DNA of 64,000 nt from Allobosea sp. 47.2.35 (GTDB lineage: Bacteria > Pseudomonadota > Alphaproteobacteria > Rhizobiales > Beijerinckiaceae): assembly GCF_024655635.1 (NCBI RefSeq), contig NZ_JANLGI010000016.1:1-64000 (forward strand). Direction: 5' to 3'. Every line of letters starts with the position of its first letter. Position 1 is the first letter of the stretch. Below, in pieces: positions 1 through 64,000 of this stretch. The notes below the pieces were generated by a model, which ran no database searches, was not told the origin of the DNA, and saw only the letters and a program-made list of their open reading frames with translations. A program made the translations under genes and the position numbers.

Positions 1-52
1 AGGGGGGCTAGCCTTCAACGCGATAAGGGGGCTGCGCTTCAATGCGATTTGA
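1..52. repeat. Two imperfect direct repeats abutting an IS fragment
   Basis: The first 52 bases hold two roughly 24-bp units, each starting with GGGGGCT and followed by a CTTCAA(C/T)GCGAT core. They differ at several positions. They stop exactly where the match to the IS copy at 15444 begins, so they are outside the element. Nothing else can be said because the window starts here; this could be the edge of a longer repeat or of an assembly piece. Confidence 0.4.
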
Positions 53-392
53 CAGGTCAGCGACTACACCGGTGCGGCCGCGCTGCTGGACGACCTGCCA
101 AAAGCGCAGTGGCTGCTCGGCGACCGCGGCTACGACGCCGACTGGTTCAGGGACGCTCTTCAGGCCAAGGGCATCCAGCCTTGCATCCCAGGCCGCAGGT
201 CGCACAACGAGCCCGTCCGGTACGATAAGCGCCGCTATCGGCGCCGCAGCCGCATCGAGATCATGTTCGGCCGCCTCAAAGACTGGCGCCGCGTCGCCAC
301 CGGCTACGATCGCTACCCTACGGCCTTCTTCTCCGCCATCGCCCTCGCTGCCACCGTCATCTTCTGGCTGTGATCAACGACTCCTGACTCTA
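53..392 (+). mobile_element. 3' fragment of IS5-family (IS427-like) element
   Basis: Bases 53-392 match 15444-15783, the last 340 bp of the complete element further right; the translated parts are identical. It carries the C-terminal part of the transposase (ending near 373), including the second Asp (in GDRGYDADW) and the Glu of the DDE triad, plus the right terminal repeat GACTCCTGACTCTA. The 5' two thirds are missing and replaced by unrelated repeats at 1-52, so this copy cannot make transposase. Same orientation as the complete copy; the two bracket the catabolic genes between them. Confidence 0.9.
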
Positions 393-462
393 GGCATCTC
401 CAGGACGGTGCGGATTGGCGCAGCGGGCGGATTGAGTGAGCCACAGGCCCGAATGTGGAGCG

Positions 463-482
463 CGGCTTGCGAAAGCAAGCCG
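463..482. other. Perfect 8-bp hairpin with GAAA tetraloop
   Basis: CGGCTTGC-GAAA-GCAAGCCG is a perfect inverted repeat closing a GNRA-type loop, in the 210-bp gap between the left IS fragment and the AraC-family gene. There is no T run after it, so it is a weak terminator candidate; it may act in a leader RNA. The rest of the gap shows no gene. Confidence 0.45.
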
Positions 483-602
483 ATACGAGGGCTGCTATCT
501 GTTGCACCCAACGAGCGGCCCCCTTGCGGTGGCCGGGAGCCGGCCACTACATTATCGCCTGAAAGACAATGAGCTGAAAATCAGCCTGGGCGAGGAAACG
601 GC

Positions 603-1448
603 ATGTCGGATGCCTTGCGCATCGCGCATGGAGCTTTCGGACGGGTGGCGCTGCTGGACATGGACCGGAGCCTGGTCCGGCACGCGCATCCCCATTGCCA
701 TGTCCTGCTCAAGGTGGATGGCGACGACACCCAGTTTCTCGTTGGCGACCATGTCGCCCCGCTGACAGGGGATCTCGCGGTGCTGGTCAACGCCTGGGAG
801 CCGCACGCCTATATCCATGACCCCAGGCGCAAGAACGCTCTGATCCTGGCGCTCTATATCGAGCCGGACTGGCTTCGCAGCTTCCGGCCGAACTGGGCCG
901 CCAGCGGTGCGCCCGGCTTCTTCGAGCACTCTGCCGGGGAAGTCACGGCCCATATTCGCCAGACCGCGCTCGATCTTGCCGCCGAGATGGTGCACGAACC
1001 CGGCGCGTCGCGGCGGCAGGAGCATCTGCTCTCGGAACTGATGATCGCCGTGATCGAGCGCTTCACGCCCTGGCGCTCGATTGGCGCTTCGCTGCGCGAG
1101 ATCGCCCGCTCCAACGCGGTCGACTGGCGTGTCGGCCGGGCCATCTCGCTGATGCGATCCAACCCTGCAGCCTCGCACAGCATCGACAAGCTTGCTAGGG
1201 AAGCCGGCCTTTCGCGAGCGCATTTCTTCCGCGTCTTCGAGGATTCGGTTGGCGTGACGCCGCATGTCTTCCTGAACGTGCTCAAGGTCGAGCTGGCTGT
1301 CGGAGCAATCGTCGAGGGCGACGAGACCTTCTCGACAATCGGAGACCGGCTCGGCTTCAGTGCCCCAGCGCACTTCACACGCTTCTTCCGCGACCATTGC
1401 AGCGTCGCCCCGAGCGAGTTTCGCCAGGTCGCTCGACTCGGCCGCTGA
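603..1448 (+). CDS. AraC-family transcriptional regulator
   Basis: 281 residues. The C-terminal region, about residues 190-277, has the paired helix-turn-helix motifs of the AraC/XylS family: IDKLAREAGLSRAHFFRVF for the first and IGDRLGFSAPAHFTRFF for the second. The N-terminal half has a cupin-like histidine-rich stretch (HAHPHCH near residue 27), the usual ligand-sensing part. A GAGG ribosome site precedes the ATG. It reads toward the molybdenum hydroxylase and acyl-CoA genes starting 175 bp downstream, so it is probably their activator. The ligand is unknown. The start is well placed and no damage is visible. Confidence 0.85.
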   Translation: MSDALRIAHGAFGRVALLDMDRSLVRHAHPHCHVLLKVDGDDTQFLVGDHVAPLTGDLAVLVNAWEPHAYIHDPRRKNALILALYIEPDWLRSFRPNWAASGAPGFFEHSAGEVTAHIRQTALDLAAEMVHEPGASRRQEHLLSELMIAVIERFTPWRSIGASLREIARSNAVDWRVGRAISLMRSNPAASHSIDKLAREAGLSRAHFFRVFEDSVGVTPHVFLNVLKVELAVGAIVEGDETFSTIGDRLGFSAPAHFTRFFRDHCSVAPSEFRQVARLGR

Positions 1449-1623
1449 TCGCGCTCGCCCGCCGGGGGCGTAATCCCGGCGTAGTTCTGCACTGTCCTGG
1501 ATTTCCTCGATTTTGAGACTTTTCGGTAAGCCGCGAGACTCCGCGGGATCGCGCCGCCACGCCTGATCGCAGAACCTAGCTCCCAGACGCCGTTCTCAAG
1601 AGCGTCCTCGGGAGCAGACGTCA

Positions 1624-4578
1624 GTGAAAATCGAAACCATTTCGTGGACCGGTCAATCTGTGGAGCGCGTCGAGGACGCGGCTCTGCTGACCGGCCGCGG
1701 GCGTTTCGTTGACGATCTCGGCACGAGGCCCGGTACCCTCCAGGCGGCGATTCTGCGCTCGCCTCACGCGCATGCCGACATTCTCGGGATCGACATTACC
1801 GCTGCTGCCGCCATGCCCGGCGTCGTGGCCGTCATCACCGGTCGCGACCTTGCAAAGCTCACTGCGCCCATGGTCGCGGGCCTCAAGGTCGCGGTCGAGA
1901 ACTGGCCGATGGCAGTCGAGCGCGCGCGCTATGTCGGCGAGCCCGTCGCCATCGTGGTGGCGCAGGATCGTTATCTCGCCGAGGACGCAGTCGACGCGGT
2001 CGAGGTCGAATACAGCGCGCTGCCCTGCGTCGTCGATACGCTCGCGACTCTCGAGCCTGACGCGCCGTTGCTGCATGAGAGAGCTGGCGCCAACCTCGTC
2101 AGCGACCGGCATTTTCGCTACGGCGACCCTGAGGCGGCCTTCGCCAAAGCCGAGCATCAGGTTTCCGTCTCCATCGCCTATCCGCGCAACACCGGCGCGC
2201 CGATGGAGACCTTTGGCGTCGTCGCCGAATACGATCCTCATGAAGACGCCTACGACATCCTCGCCAATTTCCAGGGCCCCTTCAGCATCCATGCGGTGCT
2301 TGCGCGCTGCCTGAAGGTTCCCGGCAACCGCCTGCGGTTGCGCATGCCGCCGGATTCGGGCGGCAGCTTCGGCGTCAAGCAGGGCGTCGCGCCCTACGCC
2401 GTACTGATCGGCATTGCCGCGCGCATTGCCGGCCGGCCGGTGAAATGGATCGAGGACCGGCTCGAACATCTGGGCGCGGCCGTCGCCGCCACCAACCGCG
2501 TCACGACTTTGAAGGCCGCCGTCACGGCGGAGGGCCGCATCACCGCGCTGGACTGGGATCAGGTCGAGGATTGCGGCGCGTATCCGCGCGCCCCCGAGCC
2601 TGCCACGCTCTACCGCATGCATGGCAACATGACCGGGGCCTACGACATCCGGAATCTCGCCATCCGCAACCGCGTCGTGCTGACGAACAAGGCTCCGACG
2701 GGTCTCGTGCGCGGCTTTGGCGGCCCGCAGGTCTATTACGCGCTGGAGCGGCTGATGCAACGGATCGCGGTCGAGCTCGGGCTCGATCCGCTCAAGGTGA
2801 TCCGCGCCAACCTGATTCCGTTCGGCGCGTTTCCCTATCGCACGGCCTCGGGCGCGCTCTACGATTCCGGCGACTACGTCCAGGCCTTCGACCTCGCCTT
2901 GGCCGAGGGCCGGCTCGCCGAGCTTGAGGCTCGTCGCGATGCCGCCCGTGCCGCCGGCAGGCGCTACGGCATCGGCTTTGCCGCTGCTGTCGAACCCAGC
3001 GTCTCCAATATGGGCTACATCACCACTGTTCTGACCGCCGCCGAGCGGAAAAAGGCCGGGCCGAAGAACGGTGCCCAGGCCACCGCGACGGTGTCGCTCG
3101 ATCCGGTCGGCTCGGTCAGCGTCCATGTCGCTTCGGTACCGCAGGGCCAGGGCCACCGCACCGTGCTGGCGCAGGTCGTCGCCGATGTTTTCGGCCTGTC
3201 GCACCATGACGTCCGTATCGTCGCCGATCTCGATACGGGCAAGGACGCCTGGTCGATCGCCTCGGGCAACTACTCCAGCCGCTTCGCCGCCGCTGTCGCC
3301 GGCACTGCCCATCTCGCCGCCACCCGCCTGCGCGACAAGCTCGGCTTGATCGCGGCAAGCCAGCTGGGTGCCGATCCAGGTCAGATCGGATTCGCCGGTG
3401 GCGCGGTCTTCGCCAAGGGCCAACCCGACAAGACGATCCCATTCGGCCGCGTCGCGGCGTTGAGCCACTGGTCGCCGGCGCTGCTGCCCGCCGATATCGA
3501 CCAGGCGATCCGCGAGACTGCCTTCTGGACGCCGCCCGAGCTGTCTGCGCCGAGCGAGGACGATCAGGTCAATTCATCGCTTTGCCACGGCTTCATCTTC
3601 GATATGGCCGGTGTCGAGGTCGAGCCCGGAAGCGGCAAGGTCCGCATCGACCGCTACGTCACCATGCATGACTGTGGACGGATCCTGCATCCCGGCATGG
3701 TCGACGGACAGATCCGGGGCGGCTTCGCCCAGGCGCTGGGTGCGACGTTCTACGAGGAACTCGCCTATGCCGCTGACGGTGCCTTCCTGACCGGCACCTT
3801 CGCCGACTACCTGCTCCCAACGGCGACCGAGACGCCCGATATCGACATTCTGCATATCGAGACGCCGTCGCCCTTCACGCCGCTCGGCGCCAAGGGCGTC
3901 GGCGAAGGCAATTGCATGTCGACGCCGGTCTGCCTTGCCAATGCGGTCGCCGACGCGCTCGGCGTCGCGCAACTCGACCTTCCGCTGACGCCTGCCAGGG
4001 TCGCCGCCCTTGTCGCCGCGCCTGAGCCTTCGCTTCCCGCATCCCATCGGACGGCCGCGAAGACTGCCGTGACGGCAAAGCCCGGTGACCGCGCTTTGCG
4101 TGGCGAAGGGCAGGCCAAGGTTGCAGCGGGGCCGGACGCGGTCTGGGCGATGCTGCTCGATGTCGACACGCTCGCCTCGATCATCCCCGGCTGTCACGGC
4201 GTCAAGAAGCTGTCGGACACGCATTTCAAGGCCGATGTCACGCTGGGCGTCGGTCCCGTGAAGGGCCGCTACAAGGCCGAGATCAAGCTCTCCAATCTCG
4301 TCGCGCCGCAGGCCGCGACCCTGACCGGCTCGGTCTCGGGTGCGCTCGGCACCGGCGGCGGCTCGGGCCGCGTGATGCTGTCGCCGGGCGAGGGCGGTGG
4401 CACGCTCATCGCCTACACCTATGAGGCGGCCGTCGGTGGCAAGGTCGCCGCGATCGGAGGCCGGCTTCTTGACGGCGCCGCCAAGGCCATCATCGGCCAG
4501 TTCTTCGCGGCATTGGCGCGTAAGGCCTCGCCCTCCCGGCCCGGCTTTTTCGCCCGCCTGTTGCGGAGGCACGCATGA
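1624..4578 (+). CDS. Molybdenum hydroxylase large subunit fused to CoxG-like domain
   Basis: 984 residues with a GTG start preceded by GGGAG. Residues 1-790 form the molybdopterin-binding subunit of the xanthine dehydrogenase/aldehyde oxidase family, with GAKGVGEGN near 755-763 holding the conserved catalytic Glu. Residues about 822-970 form a separate CoxG-type SRPBCC domain joined by an Ala/Thr-rich linker. CO dehydrogenases carry a Cys-containing AYxCSFR active loop; this protein has VRGFGGPQ near 361-368, so it is not a CO oxidiser and more likely hydroxylates an aromatic or heteroaromatic compound. It overlaps the FAD subunit by 4 bp (ATGA). CoxG proteins are linked to maturation or membrane attachment; the fusion would keep that in one chain. 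Confidence 0.88.
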   Translation: MKIETISWTGQSVERVEDAALLTGRGRFVDDLGTRPGTLQAAILRSPHAHADILGIDITAAAAMPGVVAVITGRDLAKLTAPMVAGLKVAVENWPMAVERARYVGEPVAIVVAQDRYLAEDAVDAVEVEYSALPCVVDTLATLEPDAPLLHERAGANLVSDRHFRYGDPEAAFAKAEHQVSVSIAYPRNTGAPMETFGVVAEYDPHEDAYDILANFQGPFSIHAVLARCLKVPGNRLRLRMPPDSGGSFGVKQGVAPYAVLIGIAARIAGRPVKWIEDRLEHLGAAVAATNRVTTLKAAVTAEGRITALDWDQVEDCGAYPRAPEPATLYRMHGNMTGAYDIRNLAIRNRVVLTNKAPTGLVRGFGGPQVYYALERLMQRIAVELGLDPLKVIRANLIPFGAFPYRTASGALYDSGDYVQAFDLALAEGRLAELEARRDAARAAGRRYGIGFAAAVEPSVSNMGYITTVLTAAERKKAGPKNGAQATATVSLDPVGSVSVHVASVPQGQGHRTVLAQVVADVFGLSHHDVRIVADLDTGKDAWSIASGNYSSRFAAAVAGTAHLAATRLRDKLGLIAASQLGADPGQIGFAGGAVFAKGQPDKTIPFGRVAALSHWSPALLPADIDQAIRETAFWTPPELSAPSEDDQVNSSLCHGFIFDMAGVEVEPGSGKVRIDRYVTMHDCGRILHPGMVDGQIRGGFAQALGATFYEELAYAADGAFLTGTFADYLLPTATETPDIDILHIETPSPFTPLGAKGVGEGNCMSTPVCLANAVADALGVAQLDLPLTPARVAALVAAPEPSLPASHRTAAKTAVTAKPGDRALRGEGQAKVAAGPDAVWAMLLDVDTLASIIPGCHGVKKLSDTHFKADVTLGVGPVKGRYKAEIKLSNLVAPQAATLTGSVSGALGTGGGSGRVMLSPGEGGGTLIAYTYEAAVGGKVAAIGGRLLDGAAKAIIGQFFAALARKASPSRPGFFARLLRRHA

Positions 4579-5402
4579 AGCCCGCAGCCTTCGACTACAT
4601 TCGGGCCGGCGACCTCACGGAGGTGCTCGAGGCGCTCGACAAGCACGGTTCCGATGCTCGTATCATCGCTGGCGGCCAATCGCTGCTGCCGATGTTGAAC
4701 ATGCGCCTCGCCAAGCCGGCGGTGCTGATCGACATCATGAACATCGCTGGGCTCGACCGGATCGGGCGCGAGGGTGATGCGACCGTGGTGTCGGCCGGCG
4801 TCCGTCAGGCCGTACTGATGAGGCGTCCGGGCCTTGCCGGCGAACAGCCTCTGCTGGCGGCAGCGCTGCCCTGGCTCGGCCATTACCAGACTCGTGCACG
4901 AGGTACGGTCTGCGGCTCGGTCGCCCATGCCGATCCCAGCGCCGAGATCCCACTCTGCCTCGTCGCGCTCGATGGCGAGATCCGGCTGCGTTCGCGCCGC
5001 AAGCGGCGCAGCGTGAAGGCGAGCGAATTCTTCGGCGGCATGATGGTAACCGACAGGGGCGATGACGAGCTGATCGAGGCCGTCGCTTTTCCCGCCGCCA
5101 AACCAGGAAGCGGCTACGCCTTCCGCGAGGTCGCGCGCCGCCATGGCGACTTCGCCATCGTCGGCTGCGCAGCAGTCGTGACGGGCGACGCGATCCATCT
5201 CGCTGTCGCCGGCGTCGCCGACAAGCCCGAGCGTCGCAGCTTTCCCCTGCTCGACGGTTCTGCGCTCACCGACGCGCTGAACGTCTTCGCCTGGGAACTC
5301 GATGCCCGCGAGGATCTCCACGCCACCGCGCGGCTGCGGCGCGACCTCGTGCGCTCGCTCGGCCTGTCCACGATCGAGGAGGCCAAGCGATGCCGCGCCT
5401 GA
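4575..5402 (+). CDS. Molybdenum hydroxylase FAD-binding (medium) subunit
   Basis: 275 residues, the usual length for CoxM-type subunits. The FAD/pyrophosphate loop AGGQSLLPMLNMRLAKP is near residues 33-49 and the second FAD motif, TVCGSVAHADPSAEIP, near residue 112. It passes electrons from the 2Fe-2S subunit through FAD to an acceptor. Its ATG overlaps the stop of the large subunit and its 3' end overlaps the next gene by 13 bp, so the three subunits are translationally coupled. The order large-medium-small differs from the medium-small-large order common in cox operons but is known in this family. Confidence 0.9.
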   Translation: MKPAAFDYIRAGDLTEVLEALDKHGSDARIIAGGQSLLPMLNMRLAKPAVLIDIMNIAGLDRIGREGDATVVSAGVRQAVLMRRPGLAGEQPLLAAALPWLGHYQTRARGTVCGSVAHADPSAEIPLCLVALDGEIRLRSRRKRRSVKASEFFGGMMVTDRGDDELIEAVAFPAAKPGSGYAFREVARRHGDFAIVGCAAVVTGDAIHLAVAGVADKPERRSFPLLDGSALTDALNVFAWELDAREDLHATARLRRDLVRSLGLSTIEEAKRCRA

Positions 5403-5926
5403 ACGCCGCAAGCCTCCACCGTGTCGGCTTCACGCTGAACGGCAAACCGGTCTCGCTGGAGGCCGAGCCGCGCCTGCTTGCGACCGACGCCCTGCGCCAT
5501 GGCTTGGGCGCGACCGGCACTCATGTCGGCTGCGAGCACGGTGTCTGCGGTGCCTGCACGATCCAGATCGACGGCCAACCTGCCCGCGCGTGTCTCACGC
5601 TCGCAGTCCAGCTCGAAGGCCACGACGTTGCCACGGTCGAGGGGCTTGCGCCTGGTCAGGATAGACTTTCGGTGATGCAGGCTGCGTTCCGGCGCCATCA
5701 TGCGCTGCAATGCGGCTTCTGCACCGCAGGCATCCTGGTTTCGCTCGACGCCTATCTGCGCGAGGAGCCGGCCCCCAGCGAGCAGGCGCTGCGCGAGGTC
5801 GTCGGTGGCCATCTCTGCCGCTGCACCGGCTACACCCCCATCATCAGGGCGGCGCTCGAGGCCGCTGCCATCCTGCGGGGCGAGCCTGCGCCGCACTCTC
5901 AGGGTCGGGAGCCTGCCAATGTTTGA
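5390..5926 (+). CDS. Molybdenum hydroxylase 2Fe-2S (small) subunit
   Basis: 178 residues. The N-terminal plant-type 2Fe-2S cluster is bound by Cys48, Cys53, Cys56 and Cys68 (CEHGVCGAC, then RACL). The all-helical second domain has Cys108 and Cys111 (CGFC) and Cys143 and Cys145 (CRC). All eight ligands are present, so the electron path from the molybdenum site to FAD looks intact. The tail after about residue 165 is slightly longer than in most homologues. The end overlaps the ligase start by 8 bp. Confidence 0.92.
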   Translation: MPRLNAASLHRVGFTLNGKPVSLEAEPRLLATDALRHGLGATGTHVGCEHGVCGACTIQIDGQPARACLTLAVQLEGHDVATVEGLAPGQDRLSVMQAAFRRHHALQCGFCTAGILVSLDAYLREEPAPSEQALREVVGGHLCRCTGYTPIIRAALEAAAILRGEPAPHSQGREPANV

Positions 5927-7463
5927 CCTCGGCACCAGCTTCATGGCGAGCGCGGCACGGGACCCCGATGCGCTTGCCATCGTCGACGGCGACGTCCGCC
6001 TGACCTATGCGCATTGGCTCGACAAAATTTCGTCGCTGGTCTCTGCATTCGATGGCATGGGCCTGAAAGCCGGCGATCACCTCGTCACCGTGCTCCAGAA
6101 CCGCTGGGAAGCGGCGAGCCTGCACTGGGCCTGCCAGTTTGCCGGGCTGACGATCACGCCGATCAACTGGCGCGCGAAGCCAGATGAGATCGACTTCGTT
6201 CTGGAGAACTGCGACGCCAAGGCCATCGCCTTCGAGGCCGTCGCAAGCCAGTCGATGACCGAAAGCCAAAGGGCGGTCGCAATCCCGCGGATTGCTGTCG
6301 GCGCCGATGCCGGGCGGGCCGAACTGACCTTCGCCGAAATGATCGCGGTAGCGGCGCCCGTTGCCAAGCCGCGCGTGGCGGCCGACGCCCTGTCGCTGAT
6401 GCTTTACACGTCGGGCACCACCGCCAAGCCCAAGGGCGTACCGCGCCGGCACCGGGCCGAGCGCATGGCGGGCCTCGCCCACGTCGCCCAGAACCTCTAT
6501 GGCCGCGGCGAACGCACGCTTGGCGTGATGCCGCTCTATCACACCATGGGCGTGCGCTCGCTCATCGCCATGTCGCTGATCGGCGGCGTCTTCGTCTGCC
6601 TGCCGCGCTTCGACGTGACCAGGGCACTGGAGCTGATCGAGGCGGAGGGCATCAGCAACCTCTACCTTGTGCCGACGCTGTATCATGACGTCGTCCACCA
6701 CCCGCGCTTCGCGCAGACCAACGTCTCCAGCGTCCGCAAGCTCGGCTTCGCCGGCGCGCCGATGACGGACGGTCTGCTCGGCCAGCTGACGGACGCCTTC
6801 TCCCCCGAGCTCTTCGTCAACCATTACGGTTCGTCGGAAATCTACACCTTCACCATCAACCAGAAAGCCGCTGAAAAGCCGGGCTCGGCCGGCAAGGCCG
6901 GCCTCAACCAGTTGATCCGGGTGGTCAAGCTCGGGGCGAAATCGGCCCATGAAATCGCAGCGCCCGGCGAGGAGGGCGAGATCGTCGCGCTCGCCGCGAG
7001 CGACGAGGCTTTCGAGGGCTACTGGAAGCGCCCCGAAGCCGACGCCAAGTCGCTGCGCGACGGCTGGTATTTCACGGGCGACACCGGATATTTCGACGCC
7101 GACGGTGATCTCTACGTCTCCGGCCGCGTCGACGACATGATCATCACCGGGGGCGAGAACGTCTCGCCGGTCGAGATCGAGAGCTGCCTGTCGCTGCATC
7201 CCGGCGTGTTGGAGGTTGCGGTCGTCGGCCTGCCCGACGAGCGCTGGGGCAAGGTCGTCGTCGCCTTCGTCCAGCGTAAGGGCGCGGTCACAGCCGAAGA
7301 GCTCGATGCCCATTGCAAGGCGACGGGGCTCGCCAACTTCAAGCGGCCGCGCCGCTTCGAATTCGTCAAGGCGATCCCGAAGTCGCCCGTCGGCAAGCTG
7401 CTGCGTCGCCAACTCGTCGCAGGCGAGTTCGAGCCCGAGTCCTCCGGCAGCGCCGCTGCCTGA
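5919..7463 (+). CDS. AMP-dependent acyl-CoA ligase
   Basis: 514 residues from the ATG at 5919, chosen because the protein then begins MFDLGTSFMASAARDPDAL as in this family; the frame is open further upstream. ANL-superfamily motifs are present in order: P-loop YTSGTTAKPKGV, YGSSE, the hinge region GWYFTGDTG, GRVDDMIITGGENV, and PKSPVGKLLRR with the catalytic Lys. It would activate a carboxylic acid to its CoA thioester via an acyl-adenylate. Next to a molybdenum hydroxylase, an enoyl-CoA hydratase homologue and a thioesterase it probably handles an aromatic or cyclic acid, but substrate choice cannot be inferred. It overlaps the iron-sulfur subunit. Confidence 0.85.
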   Translation: MFDLGTSFMASAARDPDALAIVDGDVRLTYAHWLDKISSLVSAFDGMGLKAGDHLVTVLQNRWEAASLHWACQFAGLTITPINWRAKPDEIDFVLENCDAKAIAFEAVASQSMTESQRAVAIPRIAVGADAGRAELTFAEMIAVAAPVAKPRVAADALSLMLYTSGTTAKPKGVPRRHRAERMAGLAHVAQNLYGRGERTLGVMPLYHTMGVRSLIAMSLIGGVFVCLPRFDVTRALELIEAEGISNLYLVPTLYHDVVHHPRFAQTNVSSVRKLGFAGAPMTDGLLGQLTDAFSPELFVNHYGSSEIYTFTINQKAAEKPGSAGKAGLNQLIRVVKLGAKSAHEIAAPGEEGEIVALAASDEAFEGYWKRPEADAKSLRDGWYFTGDTGYFDADGDLYVSGRVDDMIITGGENVSPVEIESCLSLHPGVLEVAVVGLPDERWGKVVVAFVQRKGAVTAEELDAHCKATGLANFKRPRRFEFVKAIPKSPVGKLLRRQLVAGEFEPESSGSAAA

Positions 7464-7521
7464 GATCGCAATTCAAGATCTCAAAACCCTGATCAGCACA
7501 TTCGCCAAAGAAAGGTTTCTC

Positions 7522-8325
7522 ATGAACGCCGTCACCCCGATCCACCCGGCCCTGATCGATCTGGATGGCTTCACCGTCGAGATCGATGCGGCTCGTGAGC
7601 GTGCCGACATCATCCTCAACCGCCCGCCGATGAACGTGATCTCGATGCCGCAGCGCGACCAGTTGCGAAAGGTCTTCGAAGCGCTCGATGAGGACGACCG
7701 CGTCCGCGTGATCGTGCTGCGCGCCGTTGGTGAGAACTTCTCCTCGGGCGGCTACATCAAGGGCTTCCTCGATGCCTCGCCAGAGCATGTCTCGAAGCTT
7801 GCCTGGAACATCGCCGCGCCGGCGCGCTGCGCCAAGCCGGTGGTCGTCGCCAATCGCGGCTATGCCTTCGGCGTCGGCTTCGAGATCTCGCTCGCCTGCG
7901 ATTTCCGCATCGTCTCGGAAACCTGCCAATACGCGCTGCCCGAGCAGAAACTCGGCCAGATCCCCGGTTCCGGAGGCTCGGCCCGGCTGCAGAAGATGGT
8001 CGGGATCACCCGCACCAAGGACATCGTGATGCGTTCGAAGCGCATTCCCGGTCGACAGGCCTATGACTGGGGCGTGGCGACAGAATGCGTGCCCGACAGC
8101 GAACTGGAAGCGGCGACGGACCGGCTGGTCGAGGAACTGCGCGGCTTCTCGCCGATGGCGCAGCGCACCGCCAAGAAGCTCCTCAACGATACCGAGGATT
8201 CGACCCTCTCGATTGCGATCGAGCTCGAGGGTCACTGCTACAGCCGCCTGCGCCAGTCGGACGACTTCCGCGAGGGCGTCGAGGCCTTCCACGCCAAGCG
8301 CGCGCCGAAGTTCATCGGAAGCTGA
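7522..8325 (+). CDS. Enoyl-CoA hydratase/isomerase family protein
   Basis: 267 residues from the ATG at 7522, 58 bp after the ligase; the A-rich AAAGAAAGG just upstream is the ribosome site. Crotonase-fold features: oxyanion-hole segment FSSGGYIKGF near residue 73, the GYAFGVGFEISLACD helix, and the LPEQKLGQIPGSGG loop with a catalytic-type Glu. The family covers hydratases, isomerases, ring-opening hydrolases and retro-aldol lyases, so the reaction is open. In this cluster it would act on the CoA ester made by the ligase. Confidence 0.85.
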   Translation: MNAVTPIHPALIDLDGFTVEIDAARERADIILNRPPMNVISMPQRDQLRKVFEALDEDDRVRVIVLRAVGENFSSGGYIKGFLDASPEHVSKLAWNIAAPARCAKPVVVANRGYAFGVGFEISLACDFRIVSETCQYALPEQKLGQIPGSGGSARLQKMVGITRTKDIVMRSKRIPGRQAYDWGVATECVPDSELEAATDRLVEELRGFSPMAQRTAKKLLNDTEDSTLSIAIELEGHCYSRLRQSDDFREGVEAFHAKRAPKFIGS

Positions 8326-8329
8326 TTCC

Positions 8330-8797
8330 ATGCAGCGCCCCGAAACACTGTGGAAGACTGCCTGGTCGCTCGATGATCTTGCGTTGCTGATGCGCGGGAC
8401 GTTCGCAGAGCAGCTCGGCATTCGCTTCATTGAGATCGGGGCCGACTGGTTGTCGGCGGACCTTTCCGTTCTTCCGGCGCAGGTGCAGGGCGTAGGCCTG
8501 ATGCAGGCTGGCGTCGCTCTTACCCTTGCCGAAGCGGTTGCCACGCTGGCGAGCCAGATGGCGGTCGAGGCCGAAACGCACAGCGTCTGCGGGCTCGACA
8601 TCAAGGCCAATCATTGCCGGCTCCTAAGCCCGGGCGAGACGATCCGTGCGACCGCCCGGCCGCTGTATCTCGGCCGTCAGACCCACGAATGGGAGGTCCA
8701 TATCGACGCGCGCGGCGGCGATCGGCTCGTCTGCGTCGCAAGGCTGACCACCGCCATAAAGACCCGCGCGGGAGAACCAGTCCGCGCGGCTGCCTAA
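8330..8797 (+). CDS. Hotdog-fold thioesterase (PaaI/YbgC-like)
   Basis: 155 residues, starting 4 bp after the hydratase stop. The pattern GVGLMQAGVALTLAEAVAT matches the central helix of PaaI-type hotdog thioesterases, where an acidic residue near this helix acts in hydrolysis; here a Glu (LAEA) takes the usual position. SPGETIRATARPLYLGR is the typical second strand region. It probably removes CoA from stalled or final intermediates of the acyl-CoA pathway encoded upstream. Substrate unknown. Confidence 0.8.
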   Translation: MQRPETLWKTAWSLDDLALLMRGTFAEQLGIRFIEIGADWLSADLSVLPAQVQGVGLMQAGVALTLAEAVATLASQMAVEAETHSVCGLDIKANHCRLLSPGETIRATARPLYLGRQTHEWEVHIDARGGDRLVCVARLTTAIKTRAGEPVRAAA

Positions 8798-8842
8798 GCC
8801 TTCACGATGACAACAACAAGCAAGACATAAAGGGAAACGACC

Positions 8843-10024
8843 ATGACATCCGGGACCATCAAGACCCTCATCGGCAGTCTGCTCGCCGTTACCGCCTTGT
8901 CGGGTAGTGCGCTCGCCCAGAGCGGTCCGATCAAGATCGGCGTGGTTACGCCGCTTTCGGGAACCTACACGCCGATCGGCCAACAGGTGCGCTGGGGCCT
9001 CGAGCTCGCTGCGAAGGAGGTCAACGCCGCGGGCGGAATTGCCGGCCGCCAGGTTTCGTTGGTCTTCGAAGACGAGGAGGCCAACCCCTCCGTGGCCGTG
9101 CAGAAGGCCGAGAAGCTCTTCCAGGTGGAGAAGGTCGACTTCCTGACGGGCACGGTCAATTCGGGCTCGACACTCGCCGTCGCCCAGCTCGCCGAGCGCA
9201 ATGGCAAGCTCGCGGCGACGACGGTGTCCTTTGCGGACTCGATCACCACCGACAAGTGTTCGCCCAACATGTTCCGCGTTAATGCACGCGCCGAACAGCA
9301 ATCGGTCGCACTTGCTGCCTGGCTCGCGAAGGAGAAGCCCAAGGCAAGGGTCTTCTATCTCGGTCCCGACTACGAGATGGGCCGCTCCACGGTGGCGGCC
9401 TTCAAATCAAGTGCCGAGAAATCCGGCGCGCAGACCGGTGGCGAGGTGTTCGCACCGCTCGATTCCAAGGACTACACCCAATATTTCGGCCAAATCCGTG
9501 CTACGCGGCCGCAGGTCGTCTACACCTCCGTCGCCGGCAACGACACGGTGCGCCTGCTGACGCAGCTTCAGGACTTCGGACTGCTCTCAGGCCTGACAGT
9601 GGTCGGGGCGTCCGGAACCGTGACCTCCCAGAACATCACGGCGATCGGCGCTGCAGCCGAGGGCTTCGCTACCGGCGTCGGCTATTCGCCGCAGATCGAA
9701 AGCCCCGAGAACAAGAAGTTCGTCGCCGCCTTCCGCGAGGCCAACAAGACGGATCCGGATCTTTACGGCGCCGACAGCTACGGCCTGCTCTTCGCCTACA
9801 AGGCGGCCGTCGAGAAAGCGGGCTCGACCGAGACCGACAAGGTCCGCGAAGCGCTGCGTGGCCTGACCTGGCAGACCCCGCAGGGGGCCAAGAGCATCCG
9901 CGCCGGCGATCACCAGGCGATGCAGCCGATGTATGTCGTGCGCGTCAACAAGGGCAAGTTCGACATCATCGACAACGTCCCCGCCGAGAATGCGATCGGG
10001 CCGGACGCCTGCGCCCGCTTCTGA
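8843..10024 (+). CDS. Branched-chain-amino-acid-type ABC substrate-binding protein
   Basis: 393 residues with a Sec signal peptide ending near ALAQS (residue 26). The mature part is a type I periplasmic binding protein of the LivJ/amide family (GPIKIGVVTPLSGTYTPIGQ, AAKEVNAAGGIAGRQV). Alphaproteobacterial members often bind aromatic acids rather than amino acids, which fits the ligase and hydroxylase upstream. An AAAGGGAAACG ribosome site precedes the ATG. It is the first gene of the importer and is followed by a strong hairpin. Confidence 0.9.
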   Translation: MTSGTIKTLIGSLLAVTALSGSALAQSGPIKIGVVTPLSGTYTPIGQQVRWGLELAAKEVNAAGGIAGRQVSLVFEDEEANPSVAVQKAEKLFQVEKVDFLTGTVNSGSTLAVAQLAERNGKLAATTVSFADSITTDKCSPNMFRVNARAEQQSVALAAWLAKEKPKARVFYLGPDYEMGRSTVAAFKSSAEKSGAQTGGEVFAPLDSKDYTQYFGQIRATRPQVVYTSVAGNDTVRLLTQLQDFGLLSGLTVVGASGTVTSQNITAIGAAAEGFATGVGYSPQIESPENKKFVAAFREANKTDPDLYGADSYGLLFAYKAAVEKAGSTETDKVREALRGLTWQTPQGAKSIRAGDHQAMQPMYVVRVNKGKFDIIDNVPAENAIGPDACARF

Positions 10025-10039
10025 GCTCCGCGACCTGTT

Positions 10040-10061
10040 CCCCTCTCCGCGTGGAGAGGGG
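10040..10061. terminator. Intercistronic hairpin after the binding-protein gene
   Basis: CCCCTCTCC-GCGT-GGAGAGGGG is a perfect 9-bp stem with a 4-base loop, 15 bp after the binding-protein stop and about 30 bp before the permease. No T run follows, so it is more likely an RNA-stabilising or partial terminator element giving excess binding protein, a common layout in ABC operons. Confidence 0.5.
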
Positions 10062-10093
10062 CTTCGCGCGGCCTACCGCATAGAGGCACCGCC

Positions 10094-10984
10094 ATGACCC
10101 CAATCGACTATCTTCAATTCGTCCTCGCTCCGCAGGTCGTGAACGGGCTCGCGCTCGGGGTCGCGGTCGTTCTCGTGGCGCTGGGGCTGACGATCATCTT
10201 CGGCATGCTCGACGTCATCAATATGAGCCATGGCGAATTCTACGCCATAGGCGCCTATGCTGCGCTGGCGCTCGCCGCAGCCGGAATCGGCTTCTGGTTC
10301 CTGCTCGTGCTTGTGCCGGTCCTGATGGTTCCGCTCGGCATGGCCGCAGAGCGCCTGCTGATCCGGCCGGTGTTCGACTCGAAGGACCGCCATGTCACGA
10401 CGCTGCTCGTGACCTTCGGCCTCGGGCTCATCGTCGAGGATGTGCTGAAGATCATCTTCGGCGCCAACACGCAGCGTCCGCCCACCCCGATCCCGGGTGC
10501 GACCGAGATCCTCGGCATCATACTGCCGAACTACCGGCTCTTCCTGATCCTGATCGGCGCCGCTATCGTGCTGGCGGTCGCCTATGTCGTCTACAGGACG
10601 AGGCTGGGCGCCATGGTCCGCGCCGCCGCTTTCGACCGCAACATGGCGGCCTCCCTCGGCGTCCCCGTTTCGCTTGTCTACGCCGGCACCTTCGCCTTCG
10701 GTGTCGGCCTCGCCGGGCTCGCCGGCGTCCTGCTCGCACCGATCTACTCGGTCTTCCCGACGATGGGGCGGGACTTCATCCTGCTCGCCTTCACCGTCGT
10801 CATCGTCGGCGGCATGGGCTCGATCTGGGGCGCCGTCGTCGCAGGACTGCTGCTGACTCAGGTCCAGGCACTGGCGAGCCTCGTGATCTCGCCGGTCTGG
10901 ACCGATCCGATCGTGTTCGGGACCATGGTCGCTTTTCTCATGTTCCGGCCGCAGGGCCTTTTCGGGAGGCTCGGCCATGCATGA
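10094..10984 (+). CDS. Liv-type ABC permease (LivH-like)
   Basis: 296 residues, nearly all hydrophobic, with about eight membrane segments. GLTIIFGMLDVINMSHGEFY near residues 32-50 is the diagnostic LivH motif, and GMGSIWGAVVAGLL lies in the C-terminal half. It is one half of the inner-membrane channel with the next gene, which it overlaps by 8 bp. Confidence 0.92.
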   Translation: MTPIDYLQFVLAPQVVNGLALGVAVVLVALGLTIIFGMLDVINMSHGEFYAIGAYAALALAAAGIGFWFLLVLVPVLMVPLGMAAERLLIRPVFDSKDRHVTTLLVTFGLGLIVEDVLKIIFGANTQRPPTPIPGATEILGIILPNYRLFLILIGAAIVLAVAYVVYRTRLGAMVRAAAFDRNMAASLGVPVSLVYAGTFAFGVGLAGLAGVLLAPIYSVFPTMGRDFILLAFTVVIVGGMGSIWGAVVAGLLLTQVQALASLVISPVWTDPIVFGTMVAFLMFRPQGLFGRLGHA

Positions 10985-12029
10985 CCGGCTGACGCAATCC
11001 ATGCGGGCGAGCCATCTGCTCGCGCTGCTCTTCGTCCTGGTTTCGATCGGGCTGGCCGCCATGGGCGCTGCGACCGGCGACACCTTCTATCTGCGGCTCG
11101 GCACCGAGGCGCTGATTTTCGCGGGCCTCGCGCTCTCGGTCGATCTGCTGTTGGGATACTCTGGCGCGCTCTCGCTGGGCCAGGCGCTGTATTTCGGCAT
11201 CGGCGCCTATGTCTCGGCTCTGACGCTGATGAAGGTCCCGTCCTTCTGGCTCGCCATGGGCGCGGCTCTGGCGGCGACGCTGGTCGCCGCCATCATCGGA
11301 GGGCTGATCGCCAACCGGGTGCGCGGCGTCTATTTCGCGCTGATCACCTTCGGCCTGGCGCAGGTCATGGCGAAGGTCGTCTACAACACCCGCGAACTCG
11401 GTGCCTCCGATGGCATGATCGGCATTCCTGTCATCGAGATCGGGCTCGGGCCGTTTTCGGTTTCCGCCGCCAATCCGGCTGGCTTCTTCCTGCTCGTGCT
11501 TGCGTTCATCATGGGCCTCTACGCTCTGACGGCCTACCTGCTCGACACGCCTTTCGGCCGCGTCTTGACGGCACTGAAAGCCAATGAGCGGCGCGTGCCC
11601 TTCCTTGGCTATTCGGTCTGGCAGGCGCGCATGGCGGCCTATGTTCTGGCCGGGCTGATCGCGGGTCTGTCGGGTGCGCTCTACCCGATGCTGCGCGGCT
11701 TCGTCTCGCCGGAGCTGATGTTCTTCGCTACCTCCGGCAACGCCGTCATCTCCGTCGTGCTCGGCGGCGTCGGCACGCTGATCGGCGCCATCTATGGCTC
11801 GGTCCTGCTGGTGATCCTGAAATCAATCATCGGTAGCTGGACGGAGCACCATCTCATCGTGATCGGCCTGCTCTTCATGTTGTGCGTGATGTTCCTGCCC
11901 AAGGGACTCGCCGGGCTCGTGAGGCCGCGCATCGAGGTGCTGCTGAATCGCCGGACGCAGACTCCTCCGGCCAGCGCGGAGCCGGCAGGCCTGTCCCCCA
12001 TCGCCGTCAAATCTGGGAGCGTCTCGTGA
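10977..12029 (+). CDS. Liv-type ABC permease (LivM-like)
   Basis: 350 residues with about nine hydrophobic segments and the LivM signatures LLGYSGALSLGQALYFGIGAY and VVLGGVGTLIGAIYGSVLL. It pairs with the LivH-like permease. The C-terminal 30 residues are a Pro/Ser-rich cytoplasmic tail. The stop overlaps the GTG start of the next ATPase (GTGA). Confidence 0.92.
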   Translation: MHDRLTQSMRASHLLALLFVLVSIGLAAMGAATGDTFYLRLGTEALIFAGLALSVDLLLGYSGALSLGQALYFGIGAYVSALTLMKVPSFWLAMGAALAATLVAAIIGGLIANRVRGVYFALITFGLAQVMAKVVYNTRELGASDGMIGIPVIEIGLGPFSVSAANPAGFFLLVLAFIMGLYALTAYLLDTPFGRVLTALKANERRVPFLGYSVWQARMAAYVLAGLIAGLSGALYPMLRGFVSPELMFFATSGNAVISVVLGGVGTLIGAIYGSVLLVILKSIIGSWTEHHLIVIGLLFMLCVMFLPKGLAGLVRPRIEVLLNRRTQTPPASAEPAGLSPIAVKSGSVS

Positions 12030-12769
12030 TCACGCCCGTCCTCGACATTCGCGACCTCGGCATTTCCTTCGGTGGCCTGAAGGCAGTCGATCAGGTCAGT
12101 TTCCAGGCGCAGCGCCACAAGATCACGACTGTTATCGGTCCCAACGGCGCGGGCAAGTCGACGCTGTTCAATTTGATCAGCGGTGCGCTGAAGCCCCATC
12201 GCGGGCAGGTCATGATCGACGGCGTGGACATGACCGGAGCGGCCCCCGAGCATACCAAAGCCGCTGGTCTGTCGCGCTCGTTCCAGATCACCAGCCTGTT
12301 TCCTGAGCTCACGGTTGCGGAGAACATCAGGCTCGCGGCCCAGGTTCTCGAGACAGCTAGGCGCGCGTTCCTGCCGATCAGTCGCTCTGCGCGGGCTATG
12401 AGCAAGACGAGCCAGATGCTCGAGCGCTTCCAGCTCACCCACAGGCGTGACGAACTGGCCGGCAACCTGTCGCATGGCGACCAGCGTCGCCTCGAGATCG
12501 CGGTCTGTCTCGCCTCGGAGCCAAAGATCCTGCTGCTGGACGAACCGACGCAGGGGATGAGCCATGGCGACACCGCCGATACGGCCAAGCTCGTCCGCAG
12601 CCTGACGGAGGACGTCACCGTGCTGCTCATCGAGCACGATATCGGCCTGGTCATGGATCTCTCCGACTATGTCGTCGTGATGCATCAAGGCCGCAAGCTG
12701 GCAGAAGGCCACCCTGACGTCGTGCGCGCCGACCCGGCCGTGCAGGCCGCCTATTTCGGACATCATTGA
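12026..12769 (+). CDS. Liv-type ABC ATPase (LivG-like)
   Basis: 247 residues from a GTG at 12026 overlapping the permease stop; the preceding GGGAGCG is the ribosome site. Walker A is GPNGAGKS, the signature is LSHGDQRRLEIA (His replacing the usual Gly), and Walker B is ILLLDEPTQGMS followed by the switch His in IEHD. One of two ATPases that power the importer. Confidence 0.9.
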   Translation: MITPVLDIRDLGISFGGLKAVDQVSFQAQRHKITTVIGPNGAGKSTLFNLISGALKPHRGQVMIDGVDMTGAAPEHTKAAGLSRSFQITSLFPELTVAENIRLAAQVLETARRAFLPISRSARAMSKTSQMLERFQLTHRRDELAGNLSHGDQRRLEIAVCLASEPKILLLDEPTQGMSHGDTADTAKLVRSLTEDVTVLLIEHDIGLVMDLSDYVVVMHQGRKLAEGHPDVVRADPAVQAAYFGHH

Positions 12770-12770
12770 C

Positions 12771-13478
12771 ATGCTCGACATCAGCGGATTGCACAGCCAC
12801 TACGGCTTGAGCCACGTCATTCAGGGGATCGACCTGAGCGCAGGGCCGGGCGAGGTCATTGGCATCTTTGGCCGCAACGGAGTCGGCAAGACAACGCTGC
12901 TGAAGACGATCGCCGGCTGGGTCAAGCCCAGTCACGGAGCGATCCGGCTCGACGGCGAGACTCTTGAGGGTCTGGCGCCCGACCGCATCTGCCATGCCGG
13001 CGTCGGCTTCGTGCCGGAGGATCGGCGTATCTTCCCGGGGCTGACGGTGGAGGAAAATCTCTGGCTCGGACTGCTGCAGGTGAAGGGCCGTTCGTCACGT
13101 GACGAAAAGCGGACGATCGAGGGCATCTATGACCGCTTCCACCGGCTCGGCGAGCGTCGGCACCAGCTCGGCACGACCCTCTCGGGCGGCGAGCAGCAGA
13201 TGCTCGCCATGGCCCGCGTCATGGTCGGCAAGCCGCGCCTCGTCCTGATCGACGAGCCTAGCGAAGGGCTTGCCCCCATGATCGTTGCCGAGATCTTCGC
13301 GATTGTGCGCGAGTTGCGCGAGCAAGGGGCGATCATCCTGCTCGTCGAACAGAACGTGCATGAGGCGCTTTCGGTCGCCGATCGCTTCCATGTCGTCGAA
13401 CGTGGCCGGATCGTCTTCAGCGGCGATGCGGAGAGCGAACCCGATCGCGAGCGGCTGCTGAATCTGATTGCTGTGTAA
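12771..13478 (+). CDS. Liv-type ABC ATPase (LivF-like)
   Basis: 235 residues, one base after the LivG-like stop. Walker A GRNGVGKT, signature LSGGEQQMLAMAR, Walker B LVLIDEPSEGLAP and VEQNVHEAL at the switch region, all typical of LivF. It completes the five-gene importer. Confidence 0.92.
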   Translation: MLDISGLHSHYGLSHVIQGIDLSAGPGEVIGIFGRNGVGKTTLLKTIAGWVKPSHGAIRLDGETLEGLAPDRICHAGVGFVPEDRRIFPGLTVEENLWLGLLQVKGRSSRDEKRTIEGIYDRFHRLGERRHQLGTTLSGGEQQMLAMARVMVGKPRLVLIDEPSEGLAPMIVAEIFAIVRELREQGAIILLVEQNVHEALSVADRFHVVERGRIVFSGDAESEPDRERLLNLIAV

Positions 13479-14309
13479 ATGCCCAAGCGTTTCATCCTCG
13501 GGCGTTGGCTGCACTATCGGCTCTGTGGCGAGATGAGTGCCGAGAAGCCGCCGATTATCCTGCTTCATCATGGTTTCGGCCACGCCGATGGCTGGCGACG
13601 ATTTCCCGATGCGCTGAGACAGGCCACAGGCCGCACCGTACTGGCCTATTCGCGATCCGGTTGCGGGCGCTCCGACGCCGCGAGCCAGCCACGCGGCTGC
13701 GACTATCTTCAGCGCGAGGCCTGCGAGACGCTGCCCGCCATAATGGCGTCGTTCGGGTTGGAGAGGGCTTGTCTGTACGGTCATAGCGACGGCGCCACGA
13801 TCGCCCTGATCGCGGCGGCGCAGCGTCCTGATCTGGTCGAGGCTGCGGTTGCCGAGGCACCGCATGTCTTTGCCGAACCGCAGACTCTTGCCGGCGTTCG
13901 CGCGATGGCGGAGCGCTTCGCTAACGATCCGGCCTTCCTCAAGGCGCTTGCCCGCAATCATTGCGATCCACAGGGCGCTTTCCGCGCCTGGAGCGAGATC
14001 TGGCTGTCGCCCGCTTTTGCTGACTGGACGGTCCTGCCGCTGCTGCCCTCGATCCGAGCGCCGCTGCTGTTGCTCCAGGGGGATGAAGACCCCTTCGGCA
14101 GCCTGGCCCACGTCGAGGCGACGCATGAGGCCGTGTCCGGGGCGGCCTTCACGCGCGTCCTGCGTCGTGTCGGCCATGCACCGCACCGGACCGAGGAGCG
14201 CGTCCCCAACTGGGTTGCGGAACTGTTGGCCGATCTAGCAGGGAGCGTCACCAAATGCTGGCGCGTAGAGGAGGCTTCCGCCTCGTCGCGGGCCGTCAGT
14301 TGGGCTTGA
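13479..14309 (+). CDS. Alpha/beta hydrolase
   Basis: 276 residues, starting directly after the LivF-like stop, so in the same transcript. HHGFGHADGW (residues 30-39) supplies the oxyanion region, YGHSDGAT the nucleophile Ser103, GDEDPFG a candidate acid, and GHAPHR the His: a full triad. It may cleave a ring-opened or ester intermediate; substrate unknown. The last 20 residues are Ser-rich and the gene overlaps the remnant of a convergent tctC-type gene by 14 bp, so the native 3' end may have been altered. Confidence 0.8.
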   Translation: MPKRFILGRWLHYRLCGEMSAEKPPIILLHHGFGHADGWRRFPDALRQATGRTVLAYSRSGCGRSDAASQPRGCDYLQREACETLPAIMASFGLERACLYGHSDGATIALIAAAQRPDLVEAAVAEAPHVFAEPQTLAGVRAMAERFANDPAFLKALARNHCDPQGAFRAWSEIWLSPAFADWTVLPLLPSIRAPLLLLQGDEDPFGSLAHVEATHEAVSGAAFTRVLRRVGHAPHRTEERVPNWVAELLADLAGSVTKCWRVEEASASSRAVSWA

Positions 14310-14944
14310 TGCCGGCATCCTTGATGATGCCGGACCATTTCACGATTTCCTCTGCGAGGAAGCTCTTGAACTCAGCGGGCGAACTGCTGTGGGGCTCGAC
14401 CCCGATGTCGATGAGCCGCTTCTGCACGGCAGGGTCAGCGACCGCGAGGCGGATTTCCTTGCTCATCCGTTCAAGGATGGCCGGCGGCGTGCCTTTCGGG
14501 GCAGTGATACCGAACCAGGCATAGGACTCGTAGTTCTCGACGCCGGCCTCAGTCATGGTCTGAACATCCGGCAGCGACTTGCTGCGCGTCTTAGTGGTGA
14601 CTGCCAGTGCCTTTATCTGGCCCGCTTGTAGCTGCGCGATAACATTGGGAATGAGTTGGAAGCTGACGGGCACATCGCCCGAAACGAGATCAAGCGCGAT
14701 CTGGCTGCCTGATCGGTAGTTCACATGGACCATGCGGGTGCCGGCGACGATGTCGAAATAGGCCGCCGCCAGATGCTGGGAGGAGCCGAGGCCCGCCGAC
14801 GAATAGCTAATCGCGCCCGGCTTTCCCTTCACATGCGCAATAAAATCCTTGACGTTGGCAACCGGAATCTTCGTATCATTAACTACGAGTACGTTCACCA
14901 CGGTGGCAACGGGCGAGATCAACTCGAAGTCTTTCTCCGGATCG
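14296..14944 (-). pseudogene. 5'-truncated TctC/Bug-type solute receptor
   Basis: About 215 residues of the tripartite-tricarboxylate-transporter receptor family: PEKDFELISPVAT at the truncated end, GAISYSSAGLGSSQHLA, VHVNYRSGSQIALDLVSG, and ENYESYAWFGITAPKGTP. The C-terminus is complete (stop at 14296). The N-terminal third, with the signal peptide, is missing: reading stops at the IS boundary at 14945. Sequence on the far side of the IS, after 15783, does not continue the protein in any frame I can read, so the IS sits at a rearranged junction rather than a simple insertion. Confidence 0.88.
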
Positions 14945-15783
14945 TAGGGTCAGGACCCATTGATATGAGCGTTGCGATCTGATTCAGGCTCCGCGAGGAG
15001 ACCGGGATGAGCGACCTGTTTTGGCTAACGGATGAGCAGATGGAGCGGCTGCGGCCGTTCTTTCCGAAGAGCCACGGCAAGCCTCGAGTGGATGACCGGC
15101 GGGTGCTGAGCGGCATCGTGTTCGTCAACCGCAACGGGCTGCGCTGGCGCGATGCTCCTGGCGCGTACGGCCGGCACAAGACGCTGTACTACCGCTGGAA
15201 GCGCTGGGGTGAGGCAGGCGTGTTCACGCGCATCATGGAAGGTCTGGCTGCGGTGGGCGCCGAACCCAAAACGGTGATGATCGACGCGACCTACCTGAAG
15301 GCGCACCGCACGGCATCGAGCCTGCGGGTAAAAAGGGGGATCTCGGCCGCCTGATCGGACGCACGAAAGGCGGCATGAACACCAAGCTCCATGCCGTCGC
15401 CGACGCGAACGGTCGCCCCTTGAGCTTCTTCATGACCGCCGGTCAGGTCAGCGACTACACCGGTGCGGCCGCGCTGCTGGACGACCTGCCAAAAGCGCAG
15501 TGGCTGCTCGGCGACCGCGGCTACGACGCCGACTGGTTCAGGGACGCTCTTCAGGCCAAGGGCATCCAGCCTTGCATCCCAGGCCGCAGGTCGCACAACG
15601 AGCCCGTCCGGTACGATAAGCGCCGCTATCGGCGCCGCAGCCGCATCGAGATCATGTTCGGCCGCCTCAAAGACTGGCGCCGCGTCGCCACCGGCTACGA
15701 TCGCTACCCTACGGCCTTCTTCTCCGCCATCGCCCTCGCTGCCACCGTCATCTTCTGGCTGTGATCAACGACTCCTGACTCTA
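14945..15783 (+). mobile_element. Complete IS5-family (IS427-like) insertion sequence
   Basis: 839 bp. The left end is TAGGGTCAGGACCC, and the right end, GACTCCTGACTCTA, is its imperfect inverted repeat (11 of 14 match). TA at both edges would be the 2-bp target duplication. The single transposase is split in two frames by an A5G5 slip site. The right 340 bp are duplicated at 53-392. The insertion truncates a tctC-type gene on its left. Confidence 0.9.
15007..15764 (+). CDS. IS5-family transposase, two frames joined by -1 frameshift
   Basis: The first frame (15007-15354, 115 residues) has the DUF4096-type N-terminus (MSDLFWLTDEQMERLRPFFP) and the first catalytic Asp in VMIDATYLK. It closes shortly after an A5G5 run at 15330-15339. 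A -1 slip there continues as KKGDLGRLIGRTKGGMNTK into the second frame, which holds GDRGYDADW (second Asp) and RSRIEIMFGRLKDWRR (Glu). Such programmed slippage is normal for the IS427 group. The complete fused product would be about 252 residues, so this copy is probably active. Confidence 0.88.
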
Positions 15784-15977
15784 GTGGCGGACATGGCGAC
15801 CCTTGCGGCAAATCCCGCAAAGGTCGGATCATGGCTATAGATAACAAGTCAGATCATGCCGGCGTATAGTAATCGGCGCTTCTATCGTAGGAATGGTATG
15901 CTCTGTTTTAGCAATATTGGCGCCGAATATTCTATACGAGCTAATTTCCGTGCCTGGACGGCCCTTCCCCAGTGATC

Positions 15978-16271
15978 CTACTTCACCGCCAAAGCATCCC
16001 AACGTTCAATCACGGGCGGTGTCGACAAGAGTTCGTCCGCATGCTGCATCAGAGCGGCAGCAATTGGGCCATTCAGGTGAGCGCCGCGATCTTCATCGGT
16101 CGCAAAAGCGTCAAAAATCGCGAAGCTTTGAGGCCCGAATTTCACGGCGTACCACACCGGCGTGCCGGTCTCCTCCTGCGCCAACGGCAATGCACCTTGA
16201 AGAAACGCTTCAAGATCCGCCTCTTTGCCGGCCTTCGCTTCCAGCCGAACATACAGCCCAAACTTAATCAT
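15978..16271 (-). CDS. Antibiotic-biosynthesis-monooxygenase (ABM) domain protein
   Basis: 97 residues. The ATG at 16271 is chosen over an upstream one because AAGGAGATAGGT directly precedes it and the protein then begins MIKFGLYVRLEAKAGKE, like other ABM-fold proteins. FLQGALPLAQEETGTPVWY and SFAIFDAFATDEDRGAHL are family motifs. Members are small ferredoxin-like quinol or aldehyde-linked monooxygenases. It is divergent from the GlxA-type gene, which may control it. The surroundings are less GC-rich than the islands on each side. Confidence 0.8.
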   Translation of the reverse strand: MIKFGLYVRLEAKAGKEADLEAFLQGALPLAQEETGTPVWYAVKFGPQSFAIFDAFATDEDRGAHLNGPIAAALMQHADELLSTPPVIERWDALAVK

Positions 16272-16493
16272 ACCTATCTCCTTATCAGACTTGGAATCTG
16301 CCCTGGCACGGATCGACAGCAACGATGATTGCCAAGAGTTGTTGTTGCAGACACCCGAGTGGCTCGACTCGCGCCTTTGTCGATACGCGCCTCAACCGAG
16401 AGCGGCCTTCGTTCCCATAGGCAGTCACAACACTAATGGAGGTCAGCGCATCAGTCGCTTGGCATAAATGACAAATGTAGTACCATTCTCGCC

Positions 16494-17462
16494 ATGAACA
16501 TCGCGATCCTTGCCCTTGATGGGGCTTTCGACACCGGACTGGCCGCGTTCCAGGACACGCTGACCACAGCCGCCGAACTGGCGCCGACCTCAGAAAGCAA
16601 GTCGTTCAAGGCGACCGTTCTGAGCGTCCGGCACGGCGCGATGACTGCGCATGGCTTGGCCATACCTGCTGTGCCGGCAGTCGCCTCTTTTGCGCCTGAT
16701 CTTGTGCTCGTGCCTGCGGTCGGCGCAAAGACCGAGGAGGCGCTGAGCACCACACTCCGCCATCCGGATTGCGCGAGCGCTGGCGTTCTGTTGCGCGCGT
16801 GGCATAAACGGGGCTCGACTATCGCAGCGGCATGTACAGGAACGTTCCTGCTAGCGGAGGCCGGCCTGTTGGATGGTCGGGCCGCGACGACGAGTTGGTG
16901 GCTGAGTCCGTTCTTTCGCTCCCGTTATCCGCGCGTGGATTTGGATCATCATCGCACCATCGTGCGGGCCGACACCATCGTTACGGCGGGGGCTGTGTTG
17001 GCCCATTTCGATCTGGCATTGTGGTTTATTCGACAGCGCAGCCCTGAACTTGCGGCGACGACAGCCCGCTACTTGATGCTCGACTCGCGTTCACCCCAGG
17101 CGACATACGCGATCCCGGATCACCTTCGACACACGGACGAGCTTGTCCAAGCTTTTGAGGTATGGGTGCGGACGAACCTTGATCGAGTTTTCTCGCTCCG
17201 AGACGCGGCGCAGTTCACTGGAGCAAGTACGCGAACGCTGTCGAGAAGAGTTCACGCCGTGCTCGGACGATCACCACTGGCGTACCACCAGGATCTGCGG
17301 GTCGAACACGCGACCTATCTTCTGAGGACGACTCGATTGAGCGTCGATGAAATCGCTTCTCGGACCGGGTACGCTAATGGAACGACCCTTCGTGTGCTGC
17401 TTCGACGCAAAACCGGGCGTACCGCATCTGAGCTGCGCCGGCTTAGCGAGTTCGCCGACTAA
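16494..17462 (+). CDS. GlxA-family regulator (DJ-1/PfpI domain + AraC HTH)
   Basis: 322 residues. Residues 1-175 form a DJ-1/PfpI-like domain with Cys114 in the nucleophile-elbow position (AACTGTFLLAEAGLL). Residues about 215-315 form an AraC-type DNA-binding domain: LRDAAQFTGASTRTLSRRV and VDEIASRTGYANGTTLRVLL. These regulators usually control adjacent genes; the 222-bp gap to the divergent monooxygenase would hold both promoters. The ligand is unknown. Confidence 0.88.
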   Translation: MNIAILALDGAFDTGLAAFQDTLTTAAELAPTSESKSFKATVLSVRHGAMTAHGLAIPAVPAVASFAPDLVLVPAVGAKTEEALSTTLRHPDCASAGVLLRAWHKRGSTIAAACTGTFLLAEAGLLDGRAATTSWWLSPFFRSRYPRVDLDHHRTIVRADTIVTAGAVLAHFDLALWFIRQRSPELAATTARYLMLDSRSPQATYAIPDHLRHTDELVQAFEVWVRTNLDRVFSLRDAAQFTGASTRTLSRRVHAVLGRSPLAYHQDLRVEHATYLLRTTRLSVDEIASRTGYANGTTLRVLLRRKTGRTASELRRLSEFAD

Positions 17463-17514
17463 TCAGATCGCGCCTGAACCCTCCCGCGACATGACCGCAT
17501 GTGGACGATGGCCC

Positions 17515-17796
17515 TTATAGTCCCAGGTCGCGTTTGCGGCCGAGGCTCCACTCGATGCCGCCGCCGGCTCGCGCGACGCCGGCGATGTGGCCGAGCTTGC
17601 GATCGATCTCCCGCGACCACGGCACGAGCTGGAAGCCGAGCCCGTTGTCGATCATCGCGAACCGTCCGGACGACAGGGTGAGGCCTTCGCGATAAGTGCC
17701 GGCGACGTGTTCGCCCGCCGCCGCCTTCAGGTGAGGCAGGCCGGTTTCGGCGGCGAGCTTGGAGCCGACGGCGTCCAACTCGCGGCGGCGGAGCGT
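17515..17796 (-). pseudogene. C-terminal fragment of VirD2/RlxS-type relaxase (DUF3363)
   Basis: About 90 residues matching the extreme C-terminus of DUF3363 relaxases: ELDAVGSKLAAETGLPH, EHVAGTYREGLTLSSGRFAM, then a Trp/Gly-rich end, SLGRKRDLGL. The stop is native; everything N-terminal, including the nicking domain, is gone. The fragment is joined in frame to a ParB fragment upstream, giving one open chimeric frame (178 codons from the GTG at 18051). Confidence 0.75.
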
Positions 17797-18170
17797 GCCC
17801 CATCCGCGATTTTCCGCAAACTCGCGGAAGCGTTCGTACTGGTGGGCGGGGTGAAGGTCTTCGCGGGTGACGTTCTCGTCCAGGCTGATCTCGGCCGGAT
17901 CGTTCTGCGTGTCGATCACGCAGCGGATGGGCTCGGTCTTCTTGATCTGCTTGCGCTTGGCGCGCAACAACTGCGCCAGCCTCCGGCCTTCGCCGATGGT
18001 GACGAAGTAGAAGCCGGTTTCTGCACCCTCGGCTTCAAGCTCCGGCTCCACAACCAGATTTTGCAGGAAGCCCTTGGCATGTATGCTCGCCGCCTTCGCC
18101 TCGATAGAGGCCTCGCTGTGCGGCGTCTTGCGGGCATTCCAGGGCGACTTCTTGAGCTTGTTGAGCGGGC
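17797..18170 (-). pseudogene. parB: N-terminal fragment of plasmid ParB-like protein
   Basis: Translation from about 18170 gives PLNKLKKSPWNARKTPHSEA, then AASIHAKGFLQNLVVEPELE, GFYFVTIGEGRRLAQLLRAK and SLDENVTREDLHPAHQYERF. These are the ParB/Spo0J nuclease-fold boxes I and II of plasmid partition proteins. The start codon and the whole helix-turn-helix and dimer parts are missing. At about 17797 the frame passes straight into relaxase sequence; at about 18170 it meets a UvrA fragment on the other strand. Both joints look like deletion scars. Confidence 0.78.
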
Positions 18171-19082
18171 CGCGATTGCCCGACCTGCGACGGCAAGCGC
18201 CTGAAGCGCGAAGTCCTGTCGGTCAAATTCGCCGGCGTCGACATTGCCGAGTTCGGCGACCTGACGGTGCTCAAGCTAAAGGACTTGCTGATGCCCGTCG
18301 CGCATGGCGCGTATGGGGCGGTCTCCGCCCCCTCAAAGGGCCATGTTCTGGAAAAAGCGGCCCGCGATGCAGCGGTCGAACAACGGGTTGCGGCGGGCGG
18401 CTCTGCGCACAAGAGCGCGCCCGACGTACGCCGCACGCCCAATCTCTCCGACGAGAAGCGGATCGCCGCCCAACGCCTTGCCTGCGAATTGATCGAGCGG
18501 CTAGAGCCGCTGATCGATCTTGGCCTTGGCTACATTTCGCTCGACCGCAGCACGCCGACGCTCTCCTCCGGAGAGCTGCAGCGCTTGCGGCTTGCCACGC
18601 AATTGTCGTCACAGCTTTTCGGCGTGGTCTATGTGCTTGACGAGCCTTCGGCAGGGTTGCACCCGGCAGATGGCGAAGCCTTGCTCACCATCCTCGAGCG
18701 TCTCAAGGCGGCGGGCAACTCCCTGTTCGTCGAACATGATCTCGACGTGATCCGCCGCGCGGAATGGCTCGTCGATGTCGGGCCAGGAGCCGGGGAAAAG
18801 GGCGGTGAAGTCCTCTACAGCGGGCCGATAGAGGGGCTTGCCAACGTCGAGACTTCGATCACCCGCCGCTACCTGTTCGCAGAGCCGCTCCGCAGTGAGC
18901 GCACACCGCGCGATCCCAAGGCATGGCTAGGCCTGGAAGGGATCAGGCGGAACAATCTCCATGGTCTCGACGTCGAGTTTCCCATAGGCTGCTTCACCGC
19001 TGTCACCGGCGTTTCGGGATCGGGCAAATCCAGTCTTGTCAGTCAGGCGCTGCCCGAGCTCGTCACGGAACACCTCGGCGGC
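18165..19082 (+). pseudogene. Internal fragment of UvrA-family ATPase
   Basis: About 305 residues: zinc-site remnant RDCPTCDGKRLKRE, signature TLSSGELQRLRLATQL, Walker B VVYVLDEPSAGLHP, VEHDLDVIRRAEWLVDVGPG, then the second-domain Walker A GVSGSGKSSLVSQALPE. The N-terminal and most of the second ATPase domain are absent, and the frame runs into antisense AAA-ATPase sequence at about 19082. It resembles the class II (UvrA2-like) branch, which is associated with drug tolerance or mobile DNA. It cannot be functional. Confidence 0.8.
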
Positions 19083-20274
19083 TCACCTTCCTGCCGGCAC
19101 CGGCCGGAGGAACCCTATCGGCCGCCTCGCGCCCTCCTTGCCGGCGAGCAGCACCTGTTCGGCCTTTCGGACATCGTCGGCGACGAGGTGCCGCCGGCCC
19201 TGCTCGCAGGCGAATCCCATGGCGATGTCCCAAAGGCGCGAGAGCGTCCTGGGATTGTGGCTGGCCGTGGCCTGGAACAACGCCTCGTCGGGCTCGGCGA
19301 AGCACTCCCCAACCCGCAGGTTCGCCTCGTGGAAGATGCTCTTCTGGATCACCAGCATCTCGGCCTCCTTCGACTCGACCCGGAACACGATCAGCCTGTC
19401 GACGACGCTTGGCGGCAAGGGATCGAGGCTGTTGGCGGTGGCGAACCAGAAGATGTGGTCAGCGCGGATCGGGAGATCGACGAACTCGTCGACGAAGCGC
19501 GCGGCATTCTCGCGCTCGAGCAGTGAGTGCAACACGTTCTCCGGGGTCTCGCTGGGATTGATCGGGGATGCCTTTTTCGATCTCGTCGATGACGATGAGT
19601 GGGCAGGCATGGCTGCCCTCGATCAGGAGCTTGGCGACCTTGCCGGGCGATGAAGCCCGCCAGATCGGGGCGAGGCCGGAGAAGGCCGCGCCTCTGTCCG
19701 TCATCAGGTTCATCGCAATCACCTCGCTCGGGACGCCGAGCGCCCCGGCGAGCTTGCGGGCGTAGAAGGTCTTGCCCGTGCCCGGCGGTCCGACCACCAC
19801 GGCGGGATCGAGCCGGAGCGGCGTGCCCGTGGCTAGGGTCAGTCCGGCCGCCCTGACGATCCAGGCCGTGACTTCCTTGAACTGCGGACAGATCGCATCG
19901 AGGCCGGCGAGGCGCGCGATCATCGCCTCGTCGGGGATGACGAGCTTGCGCCACGGCCCGCGCTCGTCGGACTGCATCCGGCTCCAGAGCCTGACCTGGC
20001 GCGCCTGCGCCGTGTCCTCGTCGTTCTCTGAGGGAGCATCGACGATGCCATCGCCATGTCCAAGACGACGGGCCAGCCGATCGGCATCGTAGATTTCGAT
20101 CGAGGGACCGGTCGGGTGTGGCTCGTCGCGATCACGTTGGGCGTGTGTCTCGGCCTCTCCGCCATCGGGCCGCTGATCACGTAAATGACCGAGCAGGAAC
20201 TGGAGGTTGAGAAAGCGCCGGTTCTCGTAGGCCTCAATGGGATCCTGAGGGGGTATGCTCATGACCGGCTTCAC
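19083..20274 (-). pseudogene. AAA-family ATPase with one-base frameshift
   Basis: The first frame (from 20274) gives an N-terminal region, then Walker A VVGPPGTGKTFYARKLAG and Walker B ACPLIVIDEIEKG. At the T5 run 19573-19577 (A5 in the coding strand) the reading shifts; the second frame continues ASPINPSETPENVLHSLLE, sensor region HIFWFATANSLDPLP and a lid domain ending at 19083. Four A residues instead of five would restore one 397-residue protein. Similar ATPases sit next to the two hypotheticals upstream in conjugative elements. Sequencing error in the homopolymer is possible. Confidence 0.75.
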
Positions 20275-21203
20275 AGTTCAACGCCGCCGAGGCAGGTCAG
20301 GAAGCGCCCGCTCTGCCGGGCGATGCGGTTTCCGACACCGAGCGCGATCTCGGCGAGGGCGCGCATCGCATCGGGATCGCCGGCGCGTTCTGAGACGAGG
20401 CGCTCCGCTTCCATCTTGGCGACAAGGTCGGCCCGGATGCGCGCCGGCCAGAGTCCGATCCGGCAGAGTTTTGCATAGGCGAGGATGAGAGCGCCGCGCT
20501 TCGCGCCATACCCGAACGGCCCCTGGTCCGGCTCCCAGACCGCGACCCGCGCGAACAGCTCATGTGCCTCGTTCAGCAACGCGGCGAGGTCGGGCGGGTC
20601 GTTGAACCAGGCTTCCAGCGAAGGCGCATGTTCGAGATGATGCACGCCAGGGCTCGCGCCGCCCTGCTCGCCGGGCTGCGGCAAGTCGGTGCCGCGGAAG
20701 CGCCGCGCCGCGCCCTGCATGCCAGGCGGAATCCGCGCGCCGATCACGAGGCGCGGGCTGCCGTCAGAGAAAGACCGCCGCAGCGCCCGGGCCATCAGCT
20801 CGGAATCATGGACGCCGGCGCCGGGATACTGACGAGCCCTCTCCTTCGAGAGCATGGCCCGGCCGAAGCGGTCCTCGGGCGAGCCCGGTGGAACGAGCAG
20901 CACCGCGATCTCGCCGGCATGTGCGAGAATGGCGAGCGCGTTGGCGGTGTCGATGCGATCCTCCAGCGCTGATGGGTCGGCCTCGGCGAGGGTGAGGAAG
21001 CTCTCATATTGCTGCGCATGCACCAGCGCCCGGCCGCGCAGATCGAGGATCGGCGGCAGTCGCTCGAGCAGCGCGGCATGGCGTTCGGGCTAGTCCGGCA
21101 GGTCGGGGAGGAGAGCGTCGAGCCCGGCGAGTTCGTCGATCACGGGAACCGGGCTGGTCGAGACGGCGAGATTGCGCAGGGATGAAGCGGTGATGTCGGT
21201 CAT
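20271..21203 (-). pseudogene. Hypothetical protein interrupted by an in-frame amber codon
   Basis: Reading from the ATG at 21203 gives MTDITASSLRNLAVSTSPVP and continues in frame for 37 codons to a TAG at 21092-21090. The same frame continues as PERHAALLERLPPILDLRG and on to a native stop at 20271, overlapping the ATPase start by ATGA. The 250-residue part after a GTG at 21023 could be a separate product, but gap-free coding character on both sides of the TAG suggests one broken gene of about 310 residues. The C-terminal part (ALILAYAKLCRIGLWPAR) resembles the next gene upstream. No known domain recognised. Confidence 0.6.
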
Positions 21204-21267
21204 GATCTGGATTGTCCTTAAGGGGGCGGCCCACCCGCCCTGTCACCGTCTCCTCCTCGCCACGACG

Positions 21268-21294
21268 AAAGGCGCGCCACGCGGACGCGCCTTT
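21268..21294. terminator. Hairpin between two broken hypothetical genes
   Basis: AAAGGCGCG-N9-CGCGCCTTT is a perfect 9-bp stem followed on the + strand by CATTCTTTT. The flanking genes run on the - strand, where the stem starts and ends with A/T pairs but has no U tract. It may be a terminator or an element-specific palindrome. Confidence 0.5.
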
Positions 21295-21392
21295 CATTCT
21301 TTTGGGAGCAAATGTCGCGGCGTCGCCGTCAGCCGAGCTCGTCGACCTTGGGAAAGGCGTCGCCCTCTTGCCGTCGCAGCCTGGCGACCGGC

Positions 21393-22258
21393 TCAGACGA
21401 TCTCGATCCAGTTCGTCATGAACAGTGCCCCGTCATGGAGTCCGAGGCGGCGATGGACCCAGATCGCCTCGTCGACCATGTGCCGGACGATGGCCTGCTG
21501 ATGCAGCGGATCCGGGCGGCTGGCGCGATCGTTGATGATCCGCGCGACCGCGCGCTTCTCCTCCAGATCGGCCTTCGACCGAGCCGGCCAGATCAGCGCC
21601 TGGCAGGCGCTGACATAGGCTAAGATCCGCGCACCCTCGGCCGCAAGCCGCAACTCGCGGCTCTTGCCCTCCTCGTTGGCACGCGCGAGGTCGAACAGCC
21701 GCTCCGCGGTCGCGAACATGCTGACGATCCGCTCGCGCAGCCGGCCGAACTTCGGACTTTGGCAGCGAATGCGATCCACATATCGGGCGAGGTGGGAAGA
21801 ACCGGCTCGCCGCCTCGGACCGGCAGGAGATCGCGCAGATCGTAACGCAGGCGCTTCCAGGAAGAGAGGTTGCTGTCGGCGAGTCCCGGTGCTGCAGGAG
21901 CCGGCGGAACGGTCAGCTCGCCGACGTGGAACGCGGCCCGCATGATGCGGATCCGCCTAGCGGTCTTCGCAGCGAGCGACGCGACATAGTCCGCATCCTG
22001 GTCGGTACCATACGGCCCCCGCCCGTCAGCGAGGGCGAGCTTTGCATCGACTTCGACGAGGCTGTCGGCCGGCCAGGCGCAGACCAGACTATCTAGGAGA
22101 AGAGCTGCGAGCTCCATGCCGGCGGCGATGGTGGCAGCCTTCGGGTGCCGATTATCAGCGTAAGCGACCCGGTGGGCCTCATGGTCGAACTGCCGCGACA
22201 TCCGCGCGGCCTCCTTCAGGTCGGGCCGGCTCTGGCGGAAGGGGCGCACGCGGACCAT
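21393..22258 (-). pseudogene. Hypothetical protein with one-base frameshift, paralogue of neighbour
   Basis: The first frame, from 22258, includes AATIAAGMELAALLLDSLVC and DMWIAFAAK. At the T3 run 21758-21760 the frame changes and continues SPKFGRLRERIVSMFATAER to the stop at 21393. One extra A in the coding-strand A run would join them into about 288 residues. The C-terminal half, ARILAYVSACQALIWPARSK, aligns with ALILAYAKLCRIGLWPARIR of the downstream gene, so the two are diverged paralogues. Function unknown. Confidence 0.6.
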
Positions 22259-22847
22259 CGCGATGACCCGCGTCGCCTAGGCAGTGGTCGTCTCGGTTGC
22301 TCCGTCCGAGCCGTACGCACCGTCCGATGCGATCTCTGCGGCGGACGGCACAGACGGCAACGGCGGAGGCAGGTCCAATTGTTGATCGGTTCCGGTGCGA
22401 TCCTAGGAGGTCAGCTTCGCTGCTTGGCTCGGCCTGGTCGCTGCCTGGCACTTAACCATTGGCTGCATGAGCCCGGTCAAGTTCGAAAAGAAGGTCAAAT
22501 TACCCCAACCGACCGTCCACAGCACAGGCAGCAGGCCAAAGGTCGCTGATTTGGCCGATACTCAGCCTTGGCGTCGCCGGGGCGGGATTTGCTTTCATCG
22601 CTCTGGATGCCGCGCCGACTGCCATCGCCTGCATCGCGGACAGATTCGCCGGGCCACGCCGCGCCTCTCGAAATGCATCGATTAACCGCTAACAATGTTG
22701 TGCCGTCGGCGGGGCGAGCAGGCCGACGGCTTCGACAAAAGACGGCGGATAGAGAAGGCTCGTTGATGCTCTTTGCAGCATATCAAAGAACACGATCGGC
22801 CGACGGGTTAGGCAATGGGCTCTTCAACGGTCGATCGGAGCTCTGTT
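22259..22847. other. Gene-free boundary between mobile remnant and respiratory island
   Basis: About 590 bp without a convincing gene on either strand; the open frames present lack coding character and ribosome sites. The right end carries an FNR-type site (22773-22786) serving hemN. This is where the decayed element ends and the densely packed anaerobic genes begin. Confidence 0.6.
22773..22786. promoter_or_regulatory. FNR/NnrR-type box upstream of hemN
   Basis: TTGCAGCATATCAA, inside the longer dyad CTTTG-N8-CAAAG. The right half is a perfect FNR half-site (ATCAA). It is centred about 68 bp before the hemN ATG chosen at 22848. If the site sits near -41.5, transcription would start close to 22821, after the alternative ATG at 22815, which supports the later start. 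Confidence 0.6.
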
Positions 22848-24191
22848 ATGCCGGCCACGCCATATCGGGACGAGCGGCTTCCACGCTATACGAGCTATCC
22901 GACCGCTCCGCATTTTCAGGCGCATGTCGACGGCTCGTCCTATGCAAGCTGGCTGAAGACGCTGACGGCGGGGACGACGACGTCGCTTTACCTGCATGTA
23001 CCGTTCTGCCGCTCGATGTGCTGGTACTGCGGCTGCCACACCACGGTGGCGCTGCGCAACAGCCCGATCATGGACTATCTCGCGGCGCTGCGCGGTGAAA
23101 TCGCGCTGGTGGAGGAACATCTGGCGGCGCCTGTCGACGTCCGGCACATCCATTTCGGCGGCGGCACGCCGACGATCCTCGAACCGGCGGATTTCGTCGC
23201 GCTTGTCGGGCTGCTGCGCCAGCGTTTCGCGGTTCATCCCGAAGCGGAGATTGCGGTTGAGATCGATCCGCGCCGCCTCGCGCCCGCCATGACCGCGACC
23301 CTGGCAGTAGCTGGGGTCAATCGGGCAAGCCTCGGGGTGCAGAGCTTCGATCCAGAGGTGCAGAAGGCGATCAACCGGATCCAGAGCGCCGGGCAGACCG
23401 CTGCCGTCGTCGCGGGGCTGCGCGGAGCGGGCATCGGTTCGGTGAGCTTCGACCTGATCTACGGCCTGCCGAAGCAGACCGTTCAATCCTGCATCGACAC
23501 CGTCGAGCAATGCCTCGCGATGCGGCCCGACCGCTTCTCGATCTTCGGCTATGCTCATGTGCCGGAATTCAAGAAGCACCAGCGCCGGATCTTGACAGCC
23601 GAGCTGCCGGATGGACAGGAGCGGCAGGCGCAGGCGGAGGCGATGGCGCGCCGTCTCGTCGCTGCCGGCTATGTCTGCATCGGGCTCGATCACTTTGCCC
23701 GGCCGGAAGACCCGATGGCTAGGGTGCTGTCGCAGGGCCGGCTGCACCGCAATTTCCAAGGCTACACCACCGATCCGTGCGAGGCGCTGATCGGTTTCGG
23801 AGCGTCGGCGATCGGGCGCCTGCCACAGGGCTATGTGCAGAACGAAGTCGTGATCGGGCGCTATGCCGAGCGGATCTCGGACGGCGCGCTGCCGACTGCG
23901 AAGGGCTATCGCATGGCACCGGAAGACAGGCTGCGCGCAGAGCTGATCGAGCGCGTCATGTGCGACCTGACGGTCGATATCGACGCCGTTTGCGCCCGGC
24001 ATCCCGTCGATGCCGGCGTGCTCGCGACGTCGCGCCATGCGCTGGCGCAGCTCGCGCAGGAGGGCGTGGTCAACTTCGACGGCAGCCGCGTGCTGTTGCC
24101 CGGCGATGCGCGCCTGCTCGTGCGCAAGGTCGCCTCGACCTTCGACGCGCATCTGAACCATGCGCCACGGCAATACAGCCGCGCCGTCTGA
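22848..24191 (+). CDS. hemN: Oxygen-independent coproporphyrinogen III oxidase
   Basis: 447 residues from the ATG at 22848, chosen over 22815 because GGAG lies 8 bases upstream and the FNR-type box position fits. Radical-SAM enzyme: PRYTSYPTAPHF near residue 12 is the HemN hallmark, and Cys54, Cys58 and Cys61 form CX3CX2C (CRSMCWYC) for the 4Fe-4S cluster. HFGGGTPTIL and the C-terminal HemN domain follow. It decarboxylates coproporphyrinogen III to protoporphyrinogen IX without O2, supplying heme to the cytochromes encoded downstream. It converges on an nnrS-like gene 8 bp away. Confidence 0.93.
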   Translation: MPATPYRDERLPRYTSYPTAPHFQAHVDGSSYASWLKTLTAGTTTSLYLHVPFCRSMCWYCGCHTTVALRNSPIMDYLAALRGEIALVEEHLAAPVDVRHIHFGGGTPTILEPADFVALVGLLRQRFAVHPEAEIAVEIDPRRLAPAMTATLAVAGVNRASLGVQSFDPEVQKAINRIQSAGQTAAVVAGLRGAGIGSVSFDLIYGLPKQTVQSCIDTVEQCLAMRPDRFSIFGYAHVPEFKKHQRRILTAELPDGQERQAQAEAMARRLVAAGYVCIGLDHFARPEDPMARVLSQGRLHRNFQGYTTDPCEALIGFGASAIGRLPQGYVQNEVVIGRYAERISDGALPTAKGYRMAPEDRLRAELIERVMCDLTVDIDAVCARHPVDAGVLATSRHALAQLAQEGVVNFDGSRVLLPGDARLLVRKVASTFDAHLNHAPRQYSRAV

Positions 24192-24199
24192 GCCGTGCG

Positions 24200-25327
24200 T
24201 CAGGACAGGCCGAGCGGGCGCCGATAGGCTGCGAGAAAGAGCAGGAAGGCGGCGCACCAGCACAGGGCCGCGTAGCTCGGATGCAGCGGCGCGCTGACTT
24301 CCGAAAGCAGCCGCAACGGCGCTGCGGCAGCGCTCGTAACCAGCATCGCCTGTGAACCGACGGGGCTGGAAAAGGCCTGACGGGATTGCCGCCGGACCAT
24401 GCTGGCCATGACGCCGAGGCACATCGCGCCGACGGTGCCCGCCGCCCAGGCGTGCAGAACCGCATTTCCGCTGACTCCCAGGCCGGCGGCGCGCAAAGTG
24501 TTCAAACCCAGGCCCAGCGGAATCCAGGCGTAGGCCAGGTGAACGGCGACAAGGCCTGCGTAATGGGCAACACGCCAGGGCCGCCAGGCGAGCCATCGGG
24601 TGGCTTGCAGGACCGCCGCTACCAGGCTGACAGGAGCTTGTCCTGCAGCGTCGCAAGTCCAGAGGCCGAGAGCGGCCACGAGCGACAAGGCGGCGGCGGC
24701 CTCGAAAGCGCGAGGCAGCCGCGGGCCGCATTCCTGCCCGTGCAGAGCAAGATAGGCGGCGGTCAGTGCCGGCGCGACACGTCCCGCGATCACCGCTACC
24801 AGCCCGATTTCGGCCGCCAGGGCGAGCCGCAGGCGCAAGCCGACGGCCAAAGCGTCGAGCGCGGTTTCCGATGCCGAGGCTCCAGCCAGAGCGACCATAA
24901 GAAGAACGATCTTGATTTCCCGTAGGGCGCCGGCCCCGATCACGCGGACGGCCACGACTCCCGCGACGCAGAGGATGAAGCCGGCCGCAATCGGGGCCGT
25001 GAACGCCGGATAACAGAACGGCATCGCACGGCCTGCCAGCCAAAGCGCTGCGAGGCTCAGCAAAAAAGCGCGCGACATCGCCGCCGAGCGAGTCCAGCGC
25101 GGCAATGCGGTGAGCAGGAAGCCGGCCATGACCGCCGGCATCATCCCGAACACCAGCATTTGGCTGTGCCAAGCTGCCGCTGTCATGCCGGCCGGCGAGA
25201 GGCCGGCGAGCCAGGGTGCAACGCCTGCGACGGCAGCGAGCGCGGCGAGGACGAAGAAGATGCGAAAGGGCCGGTGCGTGCATGCGGAGCAGTCGCCCCC
25301 GGCCGTCACGCGCCACCGCCTTGCCAT
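24200..25327 (-). CDS. NnrS-family membrane protein (divergent)
   Basis: 375 residues with about 12 hydrophobic segments; HAWAAGTVGAMCLGVMASMVRR in the last third is the NnrS hallmark. NnrS proteins are heme- and copper-linked membrane proteins tied to protection during nitrite/NO respiration. This copy has AWHSQMLVFG where the two others in the window have WHVHEM or WHAHEM, so the HxHE motif is lost. It overlaps the UbiX-like gene by 22 bp and is probably co-transcribed with it. Confidence 0.8.
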   Translation of the reverse strand: MARRWRVTAGGDCSACTHRPFRIFFVLAALAAVAGVAPWLAGLSPAGMTAAAWHSQMLVFGMMPAVMAGFLLTALPRWTRSAAMSRAFLLSLAALWLAGRAMPFCYPAFTAPIAAGFILCVAGVVAVRVIGAGALREIKIVLLMVALAGASASETALDALAVGLRLRLALAAEIGLVAVIAGRVAPALTAAYLALHGQECGPRLPRAFEAAAALSLVAALGLWTCDAAGQAPVSLVAAVLQATRWLAWRPWRVAHYAGLVAVHLAYAWIPLGLGLNTLRAAGLGVSGNAVLHAWAAGTVGAMCLGVMASMVRRQSRQAFSSPVGSQAMLVTSAAAAPLRLLSEVSAPLHPSYAALCWCAAFLLFLAAYRRPLGLS

Positions 25328-25887
25328 TCGTTGATCGGCAAGGCTGCGGTCCCGAGGTCGAGCAGCCCGATGGCGCGCCGCGCGATCTGGTCGATCAGCT
25401 CCGCGATCGTATCGGGCATCAGATAGAAGGGCGGCACTGGTGGTGCGACGATGGCGCCGTATTCTGTAACTTGGGTCATGGCGCGGAGATGGCCGAGATG
25501 CAGGGGGCTTTCGCGCACGAGTAGGACCAGCCTGCGCCGTTCCTTGAGATGGACGTCGGCGGCTCGCGCCAGGAGATTGTCGAGCTGGCCGTAGGCGATC
25601 GCGGACAGGCTGCGGATCGAGCAGGGGGCGACGATCATCCCCGCCGTGCGGAAGGAGCCGCTGGCGATGGCGGCTCCGATGTCCGAAACCTCATGGTAGC
25701 GGGTGGCCAGTTGCCGGGCTCGCGCGGGCGCGGCGCTGTCGACCTCGGTCGCCAGTGTCCGTTCGGCGGCCGGAGAGATCACCAGATGAGTCTCGACCCT
25801 GCCCGTTTCGGCCAGCAATTCGAGTACGCGCAGGCCGATCGCCGCGCCGGAGGCGCCGCTGATCCCGACGATGACGCGGAGGCTCAT
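25306..25887 (-). CDS. ubiX: UbiX-like flavin prenyltransferase
   Basis: 193 residues from the ATG at 25887 (GGAG-like sequence upstream; overlaps the UbiD stop as ATGA). The N-terminus VIVGISGASGAAIGLRVLELL is the FMN-binding fold of UbiX, MIVAPCSIRSLSAIAYGQLDNLL is the conserved central motif, and VRESPLHLGHLRAMTQVTE the dimethylallyl-phosphate region. UbiX makes prenylated FMN, the cofactor of UbiD, encoded directly upstream. In E. coli the pair decarboxylates 3-polyprenyl-4-hydroxybenzoate for ubiquinone. The ubiTUV genes next door support that pathway here. Confidence 0.9.
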   Translation of the reverse strand: MSLRVIVGISGASGAAIGLRVLELLAETGRVETHLVISPAAERTLATEVDSAAPARARQLATRYHEVSDIGAAIASGSFRTAGMIVAPCSIRSLSAIAYGQLDNLLARAADVHLKERRRLVLLVRESPLHLGHLRAMTQVTEYGAIVAPPVPPFYLMPDTIAELIDQIARRAIGLLDLGTAALPINEWQGGGA

Positions 25888-27401
25888 CGCGCCGTTCCGG
25901 CCGGATGCAGGCCGAGCGACGGCCACAGCGTATCGATGCGGGCAATGACTTCCGGCGTCATGGCCATGGGTCGGCCCCATTCCCGCTCGGTCTCCGGCGG
26001 GAGTTTGTTGGTGGCGTCGATGCCGAGCTTGCCGCCCAGCCCCGGTTTCGGGGAGGCGAAATCGAGATAATCGATTGGAGTATCGGAGAGCGTGACGAGG
26101 TCACGGCTGGCGTCGCTACGGGTCGCGACCGCCCACATCACCTGCGCCCAGTCGCGCGGGTCGATGTCGCCGTCGACGATGATCACGAGCTTGGTGTAGC
26201 TGAACTGCGGCAGCAGCGACCAAAGCCCGAGCATCAGCCGCCGCGCCTGCCCCGGATAACGCTTGTCGATCGCGACGACCGCGATCCGGTAGGAACAGGC
26301 CTCCGGCGGCAGCCAGATATCGACCACTTCGGGAAATTGCCGCTGGAGCAGCGGCAGGAACAGGACATTCAGCGCTTCGCCGATCCGCGATGGCTCGTCT
26401 GGCGCGCGCCCGGTGAAGGTCGAGAGATAAAGCGGCGCCCGCCGCATCGTCACTGCAGTCACGCGCATGACCGGAAAGGGCTCGACCGCATTGTAGTAGC
26501 CGGTGTGGTCTCCGAACGGACCTTCCGGCGCCGTCTCGTCAGGCGATACCATGCCCTCGATGACGATCTCCGCCTCCGCCGGCACGGAAAGCGGAATGCT
26601 GACACAGGGGACGAGCGCCGGCCGCTCGCCACGCAGCAGACCGGAGAAGCGTAGCTCTGGAACGGTCTCCGGCAGCGGGAGCACTGCCGACAGGATCGTG
26701 GCGGGGTCGGCGCCGATCAAGACCGCGACCGGCATGTCGCGGCCGATCCGGCGCCACTGCGCATGGTGGCGGGCGCCGCCGCGATGGGCGAGCCAGCGCA
26801 GGATCACGCGGTCCCGCCCGAGCACCTGCATGCGATAAACGCCGAGATTGCCTTCATCCTCGGGCAAGGGGGCCGGCGGCATCGTGAGCACCAGCGGCCA
26901 GGTGATCAGCGGTGCAGCTTCGCCCGGCCAGCAAAGCTGCACCGGCAGCGCCGTCAGGTCGATTGCATCGCCTCGGAATACCCGTTCTTGGACCGGTGCA
27001 CGTTTCATCTCGCGCGGCCGCATCGACAGGGCGGCGCGCGCCAGCGGCAATGATCGCCATGCCTCGACGAGCCCGCGTGGCGGGCGCGGTTCGCGTAGCT
27101 CGGCAAGCGCCCGGCCAAGGGGAAGCAGGTTCTCCCGCTCGACGCCGAGACCCCAGGCGACGCGTTCGACCGTACCGAAGAGATTGGTCAGCAGCGGCAT
27201 GGACGAAACCGCGCCGTCCGCAAGCAGGGGGCGTTCGAAGAGAAGGGCCGGCCCTTCCTCTGCGATGACGCGGCGGTGGATCTCGGTGATCTCATGGACC
27301 ACGCTGACAGGCTCGGCGATGCGCCGCAGCTGCCCAGCGGCCTCGAGATGGGCAACGAAGGCACTGAGATCGCGGAAGCGGGGCAGGGTGCGGATCGGCA
27401 A
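25884..27401 (-). CDS. ubiD: UbiD-family decarboxylase
   Basis: About 505 residues from a TTG at 27401. This start was chosen because GGAGCCCATGCC precedes it, the homologous part begins RTLPRFRDLSAFVAHLEA, and no in-frame ATG is available; an upstream start is possible. NLGVYRMQVLGRDR and EGPFGDHTGYYN are the UbiD motifs that hold the Arg and Glu of the prenyl-FMN site. It probably decarboxylates the prenylated hydroxybenzoate intermediate of ubiquinone. The divergent partner is ubiT, with a shared 110-bp promoter region carrying an FNR-type box. UbiD homologues with other aromatic substrates exist. Confidence 0.85.
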   Translation of the reverse strand: MPIRTLPRFRDLSAFVAHLEAAGQLRRIAEPVSVVHEITEIHRRVIAEEGPALLFERPLLADGAVSSMPLLTNLFGTVERVAWGLGVERENLLPLGRALAELREPRPPRGLVEAWRSLPLARAALSMRPREMKRAPVQERVFRGDAIDLTALPVQLCWPGEAAPLITWPLVLTMPPAPLPEDEGNLGVYRMQVLGRDRVILRWLAHRGGARHHAQWRRIGRDMPVAVLIGADPATILSAVLPLPETVPELRFSGLLRGERPALVPCVSIPLSVPAEAEIVIEGMVSPDETAPEGPFGDHTGYYNAVEPFPVMRVTAVTMRRAPLYLSTFTGRAPDEPSRIGEALNVLFLPLLQRQFPEVVDIWLPPEACSYRIAVVAIDKRYPGQARRLMLGLWSLLPQFSYTKLVIIVDGDIDPRDWAQVMWAVATRSDASRDLVTLSDTPIDYLDFASPKPGLGGKLGIDATNKLPPETEREWGRPMAMTPEVIARIDTLWPSLGLHPAGTAR

Positions 27402-27451
27402 GGCATGGGCTCCGGTTGCCGGACGATGCGCCGTTTCATTCGCGATCGTCT

Positions 27452-27465
27452 TTGAGCCAGAGCAA
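27452..27465. promoter_or_regulatory. FNR/NnrR-type box between ubiD and ubiT
   Basis: TTGAGCCAGAGCAA has the TTG-N8-CAA spacing of the Crp-Fnr superfamily, 51 bp from the UbiD start and 45 bp from the UbiT start. The inner bases are a poorer match than the best sites in the window. It could serve both divergent units. Confidence 0.5.
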
Positions 27466-27510
27466 CGAAGATTCCGGCTTTCGGTCCAGATTAGGGGCCG
27501 GAGGTGACCG

Positions 27511-28053
27511 ATGTCGGATCCACAGATGACCAGGTCGGCGGCGATTCCGGCGACGCTGCCGCCAGGACTGGCGCGCGCCGTCGCGCCATTGCCGCTTGCG
27601 CCGCTGCAGCCGTTGCTGGCGCTGATGCTGCATCGCATCGGCCGGCTCTATCCCGATCTCTACGGCCGTCTCGGCGAGCACGCGGACAAGCGCTTCGGCA
27701 TCGATCCGACCGACCTGCCATTCGCCTTGCTGCTGGAGCCGAGCCTGCGCCAGCCCCGGCTATGCGCCGTGCGGGCTCTGCCTGCTCGCCTCGACGCCAG
27801 CATCCGCGGGCCGCTGGTGGGGCTCGTCGGCATGGCGGAAGGCACGCTTGACGGCGATGCGCTGTTCTTCTCGCGGATTCTCTGGGTGGAGGGCGATGTC
27901 GCGGCGGCTCTCGCCCTGCGCAACGCGATCGACGACGCCCGCATCGACTTCGGCGCCGTCATGCTCGGCCCCCTCGGCCAAAGACTCGGCCAGGTGCTGC
28001 GCAGAAAACTGCAAGGGCGGTCCGCCGCCGTCGGAGCCGAGACATGGAGCTGA
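27511..28053 (+). CDS. ubiT: UbiT-like SCP2-domain lipid carrier
   Basis: 180 residues with an SCP2-type lipid-binding fold: LPFALLLEPSLRQPRLCAV, LVGMAEGTLDGDALFFSR and LWVEGDVAAALALRNAIDDA. UbiT is the accessory protein for the O2-independent ubiquinone route in proteobacteria, paired with UbiU and UbiV. Its 3' end overlaps ubiU by 10 bp, giving the order ubiT-ubiU-ubiV. The likely role is presenting hydrophobic intermediates to the hydroxylase and methylase steps. Confidence 0.88.
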   Translation: MSDPQMTRSAAIPATLPPGLARAVAPLPLAPLQPLLALMLHRIGRLYPDLYGRLGEHADKRFGIDPTDLPFALLLEPSLRQPRLCAVRALPARLDASIRGPLVGLVGMAEGTLDGDALFFSRILWVEGDVAAALALRNAIDDARIDFGAVMLGPLGQRLGQVLRRKLQGRSAAVGAETWS

Positions 28054-29021
28054 TTTGCCCTGCCGGGACGCCGGCCAGTCTCGAAGCCGCGGTTGAAGCG
28101 GGCGCCGACGCTGTCTATTGCGGCTTTCGCGACGAGACCAACGCCCGCAACTTCCCGGGCCTCAATTTCTCGCGCGAGGAGCTGCGCAAGGGGGTCGCCT
28201 TCGCCCATCGGCGCGGCGTCAAGGTTCTGGTCGCGATCAATACATTCGCCCGTGCTGGGGCGTTCGGCCTGTGGCAGGAAGCGATCGACGATGCCGTCAT
28301 GGCTGGCGCGGATGCGCTGATCCTCGCCGACCTCGCGACGCTTGACTATGCCCATCGCCGGCACCCCGGCCAAAGGCTCCACGTCTCGGTCCAGGCCGGC
28401 GCGGCCAATCCCGACGCCATCCGCTTCTATGCCGAGACCTTCGGTGCGCAACGCGTCGTGCTGCCCCGTGTGCTGAACGTGATGGAGATCGCCTCGATGG
28501 TGCGCGAGACCTCCTGCGAGACGGAGGTCTTCGTCTTCGGTGGCCTTTGCGTGATGGAGGAGGGACGGTGCTCGCTCTCCTCCTACGCCACAGGCCAATC
28601 GCCGAACATGAACGGCGTCTGTTCGCCCGCGAGCCATGTGGCCTATGCCGAGCGGAACGGACATATCGTTTCCACGCTGGGCGGCTTCACCATCAACAGC
28701 TTCGGCAAGGACGAGCCGGCGGGGTATCCGACCCTGTGCAAGGGGCGTTTCGCCACGCCCAGAGGCTCCGGCTACATCTTCGAGGAGCCTGTCAGCCTCG
28801 ACGCGGCCCTGATGCTGCCGGCATTGCGCGATGCCGGCGTGACCGCCTTCAAGATCGAAGGCCGACAGCGCGGGCGCGCCTATATCGCGGGCGTGGTGAG
28901 CTCCTTCCGCAAGATACTCGCGGCGATCGACGAGGGCCGCAGCCCTCCCGCAGTCAGCCTGGCGGCCATGGCCGAAGGGCAGGCCAGCACGGTCGGTGCC
29001 TATCGCAAGGGCTGGCGTTAG
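28044..29021 (+). CDS. ubiU: UbiU, 4Fe-4S U32-family subunit of anaerobic ubiquinone hydroxylase
   Basis: 325 residues. The peptidase-U32 fold starts MELICPAGTPASLEAAVEAG. Cys169, Cys176, Cys193 and Cys232 (GGLCVMEEGRC, GVCSPASH, TLCKGRF) match in number and spacing the four cluster ligands known in E. coli UbiU. With UbiV it hydroxylates the ubiquinone ring without O2, using prephenate as the oxygen donor in E. coli. It overlaps ubiT, and ubiV follows after 19 bp. Confidence 0.93.
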   Translation: MELICPAGTPASLEAAVEAGADAVYCGFRDETNARNFPGLNFSREELRKGVAFAHRRGVKVLVAINTFARAGAFGLWQEAIDDAVMAGADALILADLATLDYAHRRHPGQRLHVSVQAGAANPDAIRFYAETFGAQRVVLPRVLNVMEIASMVRETSCETEVFVFGGLCVMEEGRCSLSSYATGQSPNMNGVCSPASHVAYAERNGHIVSTLGGFTINSFGKDEPAGYPTLCKGRFATPRGSGYIFEEPVSLDAALMLPALRDAGVTAFKIEGRQRGRAYIAGVVSSFRKILAAIDEGRSPPAVSLAAMAEGQASTVGAYRKGWR

Positions 29022-29040
29022 GCCCGCAAAGGAACAGGCG

Positions 29041-29958
29041 ATGCAGCTTACCCTTGGACCCGTGCTCTATCATTGGTCGCCGGAACGCTGGCGCGATTTC
29101 TACTATCGCGTGGCGGACGAGGCGCAGGTCGACGCCGTGGTCGTCGGCGAGGCCGTCTGCTCGAAGCGCGCGCCCTTCAAGCAGGATTCCATCCCCGCCG
29201 TGGTCGAACGGCTGGAGGCAGCGGGCAAGCGCGTGCTGCATTCCAGCCTGATCCTGATCTCGCTGCCGCGCGAGCGCCGCCAGACCCGTGAGCTGATGCA
29301 GAGCGACGAGGCCGAGGTCGAAATCAACGACCTGACCTGTCTGGCTGGGCTGGCGTCGAGGCCGTTCGCGGTCGGCCCCTTCGTCAACGTCTACAACGAG
29401 GCAGCGGCCGGATTTCTGGCCGAGCGAGGCGCGACGCGCATCTGCCTGCCACCGGAGTTGCCGCTGCCTGCGGTCGCGGCCATCTCGGCGGCGGTGCCGC
29501 AACTCGCGACCGAGGTCTTTGCCTTCGGCAAGGTGCCTCTGGCGATGTCGGCGCGTTGCTATCATGCGCGTGCTCACAAGCTGACCAAGGACAATTGTCG
29601 TTTCGTCTGCGAGAAGGATCCTGACGGCATGCCCGTCAAGACGCTTGACGGCGCCGGATTCCTCTCCGTGAACGGGGTGCAGATCCTTTCGGATAGCTGC
29701 GTCAGCCTGCTGAGCGATATTCCTGCCTTGCGTCGTGCCAGCGTGGCTTCGCTGCGCCTCTCGCCGCAGGGCTGCGACATGGTCGCGGTCGCGCGATTGT
29801 TCCGCGACGTCGTCGGTGGGCGGATCGAGCCCGAGGAAGCCGAGAGGCTGCAGGGTGAAATCTATCCGGATGTGCCGTTCTCCAACGGCTTCCTGCACGG
29901 GATGGCCGGTCACGTTCATGCGGGAGCGGGCGGCGGCAGTTTGGGCGCGTTGCGCTGA
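29041..29958 (+). CDS. ubiV: UbiV, 4Fe-4S U32-family partner of UbiU
   Basis: 305 residues from the ATG at 29041, with AAAGGAACAGG just upstream. The U32 fold is shorter than UbiU. Cys40, Cys173, Cys186 and Cys190 (CYHARAHKLTKDNCRFVC) repeat the E. coli UbiV ligand pattern with CX12CX3C. It forms the heterodimer with UbiU. The next gene, 30 bp on, is an unknown small protein likely in the same transcript. Confidence 0.93.
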   Translation: MQLTLGPVLYHWSPERWRDFYYRVADEAQVDAVVVGEAVCSKRAPFKQDSIPAVVERLEAAGKRVLHSSLILISLPRERRQTRELMQSDEAEVEINDLTCLAGLASRPFAVGPFVNVYNEAAAGFLAERGATRICLPPELPLPAVAAISAAVPQLATEVFAFGKVPLAMSARCYHARAHKLTKDNCRFVCEKDPDGMPVKTLDGAGFLSVNGVQILSDSCVSLLSDIPALRRASVASLRLSPQGCDMVAVARLFRDVVGGRIEPEEAERLQGEIYPDVPFSNGFLHGMAGHVHAGAGGGSLGALR

Positions 29959-29988
29959 AGCTCACCGGGAAGCGGGAAGGAGCCTGTC

Positions 29989-30360
29989 ATGAAAGCCGGG
30001 CACGAGGGAGACGCCGACTATACGTTCGAGCCAAGCGCAGCGACCACCTCGGCGAGCCAACTGATCGGCCGCTTGCGACGAGTGCTACGTCCGGAAGATC
30101 TGGATTGCCCTTGCCGCGAGACGCTGAACGGGGCGCTCGCCCGCTTCGACGAGCAGGAACGTCGGCGTGAAACGCGCCGGCGGCTCGCCGCCGCGCGCGA
30201 GCACAAGGAGCGCATCGCTTCGATCCTGCATTTCCTGTCGGAGTTGGACGCCCTCACCGAAGCGGAAAGCGACCGAACCGTGTTCGAGGAGTTCGCGCTG
30301 CTGTTCGTCGAGATCACGCGCAGCGCGGACGCCGCGGTCTCGGCGTTGCGCGTCCTATAG
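29989..30360 (+). CDS. Small hypothetical protein in the ubiTUV operon
   Basis: 123 residues, not recognised. GGGAAGGAG precedes the ATG, 30 bp after ubiV, so co-expression is likely. It is soluble and highly charged: a central Arg/Glu-rich helix (DEQERRRETRRRLAAAREHK) is probably coiled coil, followed by a hydrophobic helix with FEEFALLFVEITRSADAAV. A CPC motif sits at residues 40-42 (DCPCRETLNG). It could be a small adaptor or scaffold for the anaerobic ubiquinone machinery; that is inference from position only. Confidence 0.7.
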   Translation: MKAGHEGDADYTFEPSAATTSASQLIGRLRRVLRPEDLDCPCRETLNGALARFDEQERRRETRRRLAAAREHKERIASILHFLSELDALTEAESDRTVFEEFALLFVEITRSADAAVSALRVL

Positions 30361-30383
30361 GCCCGTCAAATCCGGCCTTCTCT

Positions 30384-30397
30384 TTGCGCTATCGCAA
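30384..30397. promoter_or_regulatory. Perfect NnrR-type box upstream of pseudoazurin
   Basis: TTGCGCTATCGCAA is a perfect TTGCG-N4-CGCAA dyad, the form described for NnrR targets in alphaproteobacteria. It ends 78 bp before the pseudoazurin ATG. It is one of the two perfect members of the set in this window. Confidence 0.75.
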
Positions 30398-30475
30398 ATT
30401 GCGATCGGCCCGCTCCCGTTAGTGTTGCGGTGCAGCGAGAAACCGATGAGTTCGCTGCGGTGATGGAGAAGTCAG

Positions 30476-30922
30476 ATGTTCAGGACTGTTCTAACCGGCG
30501 CGATGATGGCTCTGGCGATCGCTGGCGCGAATGCCGCCGAGGTCGAAGTCAAGATGCTCAACAAGGGTGCCGCCGGCGCCATGGTGTTCGAGCCCGCACT
30601 GGTGAAGATCGCGCCGGGCGACACCGTGAAGTTCGTTCCCACCGACAAGAGCCATAATGCCGAGAGCATTCCCGAGATGATGCCGGCCGGCGCTGAGCCC
30701 TTCCTGGGCAAGATGAACGAGCAGGTCGACGTCACTTTCAAGGAGGCTGGCGTCTACGGCATCAAGTGCAAGCCGCATTACGGCATGGGCATGGTCGCGC
30801 TGGTCGTGGTCGGCGAGCCGACCAACCTGGATGCCGCCGCTGCCGCCAAGCACCCCGGCAAGGCCAAGCAGGTCTTCGCCGATCTGGTCGCCAAGGCGAA
30901 TCAGGTCGCCAAGGCGCAGTAG
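30476..30922 (+). CDS. Pseudoazurin (blue copper electron carrier)
   Basis: 148 residues with a 20-residue signal peptide ending GANA. Type 1 copper ligands are His60, Cys98, His101 and Met106 ([17 protein letters not shown]). After signal removal these become His40, Cys78, His81 and Met86, the standard pseudoazurin numbering. It is the periplasmic electron donor to the copper nitrite reductase encoded at 42735, fed from the bc1 complex. The upstream NnrR-type box fits expression under denitrifying conditions. The C-terminal Lys/Ala-rich helix is normal for the family. Confidence 0.94.
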
Positions 30923-30982
30923 CTCGAAACCCGATACTCGGGCGCGGCCGGATCTCTCGCGGCCGCGGGAAGGAGGGAGCCC

Positions 30983-32188
30983 ATGGCACCCATACCGCGA
31001 CTGCGGGCCTATGACGGGCCCGCTTTTCTGTCTTACGGCTTTCGGCCGTTCTTCCTCCTGGCCGCCTTGCAGGCCGGCCTGACGATGCTGGTCTGGCTGC
31101 CTTTCGTCACCGGCCATCTCGCCGTGCCCACCGCCTTCGCGCCGGTGGACTGGCATGTCCACGAAATGCTCTTCGGCTATCAGGCGGCCGCGATCGGCGG
31201 CTTCCTGCTGACGGCCATCCCGAACTGGACCGGGCGCTTGCCGGTGCTGGGCCGGCCGCTTCTGGTCCTCGTGCTGGCATGGCTCGCCGGGCGTCTCGCC
31301 GTCTCGGCCTCGGCCCTGATCGGCTGGCGCCTGGCGATGGCGATCGATGCGCTGTTCCTGCTGCTGCTCGCCGCCGCCGCTGCCCGCGAGATCGTAGCGG
31401 GGCGCAACTGGCGCAACCTCAAGGTCGTGGTGCTGATCGTGCTTCTGCTGGCGGCGAATCTCGCCTTCCATCTCGAAGCGGGGTTGACCGGAGGCGCCGG
31501 CGTCTCCCGCCGTTTCGCGATCGCCGCCGTCCTGATGCTGGTCATGCTCATCGCCGGACGGATCGTGCCGAGCTTCACGCGCAATTGGCTGGCGCAGCGC
31601 GGAGAGGGGCGGCTGCCGGCCCCCTTCGGCACCTATGACAAGGCCGTGCTCGCCGGCAGCGCCGTGGCGCTCATCTGCTGGATCGCGGCGCCGGACACGG
31701 TCACGACCGGCGTCGTGCTGATGATTGCCGCAGGCCTCCACCTCTTCAGGCTCGCGCGCTGGGCCGGCGACCGGACTTGGCGCAATCCTCTGCTCGTCGT
31801 CCTGCATGTCGCCTACCTTTTCGTGCCGATCGGCTTCGCTCTGACGGCCCTGTCGAGCCTCGGCTTCATCGCTCCCGCTGCCGGCACCCATGCCTGGACC
31901 GCCGGCGCCTTCGGGACGATGACGCTCGCTGTGATGTCGCGCGCCAGCCTCGGGCATACCGGCCGCGCTCTGACCGCCACGGCGGCGACCCAGCTCTGCT
32001 ATGCGCTCGTCGTCATCGGCACGGTGGCGCGGATCTGCTCGGCATTCGGCCATGGCCCGGTCGCGCTGCTGCATGTCGCAGGGCTGGGCTGGTCTCTGGC
32101 CTTCCTCGTCTTCGCTGTGGCCTACTGGCCGGTCCTGACCGGCGTGCGTGTCGCGCCGAAGGCTCCCGCCGCCGCCCAGCGGGCCTGA
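30983..32188 (+). CDS. nnrS: NnrS-family membrane protein
   Basis: 401 residues and about 12 membrane segments. YGFRPFFLLAALQAGL at the N-terminus and WHVHEMLFGYQAAAIGGFLL near residue 54 are NnrS hallmarks; HAWTAGAFGTMTLAVMSRASLGHTGR is the C-terminal one. It lies 60 bp after pseudoazurin with GGAAGGAGGGAG before the ATG, so it is probably in the same NnrR-driven unit. NnrS is associated with tolerance to nitrosative stress during denitrification; its reaction is not defined. Confidence 0.9.
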   Translation: MAPIPRLRAYDGPAFLSYGFRPFFLLAALQAGLTMLVWLPFVTGHLAVPTAFAPVDWHVHEMLFGYQAAAIGGFLLTAIPNWTGRLPVLGRPLLVLVLAWLAGRLAVSASALIGWRLAMAIDALFLLLLAAAAAREIVAGRNWRNLKVVVLIVLLLAANLAFHLEAGLTGGAGVSRRFAIAAVLMLVMLIAGRIVPSFTRNWLAQRGEGRLPAPFGTYDKAVLAGSAVALICWIAAPDTVTTGVVLMIAAGLHLFRLARWAGDRTWRNPLLVVLHVAYLFVPIGFALTALSSLGFIAPAAGTHAWTAGAFGTMTLAVMSRASLGHTGRALTATAATQLCYALVVIGTVARICSAFGHGPVALLHVAGLGWSLAFLVFAVAYWPVLTGVRVAPKAPAAAQRA

Positions 32189-32247
32189 TTGGAGCATCGG
32201 CCCGAAAAGTCGACCGCGGCTTTCGGCAAATGCCGATGCAAAGAGCC

Positions 32248-32286
32248 AGATCATCGGACCGGATACGACATTCGGTCCGATGATCT
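32248..32286. terminator. Bidirectional terminator between convergent nnrS genes
   Basis: A perfect 14-bp inverted repeat (AGATCATCGGACCG and its complement at 32273-32286) with an 11-base loop lies between two convergent nnrS genes. The right arm includes part of the stop codon of the - strand gene. No strong U tract follows on either side, so termination would rely on the very stable stem. Confidence 0.7.
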
Positions 32287-33478
32287 AGCCGCAGCCGCCT
32301 TCATCGCGCTGCGGGTTGTTCAGGATCGGCCAAAAGCCGATGAGCCATGTGGCGAAGGACGCCGACCAGAGCCCGGCTGCGAGCGCATAGTGCAGACCGA
32401 GCAGGCTGGAGCCCACGCCGAGCTCGGGCAGAACGCGCATCACGGTCGCGGCAGCCATCAGCGTCAGCGCCAGCTTGGCCGCCGGCGGCAGCACGAGGTC
32501 GCGTCCGCTATGGCGCAGGCCCGCGATCACGAAGACTGCCATCACCGCCAGCCCGAGCGCCCCGACGGACAGCAGATGCAGTCCGGTTGCCGGGGCGACC
32601 GGGGCGCCGAGGCCGGCCAGCCCCAGCACCAGAAAGCCGAGGCCGCCGCAGGCGTTCGCCGCTGCGAGCGCAAGCACTTCCATGCGCAGAACGGCACGGC
32701 CGATGAACCACTCCGCCAGCCTGTCGAAGAAGGCGGCTGCCGCGGCGAGCGCAAGCCAGGCGGGCACGGCGGAGTCCGGCGCGACGAGTCCGGCGATGAG
32801 CTGGAGCCCCACGAGCCCGGCGGTCAGGTTCTGGCGACCGGGATGGGGCCGGTAGGGCGTCGTCTCGCCGCTGGGATCCAGCGCATGGTTGACGACCACG
32901 ACGTTGATGCGGGCGATGGCCAGCGAGAGAAAGACCAGGAAGACGGCGAGCGCGGCCTGCAGCAGCCGCCCGGACAAGGCCGTCTCCCCCAGAATCCAGG
33001 CCACGCGGATCGAGAGTTCCAGCAGCGCGAACAGCATGATCCAGACGGCGAAGGAGCCGTGGCGGGTGGTGCGCCGGTCGATCAACGGCCGGGTGACATA
33101 GACGAGCAGCACGGCAAGGAAGGCGAGGTCGGTCAGCGCCGCCGGGATGATCAGGGCATCGGCGCCGAGGAAGCCGATCAATCGGCCGGGCAGCCAGAGG
33201 GCCAGCAGGAGCAGGAGCGCGCGTCCGCGGCGCGGCTTCGTATCGGTCCATTCCGGCATGGCCGAGCCGAGAAAGCCGGCGAGCGCAGCGCCATAGGTCC
33301 CGAAGATCATCTCGTGGGCGTGCCACTGCCCGGCCGGCACCTGCCGGGTGAAGGGCAGATCGAAGGCGAAGACCGTCACCCAGATCAGCGGCAGCAGCAC
33401 CGCATGGGCCGCTGCCACGGGAAAGAACAGCTTCAGCGCTTCCGCGAGCAGCGGGTGGTCCGGTGAATGTCGGGTCAT
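32285..33478 (-). CDS. nnrS: NnrS-family membrane protein
   Basis: 397 residues from the ATG at 33478, one base after the ABC ATPase stop. It has about 12 membrane segments and WHAHEMIFGTYGAALAGFLG near residue 52, matching the HxHE motif of the copy at 30983. It is the last gene of the - strand unit TonB receptor - binding protein - permease - ATPase - nnrS, so this copy may work with the importer rather than directly in the nor/nir group. Confidence 0.88.
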   Translation of the reverse strand: MTRHSPDHPLLAEALKLFFPVAAAHAVLLPLIWVTVFAFDLPFTRQVPAGQWHAHEMIFGTYGAALAGFLGSAMPEWTDTKPRRGRALLLLLALWLPGRLIGFLGADALIIPAALTDLAFLAVLLVYVTRPLIDRRTTRHGSFAVWIMLFALLELSIRVAWILGETALSGRLLQAALAVFLVFLSLAIARINVVVVNHALDPSGETTPYRPHPGRQNLTAGLVGLQLIAGLVAPDSAVPAWLALAAAAAFFDRLAEWFIGRAVLRMEVLALAAANACGGLGFLVLGLAGLGAPVAPATGLHLLSVGALGLAVMAVFVIAGLRHSGRDLVLPPAAKLALTLMAAATVMRVLPELGVGSSLLGLHYALAAGLWSASFATWLIGFWPILNNPQRDEGGCG

Positions 33479-33479
33479 G

Positions 33480-34211
33480 TCACTGCCTGTCGCCATCGAA
33501 CAGGTCCGCGAAGGAGGGGTCCTGCATCCAGGTCTGCACGGTCTCGAACACCGCGCGGTCGTCGCGTTGGCCGGGCACGCCGTAGAGCGTGCGCTCCGCG
33601 ACGATGCCGTCCTGCCGGCCGGACACGACGATGCGATGGGCGAGCCTGACCGCCTCGGCGAGATCGTGCGTGACGAAGAGCGCGGAGAACTTCTCCCGGG
33701 CGGAGGCCGCAATAATCAGGTCCTGCAGGACACGCTGTAAGCCGACATCGACCGCCGTGAAGGGCTCGTCGAAATAGACGATCTCGGGGTCGGTCGCGAG
33801 AGCACGAGCGACGGCCGTCCGCTGGCGCATGCCGCCGGAAAGCTCCGCCGGGTACTTGTCGAGATCCCGCTCCAGCAGGCCCACCTCGGCTGCGCGCTGC
33901 TCGGCAAGCGCCCGGCGTTCGGCCCTGCCCATCCCGCGCGCGGCAAGCCCATAGGCGATGTTGTCGCGCGCCGTCAGCCAGGGCAGCAGACGCGGCTCCT
34001 GGAACACGACGGCGTGTCGCCGGTAGTGCCGGCGCACGCGTCCGCGCAACGGTTCGATCAGCCCGGCTGCGATCTGCAGAACGGTGGTCTTGCCGCAGCC
34101 GGAGGGGCCGACCAGCGCGACGACCTCGCCTTCGTGGAGGTCGAGCGTCAGATCCTCGAAAACCGGCCTGCCAAGAAAGGCGTGGCCGATGCGGTCGAGT
34201 TCCAGCCTCAT
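33480..34211 (-). CDS. NitT/TauT-type ABC ATPase
   Basis: 243 residues from the ATG at 34211 overlapping the permease stop (ATGA). Walker A GPSGCGKTT, Q-loop VVFQEPRLLPW, signature LSGGMRQR and Walker B IVYFDEPFTAVD, followed by VTHDLAEAV. The family imports nitrate, sulfonates, thiamin precursors or metal chelates; the substrate is set by the binding protein two genes up. Confidence 0.88.
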   Translation of the reverse strand: MRLELDRIGHAFLGRPVFEDLTLDLHEGEVVALVGPSGCGKTTVLQIAAGLIEPLRGRVRRHYRRHAVVFQEPRLLPWLTARDNIAYGLAARGMGRAERRALAEQRAAEVGLLERDLDKYPAELSGGMRQRTAVARALATDPEIVYFDEPFTAVDVGLQRVLQDLIIAASAREKFSALFVTHDLAEAVRLAHRIVVSGRQDGIVAERTLYGVPGQRDDRAVFETVQTWMQDPSFADLFDGDRQ

Positions 34212-35017
34212 CGCTTCACGCCCCAGGGCCGGCCGGCCTCGCGCCATTGTTCCAGCCGGTCGCGGACGGGCTGGAGCAGCGCGTATTCGGAGAACAGCGC
34301 AAAGCCGACGACGACGAGCACGATCGCGGTGACGCGCGCTATGTCGAACAGCGCACGTGCACTGGCGAGGTCGCCGCCGAGGCCGCCCGCGTTCGATAGG
34401 AGCTCCGCCATCACAGTGACCTTCCAGGCCGAGCCCGCTGTCGTCGTCCAGGCCGGGAAGAGATAGGAGACCATGTGGGGGGCGGTGACGGTCCGCAACC
34501 GCATGAGGGGGCCGGCGCGGAAAGAACGCGCCATGGCGTCGAGCCCCCGGTCGCGCGTGGCGACGCCTTCGAGCCCGCCGGCGAAGGAGATCGGCAGCGA
34601 GGCCACGACCACGGTCATGACGGCGGTGCCGCCGCCGGCACCGAACCAGATCAGTGCCAGCACGATCCAGGCAATCGGCGGCACGCCAAGGATGACGGTC
34701 ACGACCGGGCGCATCAGCCGCATCGCCGCGAAGGAGTAGCCCGCCGCGATTCCGGCGGCCGTGCCGATCAGCACGGAGAGCGCGAAGCCCAGTCCGGCGC
34801 GCTCGGCCGTTTGGCGCGCCGCATGGCGAAAGGCTTCGTCCTGCGCCAGCCTGACGACCTCACGCGCGGTCTCCAGCGGCGCTGGCAGGATGAAGGAGCC
34901 ATAGAGCTCATGCCCCGCCTGCCAGGCGGCGGCGATGCAGAACAGCCCGGCCGCCCCGGCCCAGCCGGACCAGAGATAGCGGCCGGCCCAGCCCAGGAAG
35001 GCGAGCCCGTGATGCAT
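34208..35017 (-). CDS. NitT/TauT-type ABC permease
   Basis: 269 residues, about six membrane segments, with the cytoplasmic loop region EGVATRDRGLDAMARSFRAG (EAA-type motif) near residue 150. It forms the channel for the adjacent ATPase and binding protein. It starts 4 bp after the binding-protein stop. Confidence 0.86.
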   Translation of the reverse strand: MHHGLAFLGWAGRYLWSGWAGAAGLFCIAAAWQAGHELYGSFILPAPLETAREVVRLAQDEAFRHAARQTAERAGLGFALSVLIGTAAGIAAGYSFAAMRLMRPVVTVILGVPPIAWIVLALIWFGAGGGTAVMTVVVASLPISFAGGLEGVATRDRGLDAMARSFRAGPLMRLRTVTAPHMVSYLFPAWTTTAGSAWKVTVMAELLSNAGGLGGDLASARALFDIARVTAIVLVVVGFALFSEYALLQPVRDRLEQWREAGRPWGVKR

Positions 35018-35021
35018 CGCG

Positions 35022-35987
35022 TCACAAGGCGTAGAAGGCGTCGCCCGGCAGCTTGCCGCCGATGATCCGCGGATCGTCCGCGGCGAGCGCGGTGAACAGC
35101 GCTTCCAGGTCCGGACGGGCCGCGGAGGCGGGCTGCGCGGCGAGGTTGCTCACCGGCGCGGCGCGGGTCAGCACGGGCGAGGGCAGCTGGAACAAGGTCG
35201 CAGCCTCGTTGGCGACGGCTGTCGGATCGGTGGCGACCGTGCCGAGCGCGTTTTCGATCGCGCGCTGGAGTGCGGCGATGCCCTCGGTGCCAATCTGCTT
35301 CGTCAGCGCGTCGGTGACGGCCAACCCAGCCTGCGGCAGGTTGGGGCGCCCGGTCGCCTCGGCCCAGAGCTTGCGCAGGTCGACTGCGCGCTCGAGCGGC
35401 TTGGCGCGCATCCCCGACAGCATGATCGCGCCCGAGGTCGCGGGCTCGGACAGCAGGGCGGCGTCGGCGCGGCCGCCGAGCAGGAGCTGGACCGCTTCTG
35501 GCGGCGTGCCGGAATAATCGATGTTCAGCTCCTCCGGCCTCAGGCCCTGCGCAGCGAGCACGCGGCGGAACAGGAAATCGGGCATGTCGTTCTTGAACGG
35601 CACGACGACCCGCTTGCCCTTGAGATCGGCCAATGTGCTGACCGTGCCGGCCGGCGCCACGACCTGAAGCAGGCCGTGGGTGAGGACATTGGCCAGCCGG
35701 ATGCCGAGGCCGCGATTGTGCAGGTTGGCCGCGACATAGCTCGGCACCACCACCGCCTTCATGCCGCCTGAGGAAACGCCGGCGCGCATCTCGTCCGGCG
35801 TGCGCCAGATCCTGACCTCGACATTGTCGGCGAAGGGCTTGAGCGCCGGGTCCTTGGCGGCGGCGACGAGCAGCAGCCCGGGCGTCGCCGGCGGGCCCCA
35901 GAGCACGAGCGGCTCGGCGGCGCGCGCGAGATGTGGCACGGCGATGGTGGTGGCGGTGGCAGCCAGGAAGCGGCGGCGGTTGAGCAT
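35022..35987 (-). CDS. ABC substrate-binding protein (NitT/TauT-like), Tat-type signal
   Basis: 321 residues. The N-terminus NRRRFLAATATTIAVPHLARA has a twin-Arg type signal. The rest is a type II periplasmic binding fold (GVSSGGMKAVVVPSYVAANL, LKGKRVVVPFKNDMPDFLFR). Similarity to taurine/nitrate receptors is only by fold. With a TonB receptor 55 bp upstream, the cargo probably crosses the outer membrane by TonB, which argues for a chelate, cofactor or metallophore rather than a small anion. That is inference. Confidence 0.8.
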   Translation of the reverse strand: MLNRRRFLAATATTIAVPHLARAAEPLVLWGPPATPGLLLVAAAKDPALKPFADNVEVRIWRTPDEMRAGVSSGGMKAVVVPSYVAANLHNRGLGIRLANVLTHGLLQVVAPAGTVSTLADLKGKRVVVPFKNDMPDFLFRRVLAAQGLRPEELNIDYSGTPPEAVQLLLGGRADAALLSEPATSGAIMLSGMRAKPLERAVDLRKLWAEATGRPNLPQAGLAVTDALTKQIGTEGIAALQRAIENALGTVATDPTAVANEAATLFQLPSPVLTRAAPVSNLAAQPASAARPDLEALFTALAADDPRIIGGKLPGDAFYAL

Positions 35988-36042
35988 GCTGATCTCCTTG
36001 CCGCGTCGCCGTAAGCCGGCGATGCGGACCGTGATGTCTTTT

Positions 36043-38313
36043 TCAGAAGCGCGCCTTCAGCCCGGCATAGAAGGCGCGGCCGGTGCCAGGCAGGAACGCC
36101 GCCTGGTCGGAGCGCGCCTGATCGACGATCAGCGTCGAGGAAGCGTAGGTCTTGTCGAAGACGTTGCTGACTTCGCCGAAGGCAGTGACGCAGTCGTTGA
36201 TCCGGTATTCGGTGCGCAGGTCGACCAAGGCATAGGGGTCCGCATAGAGCGTGTTCATGTTGTCGACCGGCGTCTTTTCTGGGTTCCAACGTAGCGAGGC
36301 CTGCAGCATCCAGGCCTGCGTCGCCTGGTATTGCAGCGTGGCGTTGATGAGGTGGCGCGGCGCGCCGGCGATGCGGTTGTTGCCGCGCGTCGGATCGTTG
36401 TCGAAGCGGAAGTCCTGGTAGGTGTAGGCGAGGCGTCCGGTCAGCTGCTCGAAGATCTTGGCGCCGAGCCCGAGCTCCACGCCGAAATGCGTGGTCTTGT
36501 CAGCATTGATCGCGCCAAGCGAGGCGCCGGTCGCGTCGCGCAGGCTGAGCAGCTCGTTGTCGACCCACGAATAGTAGACGACGCCGTCCCAGGAATAGTC
36601 GCCCTGTCGGCCGCGCCAGCCGCCTTCCAGCGTCGTGCCGGTCTGCGCCTTCAACGCGGGCGTGGAGAACACCGCCGCAGCCGCCATGGGCGCGCCGGGA
36701 TTGGGGCGGCCTGGGCTGCTGTTGGGCGTGCCATTGATCGTGGCGAGCAGGTCCTCATGGGTCGGCGGCTCGAAGCTCTTCGACAAGGCCGCGAAGACGA
36801 TCTGGTCCGTACTCGGCCGCCAGCTCAGGCCGAGGCTCGGGCTCCAGCCGTCATAGCTGCGCCCGTAGCTCGAGTCCTGCCGGGGAACCGAGCCGTTCGG
36901 CAGCAGGGCATAGGGCGAGGCGGGGTAATAGGCATTGGTCGGGCGGCGCGCGGCGGCATAGGTATCGCTGTTGTCGCGGGTCGCATGGGCATAGGAGATG
37001 GCCGGCGAGAGCGTCACGCTCTGCCAGACCGGGATGTTGGCGCCGGCATAGAGCGAGAGCGCGCTCGCATCGAGATCGCTCTCGCCGAACAGTGCGCCCG
37101 TAGTCCCGCCCTGGTTGAGATAGTTCTCGCGCTTCGCCGAGCCGACGACGTATTGCGCGGTCGTCTCGAAGAGCGGCAGCGGTGTAGCCTGGTCCGGCTT
37201 GTAGGCGTAGCGCGCGACGGCGGTGAAATCGCCGCCCTTGGTGACCCGGACGCCCGAGGAAATCGGGAAGCGGAACATGTCGTCCGTGTAGGTGTAGCCG
37301 AGGCCCAGATCGACGAGATGCGGCCCGAATTCCGCCGTCGTGCGATTGCCGATGAAGAACTGCTTCGTCTCGCGCCGCGGGCGGTCTCGCAGGACGTTGG
37401 GGCCGGGGTCGACCGCTATGCCATTGACCACGCGGGGGCCGCCATGAACCTGCTTCGGGTCAGTGCGCAGCCCCTGCTTGGTCAGCGGGCCGGCGACATC
37501 GAAGCTCAGATCGGTGTAGCCGATGAAGAAGCGGGTCTTGATGTTTTCGGTCAGGGCCACGCCGACATTGCCGCTGACGCTGGCGCGTTGCGATTCATTG
37601 TAGACGCGGTAGCCGTCGCGGCGGCTGAAATCGCCCTGGATCAGCGCGTCGACGCCCTCGCCGCGATAGCCGGTCTGATCGGAGAGATTGACCTGTCCGA
37701 AGCTGCCGCCCGAGACCTGCACCTGCGTGCCGGGCGCGCTGTTGCCGGTCGGCGAGACGAAGTTGAGGGCGCCGCCAAGCACCGTGGCGCCGAGCCGATG
37801 CGAGGTCTGGCCGCGATAGACCTCGATCGACTGCGCCTGGAGCGGGTTTGCGAGGCCGACGATGTAGGAGCCGTCGGCGCGGTTGAGCGGCAGCCCGTCG
37901 CGCAGCACGAGGATGCCGCGCTCGACCGGGTTCTGCTGCAGGCCGGAGCCACGGATCTGAATGCGTGGCTGGTCGTTGCCGCCGAAGAACTCCTGCACCA
38001 CGACGCCGGGCGCGTCCTGCAGGGCCCGGGCCAACGTCAGGTTGCCGCTTTGCGGAATGTCCTCGGCCGTCAGCAGCGTCGCGCCCCCGGCGGTTGCGAA
38101 GAAGCGATCCCGCACGAAGGCCGGCACGCCGGCCGCGGCGCCCTCGACCACGATCGTGTCGAGAACGATCGCCGAGCCGGGGGAGGCTGACTGAGCGAGG
38201 CACGCCTGTGTCGACACGGTCGTCAGCAGAGTCGCGAGCGTCAGCCGACCGAAACCGGCGATCCGGCGCGGCGCGCGCGCAGCGACGCAGAGGTGTTCAT
38301 TGCGGGTCGTCAT
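36043..38313 (-). CDS. TonB-dependent outer-membrane receptor
   Basis: 756 residues. A long signal region ends near CLAQS; the TonB box may be around IVLDTIVVEGA; the plug domain includes LARALQDAPGVVVQEF, IQIRGSGLQQ and GILVLRDGLPLNRADGSY; the 22-strand barrel ends in GRAFYAGLKARF with the required C-terminal Phe. It looks closest to siderophore or metal-chelate receptors, but the ligand is not evident. It is the first gene of the - strand importer unit and is divergent from an Rrf2 regulator across a 390-bp AT-rich gap. Confidence 0.9.
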   Translation of the reverse strand: MTTRNEHLCVAARAPRRIAGFGRLTLATLLTTVSTQACLAQSASPGSAIVLDTIVVEGAAAGVPAFVRDRFFATAGGATLLTAEDIPQSGNLTLARALQDAPGVVVQEFFGGNDQPRIQIRGSGLQQNPVERGILVLRDGLPLNRADGSYIVGLANPLQAQSIEVYRGQTSHRLGATVLGGALNFVSPTGNSAPGTQVQVSGGSFGQVNLSDQTGYRGEGVDALIQGDFSRRDGYRVYNESQRASVSGNVGVALTENIKTRFFIGYTDLSFDVAGPLTKQGLRTDPKQVHGGPRVVNGIAVDPGPNVLRDRPRRETKQFFIGNRTTAEFGPHLVDLGLGYTYTDDMFRFPISSGVRVTKGGDFTAVARYAYKPDQATPLPLFETTAQYVVGSAKRENYLNQGGTTGALFGESDLDASALSLYAGANIPVWQSVTLSPAISYAHATRDNSDTYAAARRPTNAYYPASPYALLPNGSVPRQDSSYGRSYDGWSPSLGLSWRPSTDQIVFAALSKSFEPPTHEDLLATINGTPNSSPGRPNPGAPMAAAAVFSTPALKAQTGTTLEGGWRGRQGDYSWDGVVYYSWVDNELLSLRDATGASLGAINADKTTHFGVELGLGAKIFEQLTGRLAYTYQDFRFDNDPTRGNNRIAGAPRHLINATLQYQATQAWMLQASLRWNPEKTPVDNMNTLYADPYALVDLRTEYRINDCVTAFGEVSNVFDKTYASSTLIVDQARSDQAAFLPGTGRAFYAGLKARF

Positions 38314-38703
38314 GATCTCGACGCCTTCTGAAGAGTGGAACGAAAGAGGGAAGGCGGCGTCCGTCCTGTGGACTCGCTTCGCTGATGGCGGGACCGAGTC
38401 TGCCGGCGAGAGCCGGGGCCGGTGCGATTCAAACTGACGTTCCGCATGGGAGTATTTTAAATAGGAATTTCAGATGGCACTTTTCCTACGTGCGGAGGCG
38501 GAAGCTGTAAACTCCGATCTGCGGGGTGCGACATGTTGTTACATGTCTATGATTGTGCATTATCTGCTCAAGCGCTGCTGATTCTGATATTATATTTGAA
38601 TTAATCTAGATTAAAGAAGATGTTGATGTGGATATATTACGCCGCGACCTCGGCAAAATGCTAGGGGATTACTGGGTCGCGGCAGGGAGAGACGGATTCT
38701 GGA
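38314..38703. other. AT-rich divergent promoter region (TonB receptor / Rrf2 gene)
   Basis: 390 bp with no gene. From about 38440 to 38640 it is far richer in A and T than anything nearby, as expected for two divergent promoters. It contains one perfect palindrome (38601-38614) and a TATTTTAAATA tract near 38451. No NnrR-type box was found here, so this unit seems to be under separate control. Confidence 0.6.
38601..38614. promoter_or_regulatory. Perfect AT-rich palindrome, possible Rrf2-family operator
   Basis: TTAATCTAGATTAA reads the same on both strands. It lies 90 bp before the Rrf2-family start and about 290 bp before the TonB receptor start. Rrf2 regulators bind AT-rich dyads, so it may be the operator of the adjacent regulator. 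No second copy was seen in the window. Confidence 0.45.
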
Positions 38704-39135
38704 ATGCGGTTGACCCAATTCAGTGAATACGCGCTGCGGCTCCTCATCTTCGCGGCGGCTCATCCCGACCGCTTGGTCACCGTCGAAGAAGCAGCGGCCT
38801 CATACGACATTTCGCGAACGCATCTGATGAAGGTGGCCAACCTCCTCGTGCGGCACGATTTCCTCAAGGGCGTGCGCGGGCGTTCGGGCGGGCTGACGCT
38901 GGCGCTGCAGCCGGAGGCGATTTCGCTGGGTGCGATCATCCGCGTGACGGAGCCGGCCTTTTCCATCGTGGAATGCTTTGGCGAGGCGGAGGGGCGTTCG
39001 CTTTTGAGCCTGGATCGTTGGCGCGGCATCCTCTCCGGGGCGATGGAGGTTTTTCTGGCCGAGCTCGACAGATATTCGCTGCGCGACCTCGCCGCTGATC
39101 CCGAGCGTTTCGGCATCGGCCGGCCGGCTGCCTGA
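38704..39135 (+). CDS. Rrf2/NsrR-like regulator with one cluster Cys only
   Basis: 143 residues. MRLTQFSEYALRLLIFAAAH and ISRTHLMKVANLLVRHDFLK with GRSGGLTLA form the Rrf2 winged helix and closely resemble NsrR. NsrR binds its NO-sensing iron-sulfur cluster with Cys91, Cys96 and Cys102. Here Cys91 is present (IVECFGEAEGRSLLS), but by ungapped alignment the other two are Glu and Ser, and there is no other Cys in the protein. It may sense NO or iron in another way, use a partner, or be cluster-free. It reads away from the TonB receptor. Confidence 0.85.
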   Translation: MRLTQFSEYALRLLIFAAAHPDRLVTVEEAAASYDISRTHLMKVANLLVRHDFLKGVRGRSGGLTLALQPEAISLGAIIRVTEPAFSIVECFGEAEGRSLLSLDRWRGILSGAMEVFLAELDRYSLRDLAADPERFGIGRPAA

Positions 39136-39171
39136 GATGTCCTCATATGCCCTGCGGCGATCGACAGCTGC

Positions 39172-39185
39172 TTGCGTCGGCGCAA
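39172..39185. promoter_or_regulatory. Perfect NnrR-type box upstream of FmdE-like gene
   Basis: TTGCGTCGGCGCAA is a perfect TTGCG-N4-CGCAA dyad, 85 bp before the ATG at 39271. It brings the two-gene unit that follows into the same predicted regulon as nir and nor. Confidence 0.72.
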
Positions 39186-39270
39186 AAGGCGCGCCGCCAG
39201 ATTGCGCTAGATTGGAGCAGTTTTTCGGATGCTCGGGCGCGGTGCGCCCGGTTGAGATCGAGGTGGCTTG

Positions 39271-39909
39271 ATGACGTTTCCGTCCTTTTTTGCGCAGGCT
39301 CCGCGCCTCAAGGTGAGGGATCCGCTCGCTGCCTTTCTCGGCGCCAGCGAAGATGGCATCCTGGATTACAGCTACGAGGATGCGGTGCGCCTTGCCGGCC
39401 ATTCCTGCCCAGCCGTCGCAGGCGCCTATCTGATGGTCATCAACGGCCTTTCCTACCTCTATGAAGACGAACTGCCGGAGCGCGGCGGCGTCGAGGTGCT
39501 GATGCGGGACGAGCGCGACCAGGGGACGACTGGCGTTCTGGCCTCAGTCGTGACGCTGCTCACCGGAGCTACGGCGGAAAGCGGCTTTCACGGCATCGGC
39601 CCGGCGCATCGTTTTGCCCGGCGTGACCTGCTTCGGTTCGGGGCCGACATCGAAGGGGTCATGGCGCTGCGCCGCCGCGACACCGGGCAGGGGGTGGTTG
39701 TCGACATCGACACCGGAGCGGTGCCGCATGCCGAGGAGATGGCCGCCGTCATGCCTCGGGCCGTATCCGGGCAGGCCGATGAGGCGGGCCTCTCCAGCTT
39801 CGCCGCGCTCTGGCAGGATCGCGTCCGCCGCATGCTCATCGATCATGCGGACGATCCCAAGCTGATCCATCTCTACGACTGGGAGGCAGCCGATGCCCCG
39901 GTGGCCTGA
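39271..39909 (+). CDS. FmdE-like hypothetical protein
   Basis: 212 residues from the ATG at 39271 (a TTG one codon earlier is possible). AVRLAGHSCPAVAGAYLMVI near residue 40 resembles the GHxCPG metal-site motif of FmdE-family proteins, named after a gene next to a molybdenum enzyme; the match is weak elsewhere. GTTGVLASVVTLLTGATAE is the other conserved-looking stretch. It overlaps the DUF1971 gene by 17 bp and follows a perfect NnrR-type box, so a role in nitrite/NO metabolism is likely but undefined. Confidence 0.6.
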   Translation: MTFPSFFAQAPRLKVRDPLAAFLGASEDGILDYSYEDAVRLAGHSCPAVAGAYLMVINGLSYLYEDELPERGGVEVLMRDERDQGTTGVLASVVTLLTGATAESGFHGIGPAHRFARRDLLRFGADIEGVMALRRRDTGQGVVVDIDTGAVPHAEEMAAVMPRAVSGQADEAGLSSFAALWQDRVRRMLIDHADDPKLIHLYDWEAADAPVA

Positions 39910-40171
39910 GGGGCTCGTCGCTTATCGGCGTTCGCCAGAGTTTACCGAAGACACCATTCCGGGCGGCCTGCTCAAGGCTCATGCCACGAAGCCGGGCGTC
40001 TGGGCCAAGCTGCATGTGCTCGCCGGCTCGTTGCGCTTCCGCGATCTGCAGAACGGCGAAGAATTGCTGCTGTCAGAGGGCGTCCATCCGCAGATATTCC
40101 CGGCCTCGTTGCACGAGGTCGAGCCTTGCGGCCCCATTCGCTTCTTCGTGGAGTTCTACAAGCCGCAGTGA
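39893..40171 (+). CDS. DUF1971 (YeaR/TehB-like cupin) protein
   Basis: 92 residues, single small beta-rich domain: PEFTEDTIPGGLLKAHATK, VWAKLHVLAGSLRFRDL and FFVEFYKP. The E. coli relative YeaR is induced by nitrate and NO. The biochemical role is unknown. It overlaps the FmdE-like gene and converges on the NnrR gene 18 bp away. Confidence 0.8.
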   Translation: MPRWPEGLVAYRRSPEFTEDTIPGGLLKAHATKPGVWAKLHVLAGSLRFRDLQNGEELLLSEGVHPQIFPASLHEVEPCGPIRFFVEFYKPQ

Positions 40172-40189
40172 GGCACGCGGATCATCCCG

Positions 40190-40882
40190 CTACTTCACGT
40201 TCTCGGCGAGCCGTTTCAGCGCAGGCGCATCGCAAACCACGAGCTTCTGCCGGCCGCCTTCGACCAGTCCCTGCGTCTCCCAGGCGCTGAGGATGCGCGA
40301 GACCGTATGCAGGGTGGTTCCGGTCATTTCTGCGATGTCGCGGCGCGAGATCGGAAAATCAACGCGCATGCCGGCCACATCGCGTTTCCCGGCCTGCTCG
40401 ATCAGTCGCAGCACGGCATGGGCCACGCGGCGCTCGACTTCCTCGGTGGACATCTCGCGGATGCGTGTATGGGCCTCGTCGAGACGCTGGCCGATGGTCC
40501 GTATGGCGTTCATCGCCAGGTGCGGATTGTCTTCGACGAAGCTGTCCCAGGATTCGCTCGGCCATGCCGAAACGAGGCTGTCGACGGCGGCCGTCGCGGT
40601 TCCCGGATAGTCGGGGCGGCTGAGTGCGCGCGTAAAGCCGAACAGGTCCCCGGGGTGGACGACACGGACGATGATCTGCTGACCATCACGCGTCACCTGC
40701 GTCACCTTGAGCCGGCCATGCAGCAGGAGATAGAAGGCCTTTGCCGGATCGCCCTGCTCGAAGACCGCCTCGCCCTGGGGAATTCGCCGCGCGCTCGCTT
40801 GCGCGGTCATGCGGTCGAGCTGCGCGTCGCTCATGGCCGCGAAAAGCGGGATGCTACGCAGCACGCTGCGATCCAAAGCCAC
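40190..40882 (-). CDS. nnrR: Crp-Fnr family regulator, NnrR/Dnr type
   Basis: 230 residues. The N-terminal cyclic-nucleotide-binding fold (GEAVFEQGDPAKAFYLLLHG) lacks the Fnr cysteine cluster. The C-terminal helix-turn-helix ISRRDIAEMTGTTLHTVSRI has TTLHTVSR as recognition helix, typical of NnrR/Dnr activators, which respond to NO through heme. Its likely targets are the TTGCG-N4-CGCAA boxes in the window. It sits beside norF and norE on the same strand but has its own 100-bp upstream gap. Confidence 0.85.
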   Translation of the reverse strand: MALDRSVLRSIPLFAAMSDAQLDRMTAQASARRIPQGEAVFEQGDPAKAFYLLLHGRLKVTQVTRDGQQIIVRVVHPGDLFGFTRALSRPDYPGTATAAVDSLVSAWPSESWDSFVEDNPHLAMNAIRTIGQRLDEAHTRIREMSTEEVERRVAHAVLRLIEQAGKRDVAGMRVDFPISRRDIAEMTGTTLHTVSRILSAWETQGLVEGGRQKLVVCDAPALKRLAENVK

Positions 40883-40984
40883 GGTGCTGCCTTCCCTGTG
40901 CGCGGTTCCAAACGTGCCCGCATTCTGATTTCACGCAGACGGGATGCGGAATAAGACCGCAATCGCGACAGGGGTTCAAGTGCG

Positions 40985-41254
40985 TCACGATATCCCGGAG
41001 AGCGCGATCCTGGCGCCTGCCAACAGGCATATCAGAGCCGCATAGCCGATCAGGGCGCCGGCCAGCACCACGTTCTCCCGCTGCAGCTGCATGAAGCCCA
41101 GCACGACGAGTATCGCCTTCGTCAGGCTGAGCGCCGCGATGGCCGCGCCCCGAAACCCGGCGGGCAGGACGGAGGCTGCGAGCAGGCTCAGCCCCGTTGC
41201 AACGAACAGGCAGATGAGAATGGCCGGGAGGGGCAGGGCAGGAGAAAAACGCAT
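40985..41254 (-). CDS. norF: NorF-like small membrane protein
   Basis: 89 residues, three hydrophobic helices; PAGFRGAAIAALSLTKAILVVLGFMQLQ matches the prokaryotic COX4/NorF pattern around a central Lys. NorF is an accessory protein of NO reductase. One base separates it from norE. It ends the unit nirK-nirV-norE-norF on the - strand. Confidence 0.8.
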   Translation of the reverse strand: MRFSPALPLPAILICLFVATGLSLLAASVLPAGFRGAAIAALSLTKAILVVLGFMQLQRENVVLAGALIGYAALICLLAGARIALSGIS

Positions 41255-41255
41255 G

Positions 41256-41804
41256 TCAGCCGAGATAGACGACGGGGAGGATCAGGAGCCAGACGAGGTC
41301 GATCAGGTGCCAGATCGTGGCGACGCCGGCGATATGCCTCGGCGTCGGTCGCCAGGCGACGAGCAGCAGCAAGCCGGCGACGAACAGGACATGAGCGAAG
41401 TGGAAGCCGACGATGAGCATGTAGAGCTCGGCGAGGCGTGCTTCCATGGCGGCCAGCGCCGGAAGTTCGTGGGTGAACGCGACGATCTTGAGGCCGCAGA
41501 ATATGAGGCCGCCCAGAGCTGCGGCAATGAGATTGCCTAGTGGCTGCCATCCGGACGCCGCCCGAGCGGCGAAGAAGCCACTGGAGACGAGTATGGCCGT
41601 GGCGATGCCCGCGAGCGGAAGGTCGAGTTCGCCGCGCACGGCAGCCAGCGCAGCGGGATCGAGCATTCCCAACAGCAGGAAGGCGCCGAGCAGAGCGCCG
41701 AAGACGGCGAGCTCGCTCCAGATCAGGATCCAGAGCAGGAGCTCGATGCCACTCCCGGCTTCCGGCTGCGTGGTATCCAGGCCCTCGCGTAACGCGACGT
41801 TCAT
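41256..41804 (-). CDS. norE: NorE, cytochrome oxidase subunit III-like
   Basis: 182 residues with five predicted helices. WILIWSELAVFGALLGAFLLL and the C-terminal ELYMLIVGFHFAHVLFVAGL and WHLIDLVWLLILPVVYLG are subunit-III features. NorE supports full NO reductase activity but carries no cofactor. The start at 41804 overlaps the nirV stop (ATGA). Confidence 0.85.
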   Translation of the reverse strand: MNVALREGLDTTQPEAGSGIELLLWILIWSELAVFGALLGAFLLLGMLDPAALAAVRGELDLPLAGIATAILVSSGFFAARAASGWQPLGNLIAAALGGLIFCGLKIVAFTHELPALAAMEARLAELYMLIVGFHFAHVLFVAGLLLLVAWRPTPRHIAGVATIWHLIDLVWLLILPVVYLG

Positions 41805-42676
41805 GCCGGCAGCAGCCTGCGCAGCCGGTCGCGCCAGCTCTGCTCGCGGACCAGCCGGAAGCCGAGATTGTCGGGCGGAGTCGCCACCGAGCAGCCGCCC
41901 GCCTTCGGGTTGCGAATGAAGAAGCTCATCGGGGCGCGATGCTGGCCCTCGACGACATAGATCCCGCAATTGGTGGTCTCGCTGGTCGTCCGGCCGGCAG
42001 CATCCTGCGTGACGCGCCGTAAGCAGGTCTGCGTCCATTCCCAGACATTGCCGGCGATGTCGTGGACGCCGTGCTCGTTCGCGCCGAAGCTGCCGATCGG
42101 CAGGGGGGCCGGGTCGGAAGCTGCCTTGCGATTGGCTTCTCGTTCGTAGTCTGCAAGCCAGCGCAGCGCCGGGTTGGTCTCGCTGCCGTCCAGGCCCCGC
42201 GCGTCGTCGACGAAGCGCGAGCCGGCGGCCTGAGCCCATTCGCCATCGCTCGGCAGACGCCAGGCGGCGGCTGTCTCGCGAGACAGCCAGTTGGCGTAGT
42301 CGATGGCGTCGGCATGGCTGACGCCAGTCACCGGCAGGTCTCCGCGAGCCGCCGCATGATCGAGGTTCCTACAGGCCCCGGCGCTGATGCAGCGCGCAAA
42401 ATCAGCGGCGGTTACCTGATACCGCATGATCTCGAGCGGCTGCGCGAGCCGGACGGTCACGCGCGGGGCGTCGATCGGGCGGCCCGCGCGGCTGTACTCG
42501 CCGTCGACGCGGTGCAACAGCGTCGCCGGAGGCACGATGGCCGTTTGGGGCATGGGGAAGGCCGGTACGGCGTGGTTCGCGGGGCCGGCGAGCAGAAGTG
42601 CTGCGGCACCCGCCATGAACAGGAAGCCGAGGGAAGTCGTCAGTCTCGGCAGTGAAGTGTTGAGCGTCGTACCCAT
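41801..42676 (-). CDS. nirV: NirV, formylglycine-generating-enzyme-like protein
   Basis: 291 residues. An N-terminal hydrophobic helix (LGFLFMAGAAALLLAGPA) would anchor or export it; the rest is a SUMF1-type fold: ISAGACRNLD, VTGVSHADAIDYANWLSRE, RLPSDGEWAQAAG and HDIAGNVWEWTQTC. NirV is commonly encoded next to nirK and its exact job is not known; maturation of NirK has been suggested. 58 bp and a strong hairpin separate it from nirK. Confidence 0.88.
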   Translation of the reverse strand: MGTTLNTSLPRLTTSLGFLFMAGAAALLLAGPANHAVPAFPMPQTAIVPPATLLHRVDGEYSRAGRPIDAPRVTVRLAQPLEIMRYQVTAADFARCISAGACRNLDHAAARGDLPVTGVSHADAIDYANWLSRETAAAWRLPSDGEWAQAAGSRFVDDARGLDGSETNPALRWLADYEREANRKAASDPAPLPIGSFGANEHGVHDIAGNVWEWTQTCLRRVTQDAAGRTTSETTNCGIYVVEGQHRAPMSFFIRNPKAGGCSVATPPDNLGFRLVREQSWRDRLRRLLPA

Positions 42677-42700
42677 GGCCGGAAGCCCTATTGGGAAGGA

Positions 42701-42725
42701 GCCTCCCCGCTGGTCGCGGGGAGGC
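42701..42725. terminator. Strong hairpin between nirK and nirV
   Basis: GCCTCCCCGC-TGGTC-GCGGGGAGGC, a perfect 10-bp GC-rich stem, lies about 10 bp after the nirK stop. It would reduce but probably not abolish read-through into nirV-norE-norF, and may stabilise nirK mRNA. No U run follows on the - strand. Confidence 0.65.
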
Positions 42726-42734
42726 TGAGAGAAG

Positions 42735-43862
42735 TCAGATGCCGGCCGGGGCCACGATCTGCTTCATCAGGTCGTCGTTCCACTCGCCTTCGACCTTGAA
42801 GTGGCCGGCGGCACCGAGTTCGAACGCCTCGATCAGGTTGTGGTTGACGTAGGCGTAGATCCCCGGCTGCAGGAAGGTGTAGAGCGCCGCCCCCGCACAG
42901 CCGCCGGGGATGAACCAGGTCTCGAGGTCCCGCTCTGGCGGGTTCCGGAACTTGCCCGTCGCCCAGACATAGTCGCCATGGCCACCGATCAGGTGCGGGC
43001 GGGTGTCACGGTTCGCCTGCGAATGCAGGATCAGCACCGTCTCGCCGACCTTGGCGGTGAGCGCGTTCTTGCCGGTCAGGGCGCCGACCTTGCCGTTGAA
43101 GACGACATGGCTCGGGGTCAGCGTGCGCATCGCCTTGGCGACATCCTCATGCGCTTCGCCAGGGCTGGCATAGCGCTTGAACTTGCCGTTCTCGTCGCGC
43201 GGCACGTAGAAGTCCTGCTCGCCGACATAATAGGCCTTGTCGTACTTCAGCGGCTTGCCCTGATGGTCCTTCAGTCCGTCGCGCGGCAGCACCGTGATGG
43301 CGCCGTTCATGCCGGCCGTAACGTGCCAGGGCACCATGCCCGGAGGGGCGCAGTGGTAGACGAATACGCCCGGGCGGGTGGCTTTCCAGCGCAGCACGAC
43401 CTTCTCGCCGGGGTTGACCTCGGTCAGGGCGCCGCCGCCGAGCGCACCTGTCGACGAATGGAAGTCGATGTTGTGCATCAGCTCGTTGGTTTCGGCGTTG
43501 ATCAGCGTCAGCTCGACATAGTCGCCCTCGTGGACAACCATCATCGGGCCCGGGACCGTGCCGTTGAAGGTAAAGGCGAAGGTCTCGGTTCCGGCGTCGT
43601 CAAGAATGATCTTCTTCTCGCGGATGGTCATCGTGAACTCGACGACCTTGGGGCCTCCGGTCGCGACCTGCTCATGCGCATGCACGAAGGGGGGATCGAC
43701 CAGCTTCGGCTTGATGCGCGGCAGCTTCGCAATATCGGCGGCGGTGGCCTTGGTCATCACGGCCTGGGCCTGCGCCGGTGCAGAGGCGGCCTGGACGATC
43801 GCCCCGGTGGCTGCCGCCCCCGCCAGTATGCTACGGCGGGTCAGTTTGAGTTCTTCGCCCAT
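42735..43862 (-). CDS. nirK: Copper-containing nitrite reductase
   Basis: 375 residues from the ATG at 43862 with AAGGAG 12 bases upstream. Tat-type signal [13 protein letters not shown]. Two cupredoxin domains. Type 1 copper: His130, Cys171, His180, Met185 ([13 protein letters not shown]). Type 2 copper: His135, His170, His341. The catalytic Asp133 and His290 ([10 protein letters not shown]) are present. It reduces nitrite to NO in the periplasm with electrons from pseudoazurin. It is first in the unit nirK-nirV-norE-norF and has an NnrR/FNR-type box 71 bp upstream. Confidence 0.96.
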
Positions 43863-43932
43863 GGCTTGTCTCCTTCCAATGACCGTCAATGGATCGGTCA
43901 TGAGCACTTTAGGAGCCTGGCGAATTCGATCT

Positions 43933-43946
43933 TTGTTGCAGCACAA
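43933..43946. promoter_or_regulatory. NnrR/FNR-type box upstream of nirK
   Basis: TTGTTGCAGCACAA has the TTG-N8-CAA frame of the other boxes in the window with 4 of 5 bases of each arm paired. It lies 71 bp upstream of the nirK ATG, close to the spacing seen at other sites. Confidence 0.6.
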
Positions 43947-43976
43947 CATCTCTGACGATTGCCGCTGGACACTAGG

Positions 43977-44261
43977 TCACTCGGCGGCGACCATTGCTGG
44001 CTCCCAGGCCGGCTCATAGGTCAGCGTTACGGTGACGCCCGTGACGCCCTCGACGGCGCCGGCGGCAAAGGCCACGGCCTCCTTCAGGAAGCCGGTGAGC
44101 GGGCAGCCACGCGTGGTCGTCGTCATGGTGATCGCGACCGAACCGTCCGGCGCCGCCGCGATCGCGTAGATCAGGCCGAGGTCGATGATGCTGCGGCCCA
44201 TCTCGGGGTCGAGCACGTCACGCAGCGCGATCTCGACGAGGCGCTCCAGATTGGTGCTCAT
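43977..44261 (-). CDS. DUF59 (MIP18/PaaD-like) metal-sulfur assembly protein
   Basis: 94 residues from the ATG at 44261, overlapping the stop of the gene upstream by ATGA. LRDVLDPEMGRSIIDLGLIY and the Cys-bearing TTTTRGCPLTGFLKEAV are the DUF59 motifs. Family members help insert Fe-S clusters or deliver metals. It ends the five-gene unit that starts at 46754 or 46496 and precedes nirK by 114 bp. A client could be an iron or copper protein of NO or nitrite reduction; this is inference. Confidence 0.85.
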   Translation of the reverse strand: MSTNLERLVEIALRDVLDPEMGRSIIDLGLIYAIAAAPDGSVAITMTTTTRGCPLTGFLKEAVAFAAGAVEGVTGVTVTLTYEPAWEPAMVAAE

Positions 44262-44800
44262 CCGTGCGCCCTCCCGCCGCCATGGCGCACGAGCAGGCGA
44301 TAGGCCGTGCCGGACGCGTCGAAATTGCCGGCCCATTCATGCTGGCGCTTGGCCAGTTCCGGAAAGAGGAAGACCGGCTCGCGGGCGAGCAGTGCGAACA
44401 GCACATCGCCGGGCTGCAGCGCCTCGAGTGCTTCAAGGATGCGCACCATCGGCTCCGGCGGTTCGAGATCGATCAGGTCGAGCTCCTCGACGGGGTCGCC
44501 CCAGAAGATGGCGGAGGGGCTGCTGCCCGTGGCGAGCCCGGCCTCGGCCTGCATCTCGGCGACAGGCGAAAACACGACTTCCCAGTCGCCGCCGTCGAGC
44601 GGGCGGTCACTGGCGGAGAAGCCGCGATTGGCCATCACCGAGAACAGCGGCACCGGCCGGAAGGGCGCGACGAGGCGCAGGGACTCGCCCGGCGCCAGCG
44701 CGCCGACGGCCTCCATGATCGCCTGGAACGGCTCCTCGCCGGCCAGCAGCATCGGGCGGACGTCAAGCTCGCGGATGGGCGATGGTTCCGGTGTGGACAT
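44258..44800 (-). CDS. Tandem DUF2249 protein
   Basis: 180 residues with two repeats of the DUF2249 fold: LDVRPMLLAGEEPFQAIMEA with PGESLRLVAPFRPVPLFSVM in the first, and DLEPPEPMVRILEALEALQP with GDVLFALLAREPVFLFPELA in the second. It is a small soluble family related in shape to SirA/TusA-like folds, though without their Cys here. It sits between DUF59 and a large membrane protein whose 3' end it overlaps by 38 bp. DUF2249 genes recur beside nir and nor in denitrifiers; function unknown. Confidence 0.8.
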   Translation of the reverse strand: MSTPEPSPIRELDVRPMLLAGEEPFQAIMEAVGALAPGESLRLVAPFRPVPLFSVMANRGFSASDRPLDGGDWEVVFSPVAEMQAEAGLATGSSPSAIFWGDPVEELDLIDLEPPEPMVRILEALEALQPGDVLFALLAREPVFLFPELAKRQHEWAGNFDASGTAYRLLVRHGGGRAHG

Positions 44801-46160
44801 GGTCCGGTCTCCTTTCCTCTGCCCGAGCGGCGAAGAGCCTGGGGCGTTCATGCGCCGGCGGCCGGTCGGCAGCCTTGATCTGCGACAAGCGGCGGATGTG
44901 GACCAGCTCGGCGGCGATGCCGATCGTTCCCGCCAGGCCGATCGCCATGCTCGATCGGAAGCCGCCGGTCGCCTCCATCGCGAGCGCCGCCGTTCCGAAC
45001 GCGACCCCTGCATAGTAGAGCAGGAACCACCAGCCGGTGCGCGGCATGGCGACGAGATCGCCGACGCGCGGCGCCGGGCCGCGCCCGAGCCGGGGCGCAT
45101 AGGTTTCGAGCCAGGTCATGAAGGAGACGATCTTCACGAGCTGCGCCAGCGTCAAGCCGCCAAGCCAGCCGAAGACGACGAGGAAGACGAGTGCCGCGAT
45201 CGAGCCGTCCCCGGCATGGGCCACGACGGCGACCGGCAGCAGCGCCAATCCAAGCGCGAGCGCCGCAAAGGCGGGAATGCTGGCGAGCATGTTGATCTCC
45301 AGCGCCTTGCGCCTGCGGGCGCTGTAAAGCGCGAGGATGCCCCGGCCGTAGAGGAGGCTGGCCAGGACGAGCATGATGAGCGCCGCTACGATCCAGGTGG
45401 CGCCGGGCTCGATGCCGGCGAAGGGGGCGGCGAGGCCCGCGAAGGCGAGGCCGAGCCCCAGGCTGGCCAACAGCAGCACCGGGCGCACCCCGCGTGCGGG
45501 CGGCTCCGGCGCCATCATGAACATGACGAAGAGGCGGTAGCTGACGCCGAAGGCGATCAGGCCGAGCCAGCCGCCCAGGCCGAGCAGGGCGTGGAAGGGC
45601 AGGCCGTCGGGAAGCAACGCGACGTGGCCGAGCCAGCCACCGCGTCCCGACAGGAGCGTGGTGAAGGCCGCGCCGCTCATCGCCGTGGCTGCGAGGCAGG
45701 CGAGGCCGACGAGGACGAAACGGGCGAACAAGGCGATGGGCCTCGCGTTCAGCAGCGTCGCGGCCAGCATCAGGCCGAGCAGGGTCAGGCCCGAGAGCAG
45801 CGCGGCGCCGCCCAGCGGCAGGAGGTCGAGCGGGGCGTCGATCCAGCCGGCCAGCGTGGCGAAGCCGGTGCTGAGCAGGATGAGGCCGGCGGCCAGCGCG
45901 GCCAGCACCGGCAGAGCGAGTTGGGGGAAGGCAAGCGGGCGGGAGACCAGAACCGGCACGAACTGCAGCAGCGCGCCGGCCATGGCGAGGCTGAGCCAGC
46001 CGACAGCCACGAGGTGGACGAGGACGAGTGTCGCGGGCTCCCCGAGGCCGGCGGCGGGATAGCCGATGCCGGCGACGGCGAGAGCCTCGGCCGCAAGCAG
46101 GAAGGCGAGCGCGGCCGCGAAGTAGCTCATCGTCCAGCGGGACAGCGATGCCATCGGCAT
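44763..46160 (-). CDS. Large membrane protein of unknown function in nir-nor region
   Basis: 465 residues, about 12 membrane helices. LVLVHLVAVGWLSLAMAGALLQFVPVL near residues 46-72 and PFHALLGLGGWLGLIAFGVSYRLFVM near 188-213 recall the histidine-bearing helices of heme-copper oxidase subunit I-like proteins: His49, His179 and His190 could be heme ligands. It lacks the full six-His set of true oxidases or NorB. The position between two DUF2249 genes suggests a membrane partner for them. An ATG two codons in is an alternative start. Confidence 0.75.
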   Translation of the reverse strand: MPMASLSRWTMSYFAAALAFLLAAEALAVAGIGYPAAGLGEPATLVLVHLVAVGWLSLAMAGALLQFVPVLVSRPLAFPQLALPVLAALAAGLILLSTGFATLAGWIDAPLDLLPLGGAALLSGLTLLGLMLAATLLNARPIALFARFVLVGLACLAATAMSGAAFTTLLSGRGGWLGHVALLPDGLPFHALLGLGGWLGLIAFGVSYRLFVMFMMAPEPPARGVRPVLLLASLGLGLAFAGLAAPFAGIEPGATWIVAALIMLVLASLLYGRGILALYSARRRKALEINMLASIPAFAALALGLALLPVAVVAHAGDGSIAALVFLVVFGWLGGLTLAQLVKIVSFMTWLETYAPRLGRGPAPRVGDLVAMPRTGWWFLLYYAGVAFGTAALAMEATGGFRSSMAIGLAGTIGIAAELVHIRRLSQIKAADRPPAHERPRLFAARAEERRPDHVHTGTIAHPRA

Positions 46161-46187
46161 GGCTGCGGTCTCCCGGATGCGAAGCGG

Positions 46188-46496
46188 TCAGTGACCGCAG
46201 GTGCAGGAATGGCCTTCGTCATGGCCGCCGCAATCGGCGGCATGTTCATCGCTGCCGGCTTCGTTGCGGCCGATCTCGACCTGCCAGATCTCCGGACCCT
46301 GGACGATGTAGCCCCAGGAATAGACGCCGGGATAACGCGCGTCGATCTGCCGGCGCAGCGGCGCGGGATCGTGATCGTTGACGATGCTGAAGGCATCGCC
46401 GGGGGAGAGCCGCTCCAGGATGCCGAAGATCGTGGCATGGCGCACGACCGGCGGAATCGTGCGCACGTCGAGCGGTTCGAGAGGCTGGATGGTCAT
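46188..46496 (-). CDS. DUF2249 protein with Cys/His-rich tail
   Basis: 102 residues. The DUF2249 domain (LDVRTIPPVVRHATIFGILE, SIVNDHDPAPLRRQIDARYP, WEVEIGR-like strand WQVEIGRNE) is followed by a tail with three Cys and five His in 21 residues, ending GHDEGHSCTCGH, likely to bind a metal. It follows an NnrR-type box by 69 bp and leads the membrane protein gene by 27 bp. Confidence 0.82.
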   Translation of the reverse strand: MTIQPLEPLDVRTIPPVVRHATIFGILERLSPGDAFSIVNDHDPAPLRRQIDARYPGVYSWGYIVQGPEIWQVEIGRNEAGSDEHAADCGGHDEGHSCTCGH

Positions 46497-46564
46497 GGTT
46501 CGGCTCCGGTTGCGGCCCCGATGCGGGCGGCTCTCCAGCCTAACGGAGCCCTCCCTGCGGCAAT

Positions 46565-46578
46565 TTGCCGAAGCGCAA
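46565..46578. promoter_or_regulatory. NnrR-type box upstream of DUF2249 unit
   Basis: TTGCCGAAGCGCAA differs from TTGCG-N4-CGCAA at one base. It lies 69 bp upstream of the DUF2249 start at 46496 and just after the 51-residue gene, so it drives 46496 leftward through the DUF59 gene. Confidence 0.68.
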
Positions 46579-46598
46579 ACTGCGCGCTTTTGGCGGCC

Positions 46599-46754
46599 TC
46601 ACTGTTCGAGGAAGAGCAGGACGGCGGTGGCGAGCGACATCATGACGGCGGCGGCGACGCCGCCTTTCTGGAGCACGCCCATCCGGTAGAGCAGCAGGGC
46701 CATCACGATGATCGCGGGCGTGGCGACGACGAGACCCATCTGAGCGTCGGTCAT
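46599..46754 (-). CDS. 51-residue membrane protein
   Basis: 51 residues, ATG at 46754 with GGAGAA nearby. Two hydrophobic helices, TPAIIVMALLLYRMGVLQKG and VAAAVMMSLATAVLLFLEQ. Not recognised. It lies between norD (175 bp upstream, past a large palindrome) and the NnrR-type box of the DUF2249 unit, so it may be the last gene of the nor transcript. Confidence 0.65.
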   Translation of the reverse strand: MTDAQMGLVVATPAIIVMALLLYRMGVLQKGGVAAAVMMSLATAVLLFLEQ

Positions 46755-46788
46755 GGCGTTCTCCTCAACGCTTGTCTTGACGTTCGAG

Positions 46789-46907
46789 CCCTCATCCTGA
46801 GGAGCAGCGGAAGGCTGCGTCTCGAAGGATGCTCCAGATGGTTCCGGAGCCTCCTGGAGCATCCTTCGAGACGCCATTTCTGGCGAAACGGCTCCTCAGG
46901 ACGAGGG
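46789..46907. repeat. 119-bp nested palindrome, dispersed-repeat type
   Basis: Two nested inverted repeats: an outer pair at 46789-46805 and 46891-46907 (CCCTCATCCTGAGGAGC, one mismatch) and an inner perfect 21-bp pair at 46817-46837 and 46854-46874. The outer arm also contains a small TCCTGAGGA palindrome. Elements of this look are scattered between genes in many alphaproteobacterial genomes. It may also act as a terminator after norD. No protein is encoded. Confidence 0.8.
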
Positions 46908-46928
46908 CTTGCTTTTGGCTTCGGGCAC

Positions 46929-48821
46929 TCAGGTGGCCAGCGCGCGGTAAATCGCCGGCAGGGCGGCCGGCAGGCGATCGAGCCGGGCGACCACGGCGTG
47001 GCCATTGCGGCCGAAGAGATGCGGGATGTAAGCGCGCGATTCCCGGTCGACGGTGACGGCGAAGACGCAGATGCCGGCGCGCCGCGCCTCGATCACCGCC
47101 ATGCGCGTATCCTCCATCGCGAAGCGGCCTTCGTAATGGTCGATGTCGTTGGGCTTGCCGTCGGTCAGGACGAGCAGGAGCTTGCGCCGATCGGGCCTCG
47201 CCTTCAGGCCGGCTGCGGCATGGCGGATCGCCGTGCCGATGCGCGTGTAGTAGCCGGGCTTCAGGGCGGCGATGCGCGCCTCCACCGCCGGTCCCATCGC
47301 TTCGTCGAAGCGCTTCACCGTCTCGATCCGCACCCAGTCGCGCCGGCGCGAGGTGAAGGTGAGGATCTCGTGGCGGTCGCCGCAGGCGGCCAGGCCATGG
47401 GCAAAGACGGTGAGCGCCTGCTTCTCGACATCGAGCACGCGCAGATCGTCGAACCAGGAATCGGTCGAGAGCGAGACGTCCATCAGCGTGGTCACGGCGA
47501 GGTCGTGCGCCTGCGGCCGGCTCGCCAGATGGATGCGGTCGCTGCCGGAGCCGCCGGCGGCGAGATCGGCCTGGCGGCGCACCACGGCGTCGAGGTCGAG
47601 ATCGGGGCCGTCGATCTGGCCTCGCTGCGGCTCGCGGAGCGGCCGCAAGGCCTCGAACTGCCGCCGCACTTGGCGCACCAGCGCGCGGGTCGCGGCATCC
47701 TGCACCGGCGGCACCAGCTCCTGCTGGGCCAAACCGGCAAGCACGCGGCAATGATCCTCACGATAGGAGGCGCTGCGGAAATCCCATTCCGGATAGGACA
47801 GGGCGCCGGCGATCGCCGTCTCGTCCATCGCCTCCGGGGGCAGGTCGAGATCGAAGCGGAAGCGCGAAGCCGGGCGGCCCTTGCGCTCGCTCAGGACCAT
47901 CTCGTCGAGCTCGTCGGCGGCTTCCGGGTCATGTTCCTCGCTGTCGTCGGAGGGACGGTCGACCGCGACCATCTCCGACATCGCCAGGATCTTCTCGAAG
48001 CGGTTGAGGATGAAGGGGCTGCGCTCGCGCCACTCTTCCGCCGTCTCGTCGCGGCTGGCGGTATAGGCCTTCATCTGCTCCTCGGCCCTCGTCGAAGCCG
48101 GCGGCGGCTGGTCCTCGTCGCGCCGGCGCGTGCGGGCGGGAGCGACCGCGCTCGCCAACGGCCAGAGCGGCACGCCGAGGGCCGGCAGATAGCGGGCCGG
48201 CGCAGCCATCGACCAAGCCGCGGACGAAAGGTCGACGTCGTCGCCCCGCAGCAGCGCGCAGATGAGCGCCTCCACTTTCGCCTCGGTCGCGGGCAGGCCC
48301 TGGCGGTGCCGGCCGGCCAGCGTCGCCTCGGCAAGCCGGCGGTAGACAGGGACCAAGCCGGCGAAGCTTTCGAGAACGGTCGAGACCAAAGCGCGTGCCG
48401 CCGCGATCAGGGCAAGGTCGCGCCGGAGCGGATCGCCCTGCGCCACCGGGGCGGGCGGCGCAGCCGACATGGCGGCAGCGAGCCAGACATACAGATCGCG
48501 ATTGAGGCTGCGCTCCGGGAAGAGGGCGATCTCGGCCGGAAGCTGCAGGCTGTCCGGCGTGCGGAGCGCCTGGACCAGCCGCTCCTCGCCGAGGCCGACG
48601 CGCTGACGCAGCCGCAGCCGGTGGGTGGCCGCGCGCCCGCGTGCCGGAACGATCCTGACGCCCGGCTCACCGCCGAAGCCGCGGAAGCAGACGGCCAGCG
48701 TCGACGTGATCGAGGACAATGCCACCGCAGCTTCGGGATGATGCGGCAAGCTGGCGGTATCGCCGACCAGCTTGTGCCAGAAGCGCCCGACCGTCTCTTC
48801 CATTTCCAGGAAGTCCAGCAT
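46929..48821 (-). CDS. norD: NorD, von Willebrand factor A domain NO-reductase accessory
   Basis: 630 residues. A long N-terminal helical part is followed by a VWA domain with MIDAS residues in TTLMDVSLSTDSW and VLTDGKPNDIDHYEG. NorD works with the MoxR-type ATPase NorQ to insert the non-heme iron of NO reductase. It follows norQ by 10 bp in the order norC-norB-norQ-norD. No transmembrane segment, so cytoplasmic. Confidence 0.93.
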   Translation of the reverse strand: MLDFLEMEETVGRFWHKLVGDTASLPHHPEAAVALSSITSTLAVCFRGFGGEPGVRIVPARGRAATHRLRLRQRVGLGEERLVQALRTPDSLQLPAEIALFPERSLNRDLYVWLAAAMSAAPPAPVAQGDPLRRDLALIAAARALVSTVLESFAGLVPVYRRLAEATLAGRHRQGLPATEAKVEALICALLRGDDVDLSSAAWSMAAPARYLPALGVPLWPLASAVAPARTRRRDEDQPPPASTRAEEQMKAYTASRDETAEEWRERSPFILNRFEKILAMSEMVAVDRPSDDSEEHDPEAADELDEMVLSERKGRPASRFRFDLDLPPEAMDETAIAGALSYPEWDFRSASYREDHCRVLAGLAQQELVPPVQDAATRALVRQVRRQFEALRPLREPQRGQIDGPDLDLDAVVRRQADLAAGGSGSDRIHLASRPQAHDLAVTTLMDVSLSTDSWFDDLRVLDVEKQALTVFAHGLAACGDRHEILTFTSRRRDWVRIETVKRFDEAMGPAVEARIAALKPGYYTRIGTAIRHAAAGLKARPDRRKLLLVLTDGKPNDIDHYEGRFAMEDTRMAVIEARRAGICVFAVTVDRESRAYIPHLFGRNGHAVVARLDRLPAALPAIYRALAT

Positions 48822-48831
48822 CGCGGCGCTC

Positions 48832-49656
48832 CTAGGCGAGGACGGCGCGGGCGATTTCGACCAGCCCCGCGCGGACTTCGGGTTCGTCTGTCAGCGGCTC
48901 GATGATCGCGGCCATCACGGCTTCCTGCCGAGGCAGGCCGGCGGCGATCAGGCTTGCGGCATAGACGAGGAGGCGGGTCGAGACGCCTTCCTCGATGTCC
49001 TGGCCCTTGAGCGTGCGCAGACGACGGGCGAGATCGACCAGCGGCGCGACCGCGGCCTCGTCGAGCCCGCTTTCCTGCGCGACGACCGCGATCTCCTGAT
49101 CGCGCGGCAGGAAGTCGAAGCTGATCGAGACGAAGCGCTGCCGGGTCGAGGGCTTCAGGTTCTTCAGAAGGTTCTGGTAGCCGGGGTTGTAGGAGACCGC
49201 GATCATGAAGGAGGGCGGGGCCGCGAGCAGCTCGCCGGTGCGCTCCAGCGGCAGGATGCGCCGGTCGTCGGTGAGCGGATGCAGCACCACCGCCACGTCC
49301 TTGCGGGCCTCGACGATCTCGTCGAGATAGCAGAGCCCGCCCTCGCGCACGGCCCGCGTCAGGGGGCCGTCGACCCAGACGGTCTCGCCGCCCTTGAGCA
49401 GGTGGCGGCCGGTGAGATCCGCAGCGGACAGGTCGTCATGGCAGGAGACCGTGAAGAGCGGCAGGCCGAGCCTGCCGGCCATGTGCGCGACGAAACGGGT
49501 CTTGCCCGATCCGGTCGGCCCCTTCAGCAGCAGCGGCAGGCGCCGCTCCCAGGCCTTCTCGAACAGGAAGAGCTCGTTGCCGGAGGCGGTGTAGGCGGGG
49601 ATGTCCGCGGGCGCAGGGATGGGCAGGCCGGCGGACGGCTTCTGGATCATGTTCAT
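48832..49656 (-). CDS. norQ: NorQ, MoxR-type AAA+ ATPase
   Basis: 274 residues, complete AAA+ module: Walker A LKGPTGSGKTRFVAHMAG, Walker B GGLCYLDEIVEARKD, sensor 1 SFMIAVSYNPGYQNLLK and the arginine finger region STRQRFVSISFDF. It acts with NorD to activate NorB. 69 bp separates it from norB. Confidence 0.95.
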   Translation of the reverse strand: MNMIQKPSAGLPIPAPADIPAYTASGNELFLFEKAWERRLPLLLKGPTGSGKTRFVAHMAGRLGLPLFTVSCHDDLSAADLTGRHLLKGGETVWVDGPLTRAVREGGLCYLDEIVEARKDVAVVLHPLTDDRRILPLERTGELLAAPPSFMIAVSYNPGYQNLLKNLKPSTRQRFVSISFDFLPRDQEIAVVAQESGLDEAAVAPLVDLARRLRTLKGQDIEEGVSTRLLVYAASLIAAGLPRQEAVMAAIIEPLTDEPEVRAGLVEIARAVLA

Positions 49657-49725
49657 GCTGGTGTCCTCACGCGGTGGTGCGGAAATGGAGGCCCGGCGGC
49701 GGGGGCGCCGCCGGGCGAAGGTCCG

Positions 49726-51087
49726 TCATTCGGCAGGCTGGGCGAGGCCGATCGGCTCGGCACTCCGCTCGCGGCCGGGCACCAGGACGGCCCAGGCGAA
49801 CATCAGCGCCGCGAGCACCACCGCGACCCCCGAGCCGAGCCGGATCCAGTAGAACAGGACAAGGTGCTCCTGGACCTCCATGAAGAACTGGCCCATCACG
49901 CGCTGGAGGTGGATCTGGACAACGCCCGCGAAGGTCAGGGCAAAGGTCATCACGATCATCGCCGAGCACATGAGCCAGAAGCTGACGATCGAGAGCCACT
50001 GGTTGTAGGGCGCGCGGCCCTTCAGCTCGGGGATCGCATAGGCCATCACGGCAAGGTTCAGCATCACATAGGCGCCGAAGAAGGCGAGGTGGCCGTGGGC
50101 GGCGGTGAGCTGCGTGCCGTGCGAGTAGTAGTTGACGAAGGATAGCGTGTTCAGGAAGCCCCAGATGCCGGCGCCGATGAAGGCCATGACCGAGCATCCG
50201 ACCGACCAGAGCAGGGCGGCGCGGTTGGGGTGGTTGCGGCCCGCCTTCCAGGTCATGTGCACCGTGAAGAGGATCATGGTGAAGAACGGCGCGACCTCGA
50301 GCGTCGAGAACAGCGAGCCGATCCACTGCCAGTATCCGGGCGCGCCGATCCAGTAATAGTGATGGCCGGTGCCGAGGATGCCGGAGAACAGGGCGAGTCC
50401 GACGATGACGTAGAGCCACTTCTCCACGACCTCGCGGTCGACGCCGTTGAGCTTGATCATCAGGAAGGCCAGGACGGAGGCCATGATCAGCTCCCAGACG
50501 CCTTCCACCCAGAGATGGATGACATACCACCAATACATCTTGTCGAGCGCAAGGTTGGCCGGGTTGTAGAAGGCGAAGAGGAAGAAGATCGCCAGGCCCC
50601 AGAGGCCGAAGAGCAGGATGTTGGTGACGGTGGTCTTGCGGCCCTTCAGCGAGGTCATGGTGATGTTGAACAGGAAGATCAGCACGACCACCACGATGCC
50701 GACCTTGATGATGAAAGGCTGCTCGAGGAATTCCCGCCCCTCATGGATGCGGAAGAGATAGCCGACGACGGCGATCGCGGCCGCGATGAAGAACAGCCAG
50801 AACTGCAAAACGGCGAGCTTGCGGCTGTAAAGTTCGGTCTGCGCCTCCTCGGGCAGCAGATAGTAGGTTGCGCCCATGAAGCCGAGCAGCAGCCAGACCA
50901 CCAGCGCATTGGTGTGGATCATGCGCACGATGTTGAAGGGCAGCAGCTCAGACAGCGTGTTCGGCAGCACGTAGATCAGGCCGGCGACCAGCCCGAAGGT
51001 GACCTGGGCGAGGAACAGCGTCAGCGCGCCGTAGAAATACAGCATCGCGACGTTCTGGGTCTGATATCTGGTCGTATTGTAGCCTGG
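49726..51087 (-). CDS. norB: NO reductase large subunit
   Basis: 453 residues from the ATG at 51087 (CAGGAGAGAG before it), which gives the conserved MPGYNTTRYQTQNVAMLYFY start; an ATG 12 codons earlier is less likely. About 12 helices. MIHTNALVVWLLLGFMGATYY, HLWVEGVWELIMASVLAFLM, GTGHHYYWIG and TAAHGHLAFFGAYVMLN supply the heme b, heme b3 and non-heme FeB histidines and the conserved Glu of VEGVWE. It reduces two NO to N2O in the inner membrane. Confidence 0.96.
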   Translation of the reverse strand, partial: PGYNTTRYQTQNVAMLYFYGALTLFLAQVTFGLVAGLIYVLPNTLSELLPFNIVRMIHTNALVVWLLLGFMGATYYLLPEEAQTELYSRKLAVLQFWLFFIAAAIAVVGYLFRIHEGREFLEQPFIIKVGIVVVVLIFLFNITMTSLKGRKTTVTNILLFGLWGLAIFFLFAFYNPANLALDKMYWWYVIHLWVEGVWELIMASVLAFLMIKLNGVDREVVEKWLYVIVGLALFSGILGTGHHYYWIGAPGYWQWIGSLFSTLEVAPFFTMILFTVHMTWKAGRNHPNRAALLWSVGCSVMAFIGAGIWGFLNTLSFVNYYSHGTQLTAAHGHLAFFGAYVMLNLAVMAYAIPELKGRAPYNQWLSIVSFWLMCSAMIVMTFALTFAGVVQIHLQRVMGQFFMEVQEHLVLFYWIRLGSGVAVVLAALMFAWAVLVPGRERSAEPIGLAQPAE

Positions 51088-51112
51088 CATGGCTCTCTCC
51101 TGTCGCGACATC

Positions 51113-51565
51113 TCAGCCGGCATCGTTGGGCGGCCAGTTCTGGGTCTTGATCCGGCTCGTCCATTCCAGGAAGTCGGCGAGATCGTTGAGTTCCTGCTCG
51201 GTCAGGTTGAACTGCGGCATCTGGCGCCGGCCCTCGATCCCTGTCGGCTGGGCCGCCATCCAGGCCTTCAGGCTCTCGCGGGCGCCGGCCGCGTCCTTGT
51301 CGCCGCCGTAGCGCTTCCAGACATTGCCCAGTTCCGGCGCGAAATAGGCACCTTCGCCCAGCAGCGTGTGGCAGTTGATGCAGGAATTGCGCTCCCAGAC
51401 ATGCTTGCCGCGGGCGACCGCGGGCGTCAGCGTCGACTCGTCGGTGGATTTCGTCCGCATGTACCAGTGGCTATGGGCTGTGAGCCCGACGAAGATGGCG
51501 AAGAAGAAGATCGATCCGCCGTAGAAGACATTTCGGGCTCCCGCCTTTGTCAGACGTTCGGCCAT
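51113..51565 (-). CDS. norC: NO reductase cytochrome c subunit
   Basis: 150 residues with one N-terminal membrane anchor (VFYGGSIFFFAIFVGLTAH) and a single heme c site, Cys62-X2-Cys65-His66 (SCINCHTLLGEGAYFAPELG); RRQMPQFNL supplies the axial Met. It feeds electrons from pseudoazurin or cytochrome c to NorB, 25 bp downstream. An NnrR-type box lies 109 bp upstream. Confidence 0.96.
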   Translation of the reverse strand: MAERLTKAGARNVFYGGSIFFFAIFVGLTAHSHWYMRTKSTDESTLTPAVARGKHVWERNSCINCHTLLGEGAYFAPELGNVWKRYGGDKDAAGARESLKAWMAAQPTGIEGRRQMPQFNLTEQELNDLADFLEWTSRIKTQNWPPNDAG

Positions 51566-51673
51566 GCGTGCACCCTTCCGTTGCGCCTTGTTGAGGCGAC
51601 GCCGGCACCGCCGGCTCTTGACCCGCCGCGCGGGCAGGGAAGACCGGTCTTATCGGCCGCGGCGCCCGGCCTC

Positions 51674-51687
51674 TTTGCGCTTCGGCA
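51674..51687. promoter_or_regulatory. NnrR-type box upstream of norC
   Basis: TTGCGCTTCGGCAA differs from the perfect dyad at one base and lies between norC and a Crp-Fnr regulator gene whose 3' end faces it. It is placed to activate norCBQD. Confidence 0.7.
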
Positions 51688-51754
51688 AACAATCCGCCGA
51701 CCCCTGGGGCCATCCATCCGGGTATGGCCGCGTCGCGTGGCGCAGCTTCGCCGA

Positions 51755-52465
51755 TCAGCGTGGTGCCGGGCCGGCTAAACGGGCCGTGGCGAGGTCGACT
51801 AGGGCCGGTACGCTCTGGACCAGCAGTTCCCGCCTGCCACCGCCGATGATGCCCTGCCGCTCCCAATTCGTGAGAATGCGGGATGCGCTGTGCAGGGTCG
51901 TTCCCGTGAGCGCGGCAATGTCCTGCCGCGTGATGGGGAAATCGACCCGAATGCCCTTCTCGTCCTGCCGCCCTGCCTGATCAATCAGGCGCAGGACAAG
52001 ATGGGCGATGCGGCGGGGAACATCGAGAGAGGCTATCTCGATGAGCCTGTCCTGAGTGACGGCCAGGCGGCGCTCTAGAACCCCCAACAGCCCGATCGCC
52101 AGGCCCGGCATGTCGTGCAGGAACCGGTTCCAGGTCTCGATGGGCCAGACGGCGAGCAGGCAGTCGCGCTGGGCGATAGCGGTGGTGGTCTGCCGGCTAC
52201 CTTGCGTTCCGCCAGCGGGCCCGAAAGGCTCGCCCGGGTGAGCGATCCGCAGGATGACGCCGCCGCGGTGCCTACTGGCTCGCGAGAGCTTCACATGCCC
52301 GGACAGGATCAGGAAGAACTCGCCGACCGGCGCTCCTTCGGAAAACGCGCGCTCACCTTTCGCAAGATGCTGCAATGACGCCGCTGACGCGATGGCACGT
52401 CGCTCGGCATCGGACAGCGCCGCAAAGATCGGCAACCTTCTCAGATTCTGGGGAGTGAGTGTCAT
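51755..52465 (-). CDS. Second Crp-Fnr family regulator, NnrR/Dnr type
   Basis: 236 residues. The same layout as the regulator at 40190: an effector domain (GERAFSEGAPVGEFFLILSG) without an Fnr-type Cys cluster and helix-turn-helix ITRQDIAALTGTTLHSASRI with recognition helix TTLHSASR (Val to Ala relative to the other copy). It lies upstream of norC in the same direction and faces away from nap. Likely NO- or redox-responsive; the two copies may divide the nir/nor and nap promoters. Confidence 0.82.
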   Translation of the reverse strand: MTLTPQNLRRLPIFAALSDAERRAIASAASLQHLAKGERAFSEGAPVGEFFLILSGHVKLSRASRHRGGVILRIAHPGEPFGPAGGTQGSRQTTTAIAQRDCLLAVWPIETWNRFLHDMPGLAIGLLGVLERRLAVTQDRLIEIASLDVPRRIAHLVLRLIDQAGRQDEKGIRVDFPITRQDIAALTGTTLHSASRILTNWERQGIIGGGRRELLVQSVPALVDLATARLAGPAPR

Positions 52466-52590
52466 GACCGCGTGAAGGGGATGTCCGGAATCGCCAGGGG
52501 CGGCCGGATGCCGAGGGCAACCAAGGCGGGCTTTCCGTGTTTCGGAACGCTGCCCGTGATCTCAGCTAGTCGATCCAGAATCAGGCATGT

Positions 52591-52604
52591 TTGCGCTGCA
52601 GCAA
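52591..52604. promoter_or_regulatory. NnrR-type box, distal to nap
   Basis: TTGCGCTGCAGCAA, inside the longer dyad GTTTGC-N6-GCAAAC. It lies 126 bp from the Crp-Fnr regulator start and 271 bp from napE, so it better fits control of the regulator. Confidence 0.62.
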
Positions 52605-52727
52605 ACTCGGCGGTCGAAAGCTGCGCTAGGAAAAGCTTTGCGTCGCTCGTCTGTCGGGCAGGCTACCGCAGCACAGATCGTGGCGGGAGAGGGGCGCCGC
52701 GGTTTCGAAGGATTCGAACGGTTCAGT

Positions 52728-52741
52728 TTGCGCTACATCAA
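52728..52741. promoter_or_regulatory. Hybrid NnrR/FNR box upstream of napE
   Basis: TTGCGCTACATCAA joins an NnrR-like left half (TTGCG) with an FNR-like right half (ATCAA), inside GTTTG-N8-CAAAC. It lies 134 bp before napE. Confidence 0.65.
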
Positions 52742-52874
52742 ACTCAGCTCACAAATCGGGCGTGTCAGCACTTGTGAGGCTGTACAGCGGCGCAGAGCTG
52801 CTTATTCTCCTTCCTCGATCTCTAATCTGGCGACGGCGCGATACGTGATCGGCCGTCTTGGAGAAGGAAAAGAG

Positions 52875-53069
52875 ATGGCGACGGAGACTGCGGGGGCGAG
52901 TGGCCCGGAAGCCGCTCCGGAGCGGCCGACGAAACGGGCCGAATTACTGGCTTTCCTGACGCTGGCCGTGCTGATTTGGCCGATCGTTGCCGTGGGCGTC
53001 GTCGGCGGATACGGCTTCCTGGTGTGGATGTCCCAGATCATCCTGGGCCCGCCCGGGCCGCCGCATTGA
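52875..53069 (+). CDS. napE: NapE, small membrane protein of periplasmic nitrate reductase operon
   Basis: 64 residues with one membrane helix (LLAFLTLAVLIWPIVAVGVVGGYGFLVW region) and a Pro-rich end. Function unknown, though it heads many alphaproteobacterial nap operons. AAGGAAAAGAG precedes the ATG. napF follows 9 bp on. Confidence 0.85.
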   Translation: MATETAGASGPEAAPERPTKRAELLAFLTLAVLIWPIVAVGVVGGYGFLVWMSQIILGPPGPPH

Positions 53070-53078
53070 GGCCGGGCG

Positions 53079-53588
53079 ATGGAACGCTCCGTCATCGATC
53101 GTGGGCGCCGTAATTTCCTGACGGGCCGGCGCCTTTCGCCGCCCGACAGGCCGCGCCCGCCCTGGGCGCGCGCGGCTTCCGTCGCTGCCGCCTGCACCGG
53201 CTGCGGGGCCTGCGTGCCTGCCTGTCCGCAGGGGATCGTCGCGCTCGACGAAACCGGCCGGCCCGCCCTCGATTTCTCGCGAAACGACTGCAGCTTCTGC
53301 GGCGCCTGTGCCGAGGCTTGTCCGGAACCGGTCTTCGACCGGGCCATTCCGGCCTTCGAGCATCGGGCCGTCATCGGCGCGGATTGCTTCGCCGGACGCG
53401 GTATCGTCTGCCAGAGCTGCGGCGATGCCTGCCCGGAGAGTGCGATCCGTTTCCGGCCACGGCTCGGCGGCCCGGCTTTGCCCGAGATCGCGAGCGATCG
53501 CTGCAACGGGTGCGGCGCCTGCGTCGCAGCCTGTCCGGCGCAGGCCGTCGCCGTCAGCATGCTGCCGCAGGAGGCCGCCCATGGCTGA
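53079..53588 (+). CDS. napF: NapF, ferredoxin-type protein
   Basis: 169 residues with Cys motifs for several 4Fe-4S clusters: CTGCGACVPACP (from Cys39), CSFCGACAEACP, CQSCGDACP and CNGCGACVAACP. NapF acts in the cytoplasm in maturation of NapA before export. It overlaps napD by 8 bp. No napG or napH is seen, so quinol oxidation goes through NapC. Confidence 0.94.
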   Translation: MERSVIDRGRRNFLTGRRLSPPDRPRPPWARAASVAAACTGCGACVPACPQGIVALDETGRPALDFSRNDCSFCGACAEACPEPVFDRAIPAFEHRAVIGADCFAGRGIVCQSCGDACPESAIRFRPRLGGPALPEIASDRCNGCGACVAACPAQAVAVSMLPQEAAHG

Positions 53589-53868
53589 GACTGCGCGCCC
53601 GCGCTTCCATCATATTTCGAGCGCCGTTGTCTCGGCCCTGCCGGCGCAGGTCGAGGCTGTGCTCGCCCGTATCGCAGAGCTTCCCGAGACCGAGATCCAT
53701 CGGGTCGAGAACGGCAAGATCGTGATCGTGCTGGAAGGCTCCAGCACCGGCGTGATCGGCGACCGGCTGGCCGCCATCAGCCTGATCGACGGCGTGCTCT
53801 CGGCCAACATGGTGTTCGAGCAGATCGAAGACCTCGAAACCCTCGACGACCCCGGAGTGATCCCATGA
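53581..53868 (+). CDS. napD: NapD, NapA signal-peptide chaperone
   Basis: 95 residues from the ATG at 53581. A ferredoxin-like fold starting [20 protein letters not shown], with [13 protein letters not shown] and [15 protein letters not shown]. NapD binds the twin-Arg signal of NapA and holds it until cofactors are in. It overlaps napA by 4 bp. Confidence 0.92.
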
Positions 53869-56366
53869 CCCTGTCCCGTCGCGAGATGCTGAAGGCGCAG
53901 GCGGCCGGCGTCGCCGCGCTTGCCGCCAATATGAGCGTGCCGGCCGAAGCCCAGCCGGTGACCGGCGGCGTCGACAGTCTGCAGATCAAATGGTCGAAGG
54001 CGCCGTGTCGCTTCTGCGGCACCGGCTGCGGCGTCATGGTCGGCGTCAAGGAAGGCAAGGTCATCGCCACCCATGGCGACATGAAGGCCGACGTCAATCG
54101 CGGCCTGAACTGCATCAAGGGCTATTTCCTCTCCAAGATCATGTACGGCAACGACCGGCTGACCCAGCCGCTGCTGCGCAAGAAGAACGGCGTCTACGCC
54201 AAGGACGGCGAGTTCACGCCGGTCTCCTGGGAGGAGGCCTTCGACACCATGGCCGCCAAGGCCAAGGCGACGCTCAAGGCCAAGGGGCCGACCGCGCTCG
54301 GCATGTTCGGCTCCGGCCAGTGGACGATCTTCGAAGGCTACGCCGCGACCAAATTGATGCGGGCCGGCTTCCGCTCCAACAATCTGGACCCCAACGCCCG
54401 CCACTGCATGGCCTCGGCCGCCTACGCCTTCATGCGCACCTTCGGCATGGACGAGCCGATGGGCTGCTACGACGATTTCGAGCATGCCGACGCCTTCGTG
54501 CTTTGGGGCTCGAACATGGCGGAGATGCACCCGATCCTGTGGACGCGAGTGACCGACCGCCGGCTCGGCCAGCCGCATGTGAAGGTCGCGGTGCTCTCGA
54601 CCTATACTCACCGCAGCTCCGACCTCGCCGACATCCCGATCGTGTTCAAGCCGGGCACGGACCTCGCGATCCTCAACTACATCGCCAACCACATCATCAC
54701 GACCGGGCGGGTGAACAAGGATTTCGTCGGCAAGCACACCACCTTCGTGAAGGGCGCGACCGAGATCGGCTACGGCCTGCGGCCAGACGATCCGCGCGAG
54801 GTCAAGGCGCGCAAGGCGGAGGATGTCACCGCGACGACGCCGATCGATTTCGAGGCCTATGCCGCCTTCGTGAAGGATTACACGCTGGAGAAGGTCTCGG
54901 CCCTGACCGGGGTCGAGCCCGGCTTCCTGCAGCAGCTCGCCGAGCTCTATGCCGATCCCAAGCGCAAGGTCACCTCGTTCTGGACGATGGGCTTCAACCA
55001 GCATGTGCGCGGCGTCTGGGCGAACCAGCTCGTCTACAACCTGCATCTGCTGACGGGGAAGATCTCCGAGCCGGGTAACAGCCCGTTCTCGCTCACCGGC
55101 CAGCCCTCGGCCTGCGGCACGGCGCGCGAGGTTGGTACTTTCGCCCATCGCCTGCCGGCCGACATGACGGTGACCAATCCCGAGCACCGCAAGCATGCCG
55201 AGGAGATCTGGCGCGTCCCGCACGGGATCATCCCGGAAAAGCCCGGCTACCACGCCGTCGAGCAGGACCGGATGCTCAAGGACGGCAAGCTCAATTTCTA
55301 CTGGATCCAGGTCAACAACAACCTGCAGGCCTCGCCGAACAACACCAACGAGGCCTATCCGGGCTATCGTAATCCTGACAATTTCATCGTCGTCTCCGAT
55401 GCCTATCCGACGGTGACGGCAATGGCCGCCGACCTGATCCTGCCCGCCGCGATGTGGGTCGAGAAGGAGGGGGCCTACGGCAATGCCGAGCGGCGCACCC
55501 ATGTCTGGCATCAGCTGGTGCAGGCGCCGGGCGAGGCGCGCTCCGACCTCTGGCAGCTCATGGAGTTCTCGAAGCGCTTCACCACCGACGAGGTCTGGCC
55601 GGCGGAAATCCTCGACGCCAACCCGAACTACAAGGGCAAGACGCTCTTCGACGTGCTCTACCGCAACGGCAATGTCGACAAGTTCGCCGCAAGCGAGATC
55701 GATCCCGAATACGACAATGTCGAAGCCAAGCATTTCGGCTTCTACGCGCAGAAGGGGCTGTTCGAGGAATATGCCGCCTTCGGCCGCGGCCATGGTCATG
55801 ATCTCGGGCCTTACGACCTCTACCATCAGGTGCGCGGCCTGCGCTGGCCGGTGGTCGACGGCAAGGAGACGCTCTGGCGCTATCGCGAGGGGCTCGACCC
55901 CTATGTGAAGCCGGGCAAGGGCGTCGAGTTCTACGGCAACAAGGACGGCAAGGCCCGGATCATCGCCGTGCCCTACGAGCCGCCGGCGGAATCGCCCGAC
56001 GCCGAATACGATCTCTGGCTCGTCACCGGCCGCGTGCTGGAACACTGGCATTCCGGCTCGATGACCATGCGCGTGCCGGAGCTCTACAAGGCCTTCCCCG
56101 GCGCGCGCTGCTTCATGCACCCTGAGGATGCCCGCAAGCGCGGGCTCAACCAAGGCGCCGAGATCACGGTGGTCTCGCGGCGCGGCGAGATGCGCACCCG
56201 CGTCGAGACGCGTGGGCGTAACCGCATGCCGCCCGGCGTGGTCTTCGTGCCCTGGTTCGACGCCAGCCAGCTCATCAACAAGACGACGCTCGACGCCACC
56301 GATCCCATCTCCAAGCAGACGGATTTCAAGAAATGCGCGGTCAAGATCGTTCCGGTCTCGGGCTGA
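53865..56366 (+). CDS. napA: Periplasmic nitrate reductase catalytic subunit
   Basis: 833 residues, full length. Twin-Arg signal [13 protein letters not shown]. The 4Fe-4S ligands are Cys48, Cys51, Cys55 and Cys83 ([16 protein letters not shown]). Cys181 in NARHCMASA binds the molybdenum of the bis-MGD cofactor. It reduces nitrate to nitrite, the first step of the pathway in this window. The stop and the napB start overlap (TGATG). Confidence 0.97.
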
Positions 56367-56836
56367 TGCGCTCGCGGACCTTCCTCGGGGCCGCCCTCGC
56401 GGCGGGCCTCGTCCTCGCCTTCGGTGCCGCCGTCTCGCAGGAGGGCGCGCCGGTGAAGATCGTGCCGCGCCTCACGGGCACCGCCGATCCGATGGCGCTC
56501 GAACGCGTTCCGGCTCTCGGCCGCCCGATCGTCGATGATGTCAGGCGCATGCGCAACTATCCCGAGCAGCCGCCGGTGATTCCGCATGCGATCGACGGCT
56601 ACCAGCTCACCCTCAACACCAATCGCTGCATGGACTGCCACAAGCGCGAGTTCACGGAAGGCTCGGGCGCGCCGATGATCAGCGTGACCCATTTCCAGGA
56701 CCGCGACGGGCAGGTGCTCTCGGATGTGACGCCGCGGCGCTATTTCTGCACCGCCTGCCATGTCCAGCAGACCGATGTTGCGCCCCTGGTCCCGAACCGG
56801 TTCCAGGACGCCAAAGACATCGGCCGGAAGCCATAG
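56366..56836 (+). CDS. napB: NapB, diheme cytochrome c subunit
   Basis: 156 residues from the ATG at 56366. Signal peptide with AAGLVLAFGAAVSQ; two heme c sites, CMDCHK and CTACHV. It accepts electrons from NapC and passes them to NapA. napC starts 12 bp later. Confidence 0.95.
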   Translation: MRSRTFLGAALAAGLVLAFGAAVSQEGAPVKIVPRLTGTADPMALERVPALGRPIVDDVRRMRNYPEQPPVIPHAIDGYQLTLNTNRCMDCHKREFTEGSGAPMISVTHFQDRDGQVLSDVTPRRYFCTACHVQQTDVAPLVPNRFQDAKDIGRKP

Positions 56837-56848
56837 CGGGGCGGGATC

Positions 56849-57562
56849 ATGGCCAGGTTCAAATCCCTCGTCCTGTGGTGCTGGGGCGTCGTCGTCAGCT
56901 TCTGGCGCATCATCAGCCGGCCGAGCGCCTATCTGCCGCTTGGCGTTCTGACGCTCGGCGGCTTCGTCGGCGGCGTGCTGTTCTGGGGCGGCTTCAATAC
57001 GGCGCTGGAGGTCACCAACACCGAGAAGTTCTGCACCTCCTGTCACGAGATGCGCGACAACGTCTATCAGGAGCTGCAGTCGACGATCCATTTCTCGAAT
57101 CGTTCGGGCGTGCGCGCGACCTGCCCGGACTGCCATGTTCCGCATAACTGGACCGACAAGATCGCCCGCAAGATGCAGGCCTCCAAGGAGGTCTGGGGCA
57201 AGATCTTCGGCACGATCTCGACGCGCGAAAAGTTCCTCAACCTGCGGCTCGAACTCGCCAAGCACGAATGGGCCCGGCTGAAGGCGAATGATTCACTGGA
57301 ATGCCGGAACTGCCATTCCTCGGTCGCTATGGATTTCACCAAGCAGACGCGCCGCGCCGCCGATATCCATAGCCGCTTCCTGACGACGGGCGAGAAGACC
57401 TGCATCGACTGCCACAAGGGCATCGCCCACCTGCTGCCGGACATGACCGGAATCGAGCCGGGCTGGAAGGACGCGCCCGAATTGCAGGGCAAGGTCAGTG
57501 CCTCCTGGCACGGGCCGGAGCGGGCGGTGCGGACCTATCTCGCGGAGATCGAGAAACAGTGA
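56849..57562 (+). CDS. napC: NapC, membrane-anchored tetraheme quinol dehydrogenase
   Basis: 237 residues. One N-terminal anchor ([19 protein letters not shown]) and four heme c sites: Cys62-X2-Cys65-His66 (CTSCHEM), CPDCHV, CRNCHS and [10 protein letters not shown]. It takes electrons from ubiquinol, made anaerobically by the ubi genes at 25-30 kb. It ends the nap operon; a small terminator follows. Confidence 0.95.
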
Positions 57563-57596
57563 GGGGGAGGATACGGCCCACTGTCGCTACGATCAG

Positions 57597-57615
57597 ATGC
57601 CGACTACGGCATTTT
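57597..57615 (+). terminator. Short terminator after napC
   Basis: ATGCCG-ACTA-CGGCAT followed by TTT gives a 6-bp stem with a short U tract, 35 bp after the napC stop and 110 bp before ccoN. Weak but correctly oriented. Confidence 0.55.
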
Positions 57616-57724
57616 GTCCGACCCTGCCATCGGCAAATTAGGTATCTGAAATACTTCTTTTGTGCGATACCGACCTTGAAAGCCTGAGGCCGCAGGCCCG
57701 CGCTGGCTACGGAGAGGGGGAGCG

Positions 57725-59380
57725 ATGATTGCGGCACTCACTGTCGCGGAGCGACAGCGCGCAATTGGAATCTCGGCCGCCCTGGCGCTATGCGGGCTCG
57801 CCATGGCGATCGCCGGTAAGGAAGACCTGTTCGGCGTCCACGGCGTCATCGTCATGCTGTTTGGACTCGGCTGCCTCGGCCTCGTCATGTCGCAATATTT
57901 CGCGCCGGAGCCGTCTGACGAGCGCCTGACGCGCTATTTCGACGATCCAACTCGGGTCGGCATCGTGCTCTCACTCGGCTGGGCCGTGGTCGGCATGTTC
58001 TTCGGCGTCTGGGTCGCGGCGCTGTTGGCCTGGCCGGATCTTACCTTCGATGCCGGCTGGGCGAGCTTCGGCCGCATCCGGCCGGTCCATACCTCCGGCG
58101 TGATCTTCGGCTTCGGCGGCAATGCGCTGATCGCGACCTCGTTCCATGTCCTGCAGCGGACGACGCGGGCGCGCCTGCCCGATCAATTCAGCCCATGGTT
58201 CGTGCTGATCGGCTACAACTTGTTCTGCGTACTGGCGGCCAGCGGCTACCTGATGGGCGTCACCCAGTCGAAGGAATATGCCGAGCCGGAATGGTATGCC
58301 GATCTCTGGCTCGTCGTCGTCTGGGTCACCTATTTCCTGCTCTATATCCGCACGCTGCAGCGGCGGAAGGAGCCGCATATCTACGTCGCTAACTGGTACT
58401 ACATGGCCTTCATTTTGGTCGTGGCGGTGCTGCATATCGTCAACAACCTGGCGGTGCCGATCTCCTTCGGCGAGGTGAAGAGCTATTCGCTGTTCTCCGG
58501 CGTGCAGGATGCAATGACGCAGTGGTGGTACGGCCATAACGCCGTCGCGTTCTTCCTGACCTCCGGCTTTCTCGGGATGATGTATTACTACCTGCCGAAG
58601 CGGGCAGGGCGACCGATCTTCTCCTACAGGCTGTCGATCATCAGCTTCTGGGGCATCACTTTCATGTATATGTGGGCGGGCTCGCACCACCTGCACTACA
58701 CGGCGCTGCCGCAATGGGTGCAGACGCTGGGCATGACCTTCTCGGTGGTGCTGCTGGTGCCGTCCTGGGCCTCGGCCGGCAACGCACTGGCGACGCTGAA
58801 CGGCGCCTGGGGCAAGGTCCGTGACGACGCGACCTTGCGCTTCATGATGGTCGCCGCCGTGTTCTACGGGCTCTCGACCTTCGAGGGCTCGTTCATGGCG
58901 ATCCGGGCCGTCAACTCGCTCTCGCACTACACCGACTGGACCGTCGGCCATGTCCATGCCGGCGCGCTCGGCTGGGTGGCGATGATCACCTTCGGCTCGC
59001 TCTACGCGCTGGTGCCGTGGATGTGGAAGGTCGAGCGGATGTATTCGCCCAAGCTGATCGAGGTCCATTTCTGGCTCGCGCTGGCCGGGACCGTCATTTA
59101 CGTCTTCGCGATGTGGAACTCGGGCATCATCCAGGGCCTGATGTGGCGCACCTATAATGACAGCGGCACGCTGGCCTATTCCTTCATCGACAGTCTGGTC
59201 GCGATGCGCCCCTATTACATCGCGCGCACCGTCGGCGGGTTCCTGTTCCTGCTCGGCGCCGTGGTCGCCTCCTACAATGTCTGGATGACGATCCGGATGT
59301 CGCGCTGGCAGGCTGCGGCGGGCGCCGTCGATACGGACCTGCCGGCGCTGCCGGGCGCAGCGCTTCAGGCGGGGGAGTGA
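57725..59380 (+). CDS. ccoN: cbb3-type cytochrome oxidase subunit I
   Basis: 551 residues, about 13 helices. PVHTSGVIFGFGGNALIATS, GHNAVAFFLTSGFLGMMYYY, GSHHLHYTALPQWVQTLG and VGHVHAGALGWVAMITFGSL provide the heme b, heme b3 and CuB histidines and the cross-linked Tyr of this family. High-affinity O2 reduction for microaerobic growth. GGAGAGGGGGAG precedes the ATG. I found no clear FixK/FNR box in the 162-bp gap. Confidence 0.96.
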   Translation: MIAALTVAERQRAIGISAALALCGLAMAIAGKEDLFGVHGVIVMLFGLGCLGLVMSQYFAPEPSDERLTRYFDDPTRVGIVLSLGWAVVGMFFGVWVAALLAWPDLTFDAGWASFGRIRPVHTSGVIFGFGGNALIATSFHVLQRTTRARLPDQFSPWFVLIGYNLFCVLAASGYLMGVTQSKEYAEPEWYADLWLVVVWVTYFLLYIRTLQRRKEPHIYVANWYYMAFILVVAVLHIVNNLAVPISFGEVKSYSLFSGVQDAMTQWWYGHNAVAFFLTSGFLGMMYYYLPKRAGRPIFSYRLSIISFWGITFMYMWAGSHHLHYTALPQWVQTLGMTFSVVLLVPSWASAGNALATLNGAWGKVRDDATLRFMMVAAVFYGLSTFEGSFMAIRAVNSLSHYTDWTVGHVHAGALGWVAMITFGSLYALVPWMWKVERMYSPKLIEVHFWLALAGTVIYVFAMWNSGIIQGLMWRTYNDSGTLAYSFIDSLVAMRPYYIARTVGGFLFLLGAVVASYNVWMTIRMSRWQAAAGAVDTDLPALPGAALQAGE

Positions 59381-59384
59381 GCCG

Positions 59385-60119
59385 ATGCGCGAGTTCTTTC
59401 ACCGCAAGCTCGAGCGCAGTGCGATCGGCTTCGTGCTCGCTATTATCGGCGTCTCCGCGATCGGCGGCTTCGTCGAGATCGCGCCGCTCTTCACCATCGG
59501 CGAGACCGTCGAGAAGGCGCCGGACATGCGCGTCTACACGCCGCTCGAACTGGCCGGGCGCAACATCTACATCCGCGAGGGCTGCTATGCTTGCCATAGC
59601 CAGATGATCCGGACGCTGCGCGACGAGGTCGAGCGCTACGGGCCGTATTCCCTCGCGGTGGAGTCGAAATACGATCACCCGATGCTCTGGGGCTCGAAGC
59701 GGACGGGACCGGATATCGCCCGGCTCGGCGGAAAGTATTCCGACGCCTGGCATGTCGCGCATCTGATCAACCCGCGCGATGTCGTGCCGCAATCGGTGAT
59801 GCCGAAATACGGCTGGCTGATGCGCAACGAATTGAAGGCCGCGGATCTTGGCCGGCATCTCAAGGCGCAGCGCGCGGTCGGTGTGCCCTATACTGATGCG
59901 CAGATCGCCAATGCGAGCGCGGACGCCTATGGCCAGGCCAGCCCCGACAGCGCCTATGCCGGCGGCGTCAGCGAGCGCTATGGCGAGGCGACGAACGTGC
60001 GCGCTTTCGACGGCGAGCCCGGCCGCCTGACCGAGATGGACGCGGTCGTCGCCTATCTCCAGATTCTGGGCCGCCTGACCGACGCTGCGCAGAAGCAGAC
60101 CGCGGCGGCGGGGAAGTGA
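59385..60119 (+). CDS. ccoO: cbb3 oxidase monoheme subunit II
   Basis: 244 residues with one N-terminal membrane anchor and heme c at Cys67-X2-Cys70-His71 (REGCYACHSQMIRTL). VEKAPDMRVYTPLELAGR and GSKRTGPDIARLGGKYSDAW are CcoO hallmarks. It starts 4 bp after ccoN. Confidence 0.96.
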   Translation: MREFFHRKLERSAIGFVLAIIGVSAIGGFVEIAPLFTIGETVEKAPDMRVYTPLELAGRNIYIREGCYACHSQMIRTLRDEVERYGPYSLAVESKYDHPMLWGSKRTGPDIARLGGKYSDAWHVAHLINPRDVVPQSVMPKYGWLMRNELKAADLGRHLKAQRAVGVPYTDAQIANASADAYGQASPDSAYAGGVSERYGEATNVRAFDGEPGRLTEMDAVVAYLQILGRLTDAAQKQTAAAGK

Positions 60120-60123
60120 GCCG

Positions 60124-60294
60124 ATGGAGGTCGATCACAACACGCTGGCCGGTTTCGCCAAGAGCTGGGGACTGTTCTACCTCATCACGATGGCGGCCGG
60201 CGTGCTGATCTACGCCTTGTGGCCCTCGAACCGGAAACGCTTCGACCGGGCCAAGACGAGCATTTTCGACAAGGACGACAGGCCGGGGGATTGA
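60124..60294 (+). CDS. ccoQ: cbb3 oxidase small subunit CcoQ
   Basis: 56 residues, beginning MEVDHNTLAGFAKSWGLFYL, with one membrane helix (LITMAAGVLIYALWP) and a charged tail RKRFDRAKTSIFDKDD. It stabilises the complex. Too short for many gene finders but correctly placed between ccoO (4 bp) and ccoP (3 bp). Confidence 0.92.
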   Translation: MEVDHNTLAGFAKSWGLFYLITMAAGVLIYALWPSNRKRFDRAKTSIFDKDDRPGD

Positions 60295-60297
60295 GCG

Positions 60298-61176
60298 ATG
60301 GCAGATTCGGCACGCGATCCCGTCACCGGGACAATGACCACCGGCCACGAGTGGAACGGCATCGAGGAACTCGATACGCCGATTCCGCGTGTGGTATTGT
60401 TCTTCCTGGCCGTCACCACCCTGTTCGCCATCGGCTACTGGCTGCTGATGCCGGCCTGGCCGCTGGGCGTGACCTACACCAAGGGGCTGCTCGGCATCGA
60501 TCAGCGCGAGGTCGTGACCGAGCAGGTGCGTAATGCCGCGGCCGAGCGGGCAAGCTGGACCGCGAAGCTCGACAAGGCCTCCTTCGCCGAGATCGCCGCC
60601 GATCCCCAGCTGATGCGCCATGTCCGCGACACCGGCCGCACGCTCTTCGAGGACAACTGCGCCGTCTGTCACGGCGTGCAGGGCAGGGGCGGGCCGGGAT
60701 TCCCCAATCTCGCCGCCGGCTCCTGGCTTTGGGGCGGCAGTCCCGAGGCGATCGCCGAGACGATCCGTGTCGGGATCAACGGCACGGCCAAGGATACGCG
60801 CACCGCGCAGATGATGGCCTTCGGCCGCGATGGCATCCTCCAGCGCGAGCAAGTGCTCGCCGTCGCTTCTTATGTCCGCTCGCTCTCGGGCCAGAAGCTC
60901 GACGCGGCCGAGCAGGCGCGCGTCCCGGCCGGCAAAGAGGTCTTCGCGGCGAATTGCGTCGCCTGCCACGGCGAAAACGCGAAGGGCCAGCATGATCTCG
61001 GGGCGCCGGACCTGACTGATGCCAACTGGATTTATGGCGGGGACCTGCAATCGGTGGTCAACAGCATCCATGGCGGGCGGCAGGGCCAGATGCCGAGCTG
61101 GGAGGGCCGCCTGTCGCCGACGGATATCAAGCTGCTGGCGCTCTATGTCGGCTCGCTGGGCGAGGCGAAGCGATGA
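60298..61176 (+). CDS. ccoP: cbb3 oxidase diheme subunit III
   Basis: 292 residues. The N-terminal ATTGHEWNGIEELDTPIPR-like stretch (here TTGHEWNGIEELDTPIPR) and membrane helix are typical; two heme c sites, Cys121-X2-Cys124-His125 (CAVCHG) and Cys220-X2-Cys223-His224 (CVACHG), follow. Electron entry subunit. It overlaps the next small gene by 4 bp. Confidence 0.96.
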   Translation: MADSARDPVTGTMTTGHEWNGIEELDTPIPRVVLFFLAVTTLFAIGYWLLMPAWPLGVTYTKGLLGIDQREVVTEQVRNAAAERASWTAKLDKASFAEIAADPQLMRHVRDTGRTLFEDNCAVCHGVQGRGGPGFPNLAAGSWLWGGSPEAIAETIRVGINGTAKDTRTAQMMAFGRDGILQREQVLAVASYVRSLSGQKLDAAEQARVPAGKEVFAANCVACHGENAKGQHDLGAPDLTDANWIYGGDLQSVVNSIHGGRQGQMPSWEGRLSPTDIKLLALYVGSLGEAKR

Positions 61177-61379
61177 ACGCGCCAGTGGACGGTGAGGCGC
61201 GGCGGCGCGGCGGGCGCAGGGTCCTATGGCTGACGCTCGCGGGGGTGCTGGCGGGCGGGCTGATCCTCGCCAACGCCCATCTGGTCTATGTCGCCATCGA
61301 CTCGCAGCCGGACTGTGTGCCGCATGCGAAATCGGCGGGCGAGGCGGGCGGGTTCCGCGCCGCCCGTCCGTCCTGCTGA
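61173..61379 (+). CDS. Small single-helix protein after ccoP
   Basis: 68 residues starting at the ATGA overlap with ccoP. One membrane helix (VLWLTLAGVLAGGLILANAH), then about 30 periplasmic residues with two Cys (PDCVPH and a C-terminal Cys). It lies where ccoG and ccoH usually are. The paired Cys and the His could bind copper or form a disulfide; a role in oxidase assembly is inferred from position only. Confidence 0.72.
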   Translation: MNAPVDGEARRRGGRRVLWLTLAGVLAGGLILANAHLVYVAIDSQPDCVPHAKSAGEAGGFRAARPSC

Positions 61380-61393
61380 GGGAGGAGGAGCAC

Positions 61394-62179
61394 ATGGCTG
61401 CGATCGGGAACGGCCAGGAGATGCCGCTGCCTCTCGCCGCGCAGCGGCGGCGCAATCTGCCGGCGGGGGCCGCCCTGTCCTGGCTCGGAGCGGGCTGGCG
61501 CGACCTCTGGCGCGATCCGGCGCCGAGCCTGCTCTACGGGCTTGCGGTTTTCGCGGTCTCGGCCGTCATCGTCTGGGGCCTGTTCCGGCTCGGGCTCGAC
61601 TACATCCTGTTCCCGGCTCTGGCCGGGTTCATGGTGATGGGGCCGCTCTTGGCGATCGGGCTCTACCAGAAGAGCCGCGCGATCGGGCAGGGCGAGCCCG
61701 TCAGCCTCTCGCGGATGATCTTCGTCAAGGCGGCCTCGGGCGGGCAGGTCTGGTACACGGGCGCGATCCTGTCGCTGCTGATGCTGGTCTGGATGCGGGC
61801 GGCCGTGATCATCTACGCGCTGTTCTTCGGCCTGCGGCCGTTCCCAGGACTCCACGAGGTCGCTGCCATGCTGTTCGGGACGCCGGTCGGCTGGGCGATG
61901 CTCTTGGTCGGCACCGTGGTCGGCGGGCTGTTCGCGGCCTTCTCCTTCGCCATCAGCGCCTTCGCGATCCCGATGCTGCTGGATGAGCGGGTCGATGCCT
62001 TCACCGCGATGGGTACCAGCATCTCAATGGTCTGGCGGAACCTGCCGGTGATGCTCGCCTGGGGCGCTATCGTGCTCGCGCTGTTCCTCGTCGCGGTTGC
62101 GACAGGGCTGCTCGGCCTGATCGTCGTCTTTCCGCTGCTCGGCCACGCAACCTGGCACAGCTACAAGGCGCTCAGGTGA
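61394..62179 (+). CDS. DUF2189 membrane protein
   Basis: 261 residues from the ATG at 61394 (GGAGGAGGAG upstream). About six membrane helices with LSWLGAGWRDLWRDPAPSLL, LAGFMVMGPLLAIGLYQKSR and FAISAFAIPMLLDERVDAFT, the DUF2189 pattern. Such proteins are often encoded near cbb3 oxidase genes; function unknown. It overlaps the ccoI GTG start. Confidence 0.82.
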   Translation: MAAIGNGQEMPLPLAAQRRRNLPAGAALSWLGAGWRDLWRDPAPSLLYGLAVFAVSAVIVWGLFRLGLDYILFPALAGFMVMGPLLAIGLYQKSRAIGQGEPVSLSRMIFVKAASGGQVWYTGAILSLLMLVWMRAAVIIYALFFGLRPFPGLHEVAAMLFGTPVGWAMLLVGTVVGGLFAAFSFAISAFAIPMLLDERVDAFTAMGTSISMVWRNLPVMLAWGAIVLALFLVAVATGLLGLIVVFPLLGHATWHSYKALR

Positions 62180-64000
62180 GCTGCTGCGCGCCGCCGCTGG
62201 CTCTGGACGGCGCGCCCGATCCGTCCGCTGCGCGGCAGGAGATTCGCCTCGCCAGCCGCGATCTCGGCAATGGTCTGCGGCAGAGCGACCTTTCGGTCCC
62301 CGGCCTGCACTGCGCCGCCTGCATAAGGACGGTCGAGACCGGGCTTGCGCGACTGCCGGGCGTGGCGCAGGTCCGGGTCAATCTCTCGACCCGCCGCGTT
62401 GCCGTGCAGTGGCGGGGCGAGCAGGCGCCGGAGCTGCTGACGGCGCTGGCCGGGCTCGGCTATCCCGGCCATCTCTTCGAGAGCGCGGCGGAAGGGACGG
62501 ACCCCGAGCGCGACCGGCTGATCCGGGCGCTGGCAGTCGCCGGCTTCTGCGCCATGAACATCATGCTGCTCTCGGTCTCGGTCTGGTCGGGGGCGGAGCC
62601 TGAGACGCGGCAGGCCTTCCACTGGATTTCCGGCGCGCTGGCCTTGCCCTGCCTGATCTACTCGGGCCGCATCTTCTTCGCTTCCGCCTGGGTCGTGCTG
62701 CGGCGCGGGCGCACCAATATGGACGTGCCGATCTCGATCGGCATCTGCCTCGCCTTCGCGCTCAGCCTCTACGACACGATCCACGATGGCCCGCATGCCT
62801 ATTTCGATGCCGCGACCTCGCTGATCTTCTTCCTGCTGATTGGCCGAACGCTCGACCACCTGATGCATGAGAAGACGCGGGCTGCCGTGCGCGGCCTGAT
62901 GCGACTGGCGCCGCGCGGCGCGACCGTGCTCGATGCCGATGGCAGTCGGAACTATCTGCCACTGGGGGAGGTCGTGCCGGGCATGCGCATCGCGCTCACC
63001 GCCGGCGAACGTGTGCCGGTCGACGGCATCGTGGAGGAGGGCGCTTCCGAGCTCGACTGCGCCATCGCCACCGGCGAGAGCGCGCCGCGATCCGTCTCGC
63101 CGGGCATGCCGGTGCAGGCCGGAACGCTCAATCTCTCCGGTCCGCTGACGATCCGCGCAACGGCAAAGGCCGAGAGCTCGTTCCTTGCCGAGATGGTCCG
63201 ATTGATGGAGGCGGCGGAGGGTGGCCGCGCCCGTTATCGGCGCATCGCCGACCGGGCGGCGGCGCTCTATTCGCCAGTCGTCCATGCGACCGCGCTGATC
63301 GCCTTCCTCGGGTGGATGATGGCCACCGGCGACTGGCACCGGGCAATCACCATCGCGATTGCCGTACTGATCATCACCTGCCCCTGCGCGCTGGGGCTGG
63401 CGGTGCCGATCGTGCAGGTCGTGGCCTCGCGGCGCCTGTTTGAGGCCGGCATCATGGTGAAGGATGGCTCCGCCATCGAGCGGATCGCCGAGATCGATAC
63501 GGTCGCCTTCGACAAGACGGGCACGCTGACCTATGGCCAGCCGCAACTTGTCGATCCTACTTCGCTCCAGGCAAACGATCTTGCCATCGCGGCGGCCATT
63601 GCGCGGCGTTCGAGCCACCCGCTCTCGCGCGCCATCGCGGCTGCGGCGCCGGACGCGGGGCTGGCGCCGAGCGAAGTTCGGGAGCATCCTGGGCTCGGAA
63701 TCGAGGCCGCGCTGGAAGGCCATCTTTATCGCCTCGGGCGGGCGGAATGGGCACTTGCGGAAGCGGGCGGCCAGCCGGAAAACGGCACGGTGCTGAGCCG
63801 CGATGGCGCGCTCGTCGCCTGCTTCGCCTTTGCCGAGACCTTGCGCCCGCAGGCGCGTGCCGCCGTCGATGCCCTGCGCGGGGGTGGGCTCGCCATCGTG
63901 CTGCTCTCCGGCGATCGTCCGGAGGCCGTGCAACCGATCGCGGGCCGGCTTGGCATCGACGAGGTCTCAGCCGGTTTGCTGCCTGCCGGGAAGGTTCAGC
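62176..64000 (+). CDS. ccoI: Cu+-translocating P-type ATPase CcoI/FixI (partial)
   Basis: At least 608 residues, running off the window. GTG start at 62176 giving MSCCAPP, as in many CcoI proteins. A metal-binding domain with Cys46 and Cys49 (GLHCAACI); transmembrane CPC in ITCPCALGLAVP; phosphorylation motif FDKTGTLTYGQ; SSHPLSRA of the nucleotide domain. CcoI supplies copper to the CuB site of CcoN. The hinge LSGDRPEAV is also visible; the C-terminal helices are outside. Confidence 0.95.
   Translation, partial: MSCCAPPLALDGAPDPSAARQEIRLASRDLGNGLRQSDLSVPGLHCAACIRTVETGLARLPGVAQVRVNLSTRRVAVQWRGEQAPELLTALAGLGYPGHLFESAAEGTDPERDRLIRALAVAGFCAMNIMLLSVSVWSGAEPETRQAFHWISGALALPCLIYSGRIFFASAWVVLRRGRTNMDVPISIGICLAFALSLYDTIHDGPHAYFDAATSLIFFLLIGRTLDHLMHEKTRAAVRGLMRLAPRGATVLDADGSRNYLPLGEVVPGMRIALTAGERVPVDGIVEEGASELDCAIATGESAPRSVSPGMPVQAGTLNLSGPLTIRATAKAESSFLAEMVRLMEAAEGGRARYRRIADRAAALYSPVVHATALIAFLGWMMATGDWHRAITIAIAVLIITCPCALGLAVPIVQVVASRRLFEAGIMVKDGSAIERIAEIDTVAFDKTGTLTYGQPQLVDPTSLQANDLAIAAAIARRSSHPLSRAIAAAAPDAGLAPSEVREHPGLGIEAALEGHLYRLGRAEWALAEAGGQPENGTVLSRDGALVACFAFAETLRPQARAAVDALRGGGLAIVLLSGDRPEAVQPIAGRLGIDEVSAGLLPAGKVQ

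What the first reader, a model, noticed from the sequence alone, without database searches (positions are those of the whole stretch)
43977..46754. Unknown DUF59 / DUF2249 / membrane-protein set between nirK and norD
Five small or unknown genes run on one strand from a 51-residue membrane protein, through a DUF2249 protein with a Cys/His-rich tail, a 465-residue membrane protein with histidine-bearing helices, and a tandem DUF2249 protein, to a DUF59 metal-sulfur assembly protein. An NnrR-type box (46565-46578) sits before four of them. Short overlaps (ATGA; 38 bp) suggest tight coupling. Seen: order, overlaps, motifs. Known: DUF59 proteins help build metal-sulfur centres. Inferred: a metal delivery or NO-handling complex that serves NirK or NorB. 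No function has been set for this combination to my knowledge.
Basis: partly seen in the sequence, partly recalled or inferred. Interest (0 to 1): 0.82.

Follow-up and report, generated by a model that had tools for sequence, protein, structure and literature searches.

The report
Oxidase-like membrane gene set beside nirK
Four neighbouring genes in a soil bacterium encode a membrane protein shaped like a respiratory oxidase but without its catalytic centre, two small proteins of an unexplained family akin to sulfur carriers, and an iron-sulfur assembly protein; they keep company with nitric-oxide-making and nitric-oxide-response genes, so they probably help the cell live with nitric oxide.

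The parts
46188..46496 (-). Single DUF2249 protein (102 aa), invariant R19, H20, H42, W61, Y63, W71, Cys/His-rich tail ending CTCGH
   Evidence: PF10006 1.4e-24; 33-sequence alignment; a C-x-C near the C-terminus in 25 of 33
44763..46160 (-). MEM465: 12-helix membrane protein of the heme-copper oxidase / NO reductase fold with only two invariant histidines (H49 in helix 2, H190 in helix 6)
   Evidence: No Pfam/NCBIfam hit at E 0.01; AlphaFold2 pLDDT 90.8, pTM 0.90; Foldseek and VIA-align to CcoN and NorB; H49 and H190 in 47 of 47
44258..44800 (-). Tandem DUF2249 protein (180 aa), second domain TusA-like with Pro-Pro where TusA has the Cys-Pro of its active site
   Evidence: PF10006 twice, TusA 4.1e-7; model and Foldseek to TusA 3lvj; P114 and P115 in 36 of 36, no column with Cys in 30% or more
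43977..44261 (-). DUF59 / MIP18-type Fe-S assembly protein (94 aa), DPE and TTTxxGCP motifs
   Evidence: PF01883 1.6e-16; D18 P19 E20 and C53 in 29 of 29; solved relatives 1uwd, 2cu6
46565..46578 (.). NnrR-type box TTGCCGAAGCGCAA before the four-gene set (68 bases lie between it and the DUF2249 start)
   Evidence: 12.3 bits; boxes at -82 to -87 in most other Bosea loci and about -107 to -117 in many rhizobia; 36 of 50 sets that start with DUF2249 have a box of 10 bits or more
46599..46754 (-). 51-residue membrane protein; nor-associated small gene, not part of the conserved set
   Evidence: in 26 of 40 loci that have it, divergent beside norE and away from the set
42735..43862 (-). nirK, copper nitrite reductase (start set at a later ATG than the longest frame, because the frame from 43949 would run through the box)
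   Evidence: TIGR02376 526 bits, cut-off 296
43933..43946 (.). NnrR-type box TTGTTGCAGCACAA of nirK
   Evidence: 13.4 bits
46929..51565 (-). norC, norB, norQ, norD upstream of the set
41801..42676 (-). nirV-like formylglycine-generating-enzyme family protein next to nirK
   Evidence: PF03781 7.4e-44
30983..32188 (+). NnrS, a constant partner in the set-bearing genomes tested
   Evidence: PF05940 1.5e-108; NnrS in 21 of 21 set-bearing genomes tested

Best explanation
The four genes form an NO-tolerance module for cells that make or meet nitric oxide in nitrogen-oxide respiration. Shown by computation: MEM465 has the 12-helix oxidase/NO-reductase fold but keeps only one histidine in helix 2 and one in helix 6, so it lacks the heme-copper centre; its gene is tightly linked to a tandem DUF2249 gene (TusA-like second domain without the sulfur-carrying cysteine) and a DUF59 gene; most sets have an NnrR/FixK-type box or follow nnrS. 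Inferred: MEM465 holds one b-type heme between H49 and H190 and binds NO or passes electrons at the membrane; the DUF2249 proteins dock on it; DUF59 (in distant relatives a hemerythrin) handles iron or Fe-S clusters damaged by NO. The module would work beside NnrS, which in Vibrio is reported not to remove NO but to keep the iron pool from forming dinitrosyl-iron complexes.
Against: No experiment. No heme or NO binding shown; atom positions of the model were not available, so the H49-H190 geometry is unmeasured. 13 set-bearing genomes have no nirK, and 7 of these 13 no NosZ either. Samples are phylogenetically uneven: the ten set-bearing genomes of the order sample fall in six genera. The box matrix does not separate NnrR from FixK or other FNR-type sites, and 289 of 1461 other called genes score as high. 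The fifth B-type locus, L016, shows no hemerythrin gene in the list, and L018 lies beside a molybdoenzyme of unknown substrate, which suggests a wider role than NO.
Confidence: 0.4

Rival explanations
1. Assembly or activation factor for a denitrification enzyme (NorCB, NirK or Nap): DUF59 and DUF2249 deliver a metal or a cluster, MEM465 anchors the work at the membrane.
For: Rodionov et al. 2005 (passage) suggest that COG4309 is relevant for the function of the NO reductase; the set lies between nor and nirK in the window and in the Bosea loci; nirK enrichment.
Against: Set-bearing genomes without cNorB and the qNor-type domain and without nirK; nosZ not enriched (1 of 10 against 43 of 269); 47 nirK+ genomes of the order sample lack the set. 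Nap presence was not surveyed.
Confidence: 0.2
2. Sensor/regulator like Thermus DrpA/DrpB: the DUF2249 proteins sense nitrogen oxides or redox state and tune a CRP/FNR- or Rrf2-type regulator; MEM465 is the membrane receptor.
For: DrpA is a DUF2249 protein whose loss, with DrpB, makes nitrate-reductase expression independent of nitrate (PMC6282519, passages); homologues of the CRP regulator 40190-40882 in 63 or 64 and of the Rrf2 gene in 16 of 80 loci.
Against: DUF59 and, in B-type, hemerythrin point to iron chemistry rather than signalling; Pfam finds no DNA-binding or kinase domain in the set; Rrf2 and CRP genes are common in denitrification islands anyway (general knowledge).
Confidence: 0.15
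3. Electron-transfer or quinol-linked enzyme subunit: MEM465 passes electrons through one heme to a partner enzyme, as a distant relative stands beside a molybdoenzyme with FeS and membrane-anchor partners.
For: B-type neighbours in L018: molybdopterin oxidoreductase, 4Fe-4S protein, DmsC-type anchor; oxidase fold.
Against: A single candidate heme (two invariant His) gives no obvious transmembrane path; no redox enzyme is constant beside A-type sets.
Confidence: 0.12

Closest known systems
Non-catalytic homologues of the heme-copper oxidase superfamily (HCOH families of Pei et al. 2014; content recalled, paper not held; cited in PMC11218638 as linking DUF2249 to the superfamily)
   Same: 12 helices in the oxidase fold, about two conserved histidines, denitrification context
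   Different: Whether MEM465's own family is among those listed there could not be checked; I saw no mention of the four-gene operon with DUF59 in the passages I read
NnrS (PF05940)
   Same: Membrane protein of NO regulons, often adjacent; NnrS too is said to belong to the oxidase superfamily (recalled)
   Different: No NnrS hit in MEM465, profile comparison 0.1%; both kinds of gene occur side by side
COG4309/DUF2249 genes of NnrR and NsrR regulons (Rodionov et al. 2005, PMC1274295; that COG4309 is DUF2249 is recalled)
   Same: DUF2249 gene near nor, NnrR/NsrR control
   Different: That paper (passages) names a single gene; membrane protein and DUF59 not mentioned in the passages shown
DrpA/DrpB of Thermus (PMC6282519) and DUF2249 genes of Haloferax mediterranei (PMC11218638)
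   Same: DUF2249 protein made under nitrate respiration or denitrification
   Different: Drp is a two-gene pair; the haloarchaeal paper has 0 occurrences of DUF59
TusA sulfur carriers
   Same: Fold of the second DUF2249 domain (3lvj, TM-score 0.81 by target)
   Different: Active-site Cys replaced by Pro in 36 of 36

Membership tests
Heme-copper oxidase / NO reductase catalytic subunit | 12-helix fold of CcoN/NorB | tested here: met
Heme-copper oxidase / NO reductase catalytic subunit | six conserved histidines for two hemes and one metal (definition recalled) | tested here: not met
   only H49 and H190 are His in 50% or more of 47 sequences
Heme-copper oxidase / NO reductase catalytic subunit | sequence relation to NorB | tested here: inconclusive
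   hhalign probability 0.2%; COX1 PF00115 not hit by MEM465, hit by NorB
Three-unit HCO homology (HCOH) proteins (definition recalled) | 12 helices in the HCO fold with two conserved histidines | tested here: met
Three-unit HCO homology (HCOH) proteins (definition recalled) | binding of one heme | not testable with these tools
   needs purified protein
NnrS (PF05940) | match to the family profile | tested here: not met
   no hit at E 0.01; NnrS of the window hits at 1.5e-108
DUF2249 (PF10006) | profile match over cut-off 29.5 bits | tested here: met
   86.1 bits and 112.1 bits
TusA sulfur carrier (tandem DUF2249 protein) | fold | tested here: met
   3lvj_C E 9.4e-4, probability 1.00, 78 columns; the single DUF2249 protein was not modelled
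TusA sulfur carrier (tandem DUF2249 protein) | active-site cysteine (CPxP motif recalled) | tested here: not met
   P114-P115 in 36 of 36, no column with Cys in 30% or more
DUF59 / MIP18 (PF01883) | profile match; conserved DPE and Cys | tested here: met
   60.7 bits, cut-off 23.5; DPE and C53 in 29 of 29
SUF-associated assembly protein TIGR02945 | score over equivalog cut-off 143.4 | tested here: not met
   78.1 bits
NnrR regulon | TTG-N8-CAA box upstream | tested here: met
   46565-46578; 49 of 72 sets with own upstream region against 289 of 1461 called genes; the matrix does not separate NnrR from FixK sites
NnrR regulon | NnrR- and NO-dependent expression | not testable with these tools
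   no expression data seen for these genes

The most novel reading that the evidence does not exclude
A membrane repair or defence complex of a new make-up: an oxidase-fold protein that has lost its catalytic centre carries a single heme in the space between its first and second four-helix units (a place where, as recalled, true oxidases hold no cofactor), captures NO there, and works with cysteine-less TusA-like proteins and an Fe-S carrier (DUF59, replaced by hemerythrin in distant relatives) to restore NO-damaged iron centres.
Probability: 0.2. Interest if true: 0.75.

Novelty: new variant of a known kind. Interest (0 to 1): 0.52.

Why it matters
Denitrifying cells make nitric oxide, which damages Fe-S proteins, and how those without NO reductase survive is not well explained (general knowledge). 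A conserved module found with NirK and NnrS, also in genomes with no NO reductase detected, is a candidate answer. It gives DUF2249, tied to NO since 2005 without a function, constant partners and a structural frame. By tblastn all four genes stand in S. meliloti 1021 on pSymA between hemN and nnrS/nirK, so it can be tested at once in a tractable non-pathogen.

Tried and rejected
Sequence link of MEM465 to NorB or NnrS by profile comparison: none; profile against all PDB chain sequences: none at E 10. Only the fold comparison gave the answer.

NosZ maturation (sulfide delivery to its copper centre): rejected, since nosZ is not enriched (1 of 10 against 43 of 269) and the window's genome has no NosZ over the cut-off, although 12 of 80 loci lie beside nos genes.

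NorB assembly as a general role: rejected. That PF22085 marks qNor is recalled; its control was positive in one of 14 genomes.

Co-evolution by distance correlation: all nine gene pairs tested correlate (0.49-0.76 over all loci, 0.53-0.87 without Bosea), nirK and norB with each other as well, so it does not tell partners apart. Single DUF2249 profile against PDB sequences: only weak DegV/FakB hits, not used.

Limits. The 80 loci are the best 80 of 282 relatives, mostly Hyphomicrobiales; 14 are Bosea or near it; some contigs are too short for full 10-kb flanks (L035, L061, L099 among them). In one search some labels are weak (L064 'nirK' 31-37%, L039 'norB' 23%); nirK is counted as 50 of 80 loci by clustering. 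Of the 30 loci without clustered nirK, 29 genomes could be searched (L062 not held); two of the 16 with nirK (G582, G590) score low, though over the cut-off. Some genomes occur under two handles (G398/G583, G319/G581, G456/G574, G087/G587, by matching contig lengths or coordinates). G470 (E 1.2e-8, partial) was left out of the ten set-bearing genomes of the order sample. The B-type alignment leaves out L019. The seven regions fetched were not analysed further.
Full report
What is there. The window lies in a 5.2-Mb genome of 67 contigs; the nearest named loci are Bosea (91% identical membrane protein). Reading the minus strand: norC-norB-norQ-norD (51565-46929), a 51-residue gene (46754-46599), a single DUF2249 gene (46496-46188), the 465-residue membrane protein MEM465 (46160-44763), a tandem DUF2249 gene (44800-44258), a DUF59 gene (44261-43977), then nirK and a nirV-like gene. 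The reported overlaps and the NnrR-type box at 46565-46578 are correct. nirK has its own box at 43933-43946, so its start is probably the ATG at 43862.

The conserved unit. A class-wide search found MEM465 in 9 of 289 genomes including its own: three close relatives (E below 1e-90) and five distant ones. The close ones carry the same neighbours in the same order (the single DUF2249 gene was seen in two of three). A scan of genome contigs gave 282 relatives, of which the best 80 were kept. In these, tandem DUF2249 is present in 80 of 80 and DUF59 in 77 of 80 (in L035 the contig ends first); the single DUF2249 gene is in 54, directly upstream in 50. Median spacing is -4 bp for both downstream junctions. 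The 51-residue gene is in 40 loci; in 14 (13 Bosea and one 'Rhizobiales bacterium') it precedes the set, in 26 it is divergent beside norE, so it is a nor-associated gene.

What the small proteins are. The second domain of the tandem DUF2249 protein also hits TusA (4.1e-7), and the model of the whole protein (pLDDT 83.9, pTM 0.51) matches TusA 3lvj over 78 columns with target TM-score 0.81. Where TusA has its Cys-Pro (motif recalled) all 36 sequences have Pro-Pro. The single DUF2249 protein, not modelled here, keeps H20, H42, W61, Y63 and W71 in 33 of 33, and 25 of 33 have C-x-C near the end. DUF59 keeps DPE and the cysteine in 29 of 29.

Regulation. A matrix from nine FixK/NnrR-type boxes printed in the B. 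diazoefficiens NnrR paper (PMC6710368, table passages) finds a site of 10 bits or more upstream of 49 of 80 sets, against 7.8% of random 250-base stretches. Split: 36 of 50 sets that start with DUF2249, 13 of 22 that start with MEM465, and 0 of 8 where nnrS lies 3-9 bp upstream on the same strand, as expected inside an operon. Among 1461 called genes of the same loci, denitrification genes included, 289 have such a site. The matrix does not tell NnrR from FixK sites.

Company. Within the flanks held (up to 10 kb), 62 of 80 loci hold nir, nor or nos genes, 61 without the weak L064 match; with nnrS 69 or 68. In 279 genomes of the order the set is in 10. nirK over cut-off: 8 of these 10 against 47 of 269 others (p 5e-5). 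norB at E<1e-100: 5 of 10 against 37 of 269 (p 0.009). nosZ over cut-off: 1 of 10 against 43 of 269 (p 1). The ten fall in six genera, so these p-values are too small. Of 29 set-bearing genomes whose locus lacks clustered nirK, 16 have nirK elsewhere and 13 have none; 6 of 29 have cNorB at E<1e-60, all nirK-positive, so 10 have nirK without cNorB. The qNor-type domain PF22085 is over the cut-off in 0 of 39 set-bearing genomes (one match below it, in G592). Of the 13 without nirK, 6 have nosZ. NnrS is in 21 of 21 set-bearing genomes tested (8 from the order sample and those 13), in 0 of 14 control genomes; its frequency in the order could not be measured.

Interpretation. A dead-centre oxidase-fold membrane protein, DUF2249 proteins (TusA-like without the sulfur cysteine) and an Fe-S assembly protein (or, in distant relatives, a hemerythrin), mostly under an NnrR/FixK-type box and in the company of NnrS and NirK but not dependent on any one denitrification enzyme, is best read as an NO-tolerance module acting on iron or Fe-S sites. 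The mechanism (heme between H49 and H190, NO capture, iron or cluster repair) is inference. NnrS is reported to protect the iron pool from dinitrosyl-iron complexes without removing NO (PMC9246220, passages; PMC11526790, passages).

What was known. Rodionov et al. [quoted passage not shown] that COG4309 equals DUF2249 is recalled. Two papers of the library hold the word DUF2249: DrpA/DrpB of Thermus (PMC6282519, passages) and Haloferax mediterranei transcriptomics (PMC11218638, passages), which cites Pei et al. 2014 for a link of DUF2249 to the heme-copper oxidase superfamily; that paper was not held. No description of the four-gene set turned up: one search listed 15 papers, of which I looked at passages of one (PMC6710368), with S. 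meliloti tag numbers guessed from recall, found no paper. On pSymA of S. meliloti ml46 the genes are annotated DUF2249, hypothetical, DUF2249 and metal-sulfur cluster assembly factor; S. meliloti 1021 has tblastn matches to all four in the same order between hemN and nnrS/nirK.

Noticed in passing
window 46787-46909: Imperfect inverted repeat between norD and the 51-residue gene; similar copies (83-86%) on contigs C33 and C6 of the same genome, matching on both strands, so a dispersed palindromic element.
   Followed up: partly
window 24203-25327 (-), 30983-32188 (+), 32312-33454 (-): Three NnrS-family genes in one 64-kb window.
   Followed up: no
window 46599-46754: By position the 51-residue gene matches bsl3211 of B. 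diazoefficiens, which precedes norE in the locus-tag order and is 35.6-fold lower in an nnrR mutant (table; similar layout in Bradyrhizobium loci L057 and L070); sequence identity not checked.
   Followed up: partly
L017, L018, L019, L020: B-type relatives of MEM465 with a short DUF2249 gene and a hemerythrin close by, in L018 beside a molybdopterin oxidoreductase, 4Fe-4S protein and DmsC-type anchor: a parallel module of unknown substrate.
   Followed up: partly
window 27511-29958: Three genes that look like UbiT/UbiU/UbiV of anaerobic ubiquinone synthesis (labels recalled; only 28044-29018 was scanned, U32 peptidase fold) inside the denitrification island; homologues of that gene are in 17 of 80 set loci.
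   Followed up: no
L055 3951-7706: In a Pseudolabrys MAG the set is divergent from a gene that looks like narK and a respiratory nitrate reductase alpha subunit, with no nirK match in the genome (G572).
   Followed up: no
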